The notes beneath the pieces are model-generated. The model made no database searches and had not been told where the DNA came from. It worked only from the letters and a program-made list of their open reading frames with translations. From Psychrobacter sp. P11F6 (lineage in GTDB: Bacteria > Pseudomonadota > Gammaproteobacteria > Pseudomonadales > Moraxellaceae): DNA of 64,000 nt. The stretch lies in NCBI RefSeq assembly GCF_001435295.1, contig NZ_CM003594.1:2294001-2358000 (forward strand). The letters are read 5' to 3'. Each line of letters opens with the position of its first letter. Positions within the stretch are counted from its first letter, which is position 1. The position numbers and the translations under genes were made by a program. This document shows, piece by piece, positions 1 to 64,000 of this stretch.

Positions 1-131
1 TTTCTACTCCTTACCCTCATATGCGTCTGCTTATGCCAAAGGATGTGGATTATCCTATTGCCACTAAACCTTTTGCAACTACAACGCAGGTCGTGTCAGA
101 AACGCCACCACTGAGCAAAGCGGATAAATAA
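1..131 (+). CDS. C-terminal fragment of an unidentified protein
   Basis: The frame starting at base 3 is open to a TAA at 129-131 and gives 42 residues ending in LSKADK. The gene begins upstream of the window. The fragment is rich in Pro, Thr and Lys, has no recognisable motif, and could be a disordered C-terminal tail. It lies 228 bases before rlmL on the same strand. I do not recognise the family. That this is the true reading frame rests only on its being open to the window edge. Confidence 0.4.
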   Translation, partial: STPYPHMRLLMPKDVDYPIATKPFATTTQVVSETPPLSKADK

Positions 132-359
132 GCTCATTAGATTATTTATCCCTTGGACAATTTACCCCACAATTTTTAGGCTCAAGGTTTTCATCTTTAG
201 TATGATAAGCATGATTTTGTGAAAGATGACATTGCTGAATCTCTCTTTGATAAACACCACCACTTTAAACCATCCTGCCCTGAATTATGGTAAAATTGGC
301 GGTTAAACATCTTATTTTATGATGTGCATTACTTATCAATTTAGCCCACAGGTATCCGT

Positions 360-2663
360 ATGACCGAAACAACCGCGCCCGCACCTCTAACAGCAGCTTC
401 ACCAGAATTGTCGCTTGACCTTATTATCACCTGTGCCGATGGGCTTGAGGCACCACTCCAAACTGAGCTGACAAGTTTTGGTATTGCAAGTGAAATCAAA
501 AGTACAGGCCGTCTGGCAGTTACTGGTACTTTGCGTGACTTATATAGCATTTGTTTGTGGTCACGTGTCGCCTCGCGGGTATTAATGCTCATTAAACGCA
601 AAAATATCAATGCCGAATACGATGTGGCTGAGCAACTTTATGGCTTGGCAAAATCGGTCAATTGGATTGAGCAGTTTAGTTTAGAGCAAACCTTTGCCAT
701 TCGTCTGTCGGTCGACAAGCGTGTCGCCGTCAGTCAACAGTTTGCGATGCTACGTATCAAAGATGCGATTGCAGATACGTTCAATGAAGTTTACGACAGC
801 CGTCCTAACGTCGATAGTAAAAATCCAGATTTTTCGATATTTGCAACTGTGAATGATAAGCAAGCTGAGCTGTATTTAGATTTATCAGGCACCAGTTTGC
901 ATCGCCGTGGTTATCGCGTGGCAATGACTGAAGCGCCACTCAAAGAAAACTTGGCAGCGGCTCTACTATATAGTGCAGGCTGGCACAAGAAAAATGAAGC
1001 TGATAATGCACCTTTTTATAATGCGCTAATTGATCCAATGTGTGGGTCTGGCACCTTTATTATTGAAGCACTACTCATGCATTGCGATTATGCTGTGGGT
1101 ATCGATAAAGCCGCCAATCAATTTGGTTTTTACCAATGGCGGCATCATGACGATGCCTTATGGCAACAGATGATCGATGATGCCCAGACACGTTTTCGCG
1201 AAGCCTTAGCAATTGCTAATGAGCAACCAGATACATTACCGCTGATTTTGGGGTTTGATGCTGATAGCGGCGCGATTTTAGCAACAGAGAAAAACCTGAT
1301 TGCCGCAGGTTTGCAAGATTTATTACCACTGCTTGATCTTGAGACGCGTGCGCTTGACCAGCTGAGCACTGTCCTGAAGCCATTGGTCGATGACGGTCGA
1401 TTGAGCAATCCTCTAATCATCACCAACCCACCTTATGGTGAGCGTTTGGGTGACGAAGAGATGATTAAGCCGTTATATCAGGCGATTGGACTTATTTTGC
1501 AAGATAGCTTTGCTGGTAGCGGCGTCGATCCGATGCTTGGCATATTGGCATCTAATGTTGAGCAAGTTGATATCTTACCGATTAAAGAACCAAAAACCTT
1601 ACGCTGTCATAATGGTGCTATCACCGTTTATTTCCGCTATGGCACGTTGATTGCGGGACAAACGGGCAATCTCGTTAGTCGCTTCGAAAAACGTGAAATT
1701 GAAGTGGAAGAGGGACAAGACTTTATCAACCGCTTGCAAAAAAACCTGTCCAAGCTGAAGAAGTTGGCTAAAAAAGACAAGGTTAGTAATTTGCGCGTTT
1801 ACAATGCTGACTTGCCCGACTTCAAAGTCGCCGTCGACTTATATGGCGACTATGTGCACGTACAAGAATATGCGCCACCAAAAACCATTCCACCTGAGAC
1901 TGCTAAAAAACGCTTCAACTTGGCATTAATGGGTATTCGTGAAGTTTTTGGTATTAACCGTGAACAAATATTTATCAAGACCCGTGCACGCCAGTCTGGT
2001 AATGACCAATATAGCAAACAGAACACTACAGAAAAGCGTGGTAAATTTCATGTTGCACGTGAAGATGGTGCTTATTTCTACGTCAACTTTACGGACTATT
2101 TAGATACGGGTTTGTTCATTGATCACCGTAATATGCGTGCCCGTATCAAAGACAACAGTCGTAATAAATCCGTACTGAACTTATTTGCTTATACGTGTAC
2201 GGCAAGTGTACATGCAGCGCTTGCTGGCGCGAAAAAAGTCACCAGCGTTGACTTGTCACAGAACTATCTAGACTGGGGTAAGCAAAACTTTGTATTAAAT
2301 GGTCTGGACGTTAGCCGCAATAAATATCAATTCGTCGCAGCCGATATCTTTGAATGGATTAAAGACAATACTGAACAATTTGATGTCATCTTTATCGATC
2401 CACCGACCTTTTCGAATTCGAAAAAGTTTCAAGGTACCTTTGATGTGCAGCGCGACCACTCTGCTCTTATCAACCGCGCGATGAATCGCTTGACCTCTGA
2501 CGGGATTTTGTATTTTTCAAATAACTTTACCCGCTTTGAGCTCGATGAGCAGTTAACTGAGCGTTATGAAATTATTGATATCACGCAAAAAACCATTGGT
2601 TTTGATTTTGATATTAAAAAGCCTATTCATCAAAGCTTTGAGATTCGTCATCGTCAGGGCTGA
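360..2663 (+). CDS. rlmL: Bifunctional 23S rRNA methyltransferase RlmKL
   Basis: This 767-residue protein is expected to make m2G2445 (RlmL half) and m7G2069 (RlmK half) in 23S rRNA using S-adenosylmethionine. The N-terminal ~200 residues are a THUMP RNA-binding domain. The first methyltransferase domain has the SAM site DPMCGSGTF (about residue 225) and the catalytic NPPYGERL motif (about 358). The second domain (about 540-767) contains VLNLFAYTCTASVHAALAGA and the IDPPTFSNS motif. Length agrees with the fused gammaproteobacterial form rather than separate genes. The start ATG follows a weak CACAGG site. It appears monocistronic, with a strong terminator downstream. Confidence 0.96.
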   Translation: MTETTAPAPLTAASPELSLDLIITCADGLEAPLQTELTSFGIASEIKSTGRLAVTGTLRDLYSICLWSRVASRVLMLIKRKNINAEYDVAEQLYGLAKSVNWIEQFSLEQTFAIRLSVDKRVAVSQQFAMLRIKDAIADTFNEVYDSRPNVDSKNPDFSIFATVNDKQAELYLDLSGTSLHRRGYRVAMTEAPLKENLAAALLYSAGWHKKNEADNAPFYNALIDPMCGSGTFIIEALLMHCDYAVGIDKAANQFGFYQWRHHDDALWQQMIDDAQTRFREALAIANEQPDTLPLILGFDADSGAILATEKNLIAAGLQDLLPLLDLETRALDQLSTVLKPLVDDGRLSNPLIITNPPYGERLGDEEMIKPLYQAIGLILQDSFAGSGVDPMLGILASNVEQVDILPIKEPKTLRCHNGAITVYFRYGTLIAGQTGNLVSRFEKREIEVEEGQDFINRLQKNLSKLKKLAKKDKVSNLRVYNADLPDFKVAVDLYGDYVHVQEYAPPKTIPPETAKKRFNLALMGIREVFGINREQIFIKTRARQSGNDQYSKQNTTEKRGKFHVAREDGAYFYVNFTDYLDTGLFIDHRNMRARIKDNSRNKSVLNLFAYTCTASVHAALAGAKKVTSVDLSQNYLDWGKQNFVLNGLDVSRNKYQFVAADIFEWIKDNTEQFDVIFIDPPTFSNSKKFQGTFDVQRDHSALINRAMNRLTSDGILYFSNNFTRFELDEQLTERYEIIDITQKTIGFDFDIKKPIHQSFEIRHRQG

Positions 2664-2747
2664 TAATTTAGGTTTATGGATGGATATAAAGGTTAACCAC
2701 CGCATTTAGACGCCATCTTTTATAGTCAGTCTTGTCGTACACATAAC

Positions 2748-2782
2748 AATGACCCAATCGGCTTTGATTGGGTCATTTTTTG
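2748..2782 (+). terminator. Rho-independent terminator after rlmL
   Basis: A 12-bp perfect stem (AATGACCCAATC / GATTGGGTCATT) with a 6-base loop is followed by a T run. It separates rlmL from the Ter island. Confidence 0.9.
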
Positions 2783-2938
2783 TTGTTATGATAGAGCGTC
2801 ATTAAATACTAGCTAAGTAATAGCTAAGCAACCGTGAAGCGTAGATTTACGAGCGCTTTAATCCCACTATTGCGATTGTTTTTATTTATATAACTTAACT
2901 ATTAAACCCTTAATCACTCTAATAACAAGGATAACCCC

Positions 2939-3514
2939 ATGGCTTTATCACTTAATAAAGGCGGTAACTTATCGCTTACCAAAACTGACCCAAATTTGAC
3001 CAAGCTGCTTATCGGTCTTGGTTGGGATGAACGCGCAACTTCTGGTGCTGAGTTTGATCTTGATGCCAGTGTGTTTTTACTGAATACAGCAGGTAAAGTA
3101 CGCGGCGACCATGACTTCATTTTCTATAACCAGCTTAAGTCTGATAATGGCGCGGTTGAGCATACTGGTGATAACCGCACTGGCGAAGGTGATGGAGATG
3201 ATGAAGTCGTTAAAGTAAATCTCACCCAAGTCCCAGCTGATGTGGACAAAATTGTCGTCACTGTTACTATTCATGATGCGGCGGCTCGTAGTCAAAACTT
3301 TGGTCAAGTTGCCAATGCCTTTATTCGTGTCGTGAATGAAGAGACAGGCACTGAAGTCGTACGTTTTGATTTGGCAGAAGATTACTCTGTGGAAACAGCA
3401 ATGGTATTTGGCGAAGTCTATCGTCACAACGGTGAGTGGAAATTCCGTGCCGTTGGTCAAGGCTATTCAGGCGGCTTGCAAGCCATGTGTCAACAGTATG
3501 GCGTTGTTATCTAA
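2939..3514 (+). CDS. terD: TerD-family tellurite/stress resistance protein (TerD/TerE type)
   Basis: This 191-residue cytoplasmic protein is a single TerD domain. It opens with the family N-terminus [13 protein letters not shown], has DLDAS at residues 40-44, and carries the acidic calcium-binding loop [13 protein letters not shown] at 77-89. It ends with the conserved [18 protein letters not shown] segment. TerD/E proteins are Ca2+-binding components of the Ter stress system, which is linked to tellurite, phage and oxidative stress tolerance; the molecular role is unsettled. A strong AAGGA site precedes the ATG. It is a close paralogue of the gene at 5323, with the acidic loop at identical residue positions. 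I cannot separate TerD from TerE by sequence alone. Confidence 0.93.
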
Positions 3515-3699
3515 TGTGATAACTTATTCATGCTTAGACTACTATATGACCATTAAACTCAAAATATAAAGCAAGTATTAGCCCTCTATTTGTACTCACC
3601 ATTAGCAATGATAATGGCTGTAAAATATGGTTGCAAAATAGTCACAATTATTCATAGCTAAATGACTAGTAATGCTTTATGTTTCGTTTAGAATTATGC

Positions 3700-3731
3700 A
3701 AAAAAAGTGGTTAGCGATAACCGCTTTTTTT
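3700..3731. terminator. Symmetric A/T-flanked hairpin between terD and the DUF475 gene
   Basis: AAAAAAAGTGGTTA, loop GCGA, TAACCGCTTTTTTT. The stem is followed by a seven-base T run, so it can act as a terminator for terD or as an attenuator ahead of the DUF475 gene. It sits 57 bases upstream of the chosen DUF475 start, inside an open frame that continues into that gene. Confidence 0.7.
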
Positions 3732-3788
3732 GTGGTTTGTGCCTATAGTAGGCCGACCTTAGCTTTATGCAACCAGACAGGATGTGTC

Positions 3789-4853
3789 ATGAGACATTTT
3801 TATTTAGACTTTATTTTCACCGCCATCGCCCTAGCGGTCGCGGCATGGTGGGGATATTCACATGGCGGTATGGGCGGTATGATAACCACCCTATCTATTA
3901 CCGCTATTTTGGCCGTCATGGAGATTTCATTATCGTTTGATAATGCGGTGGTCAACGCCTCAGTCCTTAAAGGCTGGGATGAGTTTTGGAAAAAGATATT
4001 TTTAACGGTGGGTATTTTAATCGCCGTCTTTGGTATGCGCTTGGTATTCCCTATTGTTATCGTCGCTGTTACTGCCGACCTTGGTATGATGCAAGTAATC
4101 GATTTGGCATTGAACGATCCTAAAGAATACTCAGCCAGACTATTGGCGCATCATGCTGAAATCTCAGCATTTGGTGGTATTTTCTTATTGCTCGTCTTCT
4201 TAAACTTCATCTTTGATGAAAAAGAAGTACACTGGTTCGATTGGCTTGAGAGCCGTCTGGCAAAATTAGGCAAAGTCGATGCCATGAGCGTGTTTGTCGC
4301 GCTTATCGTCTTGATGATTGCCGTATCATTTGCCAAGCCTGAGCAATCAGCTGCGGTCCTAATCGCTGGCGTATGGGGCATCTTAGTTTACCTTGGCGTA
4401 CAAGTGGTTTCTGGTATGTTAGAGGGTGATCTTGAAGAAGAACTAGACGCTCAAGGTAATAGTACTGGTGCTGCAACTAGCGCGATTATGAAAGGTGGTA
4501 TTATCGGTTTCTTATATCTAGAAGTCCTTGATGCCTCATTCAGTTTCGATGGCGTGATTGGCGCATTTGCGATTACTAATGACGTAATCGTTATTATGCT
4601 AGGTCTGGCTATTGGTGCGATGTTTGTACGTTCGATGACTATCTTCTTGGTCGACAAAGGCACCTTGGATGAATATGTCTATCTTGAGCATGGCGCGCAT
4701 TATGCTATCGGTGCTTTAGCTATCATCATGCTGCTATCAGTGAAATTCCATGTACCAGAGCTTATCACTGGTCTGATTGGTATTACCTTTATTGGTTGGG
4801 CGTTTGTCGCTTCACTCAATTATCGTAAGCGAGAAGCCAAATCAATTACTTGA
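3789..4853 (+). CDS. DUF475 / TerC-like integral membrane protein
   Basis: This 354-residue polytopic membrane protein resembles the TerC superfamily, whose members are implicated in metal (manganese) export and tellurite resistance. Two internally related signatures are seen: MEISLSFDNAVVNASVL near the N-terminus and LDASFSFDGVIGAFAI in the second half. The acidic FDN/FDG residues lie within membrane helices, as in TerC. About nine hydrophobic segments are visible, with an acidic loop (EGDLEEELDAQ) between the halves. The start follows AGGA with a 6-base gap. The frame extends upstream to 3672 and would then add a signal-peptide-like stretch, but that would place the 3700-3731 terminator hairpin inside the gene. 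Substrate unknown; placement among TerD genes supports a Ter role. Confidence 0.88.
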   Translation: MRHFYLDFIFTAIALAVAAWWGYSHGGMGGMITTLSITAILAVMEISLSFDNAVVNASVLKGWDEFWKKIFLTVGILIAVFGMRLVFPIVIVAVTADLGMMQVIDLALNDPKEYSARLLAHHAEISAFGGIFLLLVFLNFIFDEKEVHWFDWLESRLAKLGKVDAMSVFVALIVLMIAVSFAKPEQSAAVLIAGVWGILVYLGVQVVSGMLEGDLEEELDAQGNSTGAATSAIMKGGIIGFLYLEVLDASFSFDGVIGAFAITNDVIVIMLGLAIGAMFVRSMTIFLVDKGTLDEYVYLEHGAHYAIGALAIIMLLSVKFHVPELITGLIGITFIGWAFVASLNYRKREAKSIT

Positions 4854-4937
4854 TGCTCGTTCGATGTTAAAAACCCAAGCAAAAATTTTTAATATCAAAC
4901 AGTATAAAGTGGATAGATAAAGTTAGTTTAAAAATAG

Positions 4938-4974
4938 ACGGGTTGTACCAAAGCAGTTGGTATGACCCGTTTTT
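4938..4974 (+). terminator. Terminator after the DUF475 gene (first of a tandem pair)
   Basis: Stem ACGGGT-tg-TACCAA / TTGGTA-tg-ACCCGT with loop AGCAG, followed by TTTTT. Confidence 0.85.
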
Positions 4975-4980
4975 GCTCTA

Positions 4981-5018
4981 AAGCACTTATTTGACACCCG
5001 TTGAATAAGTGCTTTTTT
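4981..5018 (+). terminator. Second tandem terminator
   Basis: Perfect 11-bp stem AAGCACTTATT / AATAAGTGCTT, 12-base loop, then a T run. It starts seven bases after the previous terminator, so read-through from DUF475 into the next terD should be very low. Confidence 0.88.
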
Positions 5019-5156
5019 ATGTTGCACTGCCTAACGATCTAATTTACTTTTTGATAACAACACCTTAACGACTGTTGCTCGGACGGTTAAAAAGTATCAG
5101 ACTTGCAGCGTTGATATGTCCCTTAGTAATCATATCGTAATCACACAAAATACGCC

Positions 5157-5185
5157 TTGCTTAGTAAGCAATCGCTTAGTATAGT
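5157..5185 (+). promoter_or_regulatory. Probable sigma-70 promoter of the second terD gene, overlapped by a palindrome
   Basis: TTGCTT (-35) and TATAGT (-10) are separated by exactly 17 bases. The -35 lies in a 15-base palindrome, TTGCTTAGTAAGCAA (5157-5171), which could be an operator. The expected start is near 5192, giving a leader of about 130 bases before the ATG at 5323. The rest of the 469-base gap holds only the tandem terminators. Predicted by eye. Confidence 0.5.
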
Positions 5186-5322
5186 AAATCGTAATGATAT
5201 GCAGGGCGTGGCATACGAGTAAATTTATTCATTGCTTGCATTTATATATCGACCACTGCACTATTTTAGTTTATTTTTTTTATCATTCAATCCACTCAAT
5301 TATTAATCAAAAGGATATTTAT

Positions 5323-5898
5323 ATGGCTATTAGCTTAACAAAAGGCGGCAACGTAAACTTATCAAAAGAAGCGCCGGGTTTAACCAATATTACAGTCGGT
5401 CTTGGCTGGGATCCACGTGCTACTGACGGTCAAGAGTTTGACTTAGATGCAATTGGCTTTTTGGTCAATGAAGCAGGCAAAGTACGTAATGACCAAGATT
5501 TCATCTTTTTTAACAACTTAAAGTCAGACAATGGCGCGGTTGAGCACACAGGTGATAACCGTACTGGTGAAGGCGACGGCGATGATGAAAAAATCAAAAT
5601 CAACCTTGCTAGCATTCCAGCTGACGTAAGCAAAGTCGCTATCTGTGCGATTATTTATGAAGGTCAAAGCCGCAATCAAAACTTTGGTCAAGTGGGTGAT
5701 GCCTACATCCGTGTCGTTAACGACAATGGCGATGCTGAAATCGCACGTTATGACTTATCAGAAGACGGTAGCACCGAAACTGCGATGATTTTTGGTGAAT
5801 TATATCGCCATAGTGGTGACTGGAAATTCCGTGCCGTTGGTCAAGGCTTCAGCGGTGGTCTTGGACCATTAGCGGCTTCTTATGGCGTTAATGTTTAA
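5323..5898 (+). CDS. terD: TerD-family protein, second copy (TerD/TerE type)
   Basis: This 191-residue protein is a single TerD domain, closely similar to and the same length as the product at 2939. It has the N-terminal [16 protein letters not shown] strand, EFDLDA at about 38-43, the calcium loop [13 protein letters not shown] at 77-89, and the C-terminal [18 protein letters not shown] segment. The open frame extends 43 codons upstream, but AAGGA eight bases before this ATG and the paralogue's N-terminus fix the start here. It has its own promoter region behind tandem terminators, so the two terD copies are probably controlled separately. One copy probably corresponds to TerD and the other to TerE; which is which is unclear. 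Confidence 0.93.
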
Positions 5899-5936
5899 GA
5901 GCTGACTAACATTTAGCGCTAATAATATAAGCCCGA

Positions 5937-5979
5937 AAAGCCATCAAGTGTGCCCTACTATCGCATTTGATGGCTTTAA
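5937..5979 (+). terminator. Hairpin after the second terD
   Basis: Inverted repeat AAAGCCATCAA / TTTGATGGCTTT with a roughly 18-base loop. The T tract is only three bases, so it is a weaker terminator than its neighbours and may allow read-through into the AIM24 gene. Confidence 0.55.
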
Positions 5980-6069
5980 AAGTAATAGGCTAGCGAAAAT
6001 CTATGGTTAAGCCGACTTACAGACATGACTTACAAACATATAGAATACTGATATAAGGATTCGCACCCT

Positions 6070-6822
6070 ATGACCGCCACGTTTAGCTTGATCGGTACCA
6101 TTGAACCATTTCTTCATTGTAACCTCAAAAAAGGCGACTCCATCTATTGTGAAGCCAATGCAATGGTGATGATGGAATCAAACCTTGAGCTAAAAGGTAA
6201 GCTGCAAGGCGGTCTGATGCAATCACTCATGCGCCGTTTTGCCAATGATGAATCCTTGTTTCAGCAGCAGATTGAAGCCGTGAACAGTGAAGGCGATTGT
6301 TTACTTGCGCCAACGCTCGACGGTGATATGCAAATCATTGATTGCGGTGCGCAGCAATATACATTAAGCGATGGCGCATTTGTCGCAGCGCAAACGGGTG
6401 TCGATGTGAAGGCTAAGATTCAACGTAATCTAGGTGGCGCAGTCTTTGGTGATACTGGCGGCTTTATGGTGATGCAGACGCAAGGTCAAGGTCAGGTAGT
6501 GGTATCGGGTTTTGGCTCATTGTTTGAGATTGATGTCGAACCTGGTAAAGACGTCATCATTGATAACGGTCATGTAGTCTGTTGGGACTCGCGTTTGGAA
6601 TACAAACTCTCAGTCGCCACCAGTAAGAAAAAAGGCTTCATGGGCAATATTATCAATTCGGTCACCAGTGGCGAAGGTATGGTTTTAAACTTCTCAGGCT
6701 CAGGCAAAGTCATTATCTGCTCTCGTAATCGTGATAGTTACCAAGGCTGGCTACAAAGCATCTTAGGTACTAGCTCAGGCGGTCGCGGCGGCAATAACAG
6801 TTTGCTTGGCAATATCTTATAG
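6070..6822 (+). CDS. AIM24-family protein (TIGR00266 type)
   Basis: This 250-residue protein matches the AIM24/TIGR00266 family of beta-rich proteins related to a yeast mitochondrial protein. Features seen include the YCEANAMVMMESNLEL segment early on, the Gly-rich turn GGAVFGDTGGF, the FGSLFEIDVEPGKDVIIDNGHVVCWDSRLEY core, and a Gly-rich tail. No signal peptide or membrane segment is seen, so it should be cytoplasmic. It lies between a terD and terZ in the same direction. Its biochemical role is not known; its position suggests that it works with the TerD-domain proteins. An AAGGA site lies ten bases before the ATG. Confidence 0.85.
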   Translation: MTATFSLIGTIEPFLHCNLKKGDSIYCEANAMVMMESNLELKGKLQGGLMQSLMRRFANDESLFQQQIEAVNSEGDCLLAPTLDGDMQIIDCGAQQYTLSDGAFVAAQTGVDVKAKIQRNLGGAVFGDTGGFMVMQTQGQGQVVVSGFGSLFEIDVEPGKDVIIDNGHVVCWDSRLEYKLSVATSKKKGFMGNIINSVTSGEGMVLNFSGSGKVIICSRNRDSYQGWLQSILGTSSGGRGGNNSLLGNIL

Positions 6823-6931
6823 CTATTATTATGTTTTTAAAGCTTTATGTTACAACGACTCCTCGTCATCATAGACTTTATTTAACCCTCTACTCACAAT
6901 TACTATAACACTGTAGTATAAGGAATATCAC

Positions 6932-7540
6932 ATGGCAGTTAGTTTACAAAAAGGTCAGAAAATCTCCCTAAGCAAAGAAGCGGGCGGCGAGCTTACCCAA
7001 GTAAAACTGGGTCTAGGCTGGGACGTTGCTCAAAACCCTCAAGATAAAAAAGGTGGGTTCCTGGGCAAGTTATTCGGTGGTGGTAGCGGCGGCGACTCGA
7101 TTGACTTAGATGCCTCGTGCATCATGTTTGATACCAATAAACAAGCCATCGATGCGATTTGGTTCAGTCAGCTGAAATCAAAAGATGGCAGTATCGTCCA
7201 TACTGGTGATAACCGCACTGGTGACGGCGATGGTGACGACGAAGTTATCAATGTCGATCTTTCAAAAATCCCTGCCAATGTCGTCTCTCTAGTATTTACG
7301 GTCAATAGTTTCACTGGTCAAACGTTTGAAACGGTAGAAAATGCATTTTGTCGTATCGTCAATGCCAATAACAATCAGGAAGTCGCGCGCTACAATTTAT
7401 CAGCGCAAGGTGGGCATACCGCGATGATTATGGCAAAAGTATATCGTCATAATAATGAGTGGAAAATGCATGCAATTGGTGAAACGGCTTCTGGTCGTAC
7501 TTTTCATGACTTGATGCCTGCCATCACGCCGCACGCATAA
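6932..7540 (+). CDS. terZ: TerZ-like TerD-family protein
   Basis: This 202-residue TerD-domain protein has the TerZ hallmarks. A Gly/Lys-rich insertion (about residues 39-56, KKGGFLGKLFGGGSGGDS) precedes IDLDASCIMFD. The calcium loop GDNRTGDGDGDDE lies at 92-104. It continues with INVDLSKIPANV, FTVNSFTGQTFETVENAFCR and a C-terminal GRTFHDL segment. From memory this order matches enterobacterial TerZ closely. TerZ is a cytoplasmic Ca2+-binding component of the Ter system. The start has AAGGA seven bases upstream. A clear terminator follows. Confidence 0.9.
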   Translation: MAVSLQKGQKISLSKEAGGELTQVKLGLGWDVAQNPQDKKGGFLGKLFGGGSGGDSIDLDASCIMFDTNKQAIDAIWFSQLKSKDGSIVHTGDNRTGDGDGDDEVINVDLSKIPANVVSLVFTVNSFTGQTFETVENAFCRIVNANNNQEVARYNLSAQGGHTAMIMAKVYRHNNEWKMHAIGETASGRTFHDLMPAITPHA

Positions 7541-7577
7541 TCTTTGATCTATTTTTAAATTTCATTACTTTCAATAC

Positions 7578-7612
7578 AAACAGCTTAACGACTTTCGTTG
7601 AGCTGTTTTTTT
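7578..7612 (+). terminator. Terminator after terZ
   Basis: AAACAGCTTAACG / CGTTGAGCTGTTT (one G-T pair) with a five-base loop and seven-base T run. It rules out translation of the next open frame from its upstream TTG at 7598. Confidence 0.85.
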
Positions 7613-7657
7613 GATTATTATAATATGAATAAAATAAGCTCAGAGTGTGAAAGAGAT

Positions 7658-8335
7658 ATGCAAGCAAGACACATTGATAACGGTTACAGGCTAACTTATT
7701 ATGCCGAGCAAAGTATAGTATGCTGTATCGAATGTGGCACTGTAGGTAAAGTTGAAAATGAACATCAATACAGAATAGAAAGTGAACGCAAAGTTTGGTG
7801 TGCTAAATTTGTCTGTAAACACTGCCAATTATCATTAGTAAAAAATGAAGATTAAGCCGACTGGGTAGGTCAATGTAATTTAATAGGAGATTGCCCGTGT
7901 AGCTTTTGTGGTACACGATTGACTGCTAATGAAGAAATAATATCCTCCTATAAACAAGCTTTACCCTCTACTATTGCTATTGACTGCTCAAATTGTGGTA
8001 AAACCAATACAGTACCCGTAGAAAGAGCGAATAAATACCAACGTTATGATGCAAGGTTAGCTATTGACGCTGATTTTGGGCTTCCTCTTTTCTTACAAGT
8101 ACCCTGCCGATTTGGCAAAATTTGGGCATTTAATCAGAACCATTTAACTGAATTACATAGTTATATCAATGCAACATTAAGAGAAAGAACAGCCGATGCT
8201 GGTAATGCCAGCATGCCTTCAAGACTACCCAATTGGATGAAGTCAGCAAAAAATCGTGAAATGATTAATAAAAAGCTAACACAGTTACAAAGTCAATTAG
8301 ATAGGTATGAAAATAAAAACACTTCTAAAAAATAA
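7658..8335 (+). pseudogene. Zinc-ribbon protein gene interrupted by an in-frame TAA
   Basis: Two open frames (7658-7855 and about 7856-8335) are in the same phase and separated only by the TAA at 7853-7855. Read through, they make one protein of about 225 residues with Cys pairs spaced like zinc knuckles: CIEC, CKHC, CPCSFC and CSNC. The C-terminal part is polar and ends in a basic coil. The downstream half starts in mid-domain and has no good start; TTG at 7919 lacks a Shine-Dalgarno site. A nonsense mutation in a formerly intact gene is the simplest reading. A sequencing error, stop read-through, or a working 65-residue first half are alternatives. I do not recognise the family. It lies between terZ and terA. 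The start could also be ATG 7625. Confidence 0.65.
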
Positions 8336-8374
8336 AAAGAGCAAGTAATACAACTAATAATTAATGACTCTTAG

Positions 8375-8413
8375 AAAGCCAGCCCATCTATCATTAGATG
8401 GGCTGGCTTTTTT
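8375..8413. terminator. Strong hairpin between the zinc-ribbon gene and terA
   Basis: Perfect 15-bp stem AAAGCCAGCCCATCT / AGATGGGCTGGCTTT with a six-base loop and T run on the forward strand. Convergent genes flank it; on the reverse strand the T tract is broken (TTTCT), so termination of terA there is likely but weaker. Confidence 0.9.
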
Positions 8414-8438
8414 GCATTACAGGATATTATCGAAGCTA

Positions 8439-9728
8439 TTACTTACTACCACGCTTCCAACTAAAGCCCCAATTAAAGGCTTTGTCCATTTCTTGATGGC
8501 CTTTAAAGTACTCATTAATACGCTCAACGTTGATACTGCCATTTTGATTGACCAAGCGCGCAATCGCACACATTGGTAGATTACCTGTTCCTTCTGTCAA
8601 ACGCGTTTCGATCGGTGGTTGGTCGGGTACATGAATGGTCACGACACCATCTGTTTGCGCCCAATTGGGTGCGCCTTCATAGATAAAGGCGAAAATAAAC
8701 ACCTCTTCTATCTGCGACCATTGCTGACCGTTAATATCTAGCCACTCACCGCCGCTCACCTGCCCCGTTCTATCATCAGCACGCAAACAAACGTAAGGCG
8801 CTGATGTTAAGCTACCAAAGCGATTGCCCAAGGCCTGAATCAAGGTTTTTTCACCATTTTTTAGATGAATCATCGCCCCAACATCAAGGTCAATACCGCC
8901 CGCTTTATGTTGTTTGAAAAGATCGCCTAACAAGCCTTTTTTGGGTGCTTGCTGATTGGCAGTCGGATTTTGGTTCCAGTTTAAGTTAACAGAGATTTTA
9001 CCAAAGTCATCACGTTTCTTTAGGTTGATGCTAGACTGATTTTTGGTTAAAGTGATTTTGCTTAGGTTAATTGACGGATTTGGAGAAGCTGTAGGAATTG
9101 GCGGCGGCGTGCTTGTTTGAGGTGCACTACCTGCTTTCTGCGTATTAATTGGGCGCTGCGTATTGATGGGCTGAGCTTGACCTTGTGACTGGTCTTGTAC
9201 AGGGCTTTGAGCGGGCGCTTCATCAGCAATCTCTACACCAAAATGCTCAGACAAAGGCTTCAGCCCTCCTTCGAAGCCTTGGGCAATAAAACGGAACTTC
9301 CAGCTACCTTGGCGGCGATAACATTCCGCTAAAATAATCGCTTTTTCATTACGTCCAGCTGCACTTAATTGGCAAGTCATCAGCACTTGACTGCCTTGCA
9401 ATACCTGAATATCGACATCGCCAACTTGCGCAAGCGGCTGCGCACTAGAAAACGCTAACGCTATCTTCTCAATATTTGCAGGCTGCGCAGGTAAATTAAT
9501 ATCAAAAAACCCATCGCTATCATGACCACGGAAACTCACACTGCCATCATCGCTACGTGTCTGCCCATAAAATATCATGTCGCCATCGCCGCGTACTTTA
9601 CCGTCAGTTGTCAGGCGATATGCCGCGCAATCGACTGCACTTTGGCTTAAAATACGAATGCTAATATGATCTGTTGGCAGTGGCGCATTGGCACCAGCAA
9701 TCAGTTGTTGAGGTTGGATTTGGCTCAT
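8439..9728 (-). CDS. terA: TerA-like protein with two TerD-related domains
   Basis: This 429-residue protein fits TerA in layout. An N-terminal TerD-like domain (about 1-160) includes GKVRGDGDMIFYGQ and AECYRRQGSWKFRFIAQGFEGGL. A Gln/Pro-rich linker (about 165-215) follows, then a C-terminal TerA domain with SVNLNWNQ, GLLGDLFKQHKAGGIDLDVGAM and a Trp-rich ending. The canonical [13 protein letters not shown] loop is absent; GHDSDGF and DDRTGQVSGGEW occupy comparable places, so calcium binding may be lost or changed. ATG 9728 is preferred over ATG 9731 because it leaves six bases after AGGA. It is the only reverse-strand gene of the island and is divergent from the ATP-grasp gene. Confidence 0.85.
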   Translation of the reverse strand: MSQIQPQQLIAGANAPLPTDHISIRILSQSAVDCAAYRLTTDGKVRGDGDMIFYGQTRSDDGSVSFRGHDSDGFFDINLPAQPANIEKIALAFSSAQPLAQVGDVDIQVLQGSQVLMTCQLSAAGRNEKAIILAECYRRQGSWKFRFIAQGFEGGLKPLSEHFGVEIADEAPAQSPVQDQSQGQAQPINTQRPINTQKAGSAPQTSTPPPIPTASPNPSINLSKITLTKNQSSINLKKRDDFGKISVNLNWNQNPTANQQAPKKGLLGDLFKQHKAGGIDLDVGAMIHLKNGEKTLIQALGNRFGSLTSAPYVCLRADDRTGQVSGGEWLDINGQQWSQIEEVFIFAFIYEGAPNWAQTDGVVTIHVPDQPPIETRLTEGTGNLPMCAIARLVNQNGSINVERINEYFKGHQEMDKAFNWGFSWKRGSK

Positions 9729-9731
9729 CAT

Positions 9732-10058
9732 ACATCCTTTGAATTATTTATTATGTGCGTGTGTTTGTTATGCTAATAATTGTCATATAGTAGCATGGAT
9801 AGCAGCTGATTTTTAAAGCGTACGACCGTTCAATAACATGCCAATGACCCTAAAAAATATTTTTACAAATCCTTCATGCTATTTTGTCAGCAGCATTTAT
9901 AACGCTTAGCATTTGTATATAATAGCCCCTACTATTAGCAATATTACGGCTTGTTTTTTTATTGCTGTTTGAGGCTTGCTTATATTCCTGATGGTGTTGC
10001 GATGACGATAGTGAATTATTCAATTATATCTAAAACCTACGATAATGCTGAGAGAATT
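9732..10058. promoter_or_regulatory. Divergent control region between terA and the ATP-grasp gene
   Basis: These 327 bases hold the promoters of terA (leftward) and the ATP-grasp run (rightward). A TATAAT at 9918-9923 is a possible rightward -10, but I find no good -35 at 17 bases. No clear operator palindrome was seen. An open frame from TTG 9951 runs into the ATP-grasp gene but lacks a ribosome binding site. Confidence 0.4.
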
Positions 10059-11222
10059 ATGAAAACCCCTGCTAACGATAACGATCATATAACATCAACT
10101 GCCGCATCACCTGCCGTTTGGTTAGCTGAAGGTCAGTCAAGCCAGCGTGATATGTTAGCCAGCCTGCAAACCCTAAAAAATCACGCTGATACTCCGTTTA
10201 ACATTATCGCTTCACACCGCCACAATAGACCTGAGATTTTTGAATTTGCTGACAGCGTTTACCACGAGCCTTCTACTAGCACCGCAGATAACGATGAGCA
10301 AGCAGTGCTGGAATCTGTTGAGCCATTGATGCCGCGTTGGCAGTTTGTGTTAGAACAAGCGCAGAAAAACAATGTAAAAGTGTTGCTCACTGGACGCAAT
10401 GGTATTGATTACGAAGACAAGCGTGAGGCGTTTAACGCGGCTGGCATTCGTTTATTGACGGGTGCAACGAGTGTGGCAGCGTTAGAAGTGATAGATGATA
10501 AGTTTGCCTTTATGCAGCAGTGTCATGAGCATGATATTCCCGTTGCCGAGGCGTGGCGCTTTGATAATGTCGCAGAGCTTGAAGCATTACTTGCTACGTA
10601 CGGTCACCAACCATTATGCGTCAAACCGGTTACGGGTATTTTCGCTCAAGGGTTTTGGCGACTAGATTTAGCAAAAAATGATGGGGAACAGTACGATAGC
10701 TTTGAGCATTTATATTTTACTGAAGATAAAAAAATCAATACCACGCAATTTATTAATGCCTATGCAAACAGTGTCATGGTGCAGGAACGCCCAATTCCCA
10801 TGCTGCTAATGCCTTATTTGTCAGGGCAAGAGTACTCTATCGATGTCGTCTGTGAATATGGCGAAGTATTGGCTGCTGTCACCCGTTATAAAACGGGGAA
10901 AATTCAGCATATCGGCTACGAGCAAGCGGTCATGGATGTCGTCATTCCACTAATAAAAGCCTTTGGCTGCGATGGCATCGTCAGTGTCCAAACCAAAGCC
11001 GACGATGACGGTCAGCACCGTGTGCTTGAGATTAATAGTCGCCCTTCTGGTGGCATCGACTACACCACCCATAGCGGTGTGGATTTGACCCAAGTTGGAT
11101 TTGCCTATTGGCTGGGCTTAACCGATAAACCGATACTGGCTGATATCGCGCAACAAATAACCCCCTGCCAAGTACGCTCTATTATGGTCGGTGTAAAAGT
11201 TGAAGAAGACATCACTGAATAA
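10059..11222 (+). CDS. ATP-grasp ligase of the Ter-associated biosynthetic module
   Basis: This 387-residue protein has ATP-grasp architecture. It has an N-terminal pre-ATP-grasp Rossmann-like part, then PLCVKPVTG with the nucleotide-binding Lys near residue 189. GQEYSIDVVCEYGEVLAAV follows, and the metal-binding end VLEINSRPSGGIDY lies near 330. Such enzymes use ATP to join a carboxylate to an amine or thiol through an acyl phosphate. The substrate is unknown. It opens a forward run with two phosphoribosyltransferases, a HAD phosphatase and a lyase, which suggests synthesis of a small nucleoside-like molecule. ATG 10059, preceded by GAGAGA, is chosen over upstream in-frame starts that lack a site. 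From memory, ATP-grasp genes beside Ter genes are a described association. Confidence 0.85.
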   Translation: MKTPANDNDHITSTAASPAVWLAEGQSSQRDMLASLQTLKNHADTPFNIIASHRHNRPEIFEFADSVYHEPSTSTADNDEQAVLESVEPLMPRWQFVLEQAQKNNVKVLLTGRNGIDYEDKREAFNAAGIRLLTGATSVAALEVIDDKFAFMQQCHEHDIPVAEAWRFDNVAELEALLATYGHQPLCVKPVTGIFAQGFWRLDLAKNDGEQYDSFEHLYFTEDKKINTTQFINAYANSVMVQERPIPMLLMPYLSGQEYSIDVVCEYGEVLAAVTRYKTGKIQHIGYEQAVMDVVIPLIKAFGCDGIVSVQTKADDDGQHRVLEINSRPSGGIDYTTHSGVDLTQVGFAYWLGLTDKPILADIAQQITPCQVRSIMVGVKVEEDITE

Positions 11223-11309
11223 GTCAAAATAATAATATAAAAAGCTGACGGCAATAAACCTACAATAATAAATCCATGGCAACCGAATATATTCAATAAG
11301 AGGCAAACG

Positions 11310-12554
11310 ATGACAGCACAAACCACGTTAGTGTTAGGGGAAAATACGGTCATCGCGACATCGAATTTTTCGGTCGCCTTTTCGACGACAAATCAGTCAA
11401 AGTTTGGCGAGCAGCTTGGGCTACTATGGCTGCCTTTGGATGAGCATCGAAAAGCCGCTTGTAGTCCTGCTTATCTTCATGAACCGAAGGAATGGGCGCA
11501 GCTCAATAGCAAAGATAATCCAAATGCATGGCAATTGGATTTGCCTGCATTGTTTGATAAACAAGGTGCAAGCTTTTTACAACTGATTGCTTATGTTTAT
11601 CATGAGCCAAGCCTAAACTTACCTGCCGTTGAATTGAGCAAGGTAAACTTAACCCTCAATGAGGGCGATATTTGTTATGAATTTACCACAAGTGAGCGCC
11701 ATGTCAAGGCGGCGATCATATTAGAGATATACCGACGCAATGGACAATTTAAATGCCGTGCCCTTGGTGAAAGCTCCACCCAAGGACTGGCAAGTCTTGA
11801 GCATCATGTACAAGTGAGCCTTGATATGCGTCCGCCAGATACGCATGCCCTTATCCAAGATGCCCAGCGCGCACAGCAGCAAGGTTATCCTAACAGTGAT
11901 GCGCGTCCGCCCAGACAAGTTCAGTATGGTGAAACTTGGACAGGGACAGCGTTTGCTATCGATCCCTATCATTTACTGACTTGTTATCATGTCATTGAAT
12001 CGGCGGCGATGATTGGTGTGCGTCAGCAAGGGCAGCCCGATCATGAGGCGCAAGTGGTACTCAGCGATATTGGTAGTGATTCAGCCATTATTAAAGTAAG
12101 TGAGCCACTGCCAAGTTATTTACCCTTAGCACAGCGTTGTACTGATAATTTGGGTGAAACCATCACCACCTTGGGATTTCCGTTATCAGGATTGAGTAGC
12201 CAATTACAAGTAACGCAAGGCTGCATCTCAGGACTGACAGGGTTTGGCGATGATATTCGCTATCTGCAATTTACTGCGCCTATTCAGCCAGGCTCTAGTG
12301 GCAGCCCTTTATTACTGCCGACTGGCGAAGTTATCGGCATGGTAACGTCCAGCCTCGTCCATGAGCATGCACAAAATATGAACTATGCGGTGAAATTTCA
12401 GTTATTATCCGCCCTACTCGCGAGCGCTGGAATTAGTTTAGATAATTTATCTGACTCATCTGGCATGTTACGCACGACAGCTGCGCCGCTGACCACGCCG
12501 CAATTAAGCAAACAAAGTCGCGGAGCTTTGTGGTTAGTAGGTTGTCAGGGTTAA
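11310..12554 (+). CDS. TerD-like domain fused to a trypsin/HtrA-type serine protease
   Basis: This 414-residue protein has two parts. Residues 1 to about 170 resemble a TerD/TerA domain (SVAFSTTNQSKFGEQLGLLW; ILEIYRRNGQFKCRALGE) but lack the acidic calcium loop. Residues about 205-380 are a chymotrypsin-fold protease with a full triad: His227 in TCYHVIE, Asp257 in IGSDSAIIKV and Ser330 in PGSSGSP. GTAFAI before the His and GEVIGMV after the Ser are typical of HtrA-like peptidases. No PDZ domain, signal peptide or membrane helix is seen, so it should act in the cytoplasm. It lies 87 bases after the ATP-grasp gene. A plausible role is stress-triggered cleavage of a partner; the substrate is unknown. 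Confidence 0.85.
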   Translation: MTAQTTLVLGENTVIATSNFSVAFSTTNQSKFGEQLGLLWLPLDEHRKAACSPAYLHEPKEWAQLNSKDNPNAWQLDLPALFDKQGASFLQLIAYVYHEPSLNLPAVELSKVNLTLNEGDICYEFTTSERHVKAAIILEIYRRNGQFKCRALGESSTQGLASLEHHVQVSLDMRPPDTHALIQDAQRAQQQGYPNSDARPPRQVQYGETWTGTAFAIDPYHLLTCYHVIESAAMIGVRQQGQPDHEAQVVLSDIGSDSAIIKVSEPLPSYLPLAQRCTDNLGETITTLGFPLSGLSSQLQVTQGCISGLTGFGDDIRYLQFTAPIQPGSSGSPLLLPTGEVIGMVTSSLVHEHAQNMNYAVKFQLLSALLASAGISLDNLSDSSGMLRTTAAPLTTPQLSKQSRGALWLVGCQG

Positions 12555-12952
12555 TGATTCACTATAGTGTCGACAAACCTTAAATAAATACATCTAAACA
12601 CTTGATTTATTTAGTAGTTGATTATTTCGATACGCGCTATCATAATAACCCGGCTTAGAAATAACAAGTGTTGAGCTACACTATATTTTTAAGATTTTAA
12701 CCTTGATAAAATCTAACCTAAATAATTAGAAAGTTATAGTTACCCAACTTTCAAAAGTATACACCGCTACTCAAATGAGTTTTTAGCAACTTCTATCTAC
12801 GTAGGTACAGCAAGCACAGAGCATTAATTCTAGTAGCATGTGATAATACTTGCACCTTTTTTATTTAAAACTATATATACAAAGCAAAAATTTTAGTACA
12901 AATGTAAGAAAAAATTCCAATAAAAATTAATAACTAAAGTAAGCAAATAGAT
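12555..12952. other. AT-rich gap upstream of the TerB-like/DnaJ gene
   Basis: No gene, terminator or repeat could be supported in these 398 bases. The sequence becomes visibly more AT-rich toward 12840-12952 and this continues into the next gene, suggesting that gap and gene arrived together or evolved apart from the flanks. Confidence 0.4.
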
Positions 12953-14026
12953 ATGATTTATATAATAATTTTAGTTGCTGTTTTTTTCATAATAGGTGCT
13001 TTGTCAAATGATGATGAAAGTGTTTCAGATAATACTGCCACTAGAAACTATTCCTACACTACGAAGCTAGAGGGCAAGTATCTACACTTAAGTATGGATA
13101 CTATTCCTTATGGAACAGAAGTTGTTATTCTTGAACTTGCTTATCAGGGACAAAATGTAAAAAGTTATTATGATATTTTTAATGATGAAGAAGGCAACTT
13201 TATAACTGGTGCTCGCAATAACGATAATAATGGTCCTTACTCAATAAGTGTGCCTATCAATGCTTTAATTTTGCCTAGAAATAAAGATATCACCTTAGAG
13301 TTTAATATTACGCTTTTAAAAGATGGCGTTATTCTCGATAAACTCAAATCTCAAGAGGAAATTCGTATAAGCTCTAGCTCTTTTTTACTTATGGAATGGT
13401 TCATTCCTACAATAAAAATTTTGGCTTACTACTCCATCAAAAAAGGTGATTCTAATGATTCAAAATCTTGGTCCAAAGACAATATCAAAATTATCAAAAA
13501 TGTTTTTTCAAATCACATAGAAAACAATCCAGAAGAACGAGATTTTTTAAAAAATCAAATGAAAATCTTATCAGGTACTTCAATAGATTTGAGAGAATGT
13601 GTTAAGGATTTCAATAATAGAGCAAATACTACTAATGACAAGAATACTATTTTCTATGCATCAGCTCGGATAATAATCAATAACCTAGAGTCAGGAAAAT
13701 GGTTGCATATAGAAAAAGGTCTAGCAGAGATTAAAAATCTGAGCAAATTAATGGGCATTAGCAATGAAATATTAGAGGATGTTTACTCTGGTTTTGAAAC
13801 CCTTAAAAACCAAGACAAACCTACAGAAGCTTCTGATAATCTAAAAGCATTAAAGGTTCTTGGTTTGTTAGAAGGAGCTACTATCGAAGAAATGCGTAGA
13901 GCTTATAGATTAAAGATCAAAGACTTTCATCCTGACAAATACACTCACTTACCTGAATCTGTAAAACTGGTACTTCAAGAAAAAGCTCAAGAACTAAACC
14001 TTGCAAAAGAAACACTACGATTTTAG
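12953..14026 (+). CDS. Membrane-anchored protein with a TerB-like helical region and C-terminal DnaJ domain
   Basis: This 357-residue protein starts with one transmembrane helix (about residues 1-17). A beta-rich region follows (about 30-140, with YGTEVVILELAY and NGPYSISVPIN). An alpha-helical region at about 145-285 is reminiscent of TerB/DjlA domains. It ends in a short DnaJ domain whose HPD tripeptide is at 326-328 (LKIKDFHPDKY). The J domain should stimulate an Hsp70 such as DnaK at the membrane face, as DjlA does. The gene is much more AT-rich than its neighbours and has a weak ribosome site. It lies 25 bases before the PRTase gene, so they may be co-transcribed. The DnaJ call is firm; the TerB-like call is tentative. 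Confidence 0.75.
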   Translation: MIYIIILVAVFFIIGALSNDDESVSDNTATRNYSYTTKLEGKYLHLSMDTIPYGTEVVILELAYQGQNVKSYYDIFNDEEGNFITGARNNDNNGPYSISVPINALILPRNKDITLEFNITLLKDGVILDKLKSQEEIRISSSSFLLMEWFIPTIKILAYYSIKKGDSNDSKSWSKDNIKIIKNVFSNHIENNPEERDFLKNQMKILSGTSIDLRECVKDFNNRANTTNDKNTIFYASARIIINNLESGKWLHIEKGLAEIKNLSKLMGISNEILEDVYSGFETLKNQDKPTEASDNLKALKVLGLLEGATIEEMRRAYRLKIKDFHPDKYTHLPESVKLVLQEKAQELNLAKETLRF

Positions 14027-14051
14027 CACTCAATAACGTTGAAACCTTTAT

Positions 14052-15380
14052 ATGACTACAAACAGTATTTCCATGAAAAAAAGCTATGTCTGCACCATTA
14101 CCCTACCACGCGGCAATCTTGATTTAACCTATCAAACCAATTCAGCCACTACGAAAAATGGGGCAGAACCAAGTAATGATTATCAATTAGAAGGCTTGCT
14201 TGGCTTTGCACAACGCATTAACCCAAAACGTGCCTTTTTGTTTGTCTCAAAAGTATTAGGTCGTCATATTCCAGTGGCTCCTAGCATCATGCGTCATGCT
14301 TTTACTGACTTGGCGAATTTGGTTCCTAGCGATTTGCCTGAGCCGATTTTAGTCATCGGTATGGCAGAGACAGCCGTTGGCTTATCTGCGGGGGTACATC
14401 AAGCGCTACAAACGCGTTACCCCAATGCCTTACTATTAAACTCTACGCGTCATGCGCAACATGATGACAGTCATGACAGTAGCAGTGACTCTTTATTAAC
14501 CACTTTCAGCGAAGACCACAGTCATGCCAGCCAGCATCTCATTTATCAAAGTGCAGATACAGTGACCCAAGCGCAATTACTAGCGAGCAAGACCTTGATT
14601 ATGGTGGATGATGAAGCGTCGACGGGCAATACTTGCGTCAATGTCGTCACTGCCCTTCGTAACGCAGGACTTGACCAACTAGAGCAAGTACATCTTACCA
14701 CTTTGGTTGATTGGTCTTTAAACCAGAATCAGAATGCAGCCGATGCCAATGAAGCTGTGTCTGACCAAATCGCAAAACGCCTGCCCAATATCCACTTTCA
14801 ACGTCATCATCTACTGTCTGGTGCATGGACTTGGACAGATGCGCCCAATCCTGAACCGATAACGATGCCATCGGTTGATACAACTGAAGCAGGCAGTCAG
14901 TCTCTAGGTAATACTGGCAATTGGGGACGTTTCCCAACCCTAGATAGCACCGACGGGTTTGATCATTATCTTTTGAGATTTCAAACTGCCTTTAACGTTT
15001 TTAACAAGCAAGCTCAACCTGAGAAAGAGCCGTTTGATAAAGAACAGTTGCCACAGCGTATCTTAGTATTGGGCAGTAATGAGTTTGTTTGGTTACCGTT
15101 TTTATTGGCTGAATGGCTTGCGCAAAATACGCATATAGAGAATAGTAAGAATACGGTTAATTTTAGTGCGTTAACCCGCTCACCGATTGCGCTTGGTGGC
15201 GCAATTACCTCGATGCTAAGTTTTAATGATAATTATGGGCTTGGTATGACCAACTTTGCGTACAACGTTACACCTAGCAATTGGGATTTGATTGTCTTGT
15301 GTGTGGAAACGTCCGCTGATAGCGTTGATACTATGTGGAAAGGTTTGGAGAATGTATTGGTGGTGAGTCCGACGCTGTAA
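14052..15380 (+). CDS. Phosphoribosyltransferase with C-terminal TRSP domain
   Basis: This 442-residue protein has an N-terminal PRTase-fold domain with the PRPP-binding signature MVDDEASTGNTCVNV (about residue 178) and the loop PILVIGMAETAVGLSAGV (about 97). The C-terminal part (about 330-442) contains ALTRSPIALGGAI, which matches the TRSP domain named for that motif, and FNDNYGLGMTNFAYNV. From family knowledge, PRTase_2-TRSP proteins occur next to Ter genes and are proposed to transfer phosphoribosyl groups in making a nucleoside-like metabolite. The base substrate is unknown. ATG 14052 has a weak site; ATG 14082 is an alternative. HAD and StiP genes follow. Confidence 0.85.
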   Translation: MTTNSISMKKSYVCTITLPRGNLDLTYQTNSATTKNGAEPSNDYQLEGLLGFAQRINPKRAFLFVSKVLGRHIPVAPSIMRHAFTDLANLVPSDLPEPILVIGMAETAVGLSAGVHQALQTRYPNALLLNSTRHAQHDDSHDSSSDSLLTTFSEDHSHASQHLIYQSADTVTQAQLLASKTLIMVDDEASTGNTCVNVVTALRNAGLDQLEQVHLTTLVDWSLNQNQNAADANEAVSDQIAKRLPNIHFQRHHLLSGAWTWTDAPNPEPITMPSVDTTEAGSQSLGNTGNWGRFPTLDSTDGFDHYLLRFQTAFNVFNKQAQPEKEPFDKEQLPQRILVLGSNEFVWLPFLLAEWLAQNTHIENSKNTVNFSALTRSPIALGGAITSMLSFNDNYGLGMTNFAYNVTPSNWDLIVLCVETSADSVDTMWKGLENVLVVSPTL

Positions 15381-15462
15381 ATTATTTTATAAGAACTGTC
15401 TTCTTACAACTATCCTCTAAATCCCGCTCTGCTTTTCACATTCAACCCTTACGGACACCTTT

Positions 15463-16290
15463 ATGACCAGCCCATTTTTTCAAGCCAATCCTGATATCGT
15501 TAAGCCTTACGCGCTAATGGATTTGGACGACACGCTATTTCAAACTCAGCGTAAAATTGACGCATGGGACTTACCCACCACTGAAGCTGAAAACTTAGTT
15601 TGCGCAACCGTTAACAAACAAGGCGAGCCATTAAGCTTTATGAGTCAGCGCCAAGCGGCGTTTTTTAACTGGCTACTTGCTAGCACTGATCTAATCGTAG
15701 TGACGGCACGCGACCGCAGTGAAATCGAGCGTGTTAAACTGCCTTTTGATAGCTGGCAAATTTTGACTCATGGCGCGATTATTCTTGACAAAGACGGTGC
15801 GTTACAAGCCCAGTGGCAACAGTATATGTATAATAAGCTTGCGCCATTGCAAGAAAAATTGCAGCAGCTGAGCCAGCTATTCGCGAATCACAGCAAAAAT
15901 GACAATAGCCAGCTGGTCTTTACACCACATATCGATAGCTTTAGTGATGGCGCTGATAATAAAGAATTAACCATTTATCTGGCTATCAAACATGCGCAAA
16001 AAGACCATCAAGCATTAGTAGATCTCGCTGCAAAACTGCCAACGTTAATACGAGACTTTGAGCAGGATTTTTATGTGCACGTGAATGCGAATAATCTAGC
16101 TATATTGCCGCACGCAGTTCATAAGCGCCATGCGGTACAGTTCTTGTTAGCTAATCATTTAGACAGTCAGCGACCAAGTTTTGGCTTTGGTGACAGTCTG
16201 GCAGATTTACCATTTTTACAGCTGCTTGACTGGTATGGTATGCCCAATCATGGTCAGTTACATGAACGACTTAGCGCTCAATCATTCTAA
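15463..16290 (+). CDS. HAD-superfamily phosphatase of the Ter module
   Basis: This 275-residue protein carries the HAD motifs. Motif I is MDLDDTLF, with the nucleophilic Asp at residue 20. Motif II is the Thr of LIVVTARDR. A basic motif III follows (HAVHKRHAV), and motif IV is GFGDSLADLPF. A C2-type cap inserted between motifs II and III suggests a Cof or sucrose-phosphatase-like member acting on a small phosphorylated metabolite. It lies between the two PRTase genes, so removal of a phosphate from a phosphoribosyl intermediate is a reasonable role. Spacing of 82 and 63 bases to its neighbours fits an operon. Confidence 0.85.
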   Translation: MTSPFFQANPDIVKPYALMDLDDTLFQTQRKIDAWDLPTTEAENLVCATVNKQGEPLSFMSQRQAAFFNWLLASTDLIVVTARDRSEIERVKLPFDSWQILTHGAIILDKDGALQAQWQQYMYNKLAPLQEKLQQLSQLFANHSKNDNSQLVFTPHIDSFSDGADNKELTIYLAIKHAQKDHQALVDLAAKLPTLIRDFEQDFYVHVNANNLAILPHAVHKRHAVQFLLANHLDSQRPSFGFGDSLADLPFLQLLDWYGMPNHGQLHERLSAQSF

Positions 16291-16353
16291 ACACTTAATC
16301 TCTCCTAAATAAAAACAATAATCGCCCCCGTTTATAGAAGTAGAAATTATTTT

Positions 16354-17550
16354 ATGACCCATCATATAACAAACCCTAATGTTCAAAAATTAGAAGCATA
16401 TGGCTCAGGCAGCTATCTTGCCAGTGATGTGACCGTACTGCTCGATATAGTCGCTAAAGAAGCGGTCGCCGATGTACCAGTCAGTCAAAAAGAAGCGCTC
16501 ATTCAAAGTGGGCAACGTCATTATTCTGATATGTTGACCTTGGAGCAAGCGCCTACTGCTATGCATGAGCAGCTTTACACGCAAGCATTAGAGCAAGGAG
16601 CTGAGAGGACTGCCACTGACATTGCTAATTTGGCTTATACGCTACATCACATTTTTCAAAAATCTCGAAATGAACATACCGTTAGTAATGAGCGCCCGCT
16701 AGTCTTAGTCAGTTTGGTACGCGCAGGTTTGCCAGTTGGCGTTTTGTTGCAGCGTGCGTTAGCAGACGTTAATAGTAGCTATGCTTTGCCGAGCGTGCAT
16801 TATGGAATCAGCATCATTCGCGACCGCGGACTTGATCCAGTTGCGTTACAAATGATATTGAATGCTCATCCAGACAGTCCTATCGTATTTGTTGACGGCT
16901 GGACGGGCAAAGGCGCGATTTATCAAGAGCTTGCTCATAGTTTAGAAAAATTTAGCGATCCTAGCCATGTAAACTTTGCCAATATCTTTCATCAAGGCGT
17001 AGGTGTTATTCCCTTATTAACGCTGGCTGATCCAGCTGGCGTTGCTTGGCTTGCAGCTAGCATCGATGACTGGCTGATTCCCTCAGGGCTATTAAATAGT
17101 ACGGTATCAGGACTGATTTCGCGAAGTTTATATACCGAGCCAGCATTAGGGCTACACCGCAGCGTGTTTTATGATAGCTTAATTGAGGTCGACCATAGCT
17201 TAGCTTTCATCACTCATATAGATACAGCGCGCCGTGCATTAGCCCCATCTTTGCAGTGCTTGCCGACGTTTCAGCAGCCGCGCTATCAGACAGCTGCTTT
17301 AATCGACAAGCTGGCAGCAGACTACGATATCGCCAATCGTAACCGCATTAAGCCAACGATTGCAGAGGCAACACGGGCGATATTACGCCGTGACCCTGAA
17401 CGCATATTATTAGCCAGCGCTGATCATCCTGATACCATACTGCTAAGACATTTATGTGCCCAGCGAAATATCATTATTAGTGTATTAGGTGATAAAATAC
17501 ATCCCTATCAAGCCATCACGCTTATCAAGCAACGTAGCGAAGACCACTAA
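16354..17550 (+). CDS. StiP-family phosphoribosyltransferase-like protein
   Basis: This 398-residue protein matches the StiP/PRTase family found with tellurite genes. The N-terminal signature EALIQSGQRHYSDMLTLE and the PRTase-like elements LVSLVRAGLPVGVLLQRAL and IVFVDGWTGKGAIYQEL are seen. The second occupies the PRPP-loop position, with Trp-Thr-Gly-Lys-Gly replacing the usual acidic pair. GISIIRDRGLDPVAL precedes it. Some databases call the family a cysteine protease, but the visible motifs fit a PRTase fold better. With the PRTase-TRSP protein at 14052 it would give two phosphoribosyl-transfer steps. It probably belongs to the operon starting at 14052 or earlier. Confidence 0.85.
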   Translation: MTHHITNPNVQKLEAYGSGSYLASDVTVLLDIVAKEAVADVPVSQKEALIQSGQRHYSDMLTLEQAPTAMHEQLYTQALEQGAERTATDIANLAYTLHHIFQKSRNEHTVSNERPLVLVSLVRAGLPVGVLLQRALADVNSSYALPSVHYGISIIRDRGLDPVALQMILNAHPDSPIVFVDGWTGKGAIYQELAHSLEKFSDPSHVNFANIFHQGVGVIPLLTLADPAGVAWLAASIDDWLIPSGLLNSTVSGLISRSLYTEPALGLHRSVFYDSLIEVDHSLAFITHIDTARRALAPSLQCLPTFQQPRYQTAALIDKLAADYDIANRNRIKPTIAEATRAILRRDPERILLASADHPDTILLRHLCAQRNIIISVLGDKIHPYQAITLIKQRSEDH

Positions 17551-17762
17551 TCATTGCTACACTCGCGGTTTTTATAAACCAGACCCGTCTCAAACTCAAA
17601 GCAGCGAAAGAAAAGCGAAAGAAAAAGGTAAAACTACTCCTTCTTGTCGGCTAAACGAATTTGACATTACCAAACGTATTTTTGGGTTTGCGGTCATTGC
17701 TGCTAAGCCATATTACTTGATGATACTTCTTAGATTTTATAACCATTCACTTATCACTATTG

Positions 17763-18839
17763 ATGATGCCAATTATGTCAGATATGCAAAACAACGAGTC
17801 TACTCTTTATCAAAACACCCAGTCTTACGCTCACCTTATTACTGAGCGTCATGCGATGCTAAAACCACATGCGCATCACCCGTATCAGTTGGGGGCTAGC
17901 CTATACATGCCAGCAACTCGCCAAGATATTTGGCAAGTCATTAAGCGTGATAAATTACCAACGATTAATAGTATTATCATCTGCCTAGAAGATGCCGTCA
18001 GCCATAGTGATGTTGAGCTGGCACTTGAGCGCTTGCAAACGTTGCTGCATACATGGGCGACGCATGTCGATAGCATCAATGACCCATCAAAACATGCCGA
18101 CATTCAGATTGAGCAACCAACACGCCCGCTGGTATTTATACGTCCGCGTCATCCAGCGATGTTAGAGCAGCTCTCAGGTTTTGCCCATATCGATTTGATT
18201 GATGGCTTTGTCATGCCAAAAGTCGATATGTATAGTCTGTCTAATTGGCGTATGGCTTGTCAAAATCTGAGTACTGAGCAACTATTGATGCCGACGCTTG
18301 AAACCGCAGCGCTATTTAATCCACATCATAATCAGGAATTGGCCATTGGTTTTAAAGAAGCTTTTAGCCAGCCTGTATTTGCCTTGCGTATCGGTGGCAA
18401 TGATTTGTTTGCAGCATTGCGTTTGCGACGTCCCAAAAACAGCATCGTTTATGATACCCCTATCGGCACCCTTGCCTATCAGCTGCTCGGCTGCTTTGTG
18501 CCGCATGGCTTTTATTTAACAGCGCCTGTCTTTGAATATTTGGATCAGCCAACGCTATTTATGCAAGAGCTAACCCGCGATGTTAGCTTAGGATTGGTCG
18601 GCAAAACAGTCATTCATCCAAGCCAAATTGCGCTGGTGCAACAAGCCTATTGCGTACCATTGAGCATTTTAGATGAGGCGCAAGCAATCTTGCATAGCGA
18701 GGCAAAAGCGGTGTTTAAATATAACAATACTATGCTAGAGCCTGCTACCCATCGCGCTTGGGCAACCGAAATTGTCAATCGTGCCGAGGCATGTGGCACC
18801 CTTGATGACGGTAATAATGACTATACGGCACGGTTATAA
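17763..18839 (+). CDS. HpcH/HpaI aldolase / citrate lyase beta-like protein of the Ter module
   Basis: This protein of about 358 residues has CitE-type TIM-barrel motifs: IIICLEDAV (metal-site Glu/Asp), VFIRPRHP, DGFVMPKVD, LMPTLETAALF, LRIGGNDLF and GKTVIHPSQI. Such enzymes make or break C-C bonds using an enolate stabilised by Mg2+. It is the last gene of the presumed biosynthetic set and has a perfect terminator 85 bases downstream. The 212-base gap after the StiP gene may hold a promoter, but none stands out. The start is uncertain among ATGs at 17763, 17766 and 17775, because no good Shine-Dalgarno site is visible. Confidence 0.85.
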   Translation: MMPIMSDMQNNESTLYQNTQSYAHLITERHAMLKPHAHHPYQLGASLYMPATRQDIWQVIKRDKLPTINSIIICLEDAVSHSDVELALERLQTLLHTWATHVDSINDPSKHADIQIEQPTRPLVFIRPRHPAMLEQLSGFAHIDLIDGFVMPKVDMYSLSNWRMACQNLSTEQLLMPTLETAALFNPHHNQELAIGFKEAFSQPVFALRIGGNDLFAALRLRRPKNSIVYDTPIGTLAYQLLGCFVPHGFYLTAPVFEYLDQPTLFMQELTRDVSLGLVGKTVIHPSQIALVQQAYCVPLSILDEAQAILHSEAKAVFKYNNTMLEPATHRAWATEIVNRAEACGTLDDGNNDYTARL

Positions 18840-18924
18840 ATAAGAATCTTAAGGTTAATAGGGCATGCCCTCAATCTGAACGAAAGCGCCTAAGTTTCAA
18901 ATCAATATTTTACATGCGCTCAAT

Positions 18925-18962
18925 AAAAAAGCCGTTATCACATTCAAGATAACGGCTTTTTT
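18925..18962. terminator. Bidirectional terminator at the right edge of the Ter island
   Basis: AAAAAAGCCGTTATC / GATAACGGCTTTTTT, a perfect 15-bp arm with eight-base loop, between convergent genes. Confidence 0.9.
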
Positions 18963-19036
18963 AGCACAAAGGTTCCATCACTCTATTATTATTAAAACGA
19001 TGCCTTATTTAAGGCTATTTCAAGACCAACTCAAAA

Positions 19037-19849
19037 TTAGACACAGTCCGCTAAAAAGGTGTTAATCACTCGATTGACCTGCTCAGGCTCTTCTACGGTT
19101 GCGGTATGACCAGCGCCCTTTATCACTGCCAATTTAGACCCTGCTATCGCAAAATGCATACGTTCAGCCTTTGAATAAGGGGTTGCTGTGTCCTCATCAC
19201 CGACCACAATTAATGTCGGCACCGTAATACTTCCTAGCTGATCGTAGGTGCCTGACCGCTCAATGACGCCCATCGTTGCCTTAATGACTCCGCCTTTGCG
19301 ATTGCCTTGTAGCATCGTTAACCACTGCTTACGATCAGACTTACGCAACTTATCTGTTAAAAAAGTATTGCCAAACATAATAGGCATGACCTTGTTACTC
19401 ACGCGTTTGAGACCCAGCCAACGAATGGCTTTGACCAGCTTACGATACTGCGGCACGTTTTTGGCATCTTCAGGATCAGCAGAAGTCTCTAACAGGGTAA
19501 GCGACAGCAATAGCTCAGGGCGTTTGAGTGCGACACGCTGGGCGACAAATCCACCCATCGACAACCCTAACAAATGGCATTTATGAATATCTAGTGCCTT
19601 TAATAATGCCAATGTATCCTCGGTTAAGGTTTCCATATCATAGCCAGACTTGGTTATTTCAGACTGACCTTGTCCCCGAAAATCGAACGTAATACAGCGA
19701 TAACCGGCTTTGAAATACTCAACTTGCTTGTCAAATAGGTGTGTATTCCACAGCAGACCGTGGGCAAATACCATGACGGGTTTTTGCTTATCGTTTGGCG
19801 CGCTGTCTTCATAATAAAGTTCAACATTATTGACATGAATAATTGGCAT
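19037..19849 (-). CDS. Alpha/beta-hydrolase
   Basis: This 270-residue alpha/beta-hydrolase has the oxyanion segment FAHGLLWN, the nucleophile elbow GLSMGG (Ser), an acid in VVGDEDTATP and the catalytic His in GAGHTATVEEPEQV. The fold and length fit the family of 3-oxoadipate enol-lactonases and small esterases, but the substrate cannot be told. No signal peptide is seen. ATG 19849, seven bases after AAGGA, is preferred over the GTG six bases upstream. It is a single gene; its promoter side faces a MITE-like repeat 54 bases upstream. Confidence 0.88.
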   Translation of the reverse strand: MPIIHVNNVELYYEDSAPNDKQKPVMVFAHGLLWNTHLFDKQVEYFKAGYRCITFDFRGQGQSEITKSGYDMETLTEDTLALLKALDIHKCHLLGLSMGGFVAQRVALKRPELLLSLTLLETSADPEDAKNVPQYRKLVKAIRWLGLKRVSNKVMPIMFGNTFLTDKLRKSDRKQWLTMLQGNRKGGVIKATMGVIERSGTYDQLGSITVPTLIVVGDEDTATPYSKAERMHFAIAGSKLAVIKGAGHTATVEEPEQVNRVINTFLADCV

Positions 19850-19903
19850 AACCACTTCCTTGTTGGTTTAATAAATAAAAAATCAGTCTTTAAAACCTGC
19901 CTT

Positions 19904-20079
19904 CTAGGGCGTCTCTTCATTTTAAAAATGGTGAAAAAAATGAGATAAATTGCCGCCAAACAAAGAAAACAGCACAAATAATATCGAGATATTCATCAGC
20001 TAGCTGACGCAGTTTGGCAAAATTTAGCCATTTTTAGCCCATGTAGAGAATGCTCGATTGAATTGAGGACATACCCTAG
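19904..20079. repeat. MITE-like 176-bp repeat, copy 1
   Basis: It starts CTAGGGCGTCTCTTCATTTT and ends TTGAGGACATACCCTAG, imperfect terminal inverted repeats. The inside has a central palindrome AATATCGAGATATT and inner arms AAATTGCC / GGCAAAATTT. It matches copy 2 at 49806 over its whole length and has the same size. No ORF of note. It lies in the 471-base gap between the hydrolase and enoyl-CoA hydratase genes; the rest of that gap shows nothing I can name. Confidence 0.85.
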
Positions 20080-20320
20080 CATAATTCAACCTTTCTACAG
20101 ATAGTAGCCTTATTTTTGAATGGTAGGTTTCATAATTTTAGCAATATGATAGCAGCAAAAAACACCATACCTGAATCATGTCTTAAGCGCGCACACATCC
20201 TGCTTTTATAATAAGCTCAAACTGCTATAGTATTTGGCATTGCATTATTTGTCACATTTACTGCCAATAGCTAGTGTTACCAAAAATGTTTTATAGAAAA
20301 CTCAATTAAGGATATCAGCC

Positions 20321-21118
20321 ATGTCACACCCTCTCGTCGAATATCAAGTAGAAAACCATATCGCAACCATCACGATGAACGATCCCAAAACACTGAATGC
20401 CTTTAGCACAGTGCTCAAAGATGCCATGATGAATTCACTGACGAACGCAGATGAAGATAAAGACGTCAGAGTCATCATCCTGCAAGGCGCAGGCAATAAC
20501 TTTTCAAGTGGCGGGCATATCGGTGAGATGTTAGAAAACGGCATGGAAAGCGAGGCGCTGTCGAATAAGCTAAACTTTATGGTTGGCGAAGTCGCTGAGA
20601 TTAGCTTAAAGTTGCGTAATATTCATAAGCCTATTATCGCTAAATTAGAAGGCGCAGTGGCAGGTGCTGGCATGAACTTGGCACTGACTTGTGATTTTCG
20701 CATAGCCGCTGATAATGCCAAATTTGTGCAAGCCTTTGTCAATATCGGTCTAATACCAGATGCTGGCGGCATTTATTTACTGAATCAATTGATCGGTGTG
20801 GCAAAAACCACTGAGATGGTCATGCTTGGCGATAAACTCAAAGCGGAAGATATGGCACGCTTAAACTTGGTTAATGATGTGGTCAGTAGCGACGAGCTGG
20901 ATGCTAGCGTACTGGCATTGGCAACGCGCCTGAGCAATCTGCCCGGAAAAGCATTGGCATCAATGAAGCATATGATTAATACACACGCTTATATGGGTCT
21001 CAATGAAGCGCTCGATATGGAAGTGGATCAACAGACCATGCTTGCTAAAACGGATGATTTTAAAGAAGGTATTACCGCATTTATGGAAAAACGTAAGCCT
21101 GTTTATCAAGGTAAATAA
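20321..21118 (+). CDS. Enoyl-CoA hydratase/isomerase family protein
   Basis: This 265-residue crotonase-fold protein has ITMNDPKTLNAFS, the oxyanion-hole segment NNFSSGGHIGEML (first backbone NH) and EGAVAGAGMNLALTCDFRIA (second). Gly replaces Ala in the usual FSAGxD motif. Of the two usual hydratase glutamates, the region PDAGGIYLL suggests one acidic residue has become Asp, as in isomerases and some degradation-linked members. It probably acts on a CoA thioester in fatty acid or aromatic catabolism; exact substrate unknown. AAGGA precedes the ATG. It is monocistronic with a strong terminator. Confidence 0.88.
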   Translation: MSHPLVEYQVENHIATITMNDPKTLNAFSTVLKDAMMNSLTNADEDKDVRVIILQGAGNNFSSGGHIGEMLENGMESEALSNKLNFMVGEVAEISLKLRNIHKPIIAKLEGAVAGAGMNLALTCDFRIAADNAKFVQAFVNIGLIPDAGGIYLLNQLIGVAKTTEMVMLGDKLKAEDMARLNLVNDVVSSDELDASVLALATRLSNLPGKALASMKHMINTHAYMGLNEALDMEVDQQTMLAKTDDFKEGITAFMEKRKPVYQGK

Positions 21119-21151
21119 TAACCTGATCACACTTTGTTTTGCGCTATCATC

Positions 21152-21181
21152 AAAAAGGCTGCCTAATGGCAGCCTTTTTTT
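21152..21181. terminator. Terminator between the enoyl-CoA hydratase and PACE genes
   Basis: AAAAAGGCTGCC, loop TAAT, GGCAGCCTTTTTT. Symmetric and probably used from both sides. Confidence 0.9.
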
Positions 21182-21242
21182 AGGTCATACGATATCAAGA
21201 AAATTCTGTATTAAACATATCTTTAAGTAACACTTTTAACTC

Positions 21243-21686
21243 TTAAGAATCAGAGGCTATTTTATAGTGATGCGGTAAAGTAAATATCTTGTCAAAACCC
21301 AAGGTAAAGATAAAGGTATAAACCAAGAAAAATAGCAGTAACGCTGCTTCCATCATAAAGGCTTTGATTAAACCAACATCATACCAGATCATATAAAGTG
21401 GTAAGCAAATCAACACCAATCCGCCTTCAAATCCTAATGCATGCGCACTGCGAATGAGTAAGGTACGCTTTGCCACCTGCTTGCGACGTTCCCACGCTTC
21501 AAAAGCTGTATTGTATAAGAAGTTCCAAATCACTGCTGCCAATGACACCATCACAGCGACCGGTAAAGACTCTGCCGCGTCGCTATCGCTGAGTTTCATC
21601 AATACGAAAGTAGAAGAAATGATAGCGATAAGCTCGAAAATAGTCACATAGACGATACGACGTTTGAGTGGGGATAAAGTAATCAA
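21243..21686 (-). CDS. PACE-family efflux transporter (AceI-like)
   Basis: This 147-residue protein with four membrane helices has two tandem bacterial transmembrane pair (BTP) units. The first has LKRRIVYVTIFELIAI with the conserved membrane Glu and VIWNFLYNTAFEAWERR. The second has RSAHALGFEGGLVLICLPL and VYTFIFTLGFDKIF. PACE proteins such as Acinetobacter AceI export chlorhexidine and short-chain diamines by proton antiport. No ATG is available. TTG 21686, six bases after GGAG, gives a length close to AceI and starts just before the conserved KRR. A longer TTG start at 21731 is possible. It lies downstream of the DUF805 gene. Confidence 0.88.
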   Translation of the reverse strand: MITLSPLKRRIVYVTIFELIAIISSTFVLMKLSDSDAAESLPVAVMVSLAAVIWNFLYNTAFEAWERRKQVAKRTLLIRSAHALGFEGGLVLICLPLYMIWYDVGLIKAFMMEAALLLFFLVYTFIFTLGFDKIFTLPHHYKIASDS

Positions 21687-21864
21687 CCAAGACTCCAAAG
21701 CACTTGAGCGTAAACAAAAAGTGCCTATCAAAGTATCGGTCCGTCCCGAGATAGAAAAGATAGATTCATTACAGAGCCACGGTTTCCGCCTGCTGCTATA
21801 TTATACCTAATATAACCGGGAAAATCAGTTAGTGCTTATGTCAAAATCAGACATCAAAAATCGC

Positions 21865-22317
21865 TTATTTTGCTGGTTGACCCCATTGATTTGTTTCATG
21901 CTTAGTGTCGCTTGCAAGAAATATAATCAATAAAATACCTAATAATGGAATAAGTGATATTAAAATCCACCATCCTGAGCGATTGGTATCGTGCAATCTA
22001 CGTATAGTAACCGCTAAGTTTGGTATGAACAAACCGAGTGCAACTAGTATATAAAACAACCCTACGCCCGTATCAAAGATGATCGTATCTAGGATCATAG
22101 CAATAATCATTAACCCTGTTTGTATAAGCAAGAAATACCAGTACTCTTTACGGCGAGCGCGCCCAGAGAAATTGGTATAATTTCTCAAGCCTTTCTTGAA
22201 CCAGTCGATGATGCCATAGTTTGCTTCAGCGCTATGATTATTAGCCATTACAGAGTTGTTCAAAGGTGGCGGCGTCGCTTTATCAAGCATACTTCTACTT
22301 TCTATCGGATTTGTCAT
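21865..22317 (-). CDS. DUF805 membrane protein
   Basis: This 150-residue protein has the DUF805 signature: YTNFSGRARRKEYWYFLL, then three or four membrane helices, IPNLAVTIRRLHDTNRSGWW between them, and a C-terminal NQWGQPAK. The first 40 residues are soluble and variable. DUF805 proteins are inner-membrane proteins of unknown function. It lies 177 bases after acnB with a terminator between and is probably transcribed alone or with the PACE gene. Confidence 0.88.
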   Translation of the reverse strand: MTNPIESRSMLDKATPPPLNNSVMANNHSAEANYGIIDWFKKGLRNYTNFSGRARRKEYWYFLLIQTGLMIIAMILDTIIFDTGVGLFYILVALGLFIPNLAVTIRRLHDTNRSGWWILISLIPLLGILLIIFLASDTKHETNQWGQPAK

Positions 22318-22432
22318 TTTTAGTCTCTAAAGGTGAAAGTCGCTGATTAAGAATTAATGAGCAGCTTGCATTATAATTACTCAATAAAAGTTTGCAAAGA
22401 CTTATTGATATTTTTGAACTTTTATCCTTAAC

Positions 22433-22462
22433 AAAAAACCTCGCATCATAAGACACGAGGTT
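22433..22462 (-). terminator. Terminator of acnB
   Basis: On the reverse strand AACCTCG and CGAGGTT form a stem around an 11-base loop followed by a T run. Confidence 0.8.
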
Positions 22463-22494
22463 CGTTTTAAATAATCTAAATTTTCAAACCAAAA

Positions 22495-25098
22495 CTAGGT
22501 CAACTGAGCAACGTTAATTTTGTCGGCTTCTTCAGTATAAGAATCCATACGATCGAAGTTCATGTACTGATACACTTCCTCGCCCATGCTATCAAGCATA
22601 CCAGCGTACTGCTGATATTCTTCGTTGGTTGGCAACTTACCAAGTACCGCTGCTACGGCTGCAAGCTCTGCAGAAGCTAGGTATACGTTAGCGCCTTGAC
22701 CGAGACGGTTCGGGAAGTTACGAGTTGACGTCGATACCGCCGTAGACTTCGGTGCGATACGTGCTTGGTTACCCATACATAGTGAACAACCTGGCATCTC
22801 AGTACGAGCGCCGGCTTGAGCGTAGATGTTGTAGTAACCTTCTTCCATCAACTGACGCGCATCCATCTTAGTAGGTGGTGCAATCCATAGACGAGTTTTC
22901 AAACTACCTGCTGGGACATCTTGTAGCAATTTACCAGCAGCGCGGAAATGACCAATGTTGGTCATACATGAACCAATGAATACTTCATCAATGGTATCGC
23001 CAGCGACATCAGCCAATGTTTTTGCATCGTCTGGATCGTTCGGGCAGCAAAGGATAGGCTCTTTGATAGTGCTCATATCGATAGTCATGTCGATAGCGTA
23101 TTCTGCATCAGCATCAGCACGCAATAGGCTTGGGTTCGCTAGCCATTCTTGCATCTGCTCGATACGACGGCTGATAGTACGTGCATCGCCATAGCCTTCT
23201 GAGATCATCCACTTTAGAAGCGTGATGTTTGAGTTTAAATACTCAGTCACTGATGCTTCAGACAAAGTGATGGTACAACCAGCAGCACTACGCTCAGCTG
23301 AGGCATCAGATAGCTCAAATGCTTGCTCAGCGGTCAAGTCTTCTAGACCTTCGATCTCTAAGATACGACCATTGAACTCGTTGATTTTGCCTTTCTTATC
23401 AACGGTCAATAGACCTTCTTTGATCGCTTGATAAGGGATCGCATGAACCAAGTCACGCAACGTGATACCAGCCTGACGTTCGCCAACGAAGCGGACACGG
23501 ACAGATTCAGGCATATCAAGTGGCATAACACCAGTCGCTGCTGCGAATGCTACTAGACCAGAACCTGCTGGGAATGAGATACCCATTGGGAAACGAGTAT
23601 GCGAGTCACCACCAGTACCGACGGTATCTGGAAGTAGCATACGGTTCAACCAGCTATGAATGATACCATCACCTGGACGTAAGCTTACGCCGCCACGGTT
23701 CATGATAAAGTCAGGTAGTGTGTGCTGAGTCTCAACGTCAACTGGCTTTGGATAAGCGGCAGTGTGACAGAATGACTGCATTACTAAGTCTGCTTGGAAA
23801 CCTAGGCAAGCCAAATCTTTTAGCTCATCACGAGTCATCGGACCAGTCGTATCCTGAGAGCCAACTGTCGTCATTTTAGGCTCACAGTACATGCCCGGAC
23901 GTACGCCTTCTAGACCACAAGCTTTACCAACCATTTTTTGTGCTAGGGTAAAACCCTTACCCGTATCAACTGGCTCTTCTGGCTTAGCAAAGATATCTGA
24001 ATGTCCAAGACCCATGTACGCGCGGGCACGATTGGTCAAACCACGACCAACGATCAATGGAATACGACCGCCAGCACGAACTTCATCAAGCAATGTTGGT
24101 GAGTTCAATTTGAACGTAGACAACACTTCATCTGAATCATGCTTAGTGATTTTGCCTTCATACGGATAGATGTCAAACACATCACCCATGTTTAGGTTAT
24201 CAACCGCTACTTTTTCGATTGGCAATGCGCCAGAATCTTCCATGGTGTTAAAGAAGATAGGAGCGATATTGTTACCTAATACGAGACCGCCGCCACGTTT
24301 GTTCGGCACGTTAGGGATATCATCGCCCATGAGCCACAATACTGAGTTGGTCGCAGACTTACGGCTAGAACCCGTACCAACCACATCACCAACATAAGCA
24401 AGTGGATGACCTTTTTCTTTTAGTGCTTCGATTTGCTTCATTGGACCAACAACGCCCTCTTCGTCAGCAGTGATACCGTCGCGAGAGTTTTTGTGCATGG
24501 CTAATGAATGCAATGGGATATCAGGGCGGCTCCACGCATCTTGCGCAGGCGACAAGTCATCGGTGTTGGTTTCGCCAGTCACTTTAAACGTTGTATAAGT
24601 CGTCTTTGCTGGTACAGCATCACGGTTCAAGAACCATTCAGCGTCAGCCCAAGATTGAACCACTTCTTTAGCGATAGCATTGCCCGCTTCTGCTTTTTCA
24701 GTCACGTCATTGAACGCGTCAAACACCAGTAACGTCTTTTTCAACGCTTCAGCAGCGTCTTGTGCAACTTCGCTGTCATCCAGTGCCGCAACCAATGGTT
24801 GAACGTTGTAGCCACCTTGCATCGTGCCTAGGATTTGAACCGCTTTTTGCTTGCTAATAAGTGGTGAAGAGGTTTCACCCTTAAGGATCGCTGCTAAAAA
24901 CGCCGCTTTAACGTATGCCGCTTGGTCAACGCCAGCAGGAATACGGTTTTCTAGCAGGTTCATCAAGAACGCATCTTCGCCTGCTGGTGGATTCTTTAGT
25001 AGTTCAACCAACTCTGCTACTTGTTTTTCATTCAGTGGTAGCGGAACCGTTCCTAGCTCAGCACGTTCTTCGACATGTTTACGATAAGCTTCTAACAC
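22495..25098 (-). CDS. acnB: Aconitate hydratase B
   Basis: This 867-residue protein is the bifunctional aconitase / 2-methylisocitrate dehydratase of the TCA cycle. It has the AcnB domain order: HEAT-like N-terminus ([20 protein letters not shown]), swivel domain ([18 protein letters not shown]), then the three-domain core. The [4Fe-4S] ligands are seen in [14 protein letters not shown] and in [14 protein letters not shown]. Length matches E. coli AcnB. The start is GTG, eight bases after GAGGA. In E. coli AcnB is also an iron-responsive RNA-binding protein; nothing here tests that. The 440-base gap upstream shows no clear promoter by eye. Confidence 0.97.
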
Positions 25099-25538
25099 AA
25101 TAGTCGTCCTCGTCAGTTGGGAGTATTAGTACATTACGTGGGTAGTCAGCATGACCGCCTGCGTCTATATACTAGATGGAATAATTATTGGTGCAATCAT
25201 AGCTTAAAACGCCCTGAATGTTAATGGCTCAGCCTTTAAAAGGCTCATAAAGCGGTTATAAAGGGCTCATATTGAACATTTATTATATAAATAGTACCAT
25301 CAACAATATGATTGAGCAGCCTTGCACAATCGATATACAGCTTGTCATTTTAGTCAAGCACCGCTCGATTTATGAGTAAATAAATACGCTGTGACTGCTA
25401 GACGCTTTGTAGGATATTATTTGATAAAATGTCATCTTGATACGATAGCTTAGAGAAAATATCACTTAGAAAAATAACGCTTGAAAAAACAGCTTTTATT
25501 AACCATATACTAAACGAATAAACATTAAGGATGATGAT
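25099..25538. other. Divergent intergenic region, acnB / carboxymuconolactone decarboxylase-like gene
   Basis: This 440-base AT-rich region between divergent genes must carry both promoters. I could not assign -35/-10 pairs or an operator with confidence and saw no ORF, hairpin terminator or repeat. Confidence 0.4.
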
Positions 25539-25994
25539 ATGGATAGTAGTGCAATGGAAAACAAAAATAGAGAAAACAGCGATATGGAAAACAGCCATAT
25601 AAAGAGTAACGCTAATTATCAAAACGGTCTCAAAGTTCGCACCGAGGTCATGGGTGCAGAGCACGTCAAACGCTCGCTTGACAGCGCGACTGGGTTCACT
25701 CAGCCATTACAGGATTGGATTATCGAACACGCTTGGGGCAGCACATGGCAAGATGACTCAGTATTGCCGCGCAAATATCGCTCATTAATCACCATTGCTT
25801 TTTTAATTGCGCAAAAAAGCCCAACTGAGCTAAAAGGACACATTCGAGGTGCCATCAATAATGGCGCAACTGTCGCTGAGATTCGAGAAGTATTAATGCA
25901 CAGTTTACCCTACTGCGGTGCGCCTGCCACCCAAGAAGCATTTCGTGCTGCCATAGAAACCCTGAATGAGTTGAATATTGATATAGATATTTAA
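25539..25994 (+). CDS. Carboxymuconolactone decarboxylase family protein
   Basis: This 151-residue protein is all-helical after a polar 30-residue lead. It has the family pattern LPRKYRSLITIAFLIAQ, ELKGHIRGAINNGATVAEIREVL and HSLPYCGAPATQEAFRAA. It resembles PcaC-type decarboxylases more than AhpD: only one Cys is present and the AhpD CxxC peroxidase motif is missing. A hydratase or decarboxylase role on a small carboxylic acid is possible, but no aromatic pathway genes lie nearby. A strong AAGGATGATGAT site precedes the ATG. Confidence 0.85.
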   Translation: MDSSAMENKNRENSDMENSHIKSNANYQNGLKVRTEVMGAEHVKRSLDSATGFTQPLQDWIIEHAWGSTWQDDSVLPRKYRSLITIAFLIAQKSPTELKGHIRGAINNGATVAEIREVLMHSLPYCGAPATQEAFRAAIETLNELNIDIDI

Positions 25995-26088
25995 AACTAT
26001 GGTTGCGAGACAAACCATAGTAGCCTTAATGATCCACCTCAAAATGATCAGTTAAACATTATTCATTGAAAATTAGCCCCTAAGTTTC

Positions 26089-26097
26089 TGCTATAAT
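26089..26097 (+). promoter_or_regulatory. Extended -10 promoter element of lipA
   Basis: TGCTATAAT, a consensus extended -10 (TGnTATAAT), lies 72 bases before the lipA ATG. No good -35 is at 17 bases; TTGAAA occurs at 20 bases. Confidence 0.5.
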
Positions 26098-26168
26098 GTC
26101 CTCACTCACAACACATTCTAATAATTCCATAAACCCTTATGCTATAAAGGGTTAAGAGATACTTTATT

Positions 26169-27212
26169 ATGACAACTGCCGTACAAACACATGTGCCTGC
26201 TGCTAAGGTCAAACCTAAAAAAGCCATTCAAGGCGAAAAACTACGTGGCTATGATAAAGTTGCCCGTATCCCAATTAAAGTGATTCCGACCATCGAGGCA
26301 AAGAAAAAGCCAGATTGGATTCGGGTTAAAATGTCCTCGCCCGCTGAAGTAGCTCGTATCAAAGCCACCTTGCGTGAGCAAAAGCTCTATACCGTTTGTG
26401 AGGAAGCGGCCTGCCCTAACCTGCCGCAGTGCTTCGCTGATGGTACCGCGACCTTTATGATTATGGGTGATATCTGTACGCGTCGCTGTCCGTTCTGTGA
26501 CGTCGGTCATGGTCGTCCGAATGAGCTAGATGCAGATGAACCGCGCCACACTGCCGAGACTATTTTAGGTTTGCAGCTTAAGTATGCGGTAATCACCTCT
26601 GTGGATCGTGACGATCTAAAAGATGGCGGCGCGGCGCATTTCGTCGAAGTGCTCAATGAATCTCGCGCACTTAGCCCGAATTGCCTCATTGAAATATTGG
26701 TACCAGATTTCCGTGGTCGTATGGAAGTAGCATTAGACTTGTTGACTGAAACACCGCCAGATGTCTTTAACCATAACATCGAAACCGTGCCTCGTTTATA
26801 TAAAGCCTTCCGCCCAGGTTCTGACTATCAGCATTCGTTAGATTTGCTCAAACTCTATAAAGAGCGTCGCCCTGATATCGCAACCAAGTGCGGCTTTATG
26901 GTTGGCCTTGGTGAGACCGAAGAAGAGATTTATGCGCTGCTTGATGACCTAAAAGCGCACAATGTGGATATGATTACGGTTGGTCAGTATCTGCAACCTA
27001 GTAAAAACCACGCGCCTGTCGATCGTTATGTCCATCCAGACGAGTTCCAGCGTTATATGGATTATGGTAAAAAAATTGGCTTCTTTAACATTTGGGCAGG
27101 CCCAATGGTACGCTCAAGCTACTTTGCCGATCGTCAATATTACGGCGAAGACTGCCCAGCGCCAATCCGTAGTAAAAAAGCATTGGCAGCAGAAGGCAAA
27201 CTTGGCTGCTAA
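26169..27212 (+). CDS. lipA: Lipoyl synthase
   Basis: This 347-residue radical SAM enzyme inserts two sulfurs into octanoyl-ACP or octanoyl-lipoyl domains. Both iron-sulfur clusters are ligated as expected. The auxiliary cluster has C77, C82 and C88 ([12 protein letters not shown], a CX4CX5C motif). The radical SAM cluster has C103, C107 and C110 (CTRRCPFC). The C-terminal segment [12 protein letters not shown] includes the RSS motif that supplies a Ser ligand in LipA. The first ~50 residues are basic and variable. No lipB neighbour is present. A bidirectional terminator follows. Confidence 0.97.
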
Positions 27213-27259
27213 GTGTCGGGGTTTAATGAGCTAATGCTTAAAAATTAAGTTGAGCATGT

Positions 27260-27299
27260 AAAAAGGGTGAATAACATAAACTGTTATTCACCCTTTTTT
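27260..27299. terminator. Bidirectional terminator between lipA and the TRAP permease
   Basis: AAAAAGGGTGAATAACA / TGTTATTCACCCTTTTTT, a perfect long stem with a five-base loop between convergent genes. Confidence 0.93.
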
Positions 27300-27339
27300 A
27301 TGACTTTAATAAATTATTAAAACCTTCAACCGAAACGCC

Positions 27340-29430
27340 TTAAATGGTTAAAGTTGGCGTTGGCTCGCCACTGTTTCTAGTATTAAGGATGGCGATAGCA
27401 ATAACGATCATGCCACCCACTAGACCAGTCGTTATTCCAGGATAGATTAATAGCAAAGCTCCGATTGCCAAAATAACGCGTGTTACTGGGCTCATATCGC
27501 TTTTAAAATAACCCTCTAATGCTGCACTAAGTGCGAGAACACCCGTAATTGACGTCAATACTACCGTGATAATATCGATAATAGGTGGTAGCGGGAAGTC
27601 CTTAGCAGTTACCGCAAGCCCAGTAGGATCAATCATTAACATCGCTGGACTATAGATAAACATAAACGGCACGATGAATCCAGCCAAAGCTAGTTTCAGC
27701 GATAAAAATCCTGTCTTCATCGGATCGCCACCAGATATACCCGCACCAGCAAAGGCGGCTAGACACACAGGCGGTGTAATATTGGCAAAAATACCAAAGT
27801 AAAAAACAAACATATGCGCTGATAAAATTGGAATATCAAAGCCAGCTAAGGCTGGTGCTGCCATCGTTGCTGTAATAATATAGGCAGGAATAGACGGTAG
27901 TCCCATGCCCAATACCATCGAGGCAAGCATGGTCAAAATGAGCGTGAAAAATAATGACCCTGCACCAAGTGTGACAATTGATGAGGTCATCACCGTTCCA
28001 AAGCTGGTTAGACTCACGACTCCGATGATAATACCGACAACTGCACAGGCAGCCATTACCGCGAGCGACTGGCGTGCGCCATCTTCTAATGCACCCAGAA
28101 TGTCAGAGAAACCCATTCTAGTCTCTTTTCTCAGCATACTAACCACGACAGTAAAACCAATGGTATAAGCCGCTGCATAACCAACGGGCACATTTCTAAT
28201 TAATAAGAAAATCAAAAATACAATCGGTAGCAGCATATGACCGCGGGCTTTTAACACTTCTTTCACGGCTGGTAAGCTTTCTTTAGCGATACCTTTTAGA
28301 TCGCGACGACCAGCGCGAAAATGCACCTGCGCAATGACGCCCAGATAATACAATATCGCGGGTAATAATGCTGCCAACGCAATCGTGCTGTACGGCAAGC
28401 CTGTTGTTTCTGCCATAATAAATGCACTAGCACCCATAATCGGTGGCAATATCTGCCCGCCCACAGAGGCACTTGCCTCAACGGCACCCGCAAAATCTTT
28501 GTGGTAACCAACCTTTTTCATGAGCGGAATGGTAAAGGCACCAGTACTGACTACGTTTGACAAAGCAGAGCCATTAATACTGCCCATAAAACCACTAGAA
28601 ATCACCGCTACTTTTGCAGGCCCGCCTTTTTTATGACCCGCAATTGCCAATGCCAAATCATTAAACAGCTGCCCCATTCCCGAGCGCGCTAAGAATGCAC
28701 CAAAAAGAATGAATAAGAAGATAAAAGTGACCGATGCACCAATCGCAACAGAGTATAAGCCTTCGGTTTTTAGGAATAATTGACCAAAGATATCACCCAT
28801 GTCATAAGGACGCGTCAGTAACCGGTCAGGCATAAAATCCAAATGGCTGAAAAACGGATACGCCAAAAATATCCCTGCCAATATCGGTAAAATCCAACCT
28901 GTGATACGGCGACTGCCTTCTAATACGCAGACCACTGTAATCAGCGAAAATATCACATCCATCTGATTGGCCATACCGCCACGTGAGGTCACGATATCTT
29001 GATATTCATATATCAGATAAGCCATGCCAGACAATGACAGGGCAAACCAAATCCAGTCATACCATGCAACGCGCTGACGGCTGCTTTTTTTGCTCGCTGG
29101 AAAAATTAAGAAAATTAATGCAAAACCAATACCCACGTGTACAGAGCGCTGTAGCAGCGCTGGCATGGGATTAAAGGTGATATATAAATGAAACAGTGAA
29201 TATAAAATGCAAAGTCCAGCGATAAAATACTTCACTGGACCTTGAGTGATGTGCCGTGTGATGGATTCTCTATCATACTTTTCTAATATGGCTTTATTGT
29301 GGGCTTGCGCCTCAAGTTCAGCGTCGACATGAGTATCAGCATCCGTGTTGGAATGTATAGGCAAGTCGTTATTGATATGGTTATCTGACATTGTTGTCAC
29401 ATTATTGTGATCCATCACTTGGGAGTTCAT
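27340..29430 (-). CDS. TRAP transporter fused permease (TAXI type)
   Basis: This 696-residue polytopic inner-membrane protein fuses the small (DctQ-like) and large (DctM-like) TRAP permease subunits, as is usual for TAXI-TRAP systems. The N-terminal ~60 residues are polar. The DctM part has IPLMKKVGYHKDFAGAVEASASVGGQILPPIMGA, and the second repeat has GMGLPSIPAYI and ITPPVCLAAFAGAGI. It drives ion-gradient uptake of an organic acid. ATG 29430 sits eight bases after AAGGA and the gene overlaps the end of the DUF1850 gene by 29 bases. The three genes form one operon. Substrate unknown. Confidence 0.92.
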   Translation of the reverse strand: MNSQVMDHNNVTTMSDNHINNDLPIHSNTDADTHVDAELEAQAHNKAILEKYDRESITRHITQGPVKYFIAGLCILYSLFHLYITFNPMPALLQRSVHVGIGFALIFLIFPASKKSSRQRVAWYDWIWFALSLSGMAYLIYEYQDIVTSRGGMANQMDVIFSLITVVCVLEGSRRITGWILPILAGIFLAYPFFSHLDFMPDRLLTRPYDMGDIFGQLFLKTEGLYSVAIGASVTFIFLFILFGAFLARSGMGQLFNDLALAIAGHKKGGPAKVAVISSGFMGSINGSALSNVVSTGAFTIPLMKKVGYHKDFAGAVEASASVGGQILPPIMGASAFIMAETTGLPYSTIALAALLPAILYYLGVIAQVHFRAGRRDLKGIAKESLPAVKEVLKARGHMLLPIVFLIFLLIRNVPVGYAAAYTIGFTVVVSMLRKETRMGFSDILGALEDGARQSLAVMAACAVVGIIIGVVSLTSFGTVMTSSIVTLGAGSLFFTLILTMLASMVLGMGLPSIPAYIITATMAAPALAGFDIPILSAHMFVFYFGIFANITPPVCLAAFAGAGISGGDPMKTGFLSLKLALAGFIVPFMFIYSPAMLMIDPTGLAVTAKDFPLPPIIDIITVVLTSITGVLALSAALEGYFKSDMSPVTRVILAIGALLLIYPGITTGLVGGMIVIAIAILNTRNSGEPTPTLTI

Positions 29431-29965
29431 GACACAAATCCTTGTTAAATCTATCAATGAAACCATACGTTTTCGGCATGATCGTTACTTCAGAATAGTC
29501 TGGCACCCAGCGATGAATGAGCATCTGGTAATTACCATAGTCAATCTCACCTTTGGTAAGCCGTGAGACCACCCAATTAAGCTTAGGCAATTTCTCATTG
29601 ATTTGATAACCCAGATAGCCAGGTTTTTGTATCGTAGCAAGCGCTTCGGTTGAGGGTGTGCCCGCCCCAAAAGCTTCAAAATAAGTGGTGGTCAGCAGCA
29701 ATTCAGCGTCTTCTGTACTGCTGCTGTCTATACGTTGGTATTGCTCTTCCCACCATTGTTTTTCTACAGAGTGTATCCAGCGCAATTGAAAATTTGGCTC
29801 GACAAAATAGCAAACTTTATCATTAGCACCATCAACGCCTGCAACACGCACTTCCACCACAGGCTGACGAACAAAGAGATGCCATAGCGTAAAAAAAACC
29901 AGCGCAGCAATGCCTGCCACGCCAATTAATAACCCTAATCGCTTATTTAGCTGCTTGCTCATCAT
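29402..29965 (-). CDS. DUF1850 protein of the TAXI-TRAP operon
   Basis: This protein of about 187 residues has one N-terminal membrane anchor (LGLLIGVAGIAALVFFTLW) followed by an extracytoplasmic domain containing FQLRWIHSVEKQWWEEQYQ and FEAFGAGTPS, characteristic of DUF1850. Such proteins are encoded almost only beside TAXI-TRAP permeases, so a role in assembly or binding-protein docking is likely, but none is proven. It overlaps the binding-protein gene at its start and the permease gene at its end. Adjacent ATGs at 29965 and 29962 are both possible. Confidence 0.85.
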   Translation of the reverse strand: MMSKQLNKRLGLLIGVAGIAALVFFTLWHLFVRQPVVEVRVAGVDGANDKVCYFVEPNFQLRWIHSVEKQWWEEQYQRIDSSSTEDAELLLTTTYFEAFGAGTPSTEALATIQKPGYLGYQINEKLPKLNWVVSRLTKGEIDYGNYQMLIHRWVPDYSEVTIMPKTYGFIDRFNKDLCHELPSDGSQ

Positions 29966-30962
29966 AGTACTTTTTAGCGCCAGGATGGATAGGTGCGACC
30001 ATACCTTCACGAGCGGTTGCTAAGCTAATATCATTGGCCGCTTGGTGCGCTGTTTTTAGACCGTCTAAATTGTCAAATAACGCTTTGGTCAGCTTGTAAC
30101 CATCTGCTTCAGACAAATCAGAGCTAACCAATAGAGCATTCATGATTGCTGCGGTTGGAATCGCGGCGTCATTGCCATAAGTGCCAGCAGGAATCTCAAA
30201 AGTCTTAAAGTAAGGCTTGGTTGCGATGATTTCTTTTAGCTTGTCTTGATTGATGGTGATCAACTGTAAGTCTAAACCCTGCTCTAACTCCATCAATGAA
30301 GAGTTTGGCAGACCACTACTAAAGAAAGCCGCTTCGATTTTACCCGCTTTCATACCGTCCGCTGCTTCCGCAAAGCCTAAATAGTCAACGGTAACATCAT
30401 CATATGTGATACCAAACCCTTCTAATAGCGTCCGAGCATTTACTTCTGTGCCAGAGCCTTGATCGCCCACAGCGATGCGCTTACCACGTAGGTCTTCAAT
30501 ATTTTTGATGCCAGATTTTTTGGTAGTGACAATTTGCACCACATTAGGGTATAAAACCGCAATCTGTTGGATGTTGGTTATCGGCTTATCAAAGTTGTTT
30601 TTGCCTTCGACCGCGTCGGTGACGACATCACTGAGCGCCAACACCATATCGACTTTACCTTGGGTTAATAGGTTGACGTTTTCGACTGAAGCGCCAGTGG
30701 TTTGCGTTTTTGAGTTGACCCCAAAGGTTTTGACATAGACCTCTGATAATGAAGTGCCGATGATGTTATAAGGGCCAGATGCTCCGCCAGTGGCGATGGT
30801 CAGAAACTTGGTATCAAGCTTGTCGGCGGCAGTGTCCGTGGCAGCGCTATCTGTTGCTGTACTGTCAGTACTTTCTGAACTTGGTGATGAGCATGCCGTC
30901 AGACCTAAAGTGGCGCTTAACATTGCTGATAAAAGTAACGGGGATTTTAGAGAGTTGAGCAT
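29943..30962 (-). CDS. TAXI-family TRAP solute-binding lipoprotein
   Basis: This 339-residue protein begins with a lipoprotein signal peptide (ATLGLTAC, Cys at about residue 24), followed by a Ser/Thr/Asp-rich linker. The binding domain shows the TAXI motif FLTIATGGASGPYNIIG, then RGKRIAVGDQGSGTEVNARTLL and IEAAFFSSGLPNSSLMEL. It captures the substrate in the periplasm for the fused permease. Its first ATG (30971) overlaps the AAGGA site, so ATG 30962 with an eight-base gap is chosen. It is the first gene of the TAXI-TRAP operon. Confidence 0.92.
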   Translation of the reverse strand: MLNSLKSPLLLSAMLSATLGLTACSSPSSESTDSTATDSAATDTAADKLDTKFLTIATGGASGPYNIIGTSLSEVYVKTFGVNSKTQTTGASVENVNLLTQGKVDMVLALSDVVTDAVEGKNNFDKPITNIQQIAVLYPNVVQIVTTKKSGIKNIEDLRGKRIAVGDQGSGTEVNARTLLEGFGITYDDVTVDYLGFAEAADGMKAGKIEAAFFSSGLPNSSLMELEQGLDLQLITINQDKLKEIIATKPYFKTFEIPAGTYGNDAAIPTAAIMNALLVSSDLSEADGYKLTKALFDNLDGLKTAHQAANDISLATAREGMVAPIHPGAKKYYDEQAAK

Positions 30963-31093
30963 TGAATTCATCCTTGAAATAATCGAGTTAATACACTTAA
31001 CAGCATCAATATATCAATAGTGATGCGTTACAGACCTGTAATAATATAGCAATTCTTGCTATAAATAAACTGCCCTCCAGATTCCCTCTACAC

Positions 31094-31243
31094 TCACACT
31101 TTATATGCGAAGCTATTTAAGTGAAGGCGCAGCAGTTCTTGTAATGAATCAATAGCCAAATATAGTTTTGCTATGCGGAACAATGTTTCATTAGACAATT
31201 CATTTAACCAAAGTCTGTGTCTATTGTAAACCTTTATAATCAT
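31094..31243 (-). CDS. Possible small protein or gene remnant (49 residues)
   Basis: A reverse-strand ATG-to-TGA frame encodes 49 residues with a protein-like helical core (LSNETLFRIAKLYLAIDSLQ). It is preceded in frame by a TAG and has no clear Shine-Dalgarno site. It is the only coding-like signal in the 510-base gap between the TAXI-TRAP operon and mtnP. It may be an unannotated small gene, a degraded gene end or chance. I do not recognise a family. Confidence 0.3.
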   Translation of the reverse strand: MIIKVYNRHRLWLNELSNETLFRIAKLYLAIDSLQELLRLHLNSFAYKV

Positions 31244-31472
31244 CTAAATACAAACGAGATCATTTGACCAAAAAATACTGATATAAAATGACTAAATGGT
31301 CGTTCTTAATGCATTTTCATCATACTGTAGGCTTGATTATATTTTATATATAAACCCTAAGCAGTTGTCTCATAAGGCAGCTTACTTAAAGTAGATACCG
31401 TCTAGATTTGCAAATTCGTCACCACATATCTTGGCAACGTTATCTATTACTCTAAAAATATGGAAAACCTTT

Positions 31473-32378
31473 ATGACAATATCTAGTGTAGAAAAGTCAG
31501 CGGCAGTATCAGTATCGGTATCCGCTGATATCGCCATCATTGGCGGTAGTGGTCTTTATCAGATGCAAGATTTAACCAATAAACGTAGTGTCAGCATATC
31601 GACGCCTTACGGCAAACCCTCTGATGATATTGTCTTAGGTGAATTAAATGGCATAAAGGTCGCCTTTCTAACTCGTCATGGTCAAGGTCACAAATTCACC
31701 CCTTCCGAAGTGCCTTATCGTGCCAATATTTATGCCCTCAAAACTTTGGGCGTACGCTACGTCATTTCGGTATCGGCAGTGGGGTCGCTAAGAGAAGCGC
31801 TTAAGCCCTTAGATATGGTCATTCCCGATCAAATGATCGATATGACTAAGCATCGAAACAGCAGTTTCTTTGGGGAAGGTGCAGTAGCACACGTCGCGAT
31901 GGCTGATCCTTTATGTCCTAAAGTCGCGGATATTCTAACGCGTGCTTATACTCAGGCGCAGATAGCCGAAGGTCAATGTCATGCAAAAGCCACGTATGTC
32001 TGTATCGAAGGGCCGCAGTTTTCCACTCGTGCAGAGTCACACTGGTATCGGCAGATGCAAGCGGACATCATCGGTATGACCAATATGCCAGAGGCTAAGC
32101 TTGCTCGTGAAGCAAGTATGGCTTACGCAACGCTAGCATTGGTCACAGATTTTGATTGTTGGCATCCGACGGAGGAAGCCGTTAGTGCCGATTATGCTAT
32201 TCAGAATTTGATGAAAAACGCCGATAATGCGCAGCACGTTATTAAGCAAGCGGTCGCCCTACTAGCAGCAGAACAGCCTGACTCTATTGCTCATAATGCT
32301 TTAGCACAAGCGTTAGTCACGCCAGTAGAGGCGATGAGTGAAGAGACTAAAACCAGACTTTCAGCATTACTGCCTTAG
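31473..32378 (+). CDS. mtnP: S-methyl-5'-thioadenosine phosphorylase
   Basis: This 301-residue enzyme is of the PNP/MTAP family. It has the phosphate-binding segments IIGGSGLYQM and FLTRHGQGHKFTPSEVPYRAN, EGPQFSTRAES, and IGMTNMPEAKLAREA. LVTDFDCWH carries the two Asp residues typical of adenine-specific MTAP rather than 6-oxopurine PNP or MTIP. It should cleave methylthioadenosine from polyamine synthesis to adenine and methylthioribose-1-phosphate. ATG 31473 is preferred; an upstream in-frame start at 31431 lacks support. No other methionine-salvage gene is in the window. Confidence 0.92.
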   Translation: MTISSVEKSAAVSVSVSADIAIIGGSGLYQMQDLTNKRSVSISTPYGKPSDDIVLGELNGIKVAFLTRHGQGHKFTPSEVPYRANIYALKTLGVRYVISVSAVGSLREALKPLDMVIPDQMIDMTKHRNSSFFGEGAVAHVAMADPLCPKVADILTRAYTQAQIAEGQCHAKATYVCIEGPQFSTRAESHWYRQMQADIIGMTNMPEAKLAREASMAYATLALVTDFDCWHPTEEAVSADYAIQNLMKNADNAQHVIKQAVALLAAEQPDSIAHNALAQALVTPVEAMSEETKTRLSALLP

Positions 32379-32399
32379 CCATACCAGTTTATGATTGTC

Positions 32400-32459
32400 A
32401 AAAAGCCATCGAACTATAATCAACCTAATAGGGTCAACAAAATAGCTCGATGGCTTTTT
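32400..32459. terminator. Bidirectional terminator between mtnP and the ArsS-type operon
   Basis: AAAAAGCCATCGA and TCGATGGCTTTTT form a 13-bp stem around a 34-base loop between convergent units. The long loop makes it atypical. Confidence 0.65.
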
Positions 32460-32491
32460 CATACCTAAAAACCTCGAATGATAAGGCATTC

Positions 32492-33130
32492 TCAATTCTT
32501 AATAACTTTATAACCATCAAGCCAATCTTCAGGTAAATACGGTAAATCTTCAGGCTCATCGATATCAGGCAAAGGCGCTAACAACGCTACAGACCAGCTC
32601 AATTCTGCCAAGCGCTGTTGAGTAACCTTTGCGACGCTCGCCGTACTCCATTCGATATTACTAAATAAACGAGCAGCAACTTGCTTAAAACCAAACAGTA
32701 CATAACCACCATCAAAAGCAGGAATCATGACGCTATCTTGTGTTTCTAATTGCTGTGCAGCCTGTCGAATACGAATGGTTGTAAGACTAGGACAGTCTGT
32801 ACCTATCAAGATAACGTGCTCGAAACGTGCTAATGCTTGCTGACTGGCGATTAACATACGCAAACCCAAATCACCATCTGCTTGTGCTGACCATTGCAGC
32901 GAGTCAGGCAAATTAAGCGCTTGCCAGCATGGATCTGTCGGCGCAGGACTGACACATAGCTCAACCGTAAAGCCAGTAGCAATGGCTTGTTCTATACTAT
33001 GCAATAGTAGTTTACGTGCCATTTGCGCGGCACCTTCAATGCCAAGAGCCGGCTGCAAGCGCGTTTTTGCCATACCCTGTGCGGGGAATTTGGCAAAGAG
33101 AATAATACAAGTTTGTTGGTTTTGATTCAT
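32492..33130 (-). CDS. rSAM/selenodomain-associated transferase 1 (TIGR04282, DUF2064)
   Basis: This 212-residue protein has a nucleotidyltransferase/GT-A-like fold. It has IILFAKFPAQGMAKTRLQPALG at the N-terminus, HVILIGTDCPSLT with the metal-binding Asp, and FDGGYVLFGF. It belongs to the DUF2064 family that co-occurs with ArsS-type radical SAM proteins. It is last in a four-gene operon, 17 bases after the preceding gene. With transferase 2 it is thought to act in attaching sugars to or modifying the arsenosugar-like product, but the reaction is unproven. Confidence 0.87.
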   Translation of the reverse strand: MNQNQQTCIILFAKFPAQGMAKTRLQPALGIEGAAQMARKLLLHSIEQAIATGFTVELCVSPAPTDPCWQALNLPDSLQWSAQADGDLGLRMLIASQQALARFEHVILIGTDCPSLTTIRIRQAAQQLETQDSVMIPAFDGGYVLFGFKQVAARLFSNIEWSTASVAKVTQQRLAELSWSVALLAPLPDIDEPEDLPYLPEDWLDGYKVIKN

Positions 33131-33147
33131 GGTAAGAGCTTATTCTT

Positions 33148-33867
33148 TTATTTATAATAACGCGCTTTGATATTATCAGCTGATACGCCGCGCCAATAAT
33201 CAAAACGTAGATGCCACATCAAAATAATCGTCCGCCAAGTGCCATGCTGTTGCCAACGTCTTGCCGATGTGATGACTTTACTTTTTAAACAAGCAGGTTT
33301 AGCAATAACTTTTAGCTGTTTGCAAAGCTCGACATCTTCCATCAACGCTTGGCTAGGATAGCCACCGATTTGCTTAAATAAAGACTGGCTAATAAAAATA
33401 GATTGGTCGCCTGTCGCGATTCCGCTCAACCGTGAGCGCCAATTAATCATTTGACTGACCAATCGCAGTGTCGGTTGACGACTATCTATTTGCACATCAA
33501 AACGTCTCCACTCTGCCCGTTTCATCGCTTCAGAAACACTCTCTATAGCATCCATTGGCAATTTCGTATCGGCGTGCAAAAATAGTAATACATCGCTAGT
33601 TGCTAACGCTGCGCCTGTATTCATTTGCAGCGCGCGCCCTGCTTTAGACTCAGTCATTTGCCAATCAATTTTACGATCATTATCAGGCTTTGACTCATTA
33701 ATAAAACTTTGTATTATGCCAATAGAATCATCGTTTGAACCACCATCGACCACTATCACTTGCTGCGGGTTTGGATTTAGCCTATTGATATTATCAAACA
33801 ATAAAGGCAAATTATTTGCCTCATTGAGTACTGGAATAATAATAGAAACCGTCGCCATAGCCGTCAT
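33148..33867 (-). CDS. rSAM/selenodomain-associated glycosyltransferase 2 (TIGR04283)
   Basis: This 239-residue family-2 glycosyltransferase has VSIIIPVLNEANNLPLLF, VVDGGSNDDS (metal/nucleotide binding), LLFLHADTKLP (DXD-like HAD) and the acceptor region GYPSQALMEDVELCKQLK with the ED catalytic pair. Its C-terminus is basic and may contact the membrane. TIGR04283 proteins are typical partners of ArsS. It is third in the operon, 30 bases after the DUF547 gene. ATG 33858 is an alternative start. Confidence 0.87.
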   Translation of the reverse strand: MTAMATVSIIIPVLNEANNLPLLFDNINRLNPNPQQVIVVDGGSNDDSIGIIQSFINESKPDNDRKIDWQMTESKAGRALQMNTGAALATSDVLLFLHADTKLPMDAIESVSEAMKRAEWRRFDVQIDSRQPTLRLVSQMINWRSRLSGIATGDQSIFISQSLFKQIGGYPSQALMEDVELCKQLKVIAKPACLKSKVITSARRWQQHGTWRTIILMWHLRFDYWRGVSADNIKARYYK

Positions 33868-33897
33868 AGTTAGCAGTACTCTTACTTGTTGTTACCA

Positions 33898-34746
33898 TTA
33901 TTTCTTATTAAGGCTCCAATTATAATTGGTATAGCCAATCTTCATTTTTCCTGCTTTTAGCTCAGCCGTTTGCGACTTATTAAGCCCTAAAGACGAGCTG
34001 TAACGAGCCAAAAACCCTTTTAAATCGTTAGTACCGCGCCAGTTGGTTTCAAAGTCTTCTTTATACCATTTAAAAATTGGCGATATCTCTAACGTATTAC
34101 CTTTGAGACGGTTGCGACTGCTATCCGCAAGGAATTTACTCGTCACTTGCTCTAATTGTTTATCTAATTCACTGCCTGTAAAAGCATCATTTAATAGCGC
34201 AGGACAGCCGATGCTCGCACAGTTCACCGCAAAGTGAATACGCGGTTCGTTGTAGCGTTTAGAGCCACGGATTAGATTGTGCTCGATGTCATCAAGCGAT
34301 CGCTTCTTGCCTAATAGCGTGACGAAATCCTGTTTCCATGGCGAACCAAATATTCCACCAATATCTTTAATCGACTTGATGTTAGGATACTTGGTCAACA
34401 CCAGCTCTACGGTGCCAGCATTATAGACATTAATCAAAAATGCCAATTGCTCATCTTTGCGCCAACCATTAAACTCTGATTGACTGACTTTGCTAGTTGC
34501 TGCCATGTAGCTCTCAAGCTTGCTTTGATCCGCTTTCATACCGTTATAATTAACGACTGAGGCTTTGCCACCATTGGTCATAGTGACGTTTTTATTCAGT
34601 AAACTATCCCAAGTGCTATGATTAAAATCCGCATAACTTGCCATACTGGCTAACAGGATAGAAGTGGTCACTGCCGTTTTGATTAATAAACCACTGCTTA
34701 AAAAAAGGCTTTTACTATTAAGTCTTGTACTATTAAATACTGACAT
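33898..34746 (-). CDS. DUF547 secreted protein
   Basis: This 282-residue protein has an N-terminal signal (KTAVTTSILLASMASYA). The DUF547 core contains QLAFLINVYNAGTVELVL, FAVNCASIGCPAL and FKWYKEDFE. The Asn-Cys-Ala-Ser-x-Gly-Cys stretch is the family hallmark. Homologues resemble transglutaminase-like or cysteine-peptidase folds, but activity is untested. It is probably periplasmic or outer-membrane associated. It is second in the operon, 12 bases after arsS, with a good CTGGAG site. A metalloid-related role is inferred only from its neighbours. Confidence 0.88.
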   Translation of the reverse strand: MSVFNSTRLNSKSLFLSSGLLIKTAVTTSILLASMASYADFNHSTWDSLLNKNVTMTNGGKASVVNYNGMKADQSKLESYMAATSKVSQSEFNGWRKDEQLAFLINVYNAGTVELVLTKYPNIKSIKDIGGIFGSPWKQDFVTLLGKKRSLDDIEHNLIRGSKRYNEPRIHFAVNCASIGCPALLNDAFTGSELDKQLEQVTSKFLADSSRNRLKGNTLEISPIFKWYKEDFETNWRGTNDLKGFLARYSSSLGLNKSQTAELKAGKMKIGYTNYNWSLNKK

Positions 34747-34758
34747 GATTGACTCCAG

Positions 34759-35757
34759 TTAAATCGATGATGTTTTTTCTATCGTCTGATCTGTTGTCTC
34801 TTCTTCTAGCGCACCACCGCAGCTACTTCCTTGCCCTGCCGTACAGCCATAGCAATGGTCTGCAATGGCAATGTCATCGCCAGCAGGATTTTGCGTTAAC
34901 AAATCGCTTAGATGCCGACGGGACTTGTTGGACACTGGAATCTCTAATTGCTGGTTAAAGTCACAATCAAACAACTCTCCTAACCAATTAACACTGATGG
35001 TCGATCGGCACATGACTTCGGTTAAATTGGCAGCCACATAATTGGCTTTGAGCAAATCCATATAGGGATAGAATTGGTTTTTGGCCAATAACACCGCACC
35101 AAAACGCTGAATCGGCATATTGGTCAAGGCAAATAACTGATGAAATTCGATATCGAAATGTTCTTTTAACTCGCGCTTATAATCTGCTTCTAGCTGCTGT
35201 TGATTGGGCGGCAGCGTGGCACCTTGCGGGTTATAAACGAGGTTCAGCGTTAATTTTGAACCTACTTTGCCATAACCTAAGCCGTTTAGCTTATGCAATC
35301 CCAATATACTGTCATCAAATGCACCCTTTCCGCGCTGCTTATCGACATTTTCTAATGAATAACAGGGCATTGAAGCCACCACTTCGACCTCATTGTCTGC
35401 CAAAAACTGCGCCATGTCCTCATACCCGTCTTCCATCAGGATAGTCAGATTACAGCGATCAATTACTGTTACACCCAAGGCACGTGCGGCTGTGACCAAA
35501 TACTTAAAGTCTTCATGCATCTCAGGCGCACCGCCCGTTAAATCAAGCGTCTCAATATTTTGTGCTTGCAAGACTTCTAGAATCAACTCAACAAGCTCAC
35601 GCGACATCATCTCTGTGCGGTAAGGACTGGCAGCCACATGACAATGCACACAAGACATATTGCATAAGTAACCCATATTGACCTGTAGCGTGGTTAACTC
35701 ACGACGTTTGATCGCTGGGAAATCCGTGTGCTCGAGTAATTCGATAGTTGATTTCAT
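34759..35757 (-). CDS. arsS: Arsenosugar-biosynthesis radical SAM protein ArsS (Cys form)
   Basis: This 332-residue radical SAM protein has cluster ligands C32, C36 and C39 in LCNMSCVHCH, then LDLTGGAPEMHEDF. It has a C-terminal DUF3641-type selenodomain with DCDFNQQL, CYGCTAGQGSSCGG. From family knowledge, ArsS adds a 5'-deoxyadenosyl group to dimethylated arsenic to start arsenosugar formation, and many homologues carry selenocysteine in the selenodomain. Here the codon in SSCGG is TGC (Cys). It is first in a four-gene operon. No arsenic methyltransferase or ArsR gene is in the window. ATG 35757 is chosen; a GTG lies 27 bases upstream. Confidence 0.88.
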   Translation of the reverse strand: MKSTIELLEHTDFPAIKRRELTTLQVNMGYLCNMSCVHCHVAASPYRTEMMSRELVELILEVLQAQNIETLDLTGGAPEMHEDFKYLVTAARALGVTVIDRCNLTILMEDGYEDMAQFLADNEVEVVASMPCYSLENVDKQRGKGAFDDSILGLHKLNGLGYGKVGSKLTLNLVYNPQGATLPPNQQQLEADYKRELKEHFDIEFHQLFALTNMPIQRFGAVLLAKNQFYPYMDLLKANYVAANLTEVMCRSTISVNWLGELFDCDFNQQLEIPVSNKSRRHLSDLLTQNPAGDDIAIADHCYGCTAGQGSSCGGALEEETTDQTIEKTSSI

Positions 35758-35978
35758 AATGGTATAAAACCCTGTTAGTAGCACCTCTAAAGCAAGAAGA
35801 ATAACGCAAAAATAAAAGGTTAAAAAAAGACAAATTCACACGCAAGCAATTGCTTCTTATGACTATTTCATAAAATTATCATCTCATTTTTAGACTTATC
35901 ACTTTGTGTTTTATCTAATTAATCATACCTGATTGTGAAACAATATTGACAACTAATATCGTAATTTTCACCTTTTAT

Positions 35979-36031
35979 GCCAAATGAGCATGACGTCTCG
36001 TAGGATGTCATACAGCAATTGTCAATTTGGC
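35979..36031. other. Structured element in the arsS / amidohydrolase gap
   Basis: GCCAAAT (35979-35985) pairs with ATTTGGC (36025-36031) around an inner ATGAC / GTCAT pairing, and TTTT follows. It could fold as a stem-loop on either strand. It is the only structure I see in the 529-base divergent gap; promoters for both flanking genes must also lie here but were not identified. Confidence 0.35.
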
Positions 36032-36286
36032 TTTTAAGATACTATATTCGGCAGCTTTATAGAGCGACCTTCTCATCCAATTAGCAATGCCACAGTTGTC
36101 AGTGCAAAACTCTTAAATAGCATTGACCGCACAAGGCTTTATCGCTAAATTGGTTGCAACATTCATATCTTTTAAAACAACATGCACTGATAAAATATGA
36201 ATACTTTTAGAATATAGAAAGCCCACCACGTACCAATGCTTATGACACAAGGATGTAAGCATCAAATCACCTTTAAGGATAACGTA

Positions 36287-38026
36287 ATGAATATGAGCAC
36301 ATTACTAAAACCAACTGTACTGAGCATTGGATTAATGAGTGTCATAGGTTGCACTACCATGCAGACTGCGCCCAAGGATATGAGCAACTCAGCAACTGTC
36401 TATTACAATGGCAACATCATCACGATGGAGGGCGATCAGCCACAAATGGCTGAAGCCTTAGTCACCCAAGCGGGCAAGATTGCCTATGTGGGCAATTTAC
36501 AAGAGGCGCAATCGAAATATAAAAATGCCGCGCAGATTAATCTACAAGATAAAACCTTATTACCCAGCTTTATCGATCCGCACAGTCATTTTGATATGGT
36601 GTCGAATACCATGGGTCAGGTCAATCTCAACCCGCCGCCTATCGGTCAAGTCGATAGTATTCCCAAAATGATGCAAACGCTAAAAGATTATAAAGTGGAC
36701 AATAACATTGCTGATGGCGACTGGATCTTTGGTTGGGGTTATGATGAAACTCAGCTCGCTGAGGGGCGTCATCCGACTAAAAGCGAAATTGATAAAGTAT
36801 TGCCAAACAATCCAGTGTATTTACAACACACGAGTGGTCATATGGGCGTCGCAAACAGTAAGGCGCTGGCCATGATGAACATCACTGCTAACAGTGAAAA
36901 CCCAGCAGGCGGTAATATTGCTCGAATTAAAGGCTCTAATGAACCAAACGGTCTCGTACAAGAAACGGCGATGTATCCGTTCGTGCGCAATATGCTAGAA
37001 GTGTTAGCGCCGAATCAAGGCAAATTCTTTGAGCAGACGCAAGAGTATTATGCAAAGAATGGCATAACGACGGCGCATAACGGTTCGACAGCTCGAAACA
37101 CTATTCAGTTTTTTCAAAAACAAGCCGATGCAGGCAAACTTAAAATTGACTTGGTCGCACTGGCAGGAGTGAGTGACTTAGATGAGAATTTGGCTGATAA
37201 AAACTTCGTCTGGAAGACCTATCAAAACGGTTTTAAAGTACAGGGTACCAAAATCGTCGCAGATGGCTCGCCACAAGGCAAGACCGCCTATTTTAGCCAA
37301 CCTTATCTCACGCCAGTTCCAGATTGTGAAAAGGACTGCCGCGGTCTACCAAGTGTCAGCCAAGATGAGCTGAACGAGATGTTTGTCAAAGCCTATGCGC
37401 GTGACAATCAGCTCTTTATCCATAATAATGGTGATGGCGCAACCGATATGCTCATCAAGGCACACGAGTATGCGGTCAAAAAGACTGGTCAAGCAGCTGA
37501 TAAAGATCGCCGTACTGTGCCCATTCATGCTCAATTTGCCCGACCTGATCAGCTAGCCGCATTCAAAAAATACAATATGCTGCCGTCCTTCTTTACCAAC
37601 CATACTTACTTTTGGGGTGATGTACACGTTAAAAACTTAGGTAAAAAACGTGCCGACTTTTCAAGCCCGATTGCCACTGCTGATAGAATGGGACTTAAAT
37701 ATACCAATCACTCTGATGACACAGTGACACCTGTCGATCCGCTATTTTCAGTCTGGTCAGCAGTCAATCGCACTTCGCGCTCAGGTAAAATCATTGGTAA
37801 AAATGAGCGAGCGACGCCGTATCAAGCGTTAAAGGCCATTACCAGCAATGCCGCTTATGAGTATTTTGAAGAAGACAGCAAAGGCACCTTGACGCCAGGG
37901 AAACTGGCTGATTTGGTTATCTTAGATGCCAACCCATTAACCATAGAGGCAAGCAAGCTCAAAGACATCAAAGTCATCACAACCATTAAAGAAGGTCAAA
38001 CGATTTACCAACGTCCAGTACAATAG
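36287..38026 (+). CDS. Amidohydrolase-family lipoprotein (YtcJ-like)
   Basis: This 579-residue protein starts with a lipoprotein signal (LSIGLMSVIGC). A composite amidohydrolase (Amidohydro_3) fold follows: LPSFIDPHSHFD with the HxH metal pair, LFIHNNGDGATD and HAQFARPDQ as later metal-site His residues, HSDDTVTP with the catalytic Asp, and a C-terminal GTLTPGKLADLVILDANP strand. It is expected to hydrolyse an amide or cyclic amide outside the cytoplasm; the substrate is unknown. AAGGA seven bases before ATG 36287 and the lipobox fix the start. Confidence 0.9.
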   Translation: MNMSTLLKPTVLSIGLMSVIGCTTMQTAPKDMSNSATVYYNGNIITMEGDQPQMAEALVTQAGKIAYVGNLQEAQSKYKNAAQINLQDKTLLPSFIDPHSHFDMVSNTMGQVNLNPPPIGQVDSIPKMMQTLKDYKVDNNIADGDWIFGWGYDETQLAEGRHPTKSEIDKVLPNNPVYLQHTSGHMGVANSKALAMMNITANSENPAGGNIARIKGSNEPNGLVQETAMYPFVRNMLEVLAPNQGKFFEQTQEYYAKNGITTAHNGSTARNTIQFFQKQADAGKLKIDLVALAGVSDLDENLADKNFVWKTYQNGFKVQGTKIVADGSPQGKTAYFSQPYLTPVPDCEKDCRGLPSVSQDELNEMFVKAYARDNQLFIHNNGDGATDMLIKAHEYAVKKTGQAADKDRRTVPIHAQFARPDQLAAFKKYNMLPSFFTNHTYFWGDVHVKNLGKKRADFSSPIATADRMGLKYTNHSDDTVTPVDPLFSVWSAVNRTSRSGKIIGKNERATPYQALKAITSNAAYEYFEEDSKGTLTPGKLADLVILDANPLTIEASKLKDIKVITTIKEGQTIYQRPVQ

Positions 38027-38161
38027 TTCATGGTAAGCGCCGTATAATAAGCCAAATTTTAGCAGGCGATTTCAAATTGTCATGCCTGCTATTTATTAAG
38101 ATGATGAACCATTGAAACTATTTATTAAAAACATTCATTAAAACTGTTTAAGGAACCCTAT

Positions 38162-39118
38162 ATGAGTACCAACACCGATACAGGTAACGACCACATTCTC
38201 TCTTCCGATAATATTCATTACTTGCATCATGATTTTTTTGAACCAAGCCATGAAAACACAGCGGTAAAAGCCACGTTACTGATTGTCCACGGTATGGCAG
38301 AGCATAGCGGACGTTACGCAGACTTCGCTCAGTTTTTAGCGGATAATGGTATCGCAGTGGCAACTTATGACCATTTGGGACATGGAAAGACCGTCAAAAC
38401 ATCAGCAGATTTAGGTTTTTTTGGTGAAGAGCATCCAGTACAGTCCCTGCTAAAAGACGTCATTGTCATGGCAGATAGCTTAAAAAACCGCCATCCTGAC
38501 GTGCCACACTTTGTAATGGGTCACTCTATGGGCTCGTTTATTGTGCGTAATGTCCTAAAGCACCATGCACACAATTTTACAGGTGCTATTTTGATGGGTA
38601 CAGCAGATGCCAACCCCTTGACTAAAGTACTACTCCCAGTCAATAAAGTACTGGCAAAAGTAGCACCCAAAAAACCAAATGCAATGTTTGCCAAGGTGAT
38701 GAATAAAGTCTTGAATAGTAAGCTTGAAGATCGCATCTCTTCATCAGAATTTGCATGGTTAACTGAAAATCCTGCCGCCATTGAAGCCTATGAAGCAGAT
38801 CCCTTAACGGGCTTTGATTTCACCAATAATGGCTTTATGACATTATTCTTTCTGATGGAAACTGGCTTAAACAAAGGCTGGGCAATGACTATTCCAAAAA
38901 ACTTCCCGATGCTATTTATCAGCGGCGAAGATGATCCTATTGGAGATATGGGTAACGGCATCCGCAAAATTGTCACGCGCTTAAACAAGCAAAATTTCAG
39001 TCAAGTAGATATCCAACTCTACCCAAACATGCGTCATGAGCCTTTGCATGAAAAAGACCACCAAACCGTTTATGAAGATATCTTAGAATGGATAGAAAGC
39101 CATAGCTCAGACAATTAA
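38162..39118 (+). CDS. Lysophospholipase / monoacylglycerol lipase-like alpha/beta-hydrolase
   Basis: This 318-residue protein matches the serine aminopeptidase S33 / Hydrolase_4 family. It has LLIVHGMAEHSGRYADFAQF, VATYDHLGHGKT, the nucleophile elbow FVMGHSMGSF, an acid in SGEDDPIGD and the catalytic His in YPNMRHEPLHEKD. PldB-like enzymes release fatty acids from monoglycerides or lysophospholipids. No signal peptide is present. AAGGAA precedes the ATG. It stands between the amidohydrolase gene and dapD with no clear terminator, so it could be read together with dapD. Confidence 0.88.
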   Translation: MSTNTDTGNDHILSSDNIHYLHHDFFEPSHENTAVKATLLIVHGMAEHSGRYADFAQFLADNGIAVATYDHLGHGKTVKTSADLGFFGEEHPVQSLLKDVIVMADSLKNRHPDVPHFVMGHSMGSFIVRNVLKHHAHNFTGAILMGTADANPLTKVLLPVNKVLAKVAPKKPNAMFAKVMNKVLNSKLEDRISSSEFAWLTENPAAIEAYEADPLTGFDFTNNGFMTLFFLMETGLNKGWAMTIPKNFPMLFISGEDDPIGDMGNGIRKIVTRLNKQNFSQVDIQLYPNMRHEPLHEKDHQTVYEDILEWIESHSSDN

Positions 39119-39261
39119 CAGCAGCGCTCATCTTGGCGGTTAACTCGTTTGCTAAAAGTCGCCAAATTAGCGACAATACGGTAAGCAAGTTTTTACGCCA
39201 AGTCATGCGAGTTATTTAACGATAATATATGCTTTACCTTCCACTAACTTTAGGAACCTTT

Positions 39262-40083
39262 ATGTCATTACAACAAACCATCGAACAAGCCTTTGAAAAA
39301 CGCAATGAATACAGCCCAAGCACGATGCCACAAGACGTGCGTGATGCTATTAATCAAGTGCTTGAGCAACTAGATAACGGCACATTGCGCGTTGCAGAAA
39401 AAAAGGATGGCGAATGGGTCGTCAATCAATGGGCAAAAAAAGCCGTTTTGCTCTCTTTTCGCTTAAACGACAACTATGTTCAGGCAGCGGGCGAACATGT
39501 GCAATTCTATGACAAAGTTCCGACTAAGTTTGCCAACTGGACCGAAGCACAGTTCAAAGAATCAGGCGTACGTGTTGTACCACCCGCTGTTGCTCGTAAA
39601 GGCTCGTTCATCGCAGCAGGCGCGGTATTGATGCCGTCGTATGTCAACATCGGCGCGTATGTCGATCAAGGCGCGATGGTAGATACGTGGGCGACCGTGG
39701 GTTCATGTGCCCAAATTGGCAAAAACGTCCATTTATCAGGTGGCGTTGGTATCGGCGGCGTATTAGAGCCATTACAAGCGAATCCAACTATCATCGAAGA
39801 CAATTGCTTCATCGGTGCACGTTCTGAAATCGTTGAAGGCGTAATCGTCGAAGAAGGCGCTGTTATCTCGATGGGTGTATTTATTGGTCAATCAACGCGC
39901 ATTTATGATCGCGAAACGGGTGAAATTCATCGTGGCCGTGTACCAGCAGGCTCTGTTGTCGTACCGGGTAGCTTGCCATCAGAAGATGGTACGCATAGCT
40001 TATATGCTGCTATCATCGTCAAAAAAGTCGATGCACAAACCCGCGCTAAAACATCAGTCAATGAGTTATTACGTTTAGCTTAG
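39262..40083 (+). CDS. dapD: 2,3,4,5-tetrahydropyridine-2,6-dicarboxylate N-succinyltransferase
   Basis: This 273-residue enzyme performs the succinylation step of lysine and diaminopimelate synthesis. The N-terminal helical domain is followed by a left-handed beta-helix of hexapeptide repeats, with [38 protein letters not shown] and [17 protein letters not shown]. Length is typical. ATG 39262 lies after AGGAA; the frame opens eleven codons earlier without a site. A strong terminator follows. Confidence 0.97.
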
Positions 40084-40144
40084 TATTTTTGATACTTAGA
40101 GTTTCGTACCCAAACCGTACGGACAGCGACAGATCCTCTTTATT

Positions 40145-40177
40145 AAAGACGCTGAAGAAAACTTCAGCGTCTTTTTT
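40145..40177 (+). terminator. Terminator of dapD
   Basis: AAAGACGCTGAAG, loop AAAA, CTTCAGCGTCTTT and a T run. Confidence 0.93.
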
Positions 40178-40324
40178 GCAGCTTAATAGAGGGTGGTGCG
40201 TTATAATCCCTTTTTTTGGTTTGGCTTTATCCAAACGCAAAACGCCCATACCAGAACTTGCCTTTTTATTACCATTGATAAATGCCTCATCCCATTAGCA
40301 ATCTTTAACTGTATTTGACATATT

Positions 40325-41056
40325 ATGAGTGAATCACTATTACGCACCGCCGCCATTCCTGTCACTGATCCTGAAGCGGGTCTACGTTTGACAGAAATCT
40401 TTTATTCTTTGCAAGGTGAAGCGCTGACCTCAGGCTTGCCAACGATATTTGTACGCTTGACTGGCTGTCCACTTCGCTGTGTCTATTGCGATACTGAATA
40501 CGCCTTTACTGGCGGCGAGCGGCAGTCGCTAGAAACCATTATAGAGACCATCAAAAGCTATCCTTGCAAGCGTATTTGTCTGACTGGCGGAGAGCCTTTA
40601 GCTCAGCCGAACGCCATTGAACTAATGAAGCGCTTACTGAGCGACGGTTATGAAATCTCGCTTGAAACCGCAGGCGCGCTCACGGTAGCAAACGTGCCAA
40701 AAGCGGTCAGTAAAGTCATGGATCTCAAAACGCCAAGCTCAGGCGAAGTCGATAAGAATCTATGGTCAAATCTCGACCACCTCACTCAGCATGACCAAAT
40801 CAAGTTTGTCATCATGAACCGTACTGATTACGACTGGGCAAAAGCTATGTTGATCGAGCATGAGCTAAACGATTTGGTCGGAACGGTTTGGTTCTCTCCG
40901 ATGTTTAATGTCGCAGAGGATATCGGCGACGACGGCAGCCCCGATGTACCTTTGTTGGCGCGCGAACTCGCAGAGTGGATGTTGGCTGACGCTCTGCCCG
41001 TACGCTTCCAATTGCAACTGCATAAAATCATCTGGGCAGATGCTAAAGGCAAATAA
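40325..41056 (+). CDS. queE: 7-carboxy-7-deazaguanine synthase
   Basis: This 243-residue radical SAM enzyme is of queuosine/preQ0 synthesis. The substrate-binding EIFYSLQGEALTSGLPT segment precedes the cluster motif C48, C52 and C55 (CPLRCVYC). CLTGGEPLAQ and a short core without extra Fe-S domains fit QueE. It converts 6-carboxy-tetrahydropterin to CDG. No queC or queD gene is adjacent. The ribosome site is weak. The DMT transporter gene follows after 61 bases. Confidence 0.93.
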   Translation: MSESLLRTAAIPVTDPEAGLRLTEIFYSLQGEALTSGLPTIFVRLTGCPLRCVYCDTEYAFTGGERQSLETIIETIKSYPCKRICLTGGEPLAQPNAIELMKRLLSDGYEISLETAGALTVANVPKAVSKVMDLKTPSSGEVDKNLWSNLDHLTQHDQIKFVIMNRTDYDWAKAMLIEHELNDLVGTVWFSPMFNVAEDIGDDGSPDVPLLARELAEWMLADALPVRFQLQLHKIIWADAKGK

Positions 41057-41117
41057 TAGCCCAATCATCTAAATGGATATTCAACATAAATAGCGACCCA
41101 AGGATAGGAATATAGGT

Positions 41118-42272
41118 ATGGTCAAACTCATTTTATTGGGCTTATTATCGGGGGCATTTTTTAGCTCGACGTTTGTGTTAAACGAAGTTATGAGTGCGGC
41201 TGGTGGGCATTGGTTTTGGTCAGCTAGCCTTCGCTATGCATTTATGTGGCTAATACTCACGGCTATTATAATTATGCAGCATGGTTTTGGGCGTATTACA
41301 GAGCTGATGACTATATTCCGTCAACATTGGGGCTTTTGGTGTATTACGGGCAGTATTGGTTTTGGAATTTTTTATACAGGAATATGCTACGCGGCTGATC
41401 ATGTCGCAGGCTGGGTAGTCGCCGCGACCTTTATGTTTACAGTGGTCGCAAGCCTACTCGTTTTGCTAGCATTCGGACAACGTTTTGATAAAAAATTCAT
41501 TGCATATGCGTTATTAGTATTTGCTGGCGTGGTACTGGTCAATATCAGTGAAGGACTGCATGCTGCTTCTTTGCTAGATGCTGATGCAGTGCCTATGAAA
41601 GATATGCTGCTTTATGGTGCCGTGCCTGCCCTAGTAGCTGCCTTTAGCTATCCCATTGGTAACCAGTTGGTTTGGCAGGTATCTTACAACGCTCGCAAGC
41701 GTAATGCCGCGCCTACTAGCACTCAAAAAATTGATATCCAAGCCAACGAGATTAGTAAAAAAACAACCTCACTTATTACAGAAGCACCTGCGTTGTCAGC
41801 CGATATGAGTTATACGGCGGACGCGGTCGATTCCTTAAACCTTAACCACCCCACTCAAACCTTGCCGAGCTCTTTGCTGCAAACTTTAATCGCACGTATA
41901 CCTGCTATCAAAACCACCCTCCTACAAAATGCCTTTAACAAAGTATGGTTAATGACCTTGGGCAGTCTGCCATTTTGGTTGGTTTTGGGTCTTGTCGTTC
42001 ATCCGGATTTGCCTGATACTAAACAGGTATTCAATACCTTACTTGTGGCTTTATTGGCAGGTGTGGCGGCAACCAGTATCTTTTTATATGCCCGTGAAAA
42101 AGCGGAAACTTCAAGCGAAGTGGCTGGGGTTGATGCCACTCAGGCAAGTGAAGTGATATTTGCCTTAATTGGCGGTATGCTATTGCTCAATAATACCCTG
42201 CCATCAGCTATGGGCTTAATAGGTATTGCTCTGATTATCGTTGGGCTTATTCTATTTGCAAAAGATGGCTAA
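41118..42272 (+). CDS. EmrE-type multidrug/metabolite exporter (DMT superfamily)
   Basis: This 384-residue protein has about ten membrane helices in two halves. The first half opens LLSGAFFSSTFVLNEVMSAAGGHWFWSA. The second includes LARIP-like connector sequence and YAREKAETSSEVAGVDATQASEV before the last helices. A polar insertion of about 65 residues (about 200-265) separates the halves. It matches the putative multidrug resistance efflux family related to EmrE/DMT proteins. The substrate is unknown. It probably follows queE in one transcript, but there is no clear functional link. Confidence 0.82.
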   Translation: MVKLILLGLLSGAFFSSTFVLNEVMSAAGGHWFWSASLRYAFMWLILTAIIIMQHGFGRITELMTIFRQHWGFWCITGSIGFGIFYTGICYAADHVAGWVVAATFMFTVVASLLVLLAFGQRFDKKFIAYALLVFAGVVLVNISEGLHAASLLDADAVPMKDMLLYGAVPALVAAFSYPIGNQLVWQVSYNARKRNAAPTSTQKIDIQANEISKKTTSLITEAPALSADMSYTADAVDSLNLNHPTQTLPSSLLQTLIARIPAIKTTLLQNAFNKVWLMTLGSLPFWLVLGLVVHPDLPDTKQVFNTLLVALLAGVAATSIFLYAREKAETSSEVAGVDATQASEVIFALIGGMLLLNNTLPSAMGLIGIALIIVGLILFAKDG

Positions 42273-42393
42273 ACTACTACCTAAAGTTAGGTTAACTCTA
42301 TTTAAATTATTGATATAAACAACTTCAAAACCAAACTAGTCCAGCCCAGCCCAGCCAATCTATTTTGATGGCCATTATATTGGTAATATAATC

Positions 42394-43029
42394 ATGGTTA
42401 ATGATTTAATTTTTCCTGATATTTTATTATATTTATTAGATATGGTTGGTGTGATTGCTTGTGCGATCGCAGGTACACTGCTGGCACAGCACAAAGGCTT
42501 TGATATTGCTGGCTGTATCTTGGTTGCGATGGTCAATGCTATCGGCGGCGGTACACTACGTGATATGGCGCTAGACCGTCATCCGCTCTTTTGGATGACT
42601 GACCTCAATTATGTGATCGTCATCACAGTGACATCGCTTATTTTACAAATATTCTTTCATCTGTATCATAAGATTGATAAGGCATTGAAGCTGTTTGATG
42701 CCATTGGGTTAGCGGCTTTTAGCGTGATTGGTTTTAAGATAGCATTGACACAAGATATGTCAGCTATTATCGCTATTATGATGGGGGTTTGGACGGCTAT
42801 TATTGGTGGTCTGCTACGCGATATCATCTGTAATGAGATACCACTGTTACTTCAACGCGAGATTTATATCTCTGCTAGTATTGTAGGTTCGATCAATTAT
42901 CTGCTGCTTGACCGTTTGGGTGTAGATGCTGGATTGAATGAATTTATTATGCTGGGCGTTATCTTTGCTGTACGGATGCTAGCATTGCGTTTTGATTGGC
43001 ACCTGCCTTCTATACGTTTGGTAAAATAA
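42394..43029 (+). CDS. Trimeric intracellular cation channel (TRIC/UPF0126) family protein, copy 1
   Basis: This 211-residue inner-membrane protein has two UPF0126 repeats of three helices each plus a seventh helix. The repeat signatures are AIGGGTLRDMALDRHPLFW and GGLLRDIICNEIPLLL. Bacterial TRIC homologues form K+-permeable trimers in vitro; their physiological role (YicG type) is unclear. It is a tandem paralogue of the gene at 43142, with a MITE fragment between them. The ribosome binding site is weak. Confidence 0.88.
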   Translation: MVNDLIFPDILLYLLDMVGVIACAIAGTLLAQHKGFDIAGCILVAMVNAIGGGTLRDMALDRHPLFWMTDLNYVIVITVTSLILQIFFHLYHKIDKALKLFDAIGLAAFSVIGFKIALTQDMSAIIAIMMGVWTAIIGGLLRDIICNEIPLLLQREIYISASIVGSINYLLLDRLGVDAGLNEFIMLGVIFAVRMLALRFDWHLPSIRLVK

Positions 43030-43052
43030 GACCGATTCATATGGTTTAAACA

Positions 43053-43102
43053 CTAGGGCGTGTCCTCAATTCTATCGTTTACTTTCTAAATGGGCTAAAA
43101 AT
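43053..43102 (-). repeat. End fragment of the MITE-like repeat, inverted
   Basis: CTAGGGCGTGTCCTCAATTC followed by sequence close to the reverse complement of the right end of copy 2 (49932-49981), up to about AAATGGGCTAAAAATA. The match stops there and no left end is present. It lies between the two TRIC paralogues. Confidence 0.7.
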
Positions 43103-43141
43103 AATCAGACAATCATCATACAAACTTAGTGAGACTTGCTC

Positions 43142-43807
43142 ATGCTGGCTATCGCATTGAACCCTTCAGCACTAATCACTACGTTTGACCCACGCTCTCT
43201 CATTTATCTTTTTGATATGATTGGTATTATCGCTTGTAGTATTTCAGGCACGATACTGGCAAAACATAAAAATTTCGATGTTTTTGGTTGTTTACTGGTG
43301 TCTATTGTCACCGCTATCGGTGGCGGCACTGTGCGTGATGTCATTTTAGATCGCCATCCCCTATTTTGGATGGTGGATATGAGCTACCTGACTGTTATCA
43401 CCATCTCTTCATTAGTGATGCAAATATTCTTTCACCCCAACTCTAAACGCGTTAATAAGTTCCTCAAACTCTCAGATACTATTGGACTGTCAGTTTTTAC
43501 CTTAATCGGTATCAAGGTTGCCGATAGTATGGGTGCAAATGTGCCCGTGGCATTATTACTTGGGGTGATCACCATTATTGTCGGCGGTATCATCCGCGAT
43601 ATGATCTGCAATGAGATTCCGCTGGTGTTGCAGCAAGAGATTTATATTTCGGCAGCCTTGGTTGGCGGCATCCTCTATTTTGCACTACACAATCTGGGTG
43701 TGACAGCTTGGATTGCTGACATCGCTACTATGGGTACGATTTTTACCTTACGCATGCTCGCTATTCGTTATGACTGGCAGTTTCCAACCATCGAATGGAA
43801 ATACTAA
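43142..43807 (+). CDS. Trimeric intracellular cation channel (TRIC/UPF0126) family protein, copy 2
   Basis: This 221-residue inner-membrane protein has the same two-repeat layout as copy 1: AIGGGTVRDVILDRHPLFW and GGIIRDMICNEIPLVL. The N-terminus is about twelve residues longer. ATG 43142 is chosen over TTG 43136. Tandem divergent copies may form different trimers or respond to different conditions; this is inference. A short inverted repeat (AGCGTC/GACGCT) after the stop lacks a T run, so its role as terminator is doubtful. Confidence 0.88.
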   Translation: MLAIALNPSALITTFDPRSLIYLFDMIGIIACSISGTILAKHKNFDVFGCLLVSIVTAIGGGTVRDVILDRHPLFWMVDMSYLTVITISSLVMQIFFHPNSKRVNKFLKLSDTIGLSVFTLIGIKVADSMGANVPVALLLGVITIIVGGIIRDMICNEIPLVLQQEIYISAALVGGILYFALHNLGVTAWIADIATMGTIFTLRMLAIRYDWQFPTIEWKY

Positions 43808-43880
43808 AAAAGCGTCAACCTTAAACAAAGTCGACGCTATATTTGCTACTGGTTGAGTATCTTATAATAAGATAATGCCA

Positions 43881-45716
43881 TCATTCCTGTACGACTGCTA
43901 AATCCCTTATCATCAATTGTAGACTTTGTTTGCCGTTCCACTCGTTGATGTCTAGCTGAAATAATACATGCACTTTTTCTGCACGATAATCCCATATCTC
44001 GCTATCAAAGTTAAAATAAATTGCTTCAATCGGATATTGCACATCAGGGTAACGCAGCGACAGTTTAAGGTGCTTGTCTTTTAATATCTTAAAGCTTAAC
44101 ACTTCAAAGACCCCGTCAAATATTGGCGGTGCAAAGCCATGACCCCAAATATTGGCATCAGCTAAGTGTTCAGCAAACCACAAGCTAAAGTCACTCGCCT
44201 GCAACGCGCCATCAGTGAATTTTTGCTCAGCAAACACCTCATTATCCATCTGTGCCATGACGTCATTAAAAGCCATAACAAACCCATCAAAGTTACGACG
44301 TTTGATCGTTAAGCCTGCTGCCATCGCATGACCACCAAAATGACTGATTAAATCAGGATGGCGCTCGGCAACCTGCTCAATCGCATCACGAATGTGCACG
44401 CCAGCGATAGAACGCGCCGAGCCTTTGATAAGGTCATCTTCAGCAGTACGCTCTGTATTCGCGGGTGCAAAAACGATACTTGGCAAATAATGACTTTCTT
44501 TTAACCGTCCAGCGACGATGCCGATGACGCCTTGATGCCAATCATCTTGGTATAAAACGATACTGCGTTTATGATTATTATTCGTCTTTTTCTCAGATCT
44601 ATTTTGAACAATAATATCGCCGCTTTCATTGTTATCCGCCGTAGCCTCATCGTCCACGTCTGTATCAGCAGCGGCTAATGTCTGTACGATGCTATCCGCT
44701 TGCGCGCGCATCTCACCTTCTACCTGTCGACGCGTCCGGTTTAACTGCTCAAGCTCTTGCGCCAAACGCTGCGCCGTACTCCAGTCATCCGTCAACAAAC
44801 ACTCAATACCGATGCGCATATTGTCCATACGACCAGCGGCGTTGATACGAGGTCCTAAGACAAACCCAAAATCCTGTGCCTGCAACTGCTTAGAATCCCG
44901 CCCTGCTTGTTCAAGGAGTGCCAAGATACCGAGCGAGCAGCGCCCTTGGCGGATAGCCGCCAGTCCATGATGCACTAAAATGCGATTGTTTTTATCAAGC
45001 ACCCCAACGTCAGCAATCGTCCCTAATGCCACCAAATCCAAATATTGACTCACTTGCACGGTAGATTTACCGGCTTCGCGGCGCAGCTTGGCTAAGCGTC
45101 CAAGCACATAAAATGCCACACCCACCCCTACGAGCGCTTTACTGCTAAAGTGACAATCGAGCTGATTGGGATTAACCACAGCCTCCGCAGGCGGTGTTTC
45201 TTTAGTCGTCAAATGATGATCAGTAATAATCACGGTGATGCCATCGGCTTGCGCACGTGCCACGCCTTCATGGCTTGAGATACCGTTATCGACGGTCACT
45301 ATCACCTCAGGATGATATTTCTCAATACCCAATTCGACAATTTCTGGTGTCAAACCATAGCCGTACTTAAAACGGTCGGGCACTAAAAAGTCAACGACTG
45401 CGCCCATTTTTGTGAGCGCGCGCATCATCAATGCGGTACTGGTCGCACCATCACAGTCAAAATCGCCCACGATAAGGATACGCTGACCGTCATCGATGGC
45501 GACGTCTAACAGACGCACTGCTCCTGTGACACCATGTAGCATTTCAGCTGGCAATAGCGCAGAAAGTTGCGTCTCTAGCTCATCAGGCTGAGTAATGCCG
45601 CGACCTGCGTATAAGCGGGCAAGCGTCAATGATTGGGCGGCAAGTGGTTGCAGCGCGGCGGGCAACTCGTCGATGCGAGTGCTGGTATAACGGGGGGTTA
45701 AATTTAGCATGTGCAT
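43881..45716 (-). CDS. recJ: Single-stranded-DNA-specific exonuclease RecJ
   Basis: This 611-residue 5'-3' ssDNA exonuclease works in recombination and mismatch repair. The DHH motifs are clear: VGDFDCDGATSTALMM, VTVDNGISSHEGV and IITDHHLTTKETPPAEAVVNP. The DHHA1 part has FGGHAMAAGLTI, and a C-terminal OB-type domain ends the protein. An acidic insertion (about residues 353-385, DTDVDDEATADNNESGD) interrupts the region between them and is unusual. Adjacent in-frame ATGs at 45716 and 45710 are both possible. Confidence 0.95.
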   Translation of the reverse strand: MHMLNLTPRYTSTRIDELPAALQPLAAQSLTLARLYAGRGITQPDELETQLSALLPAEMLHGVTGAVRLLDVAIDDGQRILIVGDFDCDGATSTALMMRALTKMGAVVDFLVPDRFKYGYGLTPEIVELGIEKYHPEVIVTVDNGISSHEGVARAQADGITVIITDHHLTTKETPPAEAVVNPNQLDCHFSSKALVGVGVAFYVLGRLAKLRREAGKSTVQVSQYLDLVALGTIADVGVLDKNNRILVHHGLAAIRQGRCSLGILALLEQAGRDSKQLQAQDFGFVLGPRINAAGRMDNMRIGIECLLTDDWSTAQRLAQELEQLNRTRRQVEGEMRAQADSIVQTLAAADTDVDDEATADNNESGDIIVQNRSEKKTNNNHKRSIVLYQDDWHQGVIGIVAGRLKESHYLPSIVFAPANTERTAEDDLIKGSARSIAGVHIRDAIEQVAERHPDLISHFGGHAMAAGLTIKRRNFDGFVMAFNDVMAQMDNEVFAEQKFTDGALQASDFSLWFAEHLADANIWGHGFAPPIFDGVFEVLSFKILKDKHLKLSLRYPDVQYPIEAIYFNFDSEIWDYRAEKVHVLFQLDINEWNGKQSLQLMIRDLAVVQE

Positions 45717-46030
45717 ATTCTACTGGCTTTGGCAGAGGGTCACAATGACAATTTTTGGTGGCTTGGTTTATCGTTTTTTGTTGCAGTACATTGTGATAAG
45801 CCATATTTTAATACTAGCATGGAGCAAATAATTCATACTCTGTGCATATTATACGCATAATATTTCATTTACAAAAACGGTGCATAGCGACTGCATTTTT
45901 CTGCATTTTGCTACAAAGCAATGATTGTATGCCGCTCAGAAATCCATAAAATGGTAAACAACTGAGATACTTGCTATCTATTGAGATTTTTTATTTGATT
46001 TTTTATTTTAACCATTTATAAGGATGTTTT
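45717..46030. other. Divergent gap recJ / DUF697-like gene
   Basis: This 314-base AT-rich region has a short direct repeat of TGCATTTT (around 45890-45910). No ORF or terminator; promoters not resolved. Confidence 0.35.
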
Positions 46031-46546
46031 ATGAAAACCACACCACTGGCTGAAAAACTACCAAATACCATTGACCCTAGCTTGGATCTCGAACAAGTAA
46101 AAAAGGAATGTCAAAAGTTGGTTAAAAAACGCGCCAAATATTCTGCTGGTGTTGCCATCGTTCCTGTGCCATTTTTTGATGTTGCAGTAGATGCAGGTAT
46201 GCTTACTCAACTATTACCTGACATTAGCGAACGATTTGGCTTACTTGAAGACCGTAAGGCAGCAGTTGATTTAGAATCACGAGCCATTCATTGGGGCGCA
46301 TTAAAAGATCGTACTGTCGATTTTGCAGGGTTGATGGCGACACGTGGTATTGTTAAAAAGACCGTACAAGGCTTCGGTGGTCGTATCGCTGCTAAACAAG
46401 TAACGAAATTTATCCCACTAGGGGGTCAAATGGTTGCTGCTACAATGGGCTATATGATTTTCAAAAAAATCGCCAATGACCACATCAATGAGTGTTACAA
46501 GCTTGCAAAAGATATTCAGCAAAAGCAACACGGTAAAAATGTCTAA
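46031..46546 (+). CDS. DUF697-like membrane-associated protein
   Basis: This 171-residue protein has the pattern KKRAKYSAGVAIVPVPFFDVAVDAGMLTQLLPDISERFG, which resembles the DUF697 region found in YcjF-like and GTPase-associated proteins. Two moderately hydrophobic helices (about 39-60 and 130-150, with FIPLGGQMVAATMGYMIFKKI) could insert into the membrane. Function unknown. It is monocistronic, with AAGGA before the ATG and a strong terminator after. Confidence 0.7.
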   Translation: MKTTPLAEKLPNTIDPSLDLEQVKKECQKLVKKRAKYSAGVAIVPVPFFDVAVDAGMLTQLLPDISERFGLLEDRKAAVDLESRAIHWGALKDRTVDFAGLMATRGIVKKTVQGFGGRIAAKQVTKFIPLGGQMVAATMGYMIFKKIANDHINECYKLAKDIQQKQHGKNV

Positions 46547-46579
46547 AACAGTTAAAAAACTGACATCAACTTTATAAAA

Positions 46580-46618
46580 TAAAACCAGCTAAGAGCCATT
46601 GCCTTAGCTGGTTTTTTT
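46580..46618 (+). terminator. Terminator of the DUF697-like gene
   Basis: AAAACCAGCTAAG / CTTAGCTGGTTTT with a nine-base loop and long T run. Confidence 0.92.
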
Positions 46619-46791
46619 GTGCTGAGTTACGTATATATGGGTTTGAATCGGCTGCTTTGCGCAGAATGCTATTAAGCTAAATAGCATTAACAGTGGAAAA
46701 TGGCAAAAATCACCACCAAATATAGCAATACTTCATGAATATTTCACCTCTCTCGGTTAATGAACTCGTTAAAGTAAGATAAATTTTATTC

Positions 46792-47037
46792 ATGGATTCT
46801 TGTATGCTGCACTTTAGCGTAGATAGTTATGAGCTCACGTCAACACTGATATTGCTATTGGGTTGCATCATTCTTTTCATCGCCAGTATTTCTGCGGCGT
46901 TTAATCACCGTTTTGATGGTTGTTCGTGGGAACACCTCACCACTTGGTTATTTATCGTCGGTGGTTTATTGATGATTGCTGGTTATATTGTTTATAAAGC
47001 CTATGCATATTATCACCCTTATGCGTGGCTGGATTGA
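46792..47037 (+). CDS. Small two-helix membrane protein
   Basis: This 81-residue ORF has two membrane helices (STLILLLGCIILFIASISAAF and WLFIVGGLLMIAGYIVYKAY) separated by a polar loop. No family is recognised. ATG 46792 lacks a Shine-Dalgarno site; ATG 46804 has only GGA upstream. The hydrophobic periodicity suggests a real small membrane protein rather than chance. Confidence 0.55.
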   Translation: MDSCMLHFSVDSYELTSTLILLLGCIILFIASISAAFNHRFDGCSWEHLTTWLFIVGGLLMIAGYIVYKAYAYYHPYAWLD

Positions 47038-47142
47038 TAATATCGATCCTCTATAAAAAATGGCTTCATTCTGTGCTAGTAGTGGTTAATAATGTCATGC
47101 ACTGATTTTGCTGATAATATACGACCTGCTTGGAGAAAATAC

Positions 47143-47190
47143 ATGTCAACTAGCAAACATCAACTCGTACCAAATGCCAGTTTCTATTAA
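47143..47190 (+). CDS. Possible 15-residue leader ORF
   Basis: ATG to TAA encodes MSTSKHQLVPNASFY with GGAGA six bases upstream, a better ribosome site than many real genes here. It lies 43 bases before the lipoprotein gene. No attenuator hairpin is evident, so it may be chance. Confidence 0.25.
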   Translation: MSTSKHQLVPNASFY

Positions 47191-47233
47191 GCATAAACCT
47201 TAAAACCAATGAAAATATTAAAGGATCAGACCC

Positions 47234-47623
47234 ATGAAAAAAATCTTAATATCAACGGCTATGCTCGCTACCCTCGCTCTATCTGGATGCACAACGACTG
47301 GTGGCATGAATAATAATGCAGGTACTGCTATCGGTACTGCAAATGAGATTGGTATGAATGTCTTTAAATCAGCGATTGATAACCAATGCCGCAGTCAGAT
47401 TGAAAAGCAAACTGCATGGCAGGTTGCTAGTATTGCGATGACTGATGCTCAGGAAGAAACTGTTAAAACCAACGTCTGTGGCTGCGTTAGTGAGCAAGCG
47501 CCGCAGCAAGTGACACTCGTTGAATTGGGCAATGCTGCTATCGATTCGCAATATCGCACACAGCTGGTCACGAAAGTCGTCGCAAAATCTCTACAAAGCT
47601 GCTATACCAGTTTTATGAAATAA
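47234..47623 (+). CDS. Small lipoprotein of unknown function
   Basis: This 129-residue protein has a lipoprotein signal (MLATLALSGC, Cys at residue 19) and a Gly/Asn-rich linker. A helical domain follows with four Cys residues (NQCRSQ, NVCGC, QSCYTS), which could form disulfides in the periplasm. No named domain is recognised. AAGGA precedes the ATG and a terminator follows. Confidence 0.8.
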   Translation: MKKILISTAMLATLALSGCTTTGGMNNNAGTAIGTANEIGMNVFKSAIDNQCRSQIEKQTAWQVASIAMTDAQEETVKTNVCGCVSEQAPQQVTLVELGNAAIDSQYRTQLVTKVVAKSLQSCYTSFMK

Positions 47624-47699
47624 AATATGATATATCTACTGATGTACAGTAGATATAGTTGTACAACATTCAAGTTTTAAGACATTAAAATAAAACCAT

Positions 47700-47733
47700 A
47701 AAAAGGGTGCGTTATAAATAACGCACCCTTTTT
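47700..47733. terminator. Bidirectional terminator
   Basis: AAAAAGGGTGCGTTA, loop TAAA, TAACGCACCCTTTTT between convergent genes. Confidence 0.93.
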
Positions 47734-47776
47734 ATTGCTAAGTCTTTGTACCATCCACTTATCTTATTAACTTGGC

Positions 47777-48154
47777 TTAGAACTTGTTTTTGTCAACTGG
47801 ACTCTGTGACAGCGCTGCTGTAAAAGGCAGTATTTTGCTGCGACTAAAATACTTAGAAGAGCTATCAATAATCTTGTCTACTTCTTTGATCAAATCATTA
47901 ATAACGTCATCATAAACGCCATGATATAATTCAGTTTCGAATGCCGTAAAGGGATGCTTACGTGATGCCGAGCCGACCTCTGTCACGCCTTGCTTACTAT
48001 AAAAAATATCGACTCGACCATCACTGTTGAGTACACAATTTAATACTCCGCCCTCTAGCTCCATCTCTACTCGCTCAGGCATAAAAATATAATCGTCTAC
48101 ATTGATGAGTTTTTTTTCTACTTCTCTCTTAAAAAATGATTTGATATCAAACAT
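47777..48154 (-). CDS. Uncharacterised protein of 125 residues
   Basis: It begins MFDIKSFFKREVEKKL, is rich in charged residues and predicted alpha/beta, with no signal or membrane segment. The central part (RVEMELEGGVLNCVLNSDGRVDIFYS) looks like beta strands. ATG 48154 with AGGGA seven bases upstream is preferred over the longer frame. I do not recognise the family, and its neighbours give no hint. Confidence 0.65.
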   Translation of the reverse strand: MFDIKSFFKREVEKKLINVDDYIFMPERVEMELEGGVLNCVLNSDGRVDIFYSKQGVTEVGSASRKHPFTAFETELYHGVYDDVINDLIKEVDKIIDSSSKYFSRSKILPFTAALSQSPVDKNKF

Positions 48155-48431
48155 GGATATATCCCTGACCTTAAAATTATAATATACGTTAGCACGCCTG
48201 ATTTTATGACTATTACCAGGCATTCGACTGCATGCTTGTTCATTCGTGCTTTATGAATCAATACTATAAGATGACGTGATATTTTTTAAGACAGGATATG
48301 TAAAACTGCGTTTGATGTTGGTAAAAATAGAATGTTAGCTGTAGCTCCTTAATCCTATTGCAATAAACAAAGGAAGTGGCAAACTAGGCAACTCCCCTTT
48401 TCTAATGATGAAACTACTCTATCTGGCTTAA

Positions 48432-49484
48432 TCACACCCAGCTTTTCTCACGAAACGATTTCAACACCTCAACAAACACTGCCATCTCATCAGCTCTGCC
48501 AAGCGTCAAGCGATTAAAGCCAGTGATAGGCGCAAACTCGCGACCAACAGCGATGCCATGGTCGCACATTCTATCGATATAGGTTTGTACATCGCCCTTG
48601 ATTTCGTGAAATATAAAGCTGGCTTGTGATGGTAAGTAGCGTAGTCCAAGCTCATCCAACGTCTGCTCAACCAGCTGACGCGATTGATTGGCAGTATGCA
48701 AACTCAACGCCAAAAATGCCTCATCATCCAAGGTTGCTATCGCAGCGACAGCACCAGACAGATTGGTATTATCTACTGAGATAAACGCCTCTAGCTCAGT
48801 GATCATTTGCGGACTGGCAACGGCATAGCCGACACGCATACCCGCTAGCGCACACAGTTTGGAGAAAGTCCGAACCACGATAATATTGTCTGAGCGCTGC
48901 TCTCTTATCCACGCAATCCCACTCTCAAAACTTGGGTCAGTGACATATTCTGAGTAGGCTTCATCTAGCAAGAAATAATGATGGTCTGGTGCCGTTCCTA
49001 CCCACGCTTTTAACTCATCTGTGTTAGTAATCGTCGCTGTAGGATTGTTGGGATTGCAGAGATAAAACAAGCTTATACCATCAAAATCATTAGCCACTTT
49101 TTGCATATTTTGTAAATCAAAAGAATAGCTTTCAGGCATCAGTGCTACTTTTACCACGGGCACATTGATAGAGGTTGCATATAGTTCCGCATAAGCAAAG
49201 GTTGGGTGCGGCACAATTACTTGAAAATTTCTGCCTTCCCTTAACGCTTTGTTTTGCAGCATTTGTACGACGGTGCGGATATTCTCACTGGAGCCACTGC
49301 CTAGAGATATTTGACTTTCAGTCACGTCATTAATTTTCGCAACTTTAGTGATTAAGGCTGCACGCTGGTCATCTGGATAACGAAAGCCGATGTCTAAAGC
49401 ATCGATAACCGCTTTTTTGGCAGAGTCTGCCATACCCAGTGAGTTTTCGTTAGAGTTTAATTCTATTAATGGATTGGTAAGCAC
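48432..49484 (-). CDS. Histidinol-phosphate aminotransferase-like PLP enzyme, copy 1
   Basis: This 350-residue fold-type I aminotransferase has LNSNENSLGM at the N-terminus, SLGSGSSENIR, CNPNNPTATITN, LLDEAYSEY (Asp to the PLP ring) and TFSKLCALAGMRVGYA with the Schiff-base Lys. The C-terminal Arg motif is GFNRLTLG. A GTG start at 49484 makes it exactly the length of the tandem paralogue at 50031; the frame extends 18 codons upstream without support. HisC-like enzymes act on histidinol phosphate or aromatic or other amino acids; no other his genes are near, so the true substrate is unknown. Confidence 0.85.
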   Translation of the reverse strand: MLTNPLIELNSNENSLGMADSAKKAVIDALDIGFRYPDDQRAALITKVAKINDVTESQISLGSGSSENIRTVVQMLQNKALREGRNFQVIVPHPTFAYAELYATSINVPVVKVALMPESYSFDLQNMQKVANDFDGISLFYLCNPNNPTATITNTDELKAWVGTAPDHHYFLLDEAYSEYVTDPSFESGIAWIREQRSDNIIVVRTFSKLCALAGMRVGYAVASPQMITELEAFISVDNTNLSGAVAAIATLDDEAFLALSLHTANQSRQLVEQTLDELGLRYLPSQASFIFHEIKGDVQTYIDRMCDHGIAVGREFAPITGFNRLTLGRADEMAVFVEVLKSFREKSWV

Positions 49485-49746
49485 AATAGTAATACGCCTA
49501 ATTGATACCCATACCAAATATGCGATGAATAATATCAAACTCGCTCAGCCAGCGGACGTAGCACTTGTGCTCGTCTTTTTGCTACTCTGATTATTTAGTA
49601 AGGTTTATATATGGATGGTGAGATGCCTTCTGATAATAATGGTTATGGTAAGTGGCATCTACCCTGATTATAAGCGCTCTGAGCGATGAAACTCGTTAGC
49701 AGCTGTTATGAGTAAGATGCTCATTTATTGATAGTATCTATTAAAT

Positions 49747-49777
49747 AAAAAAGAGCCACCCTATAGGCAGCTCACTT
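49747..49777 (-). terminator. Probable terminator of the second aminotransferase gene
   Basis: On the reverse strand GAGCTGCC and GGTGGCTC pair (two wobble pairs) before TTTTTT. It is cut off from its gene by the MITE-like repeat at 49806. Confidence 0.55.
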
Positions 49778-49805
49778 TGTAAAATTCTTAGCATTTTTGC
49801 TAATA

Positions 49806-49981
49806 CTAGGGCGTGTCCTCATTTTAAAAATGGTGATAAACATGAGATAAATTGCCGTCAAACAAGGAAAGTAGCGCAAATAATATCGAGATATTAAAAA
49901 GCTATTTGACGATGTTTGGCAAAATTTAGCCATTTTTAGCCCATTTAGCAAGTAATCGATTGAATTGAGGACACGCCCTAG
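49806..49981. repeat. MITE-like 176-bp repeat, copy 2 (intact ends)
   Basis: Perfect 16-bp terminal inverted repeats, CTAGGGCGTGTCCTCA and TGAGGACACGCCCTAG. The centre is the perfect palindrome TAATATCGAGATATTA, flanked by inner complementary arms, so the whole can fold as a long imperfect hairpin. Same length as copy 1. No ORF. It lies in the gap between the two aminotransferase genes. Confidence 0.88.
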
Positions 49982-50030
49982 TCTTGCTAGTTTATCGATA
50001 TTTCAAATTAGCAATTTTGTAATGCACTAC

Positions 50031-51083
50031 TTAGACCCAGCCTTTTTCACGGAACAGCTTTAATACTTTAATAAATTCTGCCATCTCGTCAGGCGTGCCA
50101 AGCGTCAAGCGATTGAACCCTGTAACAGGTAGGAACTCGCGACCAACCTTGATGCCATGGTCGCGCATTCTATCGATATAAGTTTTTAAATCACCTTTTA
50201 TTTCATGAAAAATAAAATTGGTCTGTGAAGGTAAATAACGCAATCCAAGATCATTTAATACTGCCTCAATCATCTGGCGCGACTGATTGGTATTGCGCAA
50301 ACTTAGCGCTAAAAACTTGGCATCATTTAACGTCGCAATAGCAGCAACCGCACCTGACAAGTTGGTGTTGTCCATAGACATAAACGCTTCGACAGCCTCG
50401 ATTGCTTGCGGGTTAGAAACTGCGTAGCCCACTCGCATACCTGCTAAGGCACATAACTTTGAGAAAGTATGGATAACAATAAGATTGTCGGATAACCCTT
50501 GTTTCACCCACTCAATACCGCTCTCAAAGCTTGGATCTGATACGTACTCTAAGTAAGCTTGATCTAATAAAAAGTAATGGCTATCTGGTGCATTACTTAT
50601 CCAAGTTTTAAGCCTTGAAGTTGATGTAATGATGCCAGTTGGATTGTTCGGATTGCAAATATAAAGTAGGCTGATGCCATCAAAATCGTCAGCTGCTTTT
50701 TGCAGTTCATCAAAATCATAATCATAGTTTTCAGCGGTTAATGGTATCTTGACCACAGGCACGCCAATGGAATTTGCATACATCTCTGCACAATCAAACG
50801 TTGGCACAGGAATCACCATTTGAAACTGCTTGCCCTCTTTTAATGCTTTGTTTTGCAACATTTGTAAGGTAGCTCGAATATTTTCAGTCGAGCCATTGCC
50901 TAAGGAGATTTGGTTTTCTGCCACACCATGGATGGTGGCAATTTTGCTAATGAGCGCCGCGCGTGGATTATCTGGATAACGAAAGCCCTCACCTAAAGAC
51001 TCTATAATGGCTTGTTTGGCAGAATCTGCCATGCCTAGTGAGTTTTCATTCGCATTTAATTCTAAGAATTTGTTATTTTGCAT
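50031..51083 (-). CDS. Histidinol-phosphate aminotransferase-like PLP enzyme, copy 2
   Basis: This 350-residue paralogue of the product at 48432 has the same start-to-end layout: LELNANENSLGMADSAKQA, SLGNGSTENIR, CNPNNPTGIITS, TFSKLCALAGMRVGYA with the PLP Lys, and GFNRLTLG. The usual Asp-Glu-Ala-Tyr motif reads LLDQAYLEY, a Glu-to-Gln change not in copy 1. The PLP-binding Asp and Tyr are kept, so activity is expected. A weak site precedes ATG 51083. The pair arose by tandem duplication and has diverged substantially. Confidence 0.87.
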   Translation of the reverse strand: MQNNKFLELNANENSLGMADSAKQAIIESLGEGFRYPDNPRAALISKIATIHGVAENQISLGNGSTENIRATLQMLQNKALKEGKQFQMVIPVPTFDCAEMYANSIGVPVVKIPLTAENYDYDFDELQKAADDFDGISLLYICNPNNPTGIITSTSRLKTWISNAPDSHYFLLDQAYLEYVSDPSFESGIEWVKQGLSDNLIVIHTFSKLCALAGMRVGYAVSNPQAIEAVEAFMSMDNTNLSGAVAAIATLNDAKFLALSLRNTNQSRQMIEAVLNDLGLRYLPSQTNFIFHEIKGDLKTYIDRMRDHGIKVGREFLPVTGFNRLTLGTPDEMAEFIKVLKLFREKGWV

Positions 51084-51480
51084 GATGGATTATGTGCCTC
51101 AACGTCCGTTGTTATAAGTTCATATTGCTCATTGATATCATATTAAGGGGCATTTGGTATAAACACAAGTTTTGATACAACCAATTATTAGTTATTAATC
51201 CATACCTATAAAGCACTTCCTTTTAATCCTAATATTAGTCCAACACAACAGACAGTCATTTGTTGTCACCTATACTGCTATGAAAAATAGGACGCAAATT
51301 ACCAAAAAAATGCTTTCAAGCTATGATCGTTCAGCCTTTTGATTTTATATATAGAGCAGCTACCTGCCTTAAGTTAGCAAATTTAAAGCTACGTTTAATA
51401 CTAGCGAGTATATAATAGTTATAATTTGTTATGACCACATGAATTTTTTGAAATATATAAGTATGAAGGGAGCATATGAA
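51084..51480. other. Divergent gap between the aminotransferase and HEPN-like genes
   Basis: This 397-base AT-rich region has no ORF, repeat or hairpin I can support. Promoters for both genes are expected here but not identified. Confidence 0.35.
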
Positions 51481-52035
51481 ATGATGAGCGAAGAAGAGTC
51501 TTACTTGCAAAAAATACGCATAGAACATGAAAGAAAATTCTTCTTCTTGAATCATAATTTAGGTGCTGAAGTTCACTGGTTATTTACTCAAGCACTTTCG
51601 GCATTGGACTCCGAGCTCTATTTACCAGCTTGCACAAGCTTTATAAATGGCATTGAAGCTTCTCTCAGAATAACTATGTCTCAAATTAAAAAGCCATATA
51701 TAGTAACTGAACTTGATAACATACCTACTTTAAGCAATAGCCTGTTACTAGCAGCTCAAAATAATGGGCTGCCTATAGAAGCCCTAGCCTTTCCAGAAGA
51801 AAGTCTGTTTTTGGACAATTTAAACTCTAAAAAACCAAATAAAACTGATGTGGAAATAGTGCGGATAAGACACAATCTTTGCCATGGTAATTTTTTGGAA
51901 TATACAAATCCTGAATTCTTTACCCCTGAATGTTGTCGTCCATTAGCGCACCAACTTCATGATTTGTGTTGTGAATGGACAGTACAGCTAGGTAAATTCA
52001 GAAAAGAACTATTTAGAAAATCAAATCAGATCTAA
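51481..52035 (+). CDS. HEPN-like helical protein of unknown function
   Basis: This 184-residue, mostly helical protein has EVHWLFTQALSALDSELYLPACTSFINGIEASLRITM, the up-down helix pattern of HEPN-type proteins. The segment RIRHNLCHGNFLEY near residue 134 contains the R-x4-H motif that forms the nuclease site in many HEPN RNases. ATG 51481 lies nine bases after AAGGGA. No nucleotidyltransferase (MNT) or other antitoxin ORF is adjacent, so a toxin role is not supported. Base composition is AT-rich compared with uvrB. It could also belong to a non-catalytic DUF4145-like group. Confidence 0.6.
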   Translation: MMSEEESYLQKIRIEHERKFFFLNHNLGAEVHWLFTQALSALDSELYLPACTSFINGIEASLRITMSQIKKPYIVTELDNIPTLSNSLLLAAQNNGLPIEALAFPEESLFLDNLNSKKPNKTDVEIVRIRHNLCHGNFLEYTNPEFFTPECCRPLAHQLHDLCCEWTVQLGKFRKELFRKSNQI

Positions 52036-52049
52036 TATATTTATTAAGT

Positions 52050-52081
52050 AAAAAAAGCGAGCTAACTATCTGTTAACCCGC
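52050..52081 (-). terminator. Terminator of uvrB
   Basis: On the reverse strand GCGGGTTAAC and GTTAGCTCGC pair (two wobble pairs) before a seven-base T run. Confidence 0.8.
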
Positions 52082-52111
52082 CTACTGTTTTTATATTCTA
52101 AATCTTACCAT

Positions 52112-54223
52112 CTAAATCAAATGCGCTTTTAACTCTAGCACTTTATCACGCGTTTTCGCCGCATCTTCAAACTTCAAATCACGTGACATTTGCTTCATCA
52201 GCTTTTCAAGACGGTTGATTTCTTTCGCCAGCAAATCAGGACTGCGTAAGATGCTAATATCAACATCAGGCAGATTGCTCTTGATTGGAATCACTTGATT
52301 GTCATTGGCATTCTGATCGTCACCCGTATCGATTTTATCGGTGATACTGCGACGTGCCCCTTTTGGCGTGATGTTGTGTTCAAGGTTAAATGCCACTTGT
52401 TTTTCACGGCGACGATCGGTCTCGTCTATCGCCTTTTGCATACTGTTGGTAATACGATCCGCATACAGAATGGCTTTACCATTAATATGACGCGCAGCAC
52501 GACCAATGGTCTGAATAAGTGCGCGCTCAGACCGCAAGAAACCTTCTTTATCAGCATCAAATATCGCAACCAATGACACTTCGGGCATATCTAACCCTTC
52601 ACGCAATAGGTTGATACCGACCAATACATCATGCACGCCAGTCCGCAATTCATGAATAATCTGCATCCGCTCAACGGTATCGATGTCTGAATGCAGATAG
52701 GCCACTTTGACATCGTACTCTTTTAGATAACTGGTCAAATCCTCTGACATGCGCTTAGTCAACGTGGTAATCAGCACGCGCTCATCTTTTTCTCGGCGCT
52801 TGGTAATCTCTGATAACACATCATCGACCTGCGTCAATACAGGACGAATCTCAATCTCAGGGTCAATCAAACCCGTTGGACGCACGACTTGCTCGACGAC
52901 TTGCTCGCTGTGCTCAAGCTCATACAATGCAGGCGTGGCACTCACATAAATAGTCTTAGGCTTGATACGCTCCCACTCTTCAAACTTCATCGGGCGATTA
53001 TTCATGGCACTTGGCAGACGAAAGCCGTAATTGACCAAGTTTTCTTTGCGCGATCTATCGCCTTTATACATCGCGCCAATTTGTGATACGGTGACGTGCG
53101 ACTCATCGAGGAACAGTAGCGCATCTTCTGGAATATAATCAAACAAGGTCGGTGGCGCTTCCCCTGATGGACGACCAGAGAGATGCTGCGAATAGTTTTC
53201 GATACCGTTACAGTAGCCAAGCTGTTGAATCATCTCAAGGTCATACTGGGTACGCTCTTTGAGACGCTGTGCTTCAATCAATTTATTATTATCGCGGAAA
53301 TATTCTAAGCGCGGCTCAAGCTCAGCGCGAATCGTATGACTAGCCGCTTCTAGTTTATTACGCGGCGTCACATAGTGTGATTTTGGATAGATAGTAATAC
53401 GTGGCACGCTACGTACCGTCTTACCTGTTAATGGATCAAACCAAGTAATTTTCTCCACTTCATTATCAAATAAATGCACACGTACCGCCAGCTGCTCAGA
53501 CTCAGCAGGATAAATATCTAACAGCTCGCCACGCAGCCGATACGTACCGCGTCCAAAGTCTAGCTCATTGCGCGTATATTGCATTTCAACGAGACGTTTA
53601 ATGGTAGCAGTGCGATCGATTTTGTCCCCAACGACGACGTGCAGCAGCATTTTTAAATAACTTTCTGGATCACCCAAACCATAAATGCACGATACCGAGG
53701 CAACAATAATCGCGTCACGGCGCTCTAATAGTGCTCGCGTCGCTGACAGACGCATCTGATCGATATGATCGTTGATGGCACTGTCTTTTTCGATAAAGGT
53801 ATCACTTGCCGCGACATAGGCTTCCGGCTGATAATAGTCATAATAGCTGACGAAATACTCAACCGCGTTATTTGGAAAGAACGATTTAAATTCACCATAT
53901 AACTGCGCGGCAAGCGTTTTGTTATGAGCCATAATAATAGTTGGACGCTGCGTCTCAGAGATGACCTTTGCCATAGTATAGGTCTTACCAGAGCCCGTCA
54001 CTCCCAGAAGTAACTGCTCATCCATACCAGAATTAATACCGTTGACGAGCTTTTTAATCGCTTGGGGTTGATCTCCTGCTGGCTCAAATTCGGTGACCAT
54101 CTCAAAAGCACGACTTGATATTTGCGTCCCAGACGCATTGACACCACTAATTTCAGCTTCGCCCTGTAGCTGAGTGGCCAATTGATTTAACTGACGCGAC
54201 GAGCGCGGTTCAGGCATTCGCAT
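52112..54223 (-). CDS. uvrB: Excinuclease ABC subunit UvrB
   Basis: This 703-residue damage-recognition helicase of nucleotide excision repair has Walker [11 protein letters not shown] (about 72-81), the DNA-gripping beta-hairpin region [11 protein letters not shown], the DEAD-type box [10 protein letters not shown], helicase motif [15 protein letters not shown] and a C-terminal UVR domain ([22 protein letters not shown]). An N-terminal extension of about 35 residues and a linker around 640-660 make it slightly longer than E. coli UvrB. It is a single gene, divergent from dps. Confidence 0.97.
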
Positions 54224-54512
54224 AATGGCTTTCTTCTTCTGAAGGTTTATAACAATGTGGGGTCTAAGCTAGGGTTTTTAAAGGTAATTAAGGGTTTTAT
54301 CTTGTCATCTTCTCTTACAATATTAGCATCTAGACATGACGTCACGCGCCCTATTTATAACGAATAAATAGTACCTTCGTTATAAAAAACGCACACAGCA
54401 ACTACTAAATTTACAAAGCTTTTCATGATTAACAAACTCATTACACGACCACCTAATAAAGCCTAACGCTTGAGGCTTTCAATCTTCATTTAAGCTGCTA
54501 TTATTTATAACG

Positions 54513-54531
54513 AATCAACAAGTAGTTGATT
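54513..54531 (+). promoter_or_regulatory. Inverted repeat upstream of dps
   Basis: AATCAAC-AAGTA-GTTGATT, a perfect 7+5+7 inverted repeat 64 bases before the dps ATG, could be a regulator site. It does not match a site I can name. The rest of the 371-base uvrB/dps gap shows no feature. Confidence 0.4.
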
Positions 54532-54594
54532 ACTAAGATACCAATAACAACAAATGAGATTTTCATTAAAATAATACACATAACGGAGTAGAAC

Positions 54595-55077
54595 ATGAGA
54601 GAACGTTACGCAAGTGGGATAGATGATGCTACCGCAAAGAAAATGATCGACTTATTGAACGCTAATCTAGCGAATCTCATTGATTTGAGTATGGACAGTA
54701 AGCAATGTCATTGGAATTTGCAAGGTACTGGCTTTATCGGTGTTCATCAGTTATTAGATGATACTTACGGTCGCTTAACTGAAGCTTATGATACGGTTGC
54801 TGAGCGTATTGTTATCCTTGGCGGTAAAGCCAATGGTATCTCTAAACGTGTCGTTGAGGACTCTATCCTAGAGACTTACCCTACTGATATCACTGAAGTC
54901 GATCAGCATGTCCGTGAGCTTACCAATCGTTATAAGACCATTGCGGCATCATTGCGTGAAGGGATTAATACTGCTGGTGACGCGGGTGACGAAGACACCG
55001 CTGACTTATTAACGGAAATAAGCCGTACTGTCGATAAAGATGCATGGTTCATCGGTGCCAACGCGCCAAAGAAATAA
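54595..55077 (+). CDS. dps: DNA-binding ferritin-like protein Dps
   Basis: This 160-residue protein forms a 12-mer that oxidises and stores iron and protects DNA under starvation or peroxide stress. The inter-subunit ferroxidase ligands H39, H51, D66 and E70 keep the spacing of E. coli Dps (12, 15, 4), in CHWNLQG, GVHQLL and AYDTVAERI. The N-terminus is short with few Lys residues, so DNA binding may be weak. A GGAG site precedes the ATG. It is monocistronic with a terminator. Confidence 0.94.
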   Translation: MRERYASGIDDATAKKMIDLLNANLANLIDLSMDSKQCHWNLQGTGFIGVHQLLDDTYGRLTEAYDTVAERIVILGGKANGISKRVVEDSILETYPTDITEVDQHVRELTNRYKTIAASLREGINTAGDAGDEDTADLLTEISRTVDKDAWFIGANAPKK

Positions 55078-55125
55078 TATCTTTGTACTCAAACTAGGTA
55101 TATCAATAAGACAGTCTATATCAGC

Positions 55126-55157
55126 AAAAAAGGTCACTTTTATAGTGACCTTTTTTA
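55126..55157 (+). terminator. Terminator of dps
   Basis: AAAAAAGGTCACT and AGTGACCTTTTTT around a five-base loop. Confidence 0.9.
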
Positions 55158-55258
55158 TATGTACTAACTTATGTGTAATGATTTATGTGTAATAACTTTA
55201 AGATTCACGCTCAGAAGCGGGCTTTAAAATAGTTAAATTATCAGTTATTAGCTGTCAG

Positions 55259-55966
55259 TTAAAAAACACCTTGGATTATTTGTTGCATCTGCGGTAAAAG
55301 CTCATCCAGCTGTGCCTCAGTTTCACTGGTATCATCAGGCAAGGATTGCTTTAGAAATGCCGCTGTAATCTGTGGTTGTTTCGATAAGATACTTTGACCC
55401 ATCACCGTATCATAAAAATCAATTTGGGCATCAACTTCTGCTTGCGTATAGTAAGTCTTCGCTGCGCTGATATAAGCTTGCGTCAACGTCTGCCTGTCAG
55501 TGGTATCGCCGATAGTATTGGTCATTATCTTGGCATATTGACCCAGAACTTTTTGAATCTGCTCTTGTAGCGCCTGTTGGCGTTTATTTAAGTTACCATT
55601 ACCTACTGACTCAGTACGATTTTGCGTTTGTACATTGATAGCATTAATAGCCGCTTGTTGCCCGTTAACGATAGATTCTATTTGCTCATCAATGTGCATC
55701 ACTTCCATCAGCTTAACGATAGACGTATCTGTTGGGGAGATATTATTATTCATAAAAGCGGTATTGTTAATAGAAGCGCTATTCGCACTTATTCTATTGA
55801 TACTTACTGTCTGCTGTTGAGCAGGCTCACTATGAATTACCAGCTCAGCATGTGCTTGAGTCAGACTGGCTAATGCGCTAATAGTGACAACGGCCATACT
55901 TAATGAGCGAACCATGATTGAACGCCCAACAGGGCTCTCTATAGCAGACTGAAGACTTAGTTTCAT
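55259..55966 (-). CDS. DUF2059 exported protein
   Basis: This 235-residue protein has an N-terminal signal sequence (about 20-40, ending LTQAHA). A helical DUF2059 domain covers about 145-200: LTQAYISAAKTYYTQAEVDAQIDFYDTVMGQSIL. A Gln-rich helical region precedes it. Probably periplasmic; function unknown. It lies 15 bases after the CDF transporter gene on the same strand and is likely co-transcribed with it. Confidence 0.85.
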   Translation of the reverse strand: MKLSLQSAIESPVGRSIMVRSLSMAVVTISALASLTQAHAELVIHSEPAQQQTVSINRISANSASINNTAFMNNNISPTDTSIVKLMEVMHIDEQIESIVNGQQAAINAINVQTQNRTESVGNGNLNKRQQALQEQIQKVLGQYAKIMTNTIGDTTDRQTLTQAYISAAKTYYTQAEVDAQIDFYDTVMGQSILSKQPQITAAFLKQSLPDDTSETEAQLDELLPQMQQIIQGVF

Positions 55967-55981
55967 ATTGGTTTCTCTTTA

Positions 55982-57103
55982 TCAGGCATCTTGATTATAA
56001 CTATTGGGTAAGCTCAAAGTTTTAGCATTGGGTACAGATAATGTCAGGATAGCTTCCTGAAATAAAGGATTCGCACGGAACTGACTTTCAATAATTTCGA
56101 ATTTTTGGGCAATCTCTTTTTCTTTTTGATTGCCAGCAATATCGACTGCTGCCACCATAAATATCTTTTTGGGTCCCACCCACTCCAAATGTAAGTACGA
56201 CACACTATCGATATCTGGATGATTGAGTAATTCGCTCAATGCATAGCCATGTATCCTCTCTGATACTTTATAACCGACCAAAAAGTCACGGTTACGGCTA
56301 ATTAAAAAGATGGCTACCGCACCCAATAATATTCCGACAATAATGGAGCCGAGCGCATCCCAAAACGGCTGTCCCGTATAAGCATGCATACCCATGGCAG
56401 CAGCAGCGACAACCAAGCCGATGACAGCTGCCAAGTCTTCAAAGAATACACCACGTAAAGTTGGGTTTGACGTATCGACCACATAACCAATGGCACTAAC
56501 ATTTATCGCTTCACCATGCTTTTTGCTTTGTAAATAAGCTTGCCCTAACGAAAACCCTTCGAGCACAAACGCAATCGCCAATACAATAAAACCGATGGTA
56601 TAGTTGGTCTCGCTTTCCGCAGCATTCCACTCGGTGATACCGGTATAAATGGAGACAATCGAACCTGCCATAAAGACACCAAAAGCGGCAATCATCGACC
56701 AGACATAAGCTTCTTTGCCATAGCCGAGGGGATGGCTTTCATCAGCAGGTTTGATCGCCTTTTTCTCGGCGACAATTAATAAAGTACCGTTACCTGCATC
56801 TGCCCACGAATGCGCTGACTCTGCGATCATAGAAGCAGAACCCGTCATAAATGCTGCTACCGTTTTGGCAATCGCAATGATAATGTTGGCTCCAACGGCA
56901 ATTAATACCGTTACCAATGAAGCGGAATGCTGCTGGTCTTTATTGGTTGTCGACTTAGCAGAATCGTCTAATACAGAATGAGAATTACCATTAGAAGTGG
57001 CGTCTGTAATGAGCTTGCCAGCGCCTCGAGCACGACTATTATGCGGCGCTGGCTGATGAGAAATAGGAGCGTGTGACTCGGCTTCCGATGGTTTTAAGCT
57101 CAT
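55982..57103 (-). CDS. Cation diffusion facilitator transporter (SLC30A9-like)
   Basis: This 373-residue inner-membrane metal/H+ antiporter has a polar 65-residue N-terminus and six membrane helices. The helix II metal site is in SMIAESAHSWADAGN (HxxxD), then HPLGYGKEAYVWSM and the helix V site region VFFEDLAAVIGLV. A C-terminal cytoplasmic domain has HPDIDSVSYLHLEWVG. This subgroup resembles SLC30A9 and bacterial homologues exporting Zn2+, Fe2+ or Mn2+. Metal specificity cannot be read from sequence. It is followed by the DUF2059 gene. Confidence 0.9.
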   Translation of the reverse strand: MSLKPSEAESHAPISHQPAPHNSRARGAGKLITDATSNGNSHSVLDDSAKSTTNKDQQHSASLVTVLIAVGANIIIAIAKTVAAFMTGSASMIAESAHSWADAGNGTLLIVAEKKAIKPADESHPLGYGKEAYVWSMIAAFGVFMAGSIVSIYTGITEWNAAESETNYTIGFIVLAIAFVLEGFSLGQAYLQSKKHGEAINVSAIGYVVDTSNPTLRGVFFEDLAAVIGLVVAAAAMGMHAYTGQPFWDALGSIIVGILLGAVAIFLISRNRDFLVGYKVSERIHGYALSELLNHPDIDSVSYLHLEWVGPKKIFMVAAVDIAGNQKEKEIAQKFEIIESQFRANPLFQEAILTLSVPNAKTLSLPNSYNQDA

Positions 57104-57209
57104 AATAATCTCGATATAGGCTTTTTGAACGCAGATATTTACATATTTAACCAGATCAATAGACCATATATTGAAAGCATTTTAACTGACTCTACAGGGT
57201 CTATTTGTC

Positions 57210-57755
57210 TTAACGATCATGAGGACTAGCCAGCTCACCAACCATATCCCCGATATCACAACTGGGTCGATGTGAGCTTTCCAGACGCAGGTTTTTACGC
57301 TCTAGTGCGGCATCAGAGCGGCATTGCTGCATGGGATTTTTGATATCAAGTGGCGGCGCAGGTGTGGGCTTGCCATTATCATCGATAGCGACCATCGTAA
57401 AATAGCAGCTGTTGGTATGGCGTACAGTACGGGCTCGAACGTCTTCTGCTTCGACGCGAATACCGACCTCCATTGAAGTATTCCCTACATAATTAACACT
57501 TGCCGCAAAGGTGACCAATTCGCCAACATATATAGGTTCACGAAACATCACTTGGTCGACAGACAGCGTCACCACATAATTGCCGCTATAGCGACTGGCG
57601 CAAGCGTAAGCGACTTGATCCAGCATCTTAAGCAAATCACCACCATGCACATTGCCAATAAAATTCGCCATATCAGGCGTCATAAGTATCGACATATATA
57701 GCTCATGATTTAATGGGGCTTTTTTGGCAGTCGAGCTGGTATTGTATTGCGGCAT
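57210..57755 (-). CDS. Hot-dog acyl-CoA thioesterase
   Basis: This 181-residue hot-dog fold thioesterase of the YciA/BACH type has MANFIGNVHGGDLLKMLDQVAYACA with the catalytic-region Asn/His-Gly-Gly and Asp, then VDQVMFREPIYVGELV and SYFTMVAIDDNGKP. It hydrolyses acyl-CoA to fatty acid and CoA in the cytoplasm. ATG 57755, five bases after AAGGA, is preferred over the frame start 29 codons upstream. It is a single gene. Confidence 0.92.
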   Translation of the reverse strand: MPQYNTSSTAKKAPLNHELYMSILMTPDMANFIGNVHGGDLLKMLDQVAYACASRYSGNYVVTLSVDQVMFREPIYVGELVTFAASVNYVGNTSMEVGIRVEAEDVRARTVRHTNSCYFTMVAIDDNGKPTPAPPLDIKNPMQQCRSDAALERKNLRLESSHRPSCDIGDMVGELASPHDR

Positions 57756-57881
57756 AAAAATCCTTGAATGATTTAGGGCGTGTTGATAGTAAGTATCATT
57801 TATACAGCAGCTCACAATAGAGCACAAACGGCACTCTGTCATTGAATGGTCTAGGTTATGTAAATCTTAAGCTATTTAACT

Positions 57882-58292
57882 TTAGCTCAACCAATGAAAA
57901 CGATAAGCAAGCCAAGCAACAATGGCGCTCACTGAACCTGTCAAGATACCGCCCCAAGCAAAATCAACCAACGCTGTATCCAGTGTAAAACCTTTGTACA
58001 ACGCTAAACTGGTAAAGTCATAAGTACCGTAAGCCATCAGCCCTATTAGGCCACCAAGCAAGAATATATGACCAATCGAAGCGCCTGCTTTGATTTGTGG
58101 ATATAAAATTAAGACACAGAGAGCCAGTAGATAAAACATATAGAACACACCAGCAGCAATCATGTTTGGCTCATCGGCAAGCAGATGCCCGATACGCTTT
58201 TCATAAAATAAGCCAGTCATAGTCTTGAGCCAAACTGCGTCAATACCCAAAAATATAAGCACAGCAGCCAGATATATAAATACATAACCCAT
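57882..58292 (-). CDS. DUF2177 membrane protein
   Basis: This 136-residue protein has four membrane helices and matches DUF2177: GIDAVWLKTMTGLFYEKRIGHLL, GLIGLMAYGTYDFTSLALYKG and a C-terminal DFAWGGILTGSVSA. Function unknown. AAGGA seven bases before ATG 58292 sets the start. It lies 101 bases downstream of the Cfa-type gene on the same strand, and DUF2177 genes are often found in such lipid-modification operons. Confidence 0.87.
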   Translation of the reverse strand: MGYVFIYLAAVLIFLGIDAVWLKTMTGLFYEKRIGHLLADEPNMIAAGVFYMFYLLALCVLILYPQIKAGASIGHIFLLGGLIGLMAYGTYDFTSLALYKGFTLDTALVDFAWGGILTGSVSAIVAWLAYRFHWLS

Positions 58293-58343
58293 AACCACAT
58301 CCTTTTAATTAGCGTTTTTTGATCTCAGCTTATTTTCATCAGC

Positions 58344-58403
58344 GCTTGTTAAGTCAGTGCTTGTTAAGACACTACCTGTTGAAACGCAACTTGTTAAGAC
58401 GCT
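58344..58403. repeat. Four imperfect 15-bp tandem repeats at the 3' end of the Cfa-type gene
   Basis: Units on the forward strand: GCTTGTTAAGTCAGT, GCTTGTTAAGACACT, ACCTGTTGAAACGCA, ACTTGTTAAGACGCT. The last overlaps the stop codon of the gene at 58394, which is part of the repeat. Confidence 0.7.
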
Positions 58404-59887
58404 ATATGTCGTTTGGAGGCGTCTTGGCCATCACTGTTGGCATTACCGCTTTCATTAGAATTCATAATATCGTGAATCAGGCGGCTGCTTTGCTCATCGG
58501 TGAGAGTGTCATGAGAAGACAAATCAGAGAAATGCATCACATCAATATTATCCGGCTTCACTGCAGTCAACTGTACCACGCCGATGGTGCGCTCTAAAAA
58601 CCCACCTTCACAGTAGCAAAAGTAAAAATCCCACAAGCGAATAAAGGCATCATCATAACCAAGCCCCTTAATTTCTTCACGCTGTGCCATGAACGCTGCA
58701 CGCCAGTCGCGCAAGGTATGAGCATAGTCAAAACCATAATCATGTAGCTGCTTGATGACCATGTCGGTTTGTTCCGTAAACTGTGTATTCAGCTCTTGAT
58801 TAGACAGCAAACAACCACCAGGGAAAATGTGCGTCTGGATAAAATCAACTGAATTAACATAATCTTGGTAGTTTTGATCGTTAAAAGTAATCGCTTGCAG
58901 CACCATCAGCCCTGTGGGTTTGAGCAAGCTATTACATTTGGCAAAAAACGTCGGTAAGTACTCGTGCCCAACGGCTTCAATCATCTCGATACTGACTAGC
59001 TTGTCATACTGCCCTGTCAGCTCACGATAGTCTTGCTTCAGCAGGGTGATTTTATCAGACAGTCCTGCCGCATCGACTCGGCGCTGCGCCTCATCATACT
59101 GGGCGTCAGAGATGGTCGTCGTCGTTATGTGACAGCCATAATGTGTGGCGGCATAAATAGCAAAACCACCCCACCCTGTGCCAATTTCTATCACATGATC
59201 ATCAGGCGTCAATTGTAATCGCTGGCAAATGAGCGCCAGTTTATGCTGCTGCGCTGCGCTCAGTGATACATCAGGCGTACGATAGACTGCTGCTGAATAC
59301 ATCATCGTATCGTCCAAAAACCGCTGATACATATCATTGCCCAAGTCATAATGCGCTAAAATATTGGACTTGGCACCAGACTGATCATTGCTACGTAGCC
59401 GATGCTTCGCTTTTTCAAACGCCTTACTCACACCTGCAAAGCGATTTTCTAACTTATTCAACACCGCCAAGTTACGCGCTGCCAACCGAATCAGCCCTGT
59501 CAAATCGTCCGTATCCCACTCACCATTGATATAGCTGTCTGCTAGCGCAATAGAGCCGCCAAGCAACAGCTGCCGATAGACAGTAGGATCATGAATCATC
59601 AAGGTAACGTGTAGTGAATGGCGACCCACTGCCGAACTGCTCGCGACACTATCGGATACTTTACCAAAGCTGACGGTATTAGGTGCTTGCTCATCGAATA
59701 CTTCGACTATAGTCAAGCTACCAAACTGGATATGCGCTAATGCGCGAAAGATGAATTTTCTTGCCAATTGATTCATTCCCGCACTGACGGGCTGAAAAAT
59801 GGCGCTCTCATTGACGACCTTACTCATCTGTGCGGTCAATTTTCCTAATGTCGAAACGGGTGCTCGGTCGGTTGGTCGTGCTGACAT
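58394..59887 (-). CDS. Cyclopropane-fatty-acid synthase-type methyltransferase
   Basis: This 497-residue SAM-dependent methyltransferase acts on unsaturated chains of membrane phospholipids. An N-terminal lipid-binding domain (SYINGEWDTDDLTGLIRLAARN) is followed by the core NILAHYDLGNDMYQRFLDDTMMYSAAVY, the SAM loop VIEIGTGWGGFAIYAA, SIEMIEAVGHEYL and FIQTHIFPGGCLLS, all typical of Cfa. The C-terminal tail of about 35 residues is polar. With SDR, FAD oxidoreductase and DUF1365 genes upstream it belongs to the lipid operon type known from alpha- and gammaproteobacteria. The product might be cyclopropane or another methylated fatty acid. Confidence 0.9.
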   Translation of the reverse strand: MSARPTDRAPVSTLGKLTAQMSKVVNESAIFQPVSAGMNQLARKFIFRALAHIQFGSLTIVEVFDEQAPNTVSFGKVSDSVASSSAVGRHSLHVTLMIHDPTVYRQLLLGGSIALADSYINGEWDTDDLTGLIRLAARNLAVLNKLENRFAGVSKAFEKAKHRLRSNDQSGAKSNILAHYDLGNDMYQRFLDDTMMYSAAVYRTPDVSLSAAQQHKLALICQRLQLTPDDHVIEIGTGWGGFAIYAATHYGCHITTTTISDAQYDEAQRRVDAAGLSDKITLLKQDYRELTGQYDKLVSIEMIEAVGHEYLPTFFAKCNSLLKPTGLMVLQAITFNDQNYQDYVNSVDFIQTHIFPGGCLLSNQELNTQFTEQTDMVIKQLHDYGFDYAHTLRDWRAAFMAQREEIKGLGYDDAFIRLWDFYFCYCEGGFLERTIGVVQLTAVKPDNIDVMHFSDLSSHDTLTDEQSSRLIHDIMNSNESGNANSDGQDASKRHIAS

Positions 59888-59970
59888 CGTATATTCATCC
59901 TTGTTTAAATGCTCTATGCTTAAGCGTTAAGCTGATAAATTTCTTTGGCTGATCGTTAGCCCTTCAACTA

Positions 59971-60951
59971 TCAAAGAATATCTTTTGGAGTCGGTGCTTT
60001 GTTCTGTTGGCTATCGGCCAGTTTTTCATCATAATGAATATAAGGCACTTTTTTAATCGCATAAAGCTTGAAAGCATGCCAATAAATACGGGTTACAGAG
60101 GTCATGTTCATTAGCGGATTTTTTCGCAAACTGTTGCGAATCGTTGTGGCAGTCATTGGAACGCCAGCCATTTTTATACCCGTTTTTAATACCTCACCGC
60201 GCTCATCGCTGATATCGATAGCAATACGAACTTGCAAGCAATTATCCGGCTGCTTTTTTACCTTAACTTGCCAACGATATAGCTGATCGATCGGGTTAAA
60301 AGGTGAGACATGAAAATCTTTATTATGACAAAATTCAGTATTCCCACCATTGAGTGTAAACCCATAATAATGGCGCTTATCCCACGGTGTATTAGAGACT
60401 TCAGCCAATAAATGGGATGGTATCTGCTGCTCATCGAAACCTAAGTAAAAATTGACTGGACTAAAATATATGCCCGCATTGCGGCAAACGAGCATCCCAA
60501 TAATATCGCCTGTTGGCGCACTACCCGTTTGCTCAGTAAACGATTGGTTTAAGCGATGGTTAAGTGCTTGAACAGAATTTGAACGACAATTATCCTGCTT
60601 ATTATTCATTGATAAATTACTTAGGCTATTTGACTCTTGTAAAGGTAGACCTTGTAAGTAATCATCAGGACAAAACTGCTGCAAGGCTTTTTTCTTTGCT
60701 GAAAATAATGGCAATCCTTTGACCAGCCGTCCTTTTGAAAGCAACTTTTTTAAAAGCTTATTTCTGCTACTAATACCTGTACTTATTTCAGGAAGCTCCA
60801 GCCCTTTAGTCAATGCGCTGATATTGATGCCCCAATAACGATATGGATACGCAAATTTATGTACACTTGGCAGTAACCGACTGTGCCAAGTCGTCCCATG
60901 AAACAACTGATGGGGTAACAGCTTATTAGGCGTGTCGGTTTCAATAGACAT
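59971..60951 (-). CDS. DUF1365 protein
   Basis: This 326-residue protein has the DUF1365 pattern: HGTTWHSRLLPSVHKFAYPYRYWGINI near the N-terminus, FSPVNFYLGFD, NTPWDKRHYYGF, HVSPFNPIDQLYRW and a C-terminal LMNMTSVTRIYWHAFKLY. A variable basic region (about 70-140) is inserted. DUF1365 genes almost always sit between a flavin oxidoreductase and a Cfa gene; the reaction is unknown. ATG 60951 after AAGAGAA is chosen; the longer start would overlap the upstream gene. Confidence 0.9.
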   Translation of the reverse strand: MSIETDTPNKLLPHQLFHGTTWHSRLLPSVHKFAYPYRYWGINISALTKGLELPEISTGISSRNKLLKKLLSKGRLVKGLPLFSAKKKALQQFCPDDYLQGLPLQESNSLSNLSMNNKQDNCRSNSVQALNHRLNQSFTEQTGSAPTGDIIGMLVCRNAGIYFSPVNFYLGFDEQQIPSHLLAEVSNTPWDKRHYYGFTLNGGNTEFCHNKDFHVSPFNPIDQLYRWQVKVKKQPDNCLQVRIAIDISDERGEVLKTGIKMAGVPMTATTIRNSLRKNPLMNMTSVTRIYWHAFKLYAIKKVPYIHYDEKLADSQQNKAPTPKDIL

Positions 60952-60992
60952 AGCATTCTCTTCAATAGTGTTCGTTGATCTCACGGCCAAAA

Positions 60993-62744
60993 TCACTGCA
61001 CGTTATGACGACCGAATAAGCGACGCTTTCGCTTTGGTTCATCACTTTTAACAGGCGATTGTAAACGTTCAATGTACTCAATCAGCTCTTGATTGGTGAG
61101 CGCCGTGACCACCTCACGCTTATTAAGTGTGCGCAATTTGCTATCTGCCTTTACCGGCAGGTCCTTATAACGAAACGGCGTACGTGCGCTCTCGGCATCA
61201 GGCAGATGAGTCGGATCAACCTCGTCTTTTATGGCAATATCATGGCCAAGTGCCTGGCAGACACGTAGACCGCTACGTACACCATCTTCATGAAAACCAT
61301 TAAACCAATAGGCACCGCAAAAATGTGTGTGCATGCCGTTACCAGAGATACTCGACCATTTGCTTTGCGCCTTAATCATCGCTTTATCAAACACAGGATG
61401 GCTATAGTCGATGCGCTTGATGACGTGCTTATCATCAACATTTTCATGAGCGGTTTCTGGATTCAGCGTAACCAAATAATTGTGCTTTTTGGTCAGGCGT
61501 TGCAGAATATTCATGTGATAAGTCAGCACTGGTTTTGCTGATGTTTGTGCTTTTTTAGTATGGTTTTCAGCAGCTGATTGTCGCGCAGTTTTATTTACGA
61601 GATTCTCATCTATCAGATAATTCCAGCTGGCCCATGCCAATGGCTTGTTCGGTAGGACACTGATATCGGTATGCAATACGGCGGTATTTTTGGTAAAGCG
61701 AAAATGACTGAGTACCTCATATTCATCCTTACTGGCGTCTGTTAAAATTTTGAGCGCGGTGTCTGCATGACAAGCAAAGATAACTTCGTCAAATACCAAT
61801 TTTTCGTTCAAGCTTTCGATATTATTATCAGTAACACCTTTATTTTGAACCGTCAATAATACTTGCTCACCATCGCGAACCACAGACTGTACGGGACTGT
61901 TTACTCTCACCTTACCGCCCGCTTTGATGAAGCGTGGAATCAACTTATTGACGTACTGTTTTGAGCCACCTTTGATCGTAAACCACTGCGGACGATTAAC
62001 CACATCGAGCAAGCCATGATTGTCAAAGAACTGTGCAAAAAACACCAGTGGGAAGTCTTGTACTTCATGCAGACTGGTTGACCAAATGGCAGAAACCATT
62101 GGCAGCAGATAGTTGCCTATAAACAGCTTGCCATAGCTTTTTTCTGTGAGATAGCTGCCCAGTGTTTGCTCAGTAAAAATGCTAACATCTTGCCCTTTAA
62201 CACGTGCTATTTCGTAGTCTTGGCGTAGCTGCTTGATATGTTTATTGAACTGTAGAATATCTTTGATAAATTGCCAAAACTTTGGATTGAAAACATTCTT
62301 ACGCTGCGATAATAAAGTATTGAGCGTGTGACCATTGTATTCAAAATGGCGCGCCGTATTCTTTACCGAAAAGCTCATGTCAGTCGATTGAAACGGCACT
62401 TGCAGCTCATGCAGTAGACGAAAGAAATTGGGATAAGTACGCTCATTGAAGACGATAAAGCCAGTATCTATGGCACTGTTTTCCACATTGCTGCTCTTTG
62501 CTTTTTTGCCGTCTTGTAGCGCCACATCGATGGTATTTACATGACCGCCAATATAATCATTAGCCTCAAACACTGTCACTTCATGTTGCGCTACCAGATA
62601 ATGAGCGCAAGTCAATCCTGATACACCTGAGCCAATGATAGCAATACGTTTTTTAGCTTGAGCGTTAGTCGTCTGTTTTGAGAGGCTGCTGGCTTCATGA
62701 GAGACTGTCTCTAGGTTCTTACGTTTACGGCAGTTAAACAGCAT
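60993..62744 (-). CDS. FAD-dependent amine-oxidase-type oxidoreductase of the lipid operon
   Basis: This 583-residue flavoprotein has a Rossmann FAD site, KRIAIIGSGVSGLTCAHYL, continuing to VTVFEANDYIGGH. It has DTGFIVFNERTYPNFFRLL, the Arg/Trp-rich QWFTIKGGSKQYV and a C-terminal AYWFNGFHEDGVRSGLRVCQAL flavin motif. It fits the NAD(P)-binding protein family paired with DUF1365 and Cfa, whose members include enzymes that desaturate methylated fatty acids on the way to furan fatty acids. ATG 62744 follows AAAGGAA. The C-terminal ~70 residues are basic and not conserved. Confidence 0.9.
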   Translation of the reverse strand: MLFNCRKRKNLETVSHEASSLSKQTTNAQAKKRIAIIGSGVSGLTCAHYLVAQHEVTVFEANDYIGGHVNTIDVALQDGKKAKSSNVENSAIDTGFIVFNERTYPNFFRLLHELQVPFQSTDMSFSVKNTARHFEYNGHTLNTLLSQRKNVFNPKFWQFIKDILQFNKHIKQLRQDYEIARVKGQDVSIFTEQTLGSYLTEKSYGKLFIGNYLLPMVSAIWSTSLHEVQDFPLVFFAQFFDNHGLLDVVNRPQWFTIKGGSKQYVNKLIPRFIKAGGKVRVNSPVQSVVRDGEQVLLTVQNKGVTDNNIESLNEKLVFDEVIFACHADTALKILTDASKDEYEVLSHFRFTKNTAVLHTDISVLPNKPLAWASWNYLIDENLVNKTARQSAAENHTKKAQTSAKPVLTYHMNILQRLTKKHNYLVTLNPETAHENVDDKHVIKRIDYSHPVFDKAMIKAQSKWSSISGNGMHTHFCGAYWFNGFHEDGVRSGLRVCQALGHDIAIKDEVDPTHLPDAESARTPFRYKDLPVKADSKLRTLNKREVVTALTNQELIEYIERLQSPVKSDEPKRKRRLFGRHNVQ

Positions 62745-62801
62745 TGATGCGTTCCTTTCCATATTTTTAGTAATTTGTTCTTAGCCGTTTTTCAATATAA
62801 G

Positions 62802-63539
62802 CTATTTTTTATTAATTTTTTCACTGACTTGCTGCCACACCAAATCTGGCAACGTACCCAATACCTTTAGCGGTAATGTGAGCTTCTTGGGAAATTCAAT
62901 CACATCGTGACCACTCGCGATACCATCACGAATAGCTTGGCTTGCCTGCGCTGTTGTTTGGATAAAGGGCATGGGAAAATCGTTTTGCTTAGTCATTGGC
63001 GTCTCGACAAAACCAGGTACGACCAAGCTTACCGACACATCATGCGGTGCAAGGCTAATTTGCAAAGTTTTCATTAGATAATGGATGGCAGCCTTTGAGC
63101 TGCCATAAGCTTCGGCACGAGCAAATGGCACATAAGCAGATGCTGAACCAATGCCAACCAAGCGACCTTTTGAGGCGATTAGTTTTGGCAATATCCCTTC
63201 GATAGCATGTGACAACGTACCCATATTTACCGACATCACTTTCATAAACGAGGCGCTATCGAAGTTTGGCATGTCCAAATATTCGCACATGCCAGCGCCA
63301 CAAATCGCCAAATCAACCTCTTCAATTTTTCCAAAAGCGTCGATAACTTTATCCCGATCCATGAGATCTAAGTCAACCGTTTCTGCGCCTAACGATTCAA
63401 GCTCAGCCAATGCGCTATCGTCTCGACCAACGGCATAGACATGATGACCTTCTAGTAGATAGTCTTTTGCCAATTGATTGCCAATACCAGACGTCGCGCC
63501 AGTAATAAGTATATGTAATTTCTTAGTAGAATCAGTCAT
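62802..63539 (-). CDS. Short-chain dehydrogenase/reductase of the lipid operon
   Basis: This 245-residue SDR has the NAD(P) motif ILITGATSGIGNQLA, a DLDLMDRDKVIDAF adenine-ring Asp, LAICGAG, the catalytic Ser in VGIGSASAYVPF and the YGSSKAA Tyr/Lys pair. VVPGFVETPMT follows. It is first in the reverse-strand run with the FAD oxidoreductase, DUF1365 and Cfa genes. ATG 63539 is eight bases after AAGGA; the frame opens 16 codons earlier without a site. Substrate is presumably an acyl or lipid carbonyl, by context only. Confidence 0.9.
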   Translation of the reverse strand: MTDSTKKLHILITGATSGIGNQLAKDYLLEGHHVYAVGRDDSALAELESLGAETVDLDLMDRDKVIDAFGKIEEVDLAICGAGMCEYLDMPNFDSASFMKVMSVNMGTLSHAIEGILPKLIASKGRLVGIGSASAYVPFARAEAYGSSKAAIHYLMKTLQISLAPHDVSVSLVVPGFVETPMTKQNDFPMPFIQTTAQASQAIRDGIASGHDVIEFPKKLTLPLKVLGTLPDLVWQQVSEKINKK

Positions 63540-64000
63540 CGTAAACGTCCTTTTATGTGTGCTGATAGTACAAAACTTACCATGCATTCAGGTGTCAAAT
63601 ACTTGCTTATCATCTTTAGTCAGCTGATGGCATTAACCTTTTTTTATTAAGGTATCATCCATTTTATTTATTAAATCTAAACAATCATAGCGCAAGGCTA
63701 TCAATTTATTGTTGTGGTTTCGCAATCAATGCGTCTCTCAATTGACTGAACCTGTCTACTCTCGCGCACTGGAAAAATTGCTCTTAGGTCTGTCGTTTTA
63801 TGTTACTAGCCTTATAAGACAGCCTAATTACGGCATGCTACAATACTAAAAATCAAAAATAGCTTTACATTAAAGGGCTGATTAGTCAGCGTATTTATCA
63901 TGAAAATATCCAACCTGTTAAAAGCGCTTGTCTTTATTAACGGTTATTTATTTTCAAAAATCAACTTCCATTGCGACAGTTTTTGAAGCTGCCTGATATC
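63540..64000. other. Upstream region of the lipid operon to the window end
   Basis: There is no supported gene in these 461 bases. A forward ATG at 63900 meets a stop after 28 codons and lacks a ribosome site. On the reverse strand TTGACA lies about 55 bases before the SDR start, but no -10 follows at the proper distance, so the operon promoter is not resolved. Confidence 0.35.

What the first reader, a model, noticed from the sequence alone, without database searches (positions are those of the whole stretch)
11310..12554. TerD-like domain fused to a complete HtrA-type serine protease
The N-terminal ~170 residues resemble a TerD/TerA domain, and residues ~205-380 hold a full His227/Asp257/Ser330 triad. 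There is no signal peptide, membrane helix or PDZ domain, so this looks like a cytoplasmic protease steered by a Ter domain. It could cut TerD partners or pathway enzymes on stress. I do not know of a characterised protein with this architecture.
Basis: partly seen in the sequence, partly recalled or inferred. Interest (0 to 1): 0.8.

Follow-up and report, generated by a model that had tools for sequence, protein, structure and literature searches.

The report
Ter-linked serine protease, optional module gene
A bacterial stress-response gene cluster carries a protein that joins a tellurite-resistance-type (TerD) domain to a serine protease that looks intact; the combination was recorded in 2008 but its job is untested, and its neighbours suggest it is an optional partner of a little-understood metabolite-making pathway.

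Summary
ORF 11310-12554 (414 aa, Psychrobacter) has a TerD fold (residues ~14-171) and a chymotrypsin-type protease (~202-376) with His227, Asp257 and Ser330, kept in 355 of 360 listed relatives; one has Asn for Asp, four are short rows with gaps. No PDZ match or hydrophobic membrane-type stretch was found. The protease half is under strong constraint (dN/dS ~0.04). The architecture is not new: TerD-Tryp was listed in 2008 for one Pseudomonas syringae protein. It occurs in Psychrobacter, Pseudomonas (including megaplasmids), Competibacteraceae and others. By family it is not an HtrA. The TerD half lacks most Ca2+-ligand residues of TerD. The gene sits between ATP-grasp and phosphoribosyltransferase genes of the Ter biosynthetic module, stays with that module in rearranged loci, and is optional. 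The same slot sometimes holds an NYN-domain protein, often fused to TerD. Best reading: a cytoplasmic protease acting as optional effector or processing subunit of the module, with TerD as docking or sensing part. Substrate and trigger are unknown. In E. coli, terC plus terD from a plasmid with a homologue sufficed for tellurite resistance, without the protease.

The parts
11310..12554 (+). TerD-trypsin fusion gene (414 aa), the finding
11310..11834 (+). TerD-like half (residues 1-175); most Ca2+-ligand residues of TerD not kept
11913..12437 (+). chymotrypsin-fold protease domain (about residues 202-376)
11988..11990 (+). codon of His227 (triad)
12078..12080 (+). codon of Asp257 (triad)
12297..12299 (+). 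codon of Ser330 (triad)
12495..12551 (+). C-terminal tail (residues 396-414, predicted helix plus strand); a similar tail is seen by eye in many unfused relatives
9951..11222 (+). ATP-grasp of the Ter module (PF15632), directly upstream
14052..15380 (+). PRTase_2 - TRSP protein
15463..16290 (+). HAD-type hydrolase
16354..17550 (+). StiP - PELOTA protein
17760..18839 (+). C-C bond lyase (PF15617)
8439..9731 (-). TerA-like protein (TerD domain; 'TerA' is my label)
2939..3514 (+). TerD protein 1
5194..5898 (+). TerD protein 2
6932..7540 (+). TerD protein 3
3672..4853 (+). TerC-like membrane protein (DUF475/TerC)

Best explanation
The protein is a cytoplasmic serine protease held by a degenerate TerD domain, and is an optional effector or processing subunit of the Ter biosynthetic module (ATP-grasp, PRTase-TRSP, HAD, StiP-PELOTA, C-C lyase). 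I think the TerD half docks it on the Ter or biosynthetic assembly, or reads its product, and so restricts the protease to a substrate in that complex; cleavage then switches or matures a component. Shown here by sequence and models: both folds, conserved triad, strong constraint, syntenic place, travel with the module, optional presence, loss of most Ca2+-ligand residues. Inferred: catalytic activity, cytoplasmic location, docking or sensing by TerD, substrate, trigger.
For: Folds and triad. Median pairwise dN/dS of the protease half 0.037, TerD half 0.146 (43 copies). In 46 Psychrobacter loci the ATP-grasp is the next named gene upstream in 40 and the PRTase the next module gene downstream in 45; six of the seven exceptions end at a contig edge. 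Same place on a Pseudomonas plasmid at 34% identity. In three rearranged Psychrobacter genomes (G077, G083, G088) the gene stays with PRTase, HAD and StiP while the ATP-grasp lies elsewhere. Class survey of 369 genomes: fusion in 5 (my reading of the hits), StiP over cut-off in 9, both in 4 (Fisher p 8e-7, without the window's own genome 3e-5, not corrected for kinship). In 100 Psychrobacter genomes, all 60 with the gene (58 near full length, 2 broken or partial) have a strong TerD hit and 59 a strong ATP-grasp hit, against 34 and 33 of the other 40; 'strong' is my line (best E below 1e-80 and 1e-30), since weaker hits to both families occur in all 100 (p 0.003 and 0.006).
Against: No activity, substrate or interaction was tested. 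The other module genes are present without it: in 13 of 14 fetched loci that lack an intact copy but have the ATP-grasp, PRTase, HAD, StiP and lyase all follow within the stretch; in an IncHI2 plasmid the PRTase follows the ATP-grasp directly; StiP covers at least 80% on 2562 plasmid records, the fusion on 127 (a tblastn at about 34% identity may miss more distant fusions). So the pathway does not need it. In one Competibacter-type genome (G298) no module gene was recognised beside the fusion (12 kb) and no StiP hit was found. The TerD half evolves faster than the protease half, which speaks against a tightly conserved TerD interface.
Confidence: 0.45

Rival explanations
1. Signal-gated effector: the TerD half binds the nucleoside-like product of the module and switches on the protease, in the way that other bacterial systems pair a nucleotide sensor with a protease or nuclease (recalled). 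An NYN-TerD protein in the same slot would be a sister effector.
For: The slot between ATP-grasp and PRTase holds the protease, an NYN-type protein, both, or neither: of 100 genomes, NYN-type genes lie next to the fusion in 13 and directly after the ATP-grasp without it in 4 (my reading of coordinates; domains of a part of them). The fusion TerD halves lack most Ca2+-ligand residues, leaving room for another ligand. Two papers suggest, citing Anantharaman et al. 2012, that TerD domains might recognise specialised nucleotide derivatives or sense a signal of this kind (passages of PMC7159879, and PMC7824862).
Against: I know of no identified product of the module and no shown TerD ligand of this kind; no call shows a binding pocket; two of the nine NYN-type slot proteins scanned have no TerD hit (L084, L096).
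Confidence: 0.25
2. Quality-control protease for Ter proteins: it trims TerC/TerD/TerA assemblies, whose imbalance is harmful.
For: For genes of pRBL16, the plasmid that carries a homologue, terC plus terD (or terE) alone slowed growth of E. coli and terA or terZ relieved it (section 3.3 of PMC8779313 read). All 60 Psychrobacter genomes with the gene have a strong TerD hit.
Against: 34 of the other 40 genomes have strong TerD hits without the fusion, and in rearranged loci the gene stays with the biosynthetic genes rather than with terD.
Confidence: 0.15
3. Direct tellurite-resistance factor.
For: Lies in ter clusters of tellurite-resistant strains: in Psychrobacter glacincola BNF20 its place (189806-191047 of LIQB01000002.1) falls in the region the authors drew (189,803-204,267; figure legend).
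Against: In E. coli, terC with terD or terE from pRBL16 was enough for resistance; the constructs were combinations of terZABCDE genes (PMC8779313).
Confidence: 0.05
4. Pseudoprotease or scaffold: the fold is kept for binding, not cutting.
For: No activity data in the papers seen.
Against: His227, Asp257, Gly328 and Ser330 invariant in an alignment of 104 members of three subfamilies; very low dN/dS.
Confidence: 0.05

Closest known systems
TerD-Tryp architecture, YP_273108.1 of Pseudomonas syringae (PMC2605481, 2008; passages seen)
   Same: TerD module N-terminal to a trypsin-type protease; P. syringae proteins are among the relatives listed here.
   Different: Listed there as one protein, called not functionally characterised; the passages seen give no gene context. 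I did not compare that accession itself.
TerD proteins (PF02342; 3ibz, 2kxt)
   Same: Fold of the N-terminal half.
   Different: Most of the Ca2+-ligand positions named in PMC8779313 (passage) are not kept in the fusion.
HtrA/Deg proteases (DegS, Deg2)
   Same: Protease fold and triad.
   Different: No PDZ match, no hydrophobic leader; far below NCBIfam cut-offs (59.1 of 416.2 bits); the genome's own HtrA falls outside the fused group.
Unfused Trypsin_2 proteases of Pseudomonadota (L075-L078, L102-L120)
   Same: Closest protease domains found outside the fusions; many share a similar C-terminal tail by eye.
   Different: No TerD seen; 17 of the 19 have a hydrophobic N-terminal stretch (15-residue mean of at least 1.79), as exported proteins do.
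Ter biosynthetic module (Anantharaman, Iyer and Aravind 2012; recalled and seen only as cited)
   Same: Gene content of the neighbourhood.
   Different: Whether that paper mentions this protease could not be checked.

Membership tests
TerD family (PF02342) | TerD fold | tested here: met
TerD family (PF02342) | Pfam gathering score | tested here: inconclusive
   24.2 of 25.3 bits, 25.5; relative L082 92.5 bits
TerD family (PF02342) | Ca2+-ligand residues of TerD | tested here: not met
   Of 34 fusion halves none keeps Trp29, Asp40, Asp42, Asn79 or Glu89, 8 keep Asp78, 7 Leu41, 11 Gly84, 1 each Gly82 and Asp88; 6 of 6 canonical TerDs keep all ten. The window's TerA-like N-domain also lacks most of them, so the loss is not special to the fusion, and the alignment is uncertain there
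Chymotrypsin-fold serine proteases (Trypsin_2) | fold and His-Asp-Ser triad | tested here: met
Chymotrypsin-fold serine proteases (Trypsin_2) | proteolytic activity | not testable with these tools
   needs purified protein
HtrA/Do family | PDZ domain | tested here: not met
   no PDZ match in Pfam at E 0.1
HtrA/Do family | family score cut-off (TIGR02037 and the other Do/Deg models listed) | tested here: not met
   best 59.1 of 416.2 bits
HtrA/Do family | export signal or membrane anchor | tested here: inconclusive
   hydropathy only: no 19-residue mean above 1.38; no signal-peptide program
HtrA/Do family | trimer assembly | not testable with these tools
   no complex prediction
Ter biosynthetic module, as an optional member | conserved place beside ATP-grasp and PRTase genes | tested here: met
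Ter biosynthetic module, as an optional member | role in the pathway | not testable with these tools
   no product or phenotype known to me

The most novel reading that the evidence does not exclude
The fusion is a metabolite-gated protease: enzymes of the same gene run make a nucleoside-like signal, the degenerate TerD half senses it and releases proteolysis, and the gene position is an exchangeable effector slot that in related strains holds an NYN-TerD protein (predicted nuclease) instead of, or next to, the protease.
Probability: 0.22. Interest if true: 0.85.

Novelty: new member of a known kind. Interest (0 to 1): 0.5.

Why it matters
The Ter biosynthetic module is common on plasmids (StiP covers at least 80% on 2562 of 72,556 plasmid records), yet I know of no identified product or purpose for it. 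A protease of this module with a clear catalytic serine, at a place where NYN-TerD proteins also occur, gives a direct handle: one point mutant and one substrate search could show whether TerD domains steer or gate effector enzymes.

Tried and rejected
Considered and set aside: an HtrA family member (membership test); a chance or decaying fusion (conservation, low dN/dS and one fused group argue against it; the gene has nevertheless decayed in G002, G024, G041 and G094, with remnants between ATP-grasp and PRTase); a phage gene (5 of 50,697 records matched, none over 80% of the query, for the Competibacter type: 6 records, none over 80%); a known defence protease (PADLOC hits RT-Protease_XI, HamA and LmuA lie on the protease domain only).

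Limits: the tree has long branches, some flagged as possibly false joins, and its unfused rows were picked by similarity to a fusion; TerD in one fused row (L070) rests on alignment to a fusion, not on a Pfam scan. Trees, Fisher tests and dN/dS medians are not corrected for kinship or sampling; dN/dS used pairs with pS between 0.05 and 0.6 only. The third table used a guessed number of families and is not used. Of 383, 463 and 3541 relatives found, the 120 listed for each were used. The match list was capped, so weak remnants may be missed. The first structure model had poor active-site loops; the second is better (mean pLDDT 84.3, pTM 0.54). C-terminal tails were compared by eye.

Anantharaman, Iyer and Aravind 2012 is not held, so I cannot claim that the gene slot is undescribed; text searches made. 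Supplements were not read.

Full report

Is the protease real. Across 360 listed relatives the catalytic His is present in 360, the Asp in 357 and the Ser in 356. Five rows deviate: one Asn in place of Asp, and four rows of 226-276 residues with gaps. Median pairwise dN/dS over 43 Psychrobacter copies was 0.037 for the protease half (393 pairs), 0.146 for the TerD half (207 pairs) and 0.165 for the tail (216 pairs); the neighbouring genes tested gave 0.025 to 0.135. No PDZ match and no hydrophobic stretch of membrane or signal type were found.

How common is it. Of 100 Psychrobacter genomes, 58 have a stretch covering at least 360 of 414 residues (two of them, G059 and G076, are cut or frame-broken near an end), 2 have partial or broken copies (G049, G056), 4 have short remnants (G002, G024, G041, G094), and for 36 nothing beyond HtrA-type hits is listed in the capped table. 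Pseudomonas, Burkholderia, Microbulbifer and others carry a second group, including megaplasmids: 127 of 72,556 plasmid records cover at least 80% of the query, and of the 38 such rows in the spread listing 37 are Pseudomonas and 1 Stutzerimonas. A third group is in Competibacteraceae and others; the member scanned has a TerD domain well over the Pfam cut-off. In 369 Gammaproteobacteria genomes 9 matched at 1e-20, of which 5 are TerD fusions by my reading; one of them (G173) is frame-broken. In 398 Pseudomonadota genomes 22 matched, and apart from the window's genome the listed matches cover the protease part only. All 30 fused rows of a 54-row tree form one group (support 99/98) apart from 24 unfused ones, so one origin of the fusion is favoured. 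Of 19 unfused relatives examined, 17 have a hydrophobic N-terminal stretch, and many end in a similar tail by eye. So the tail seems to belong to the protease subfamily, and the fusion seems to have brought an exported protease type into the cytoplasm (inference).

Where it sits. In the window the order is: TerD protein 1, TerC-like, TerD protein 2, AIM24, TerD protein 3, TerA-like (opposite strand), ATP-grasp, fusion, a low-GC DnaJ-domain gene, PRTase-TRSP, HAD, StiP-PELOTA, C-C lyase. In 46 Psychrobacter loci the ATP-grasp is the next named gene upstream in 40; five of the six others end at the contig edge and one (L068) has 7 kb without it. The PRTase is the next module gene downstream in 45, the last (L029) ending at the contig edge; a DnaJ-type gene lies between in 3 and an NYN-TerD gene in 7. 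In G077, G083 and G088 the fusion stays with PRTase, HAD and StiP away from the ATP-grasp. A Pseudomonas plasmid has ATP-grasp, fusion, PRTase in the same order.

Optional presence. Of 15 stretches fetched from genomes without an intact copy, one (G075) has the ter genes but not the module at that place; the other 14 have the PRTase after the ATP-grasp. In 13 of these HAD, StiP and lyase follow (in L094 they were not seen in the 8.5 kb stretch). Four of the 14 hold a remnant of the fusion in the slot (three seen, the fourth, G041, by coordinates). Of the ten without remnant, five (L091, L093, L095, L098, L099) have under 200 bases between ATP-grasp and PRTase, two (L092, L096) hold an NYN-type gene and three other reading frames.

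An exchangeable slot. NYN-type genes lie beside the fusion in 13 of 100 genomes and directly after the ATP-grasp without it in 4 (G012, G022, G028, G086), by comparing coordinates. A TerD domain was found in 6 of the 7 slot proteins scanned and in L035, not in L096 or L084. That the NYN proteins are nucleases is inferred from the domain.

What the TerD half may do. Ca2+ ligands of TerD are reported at positions 40, 41, 42, 78, 79, 89 and 29, 82, 84, 88 (PMC8779313, passage). All ten residues are kept in 6 of 6 canonical TerDs; of 34 fusion halves none keeps Trp29, Asp40, Asp42, Asn79 or Glu89, and a minority keeps each of the others. The window's TerA-like N-domain lacks most of them as well. 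A Ca2+ sensor is therefore unlikely; docking or another ligand remains open.

Relation to tellurite. In E. coli, terC with terD or terE from pRBL16 sufficed for tellurite resistance (PMC8779313, section 3.3 read); the constructs were combinations of terZABCDE genes, and the protease homologue on that plasmid was not among them. The main texts of PMC8779313, PMC9537497, PMC7070040 and PMC5822837, all on ter-bearing strains or plasmids, do not contain the word trypsin; their supplements were not read.

Verdict. A real, widespread, conserved and, in the papers seen, uncharacterised TerD-serine protease: known architecture, unknown function. The link to the biosynthetic module and the exchangeable slot are the useful additions. 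The mechanism is inferred, at about 0.45.

Noticed in passing
L032, L035, L036, L042, L055, L065, L092 (between fusion or ATP-grasp and PRTase): NYN - OST-HTH/LOTUS - TerD proteins, a second TerD-fused protein type in the same gene slot.
   Followed up: partly
window 12953-14026: Low-GC (31%) gene for a protein with an N-terminal hydrophobic stretch and a C-terminal DnaJ match, found in only 3 of 46 related loci; perhaps a recent insertion.
   Followed up: no
L101 (G075): ter genes present but the biosynthetic module missing at that place, between pieces of the ATP-grasp and of the downstream hydrolase.
   Followed up: no
G000:C1:2967257-2967766 and 1322265-1322678: Two more TerD-domain matches far from the cluster in the window's genome.
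   Followed up: no
L082 3125-4357: Competibacter-type TerD-protease fusion after aminotransferase, methyltransferase and AAA_26 genes, which look like biotin synthesis to me.
   Followed up: partly
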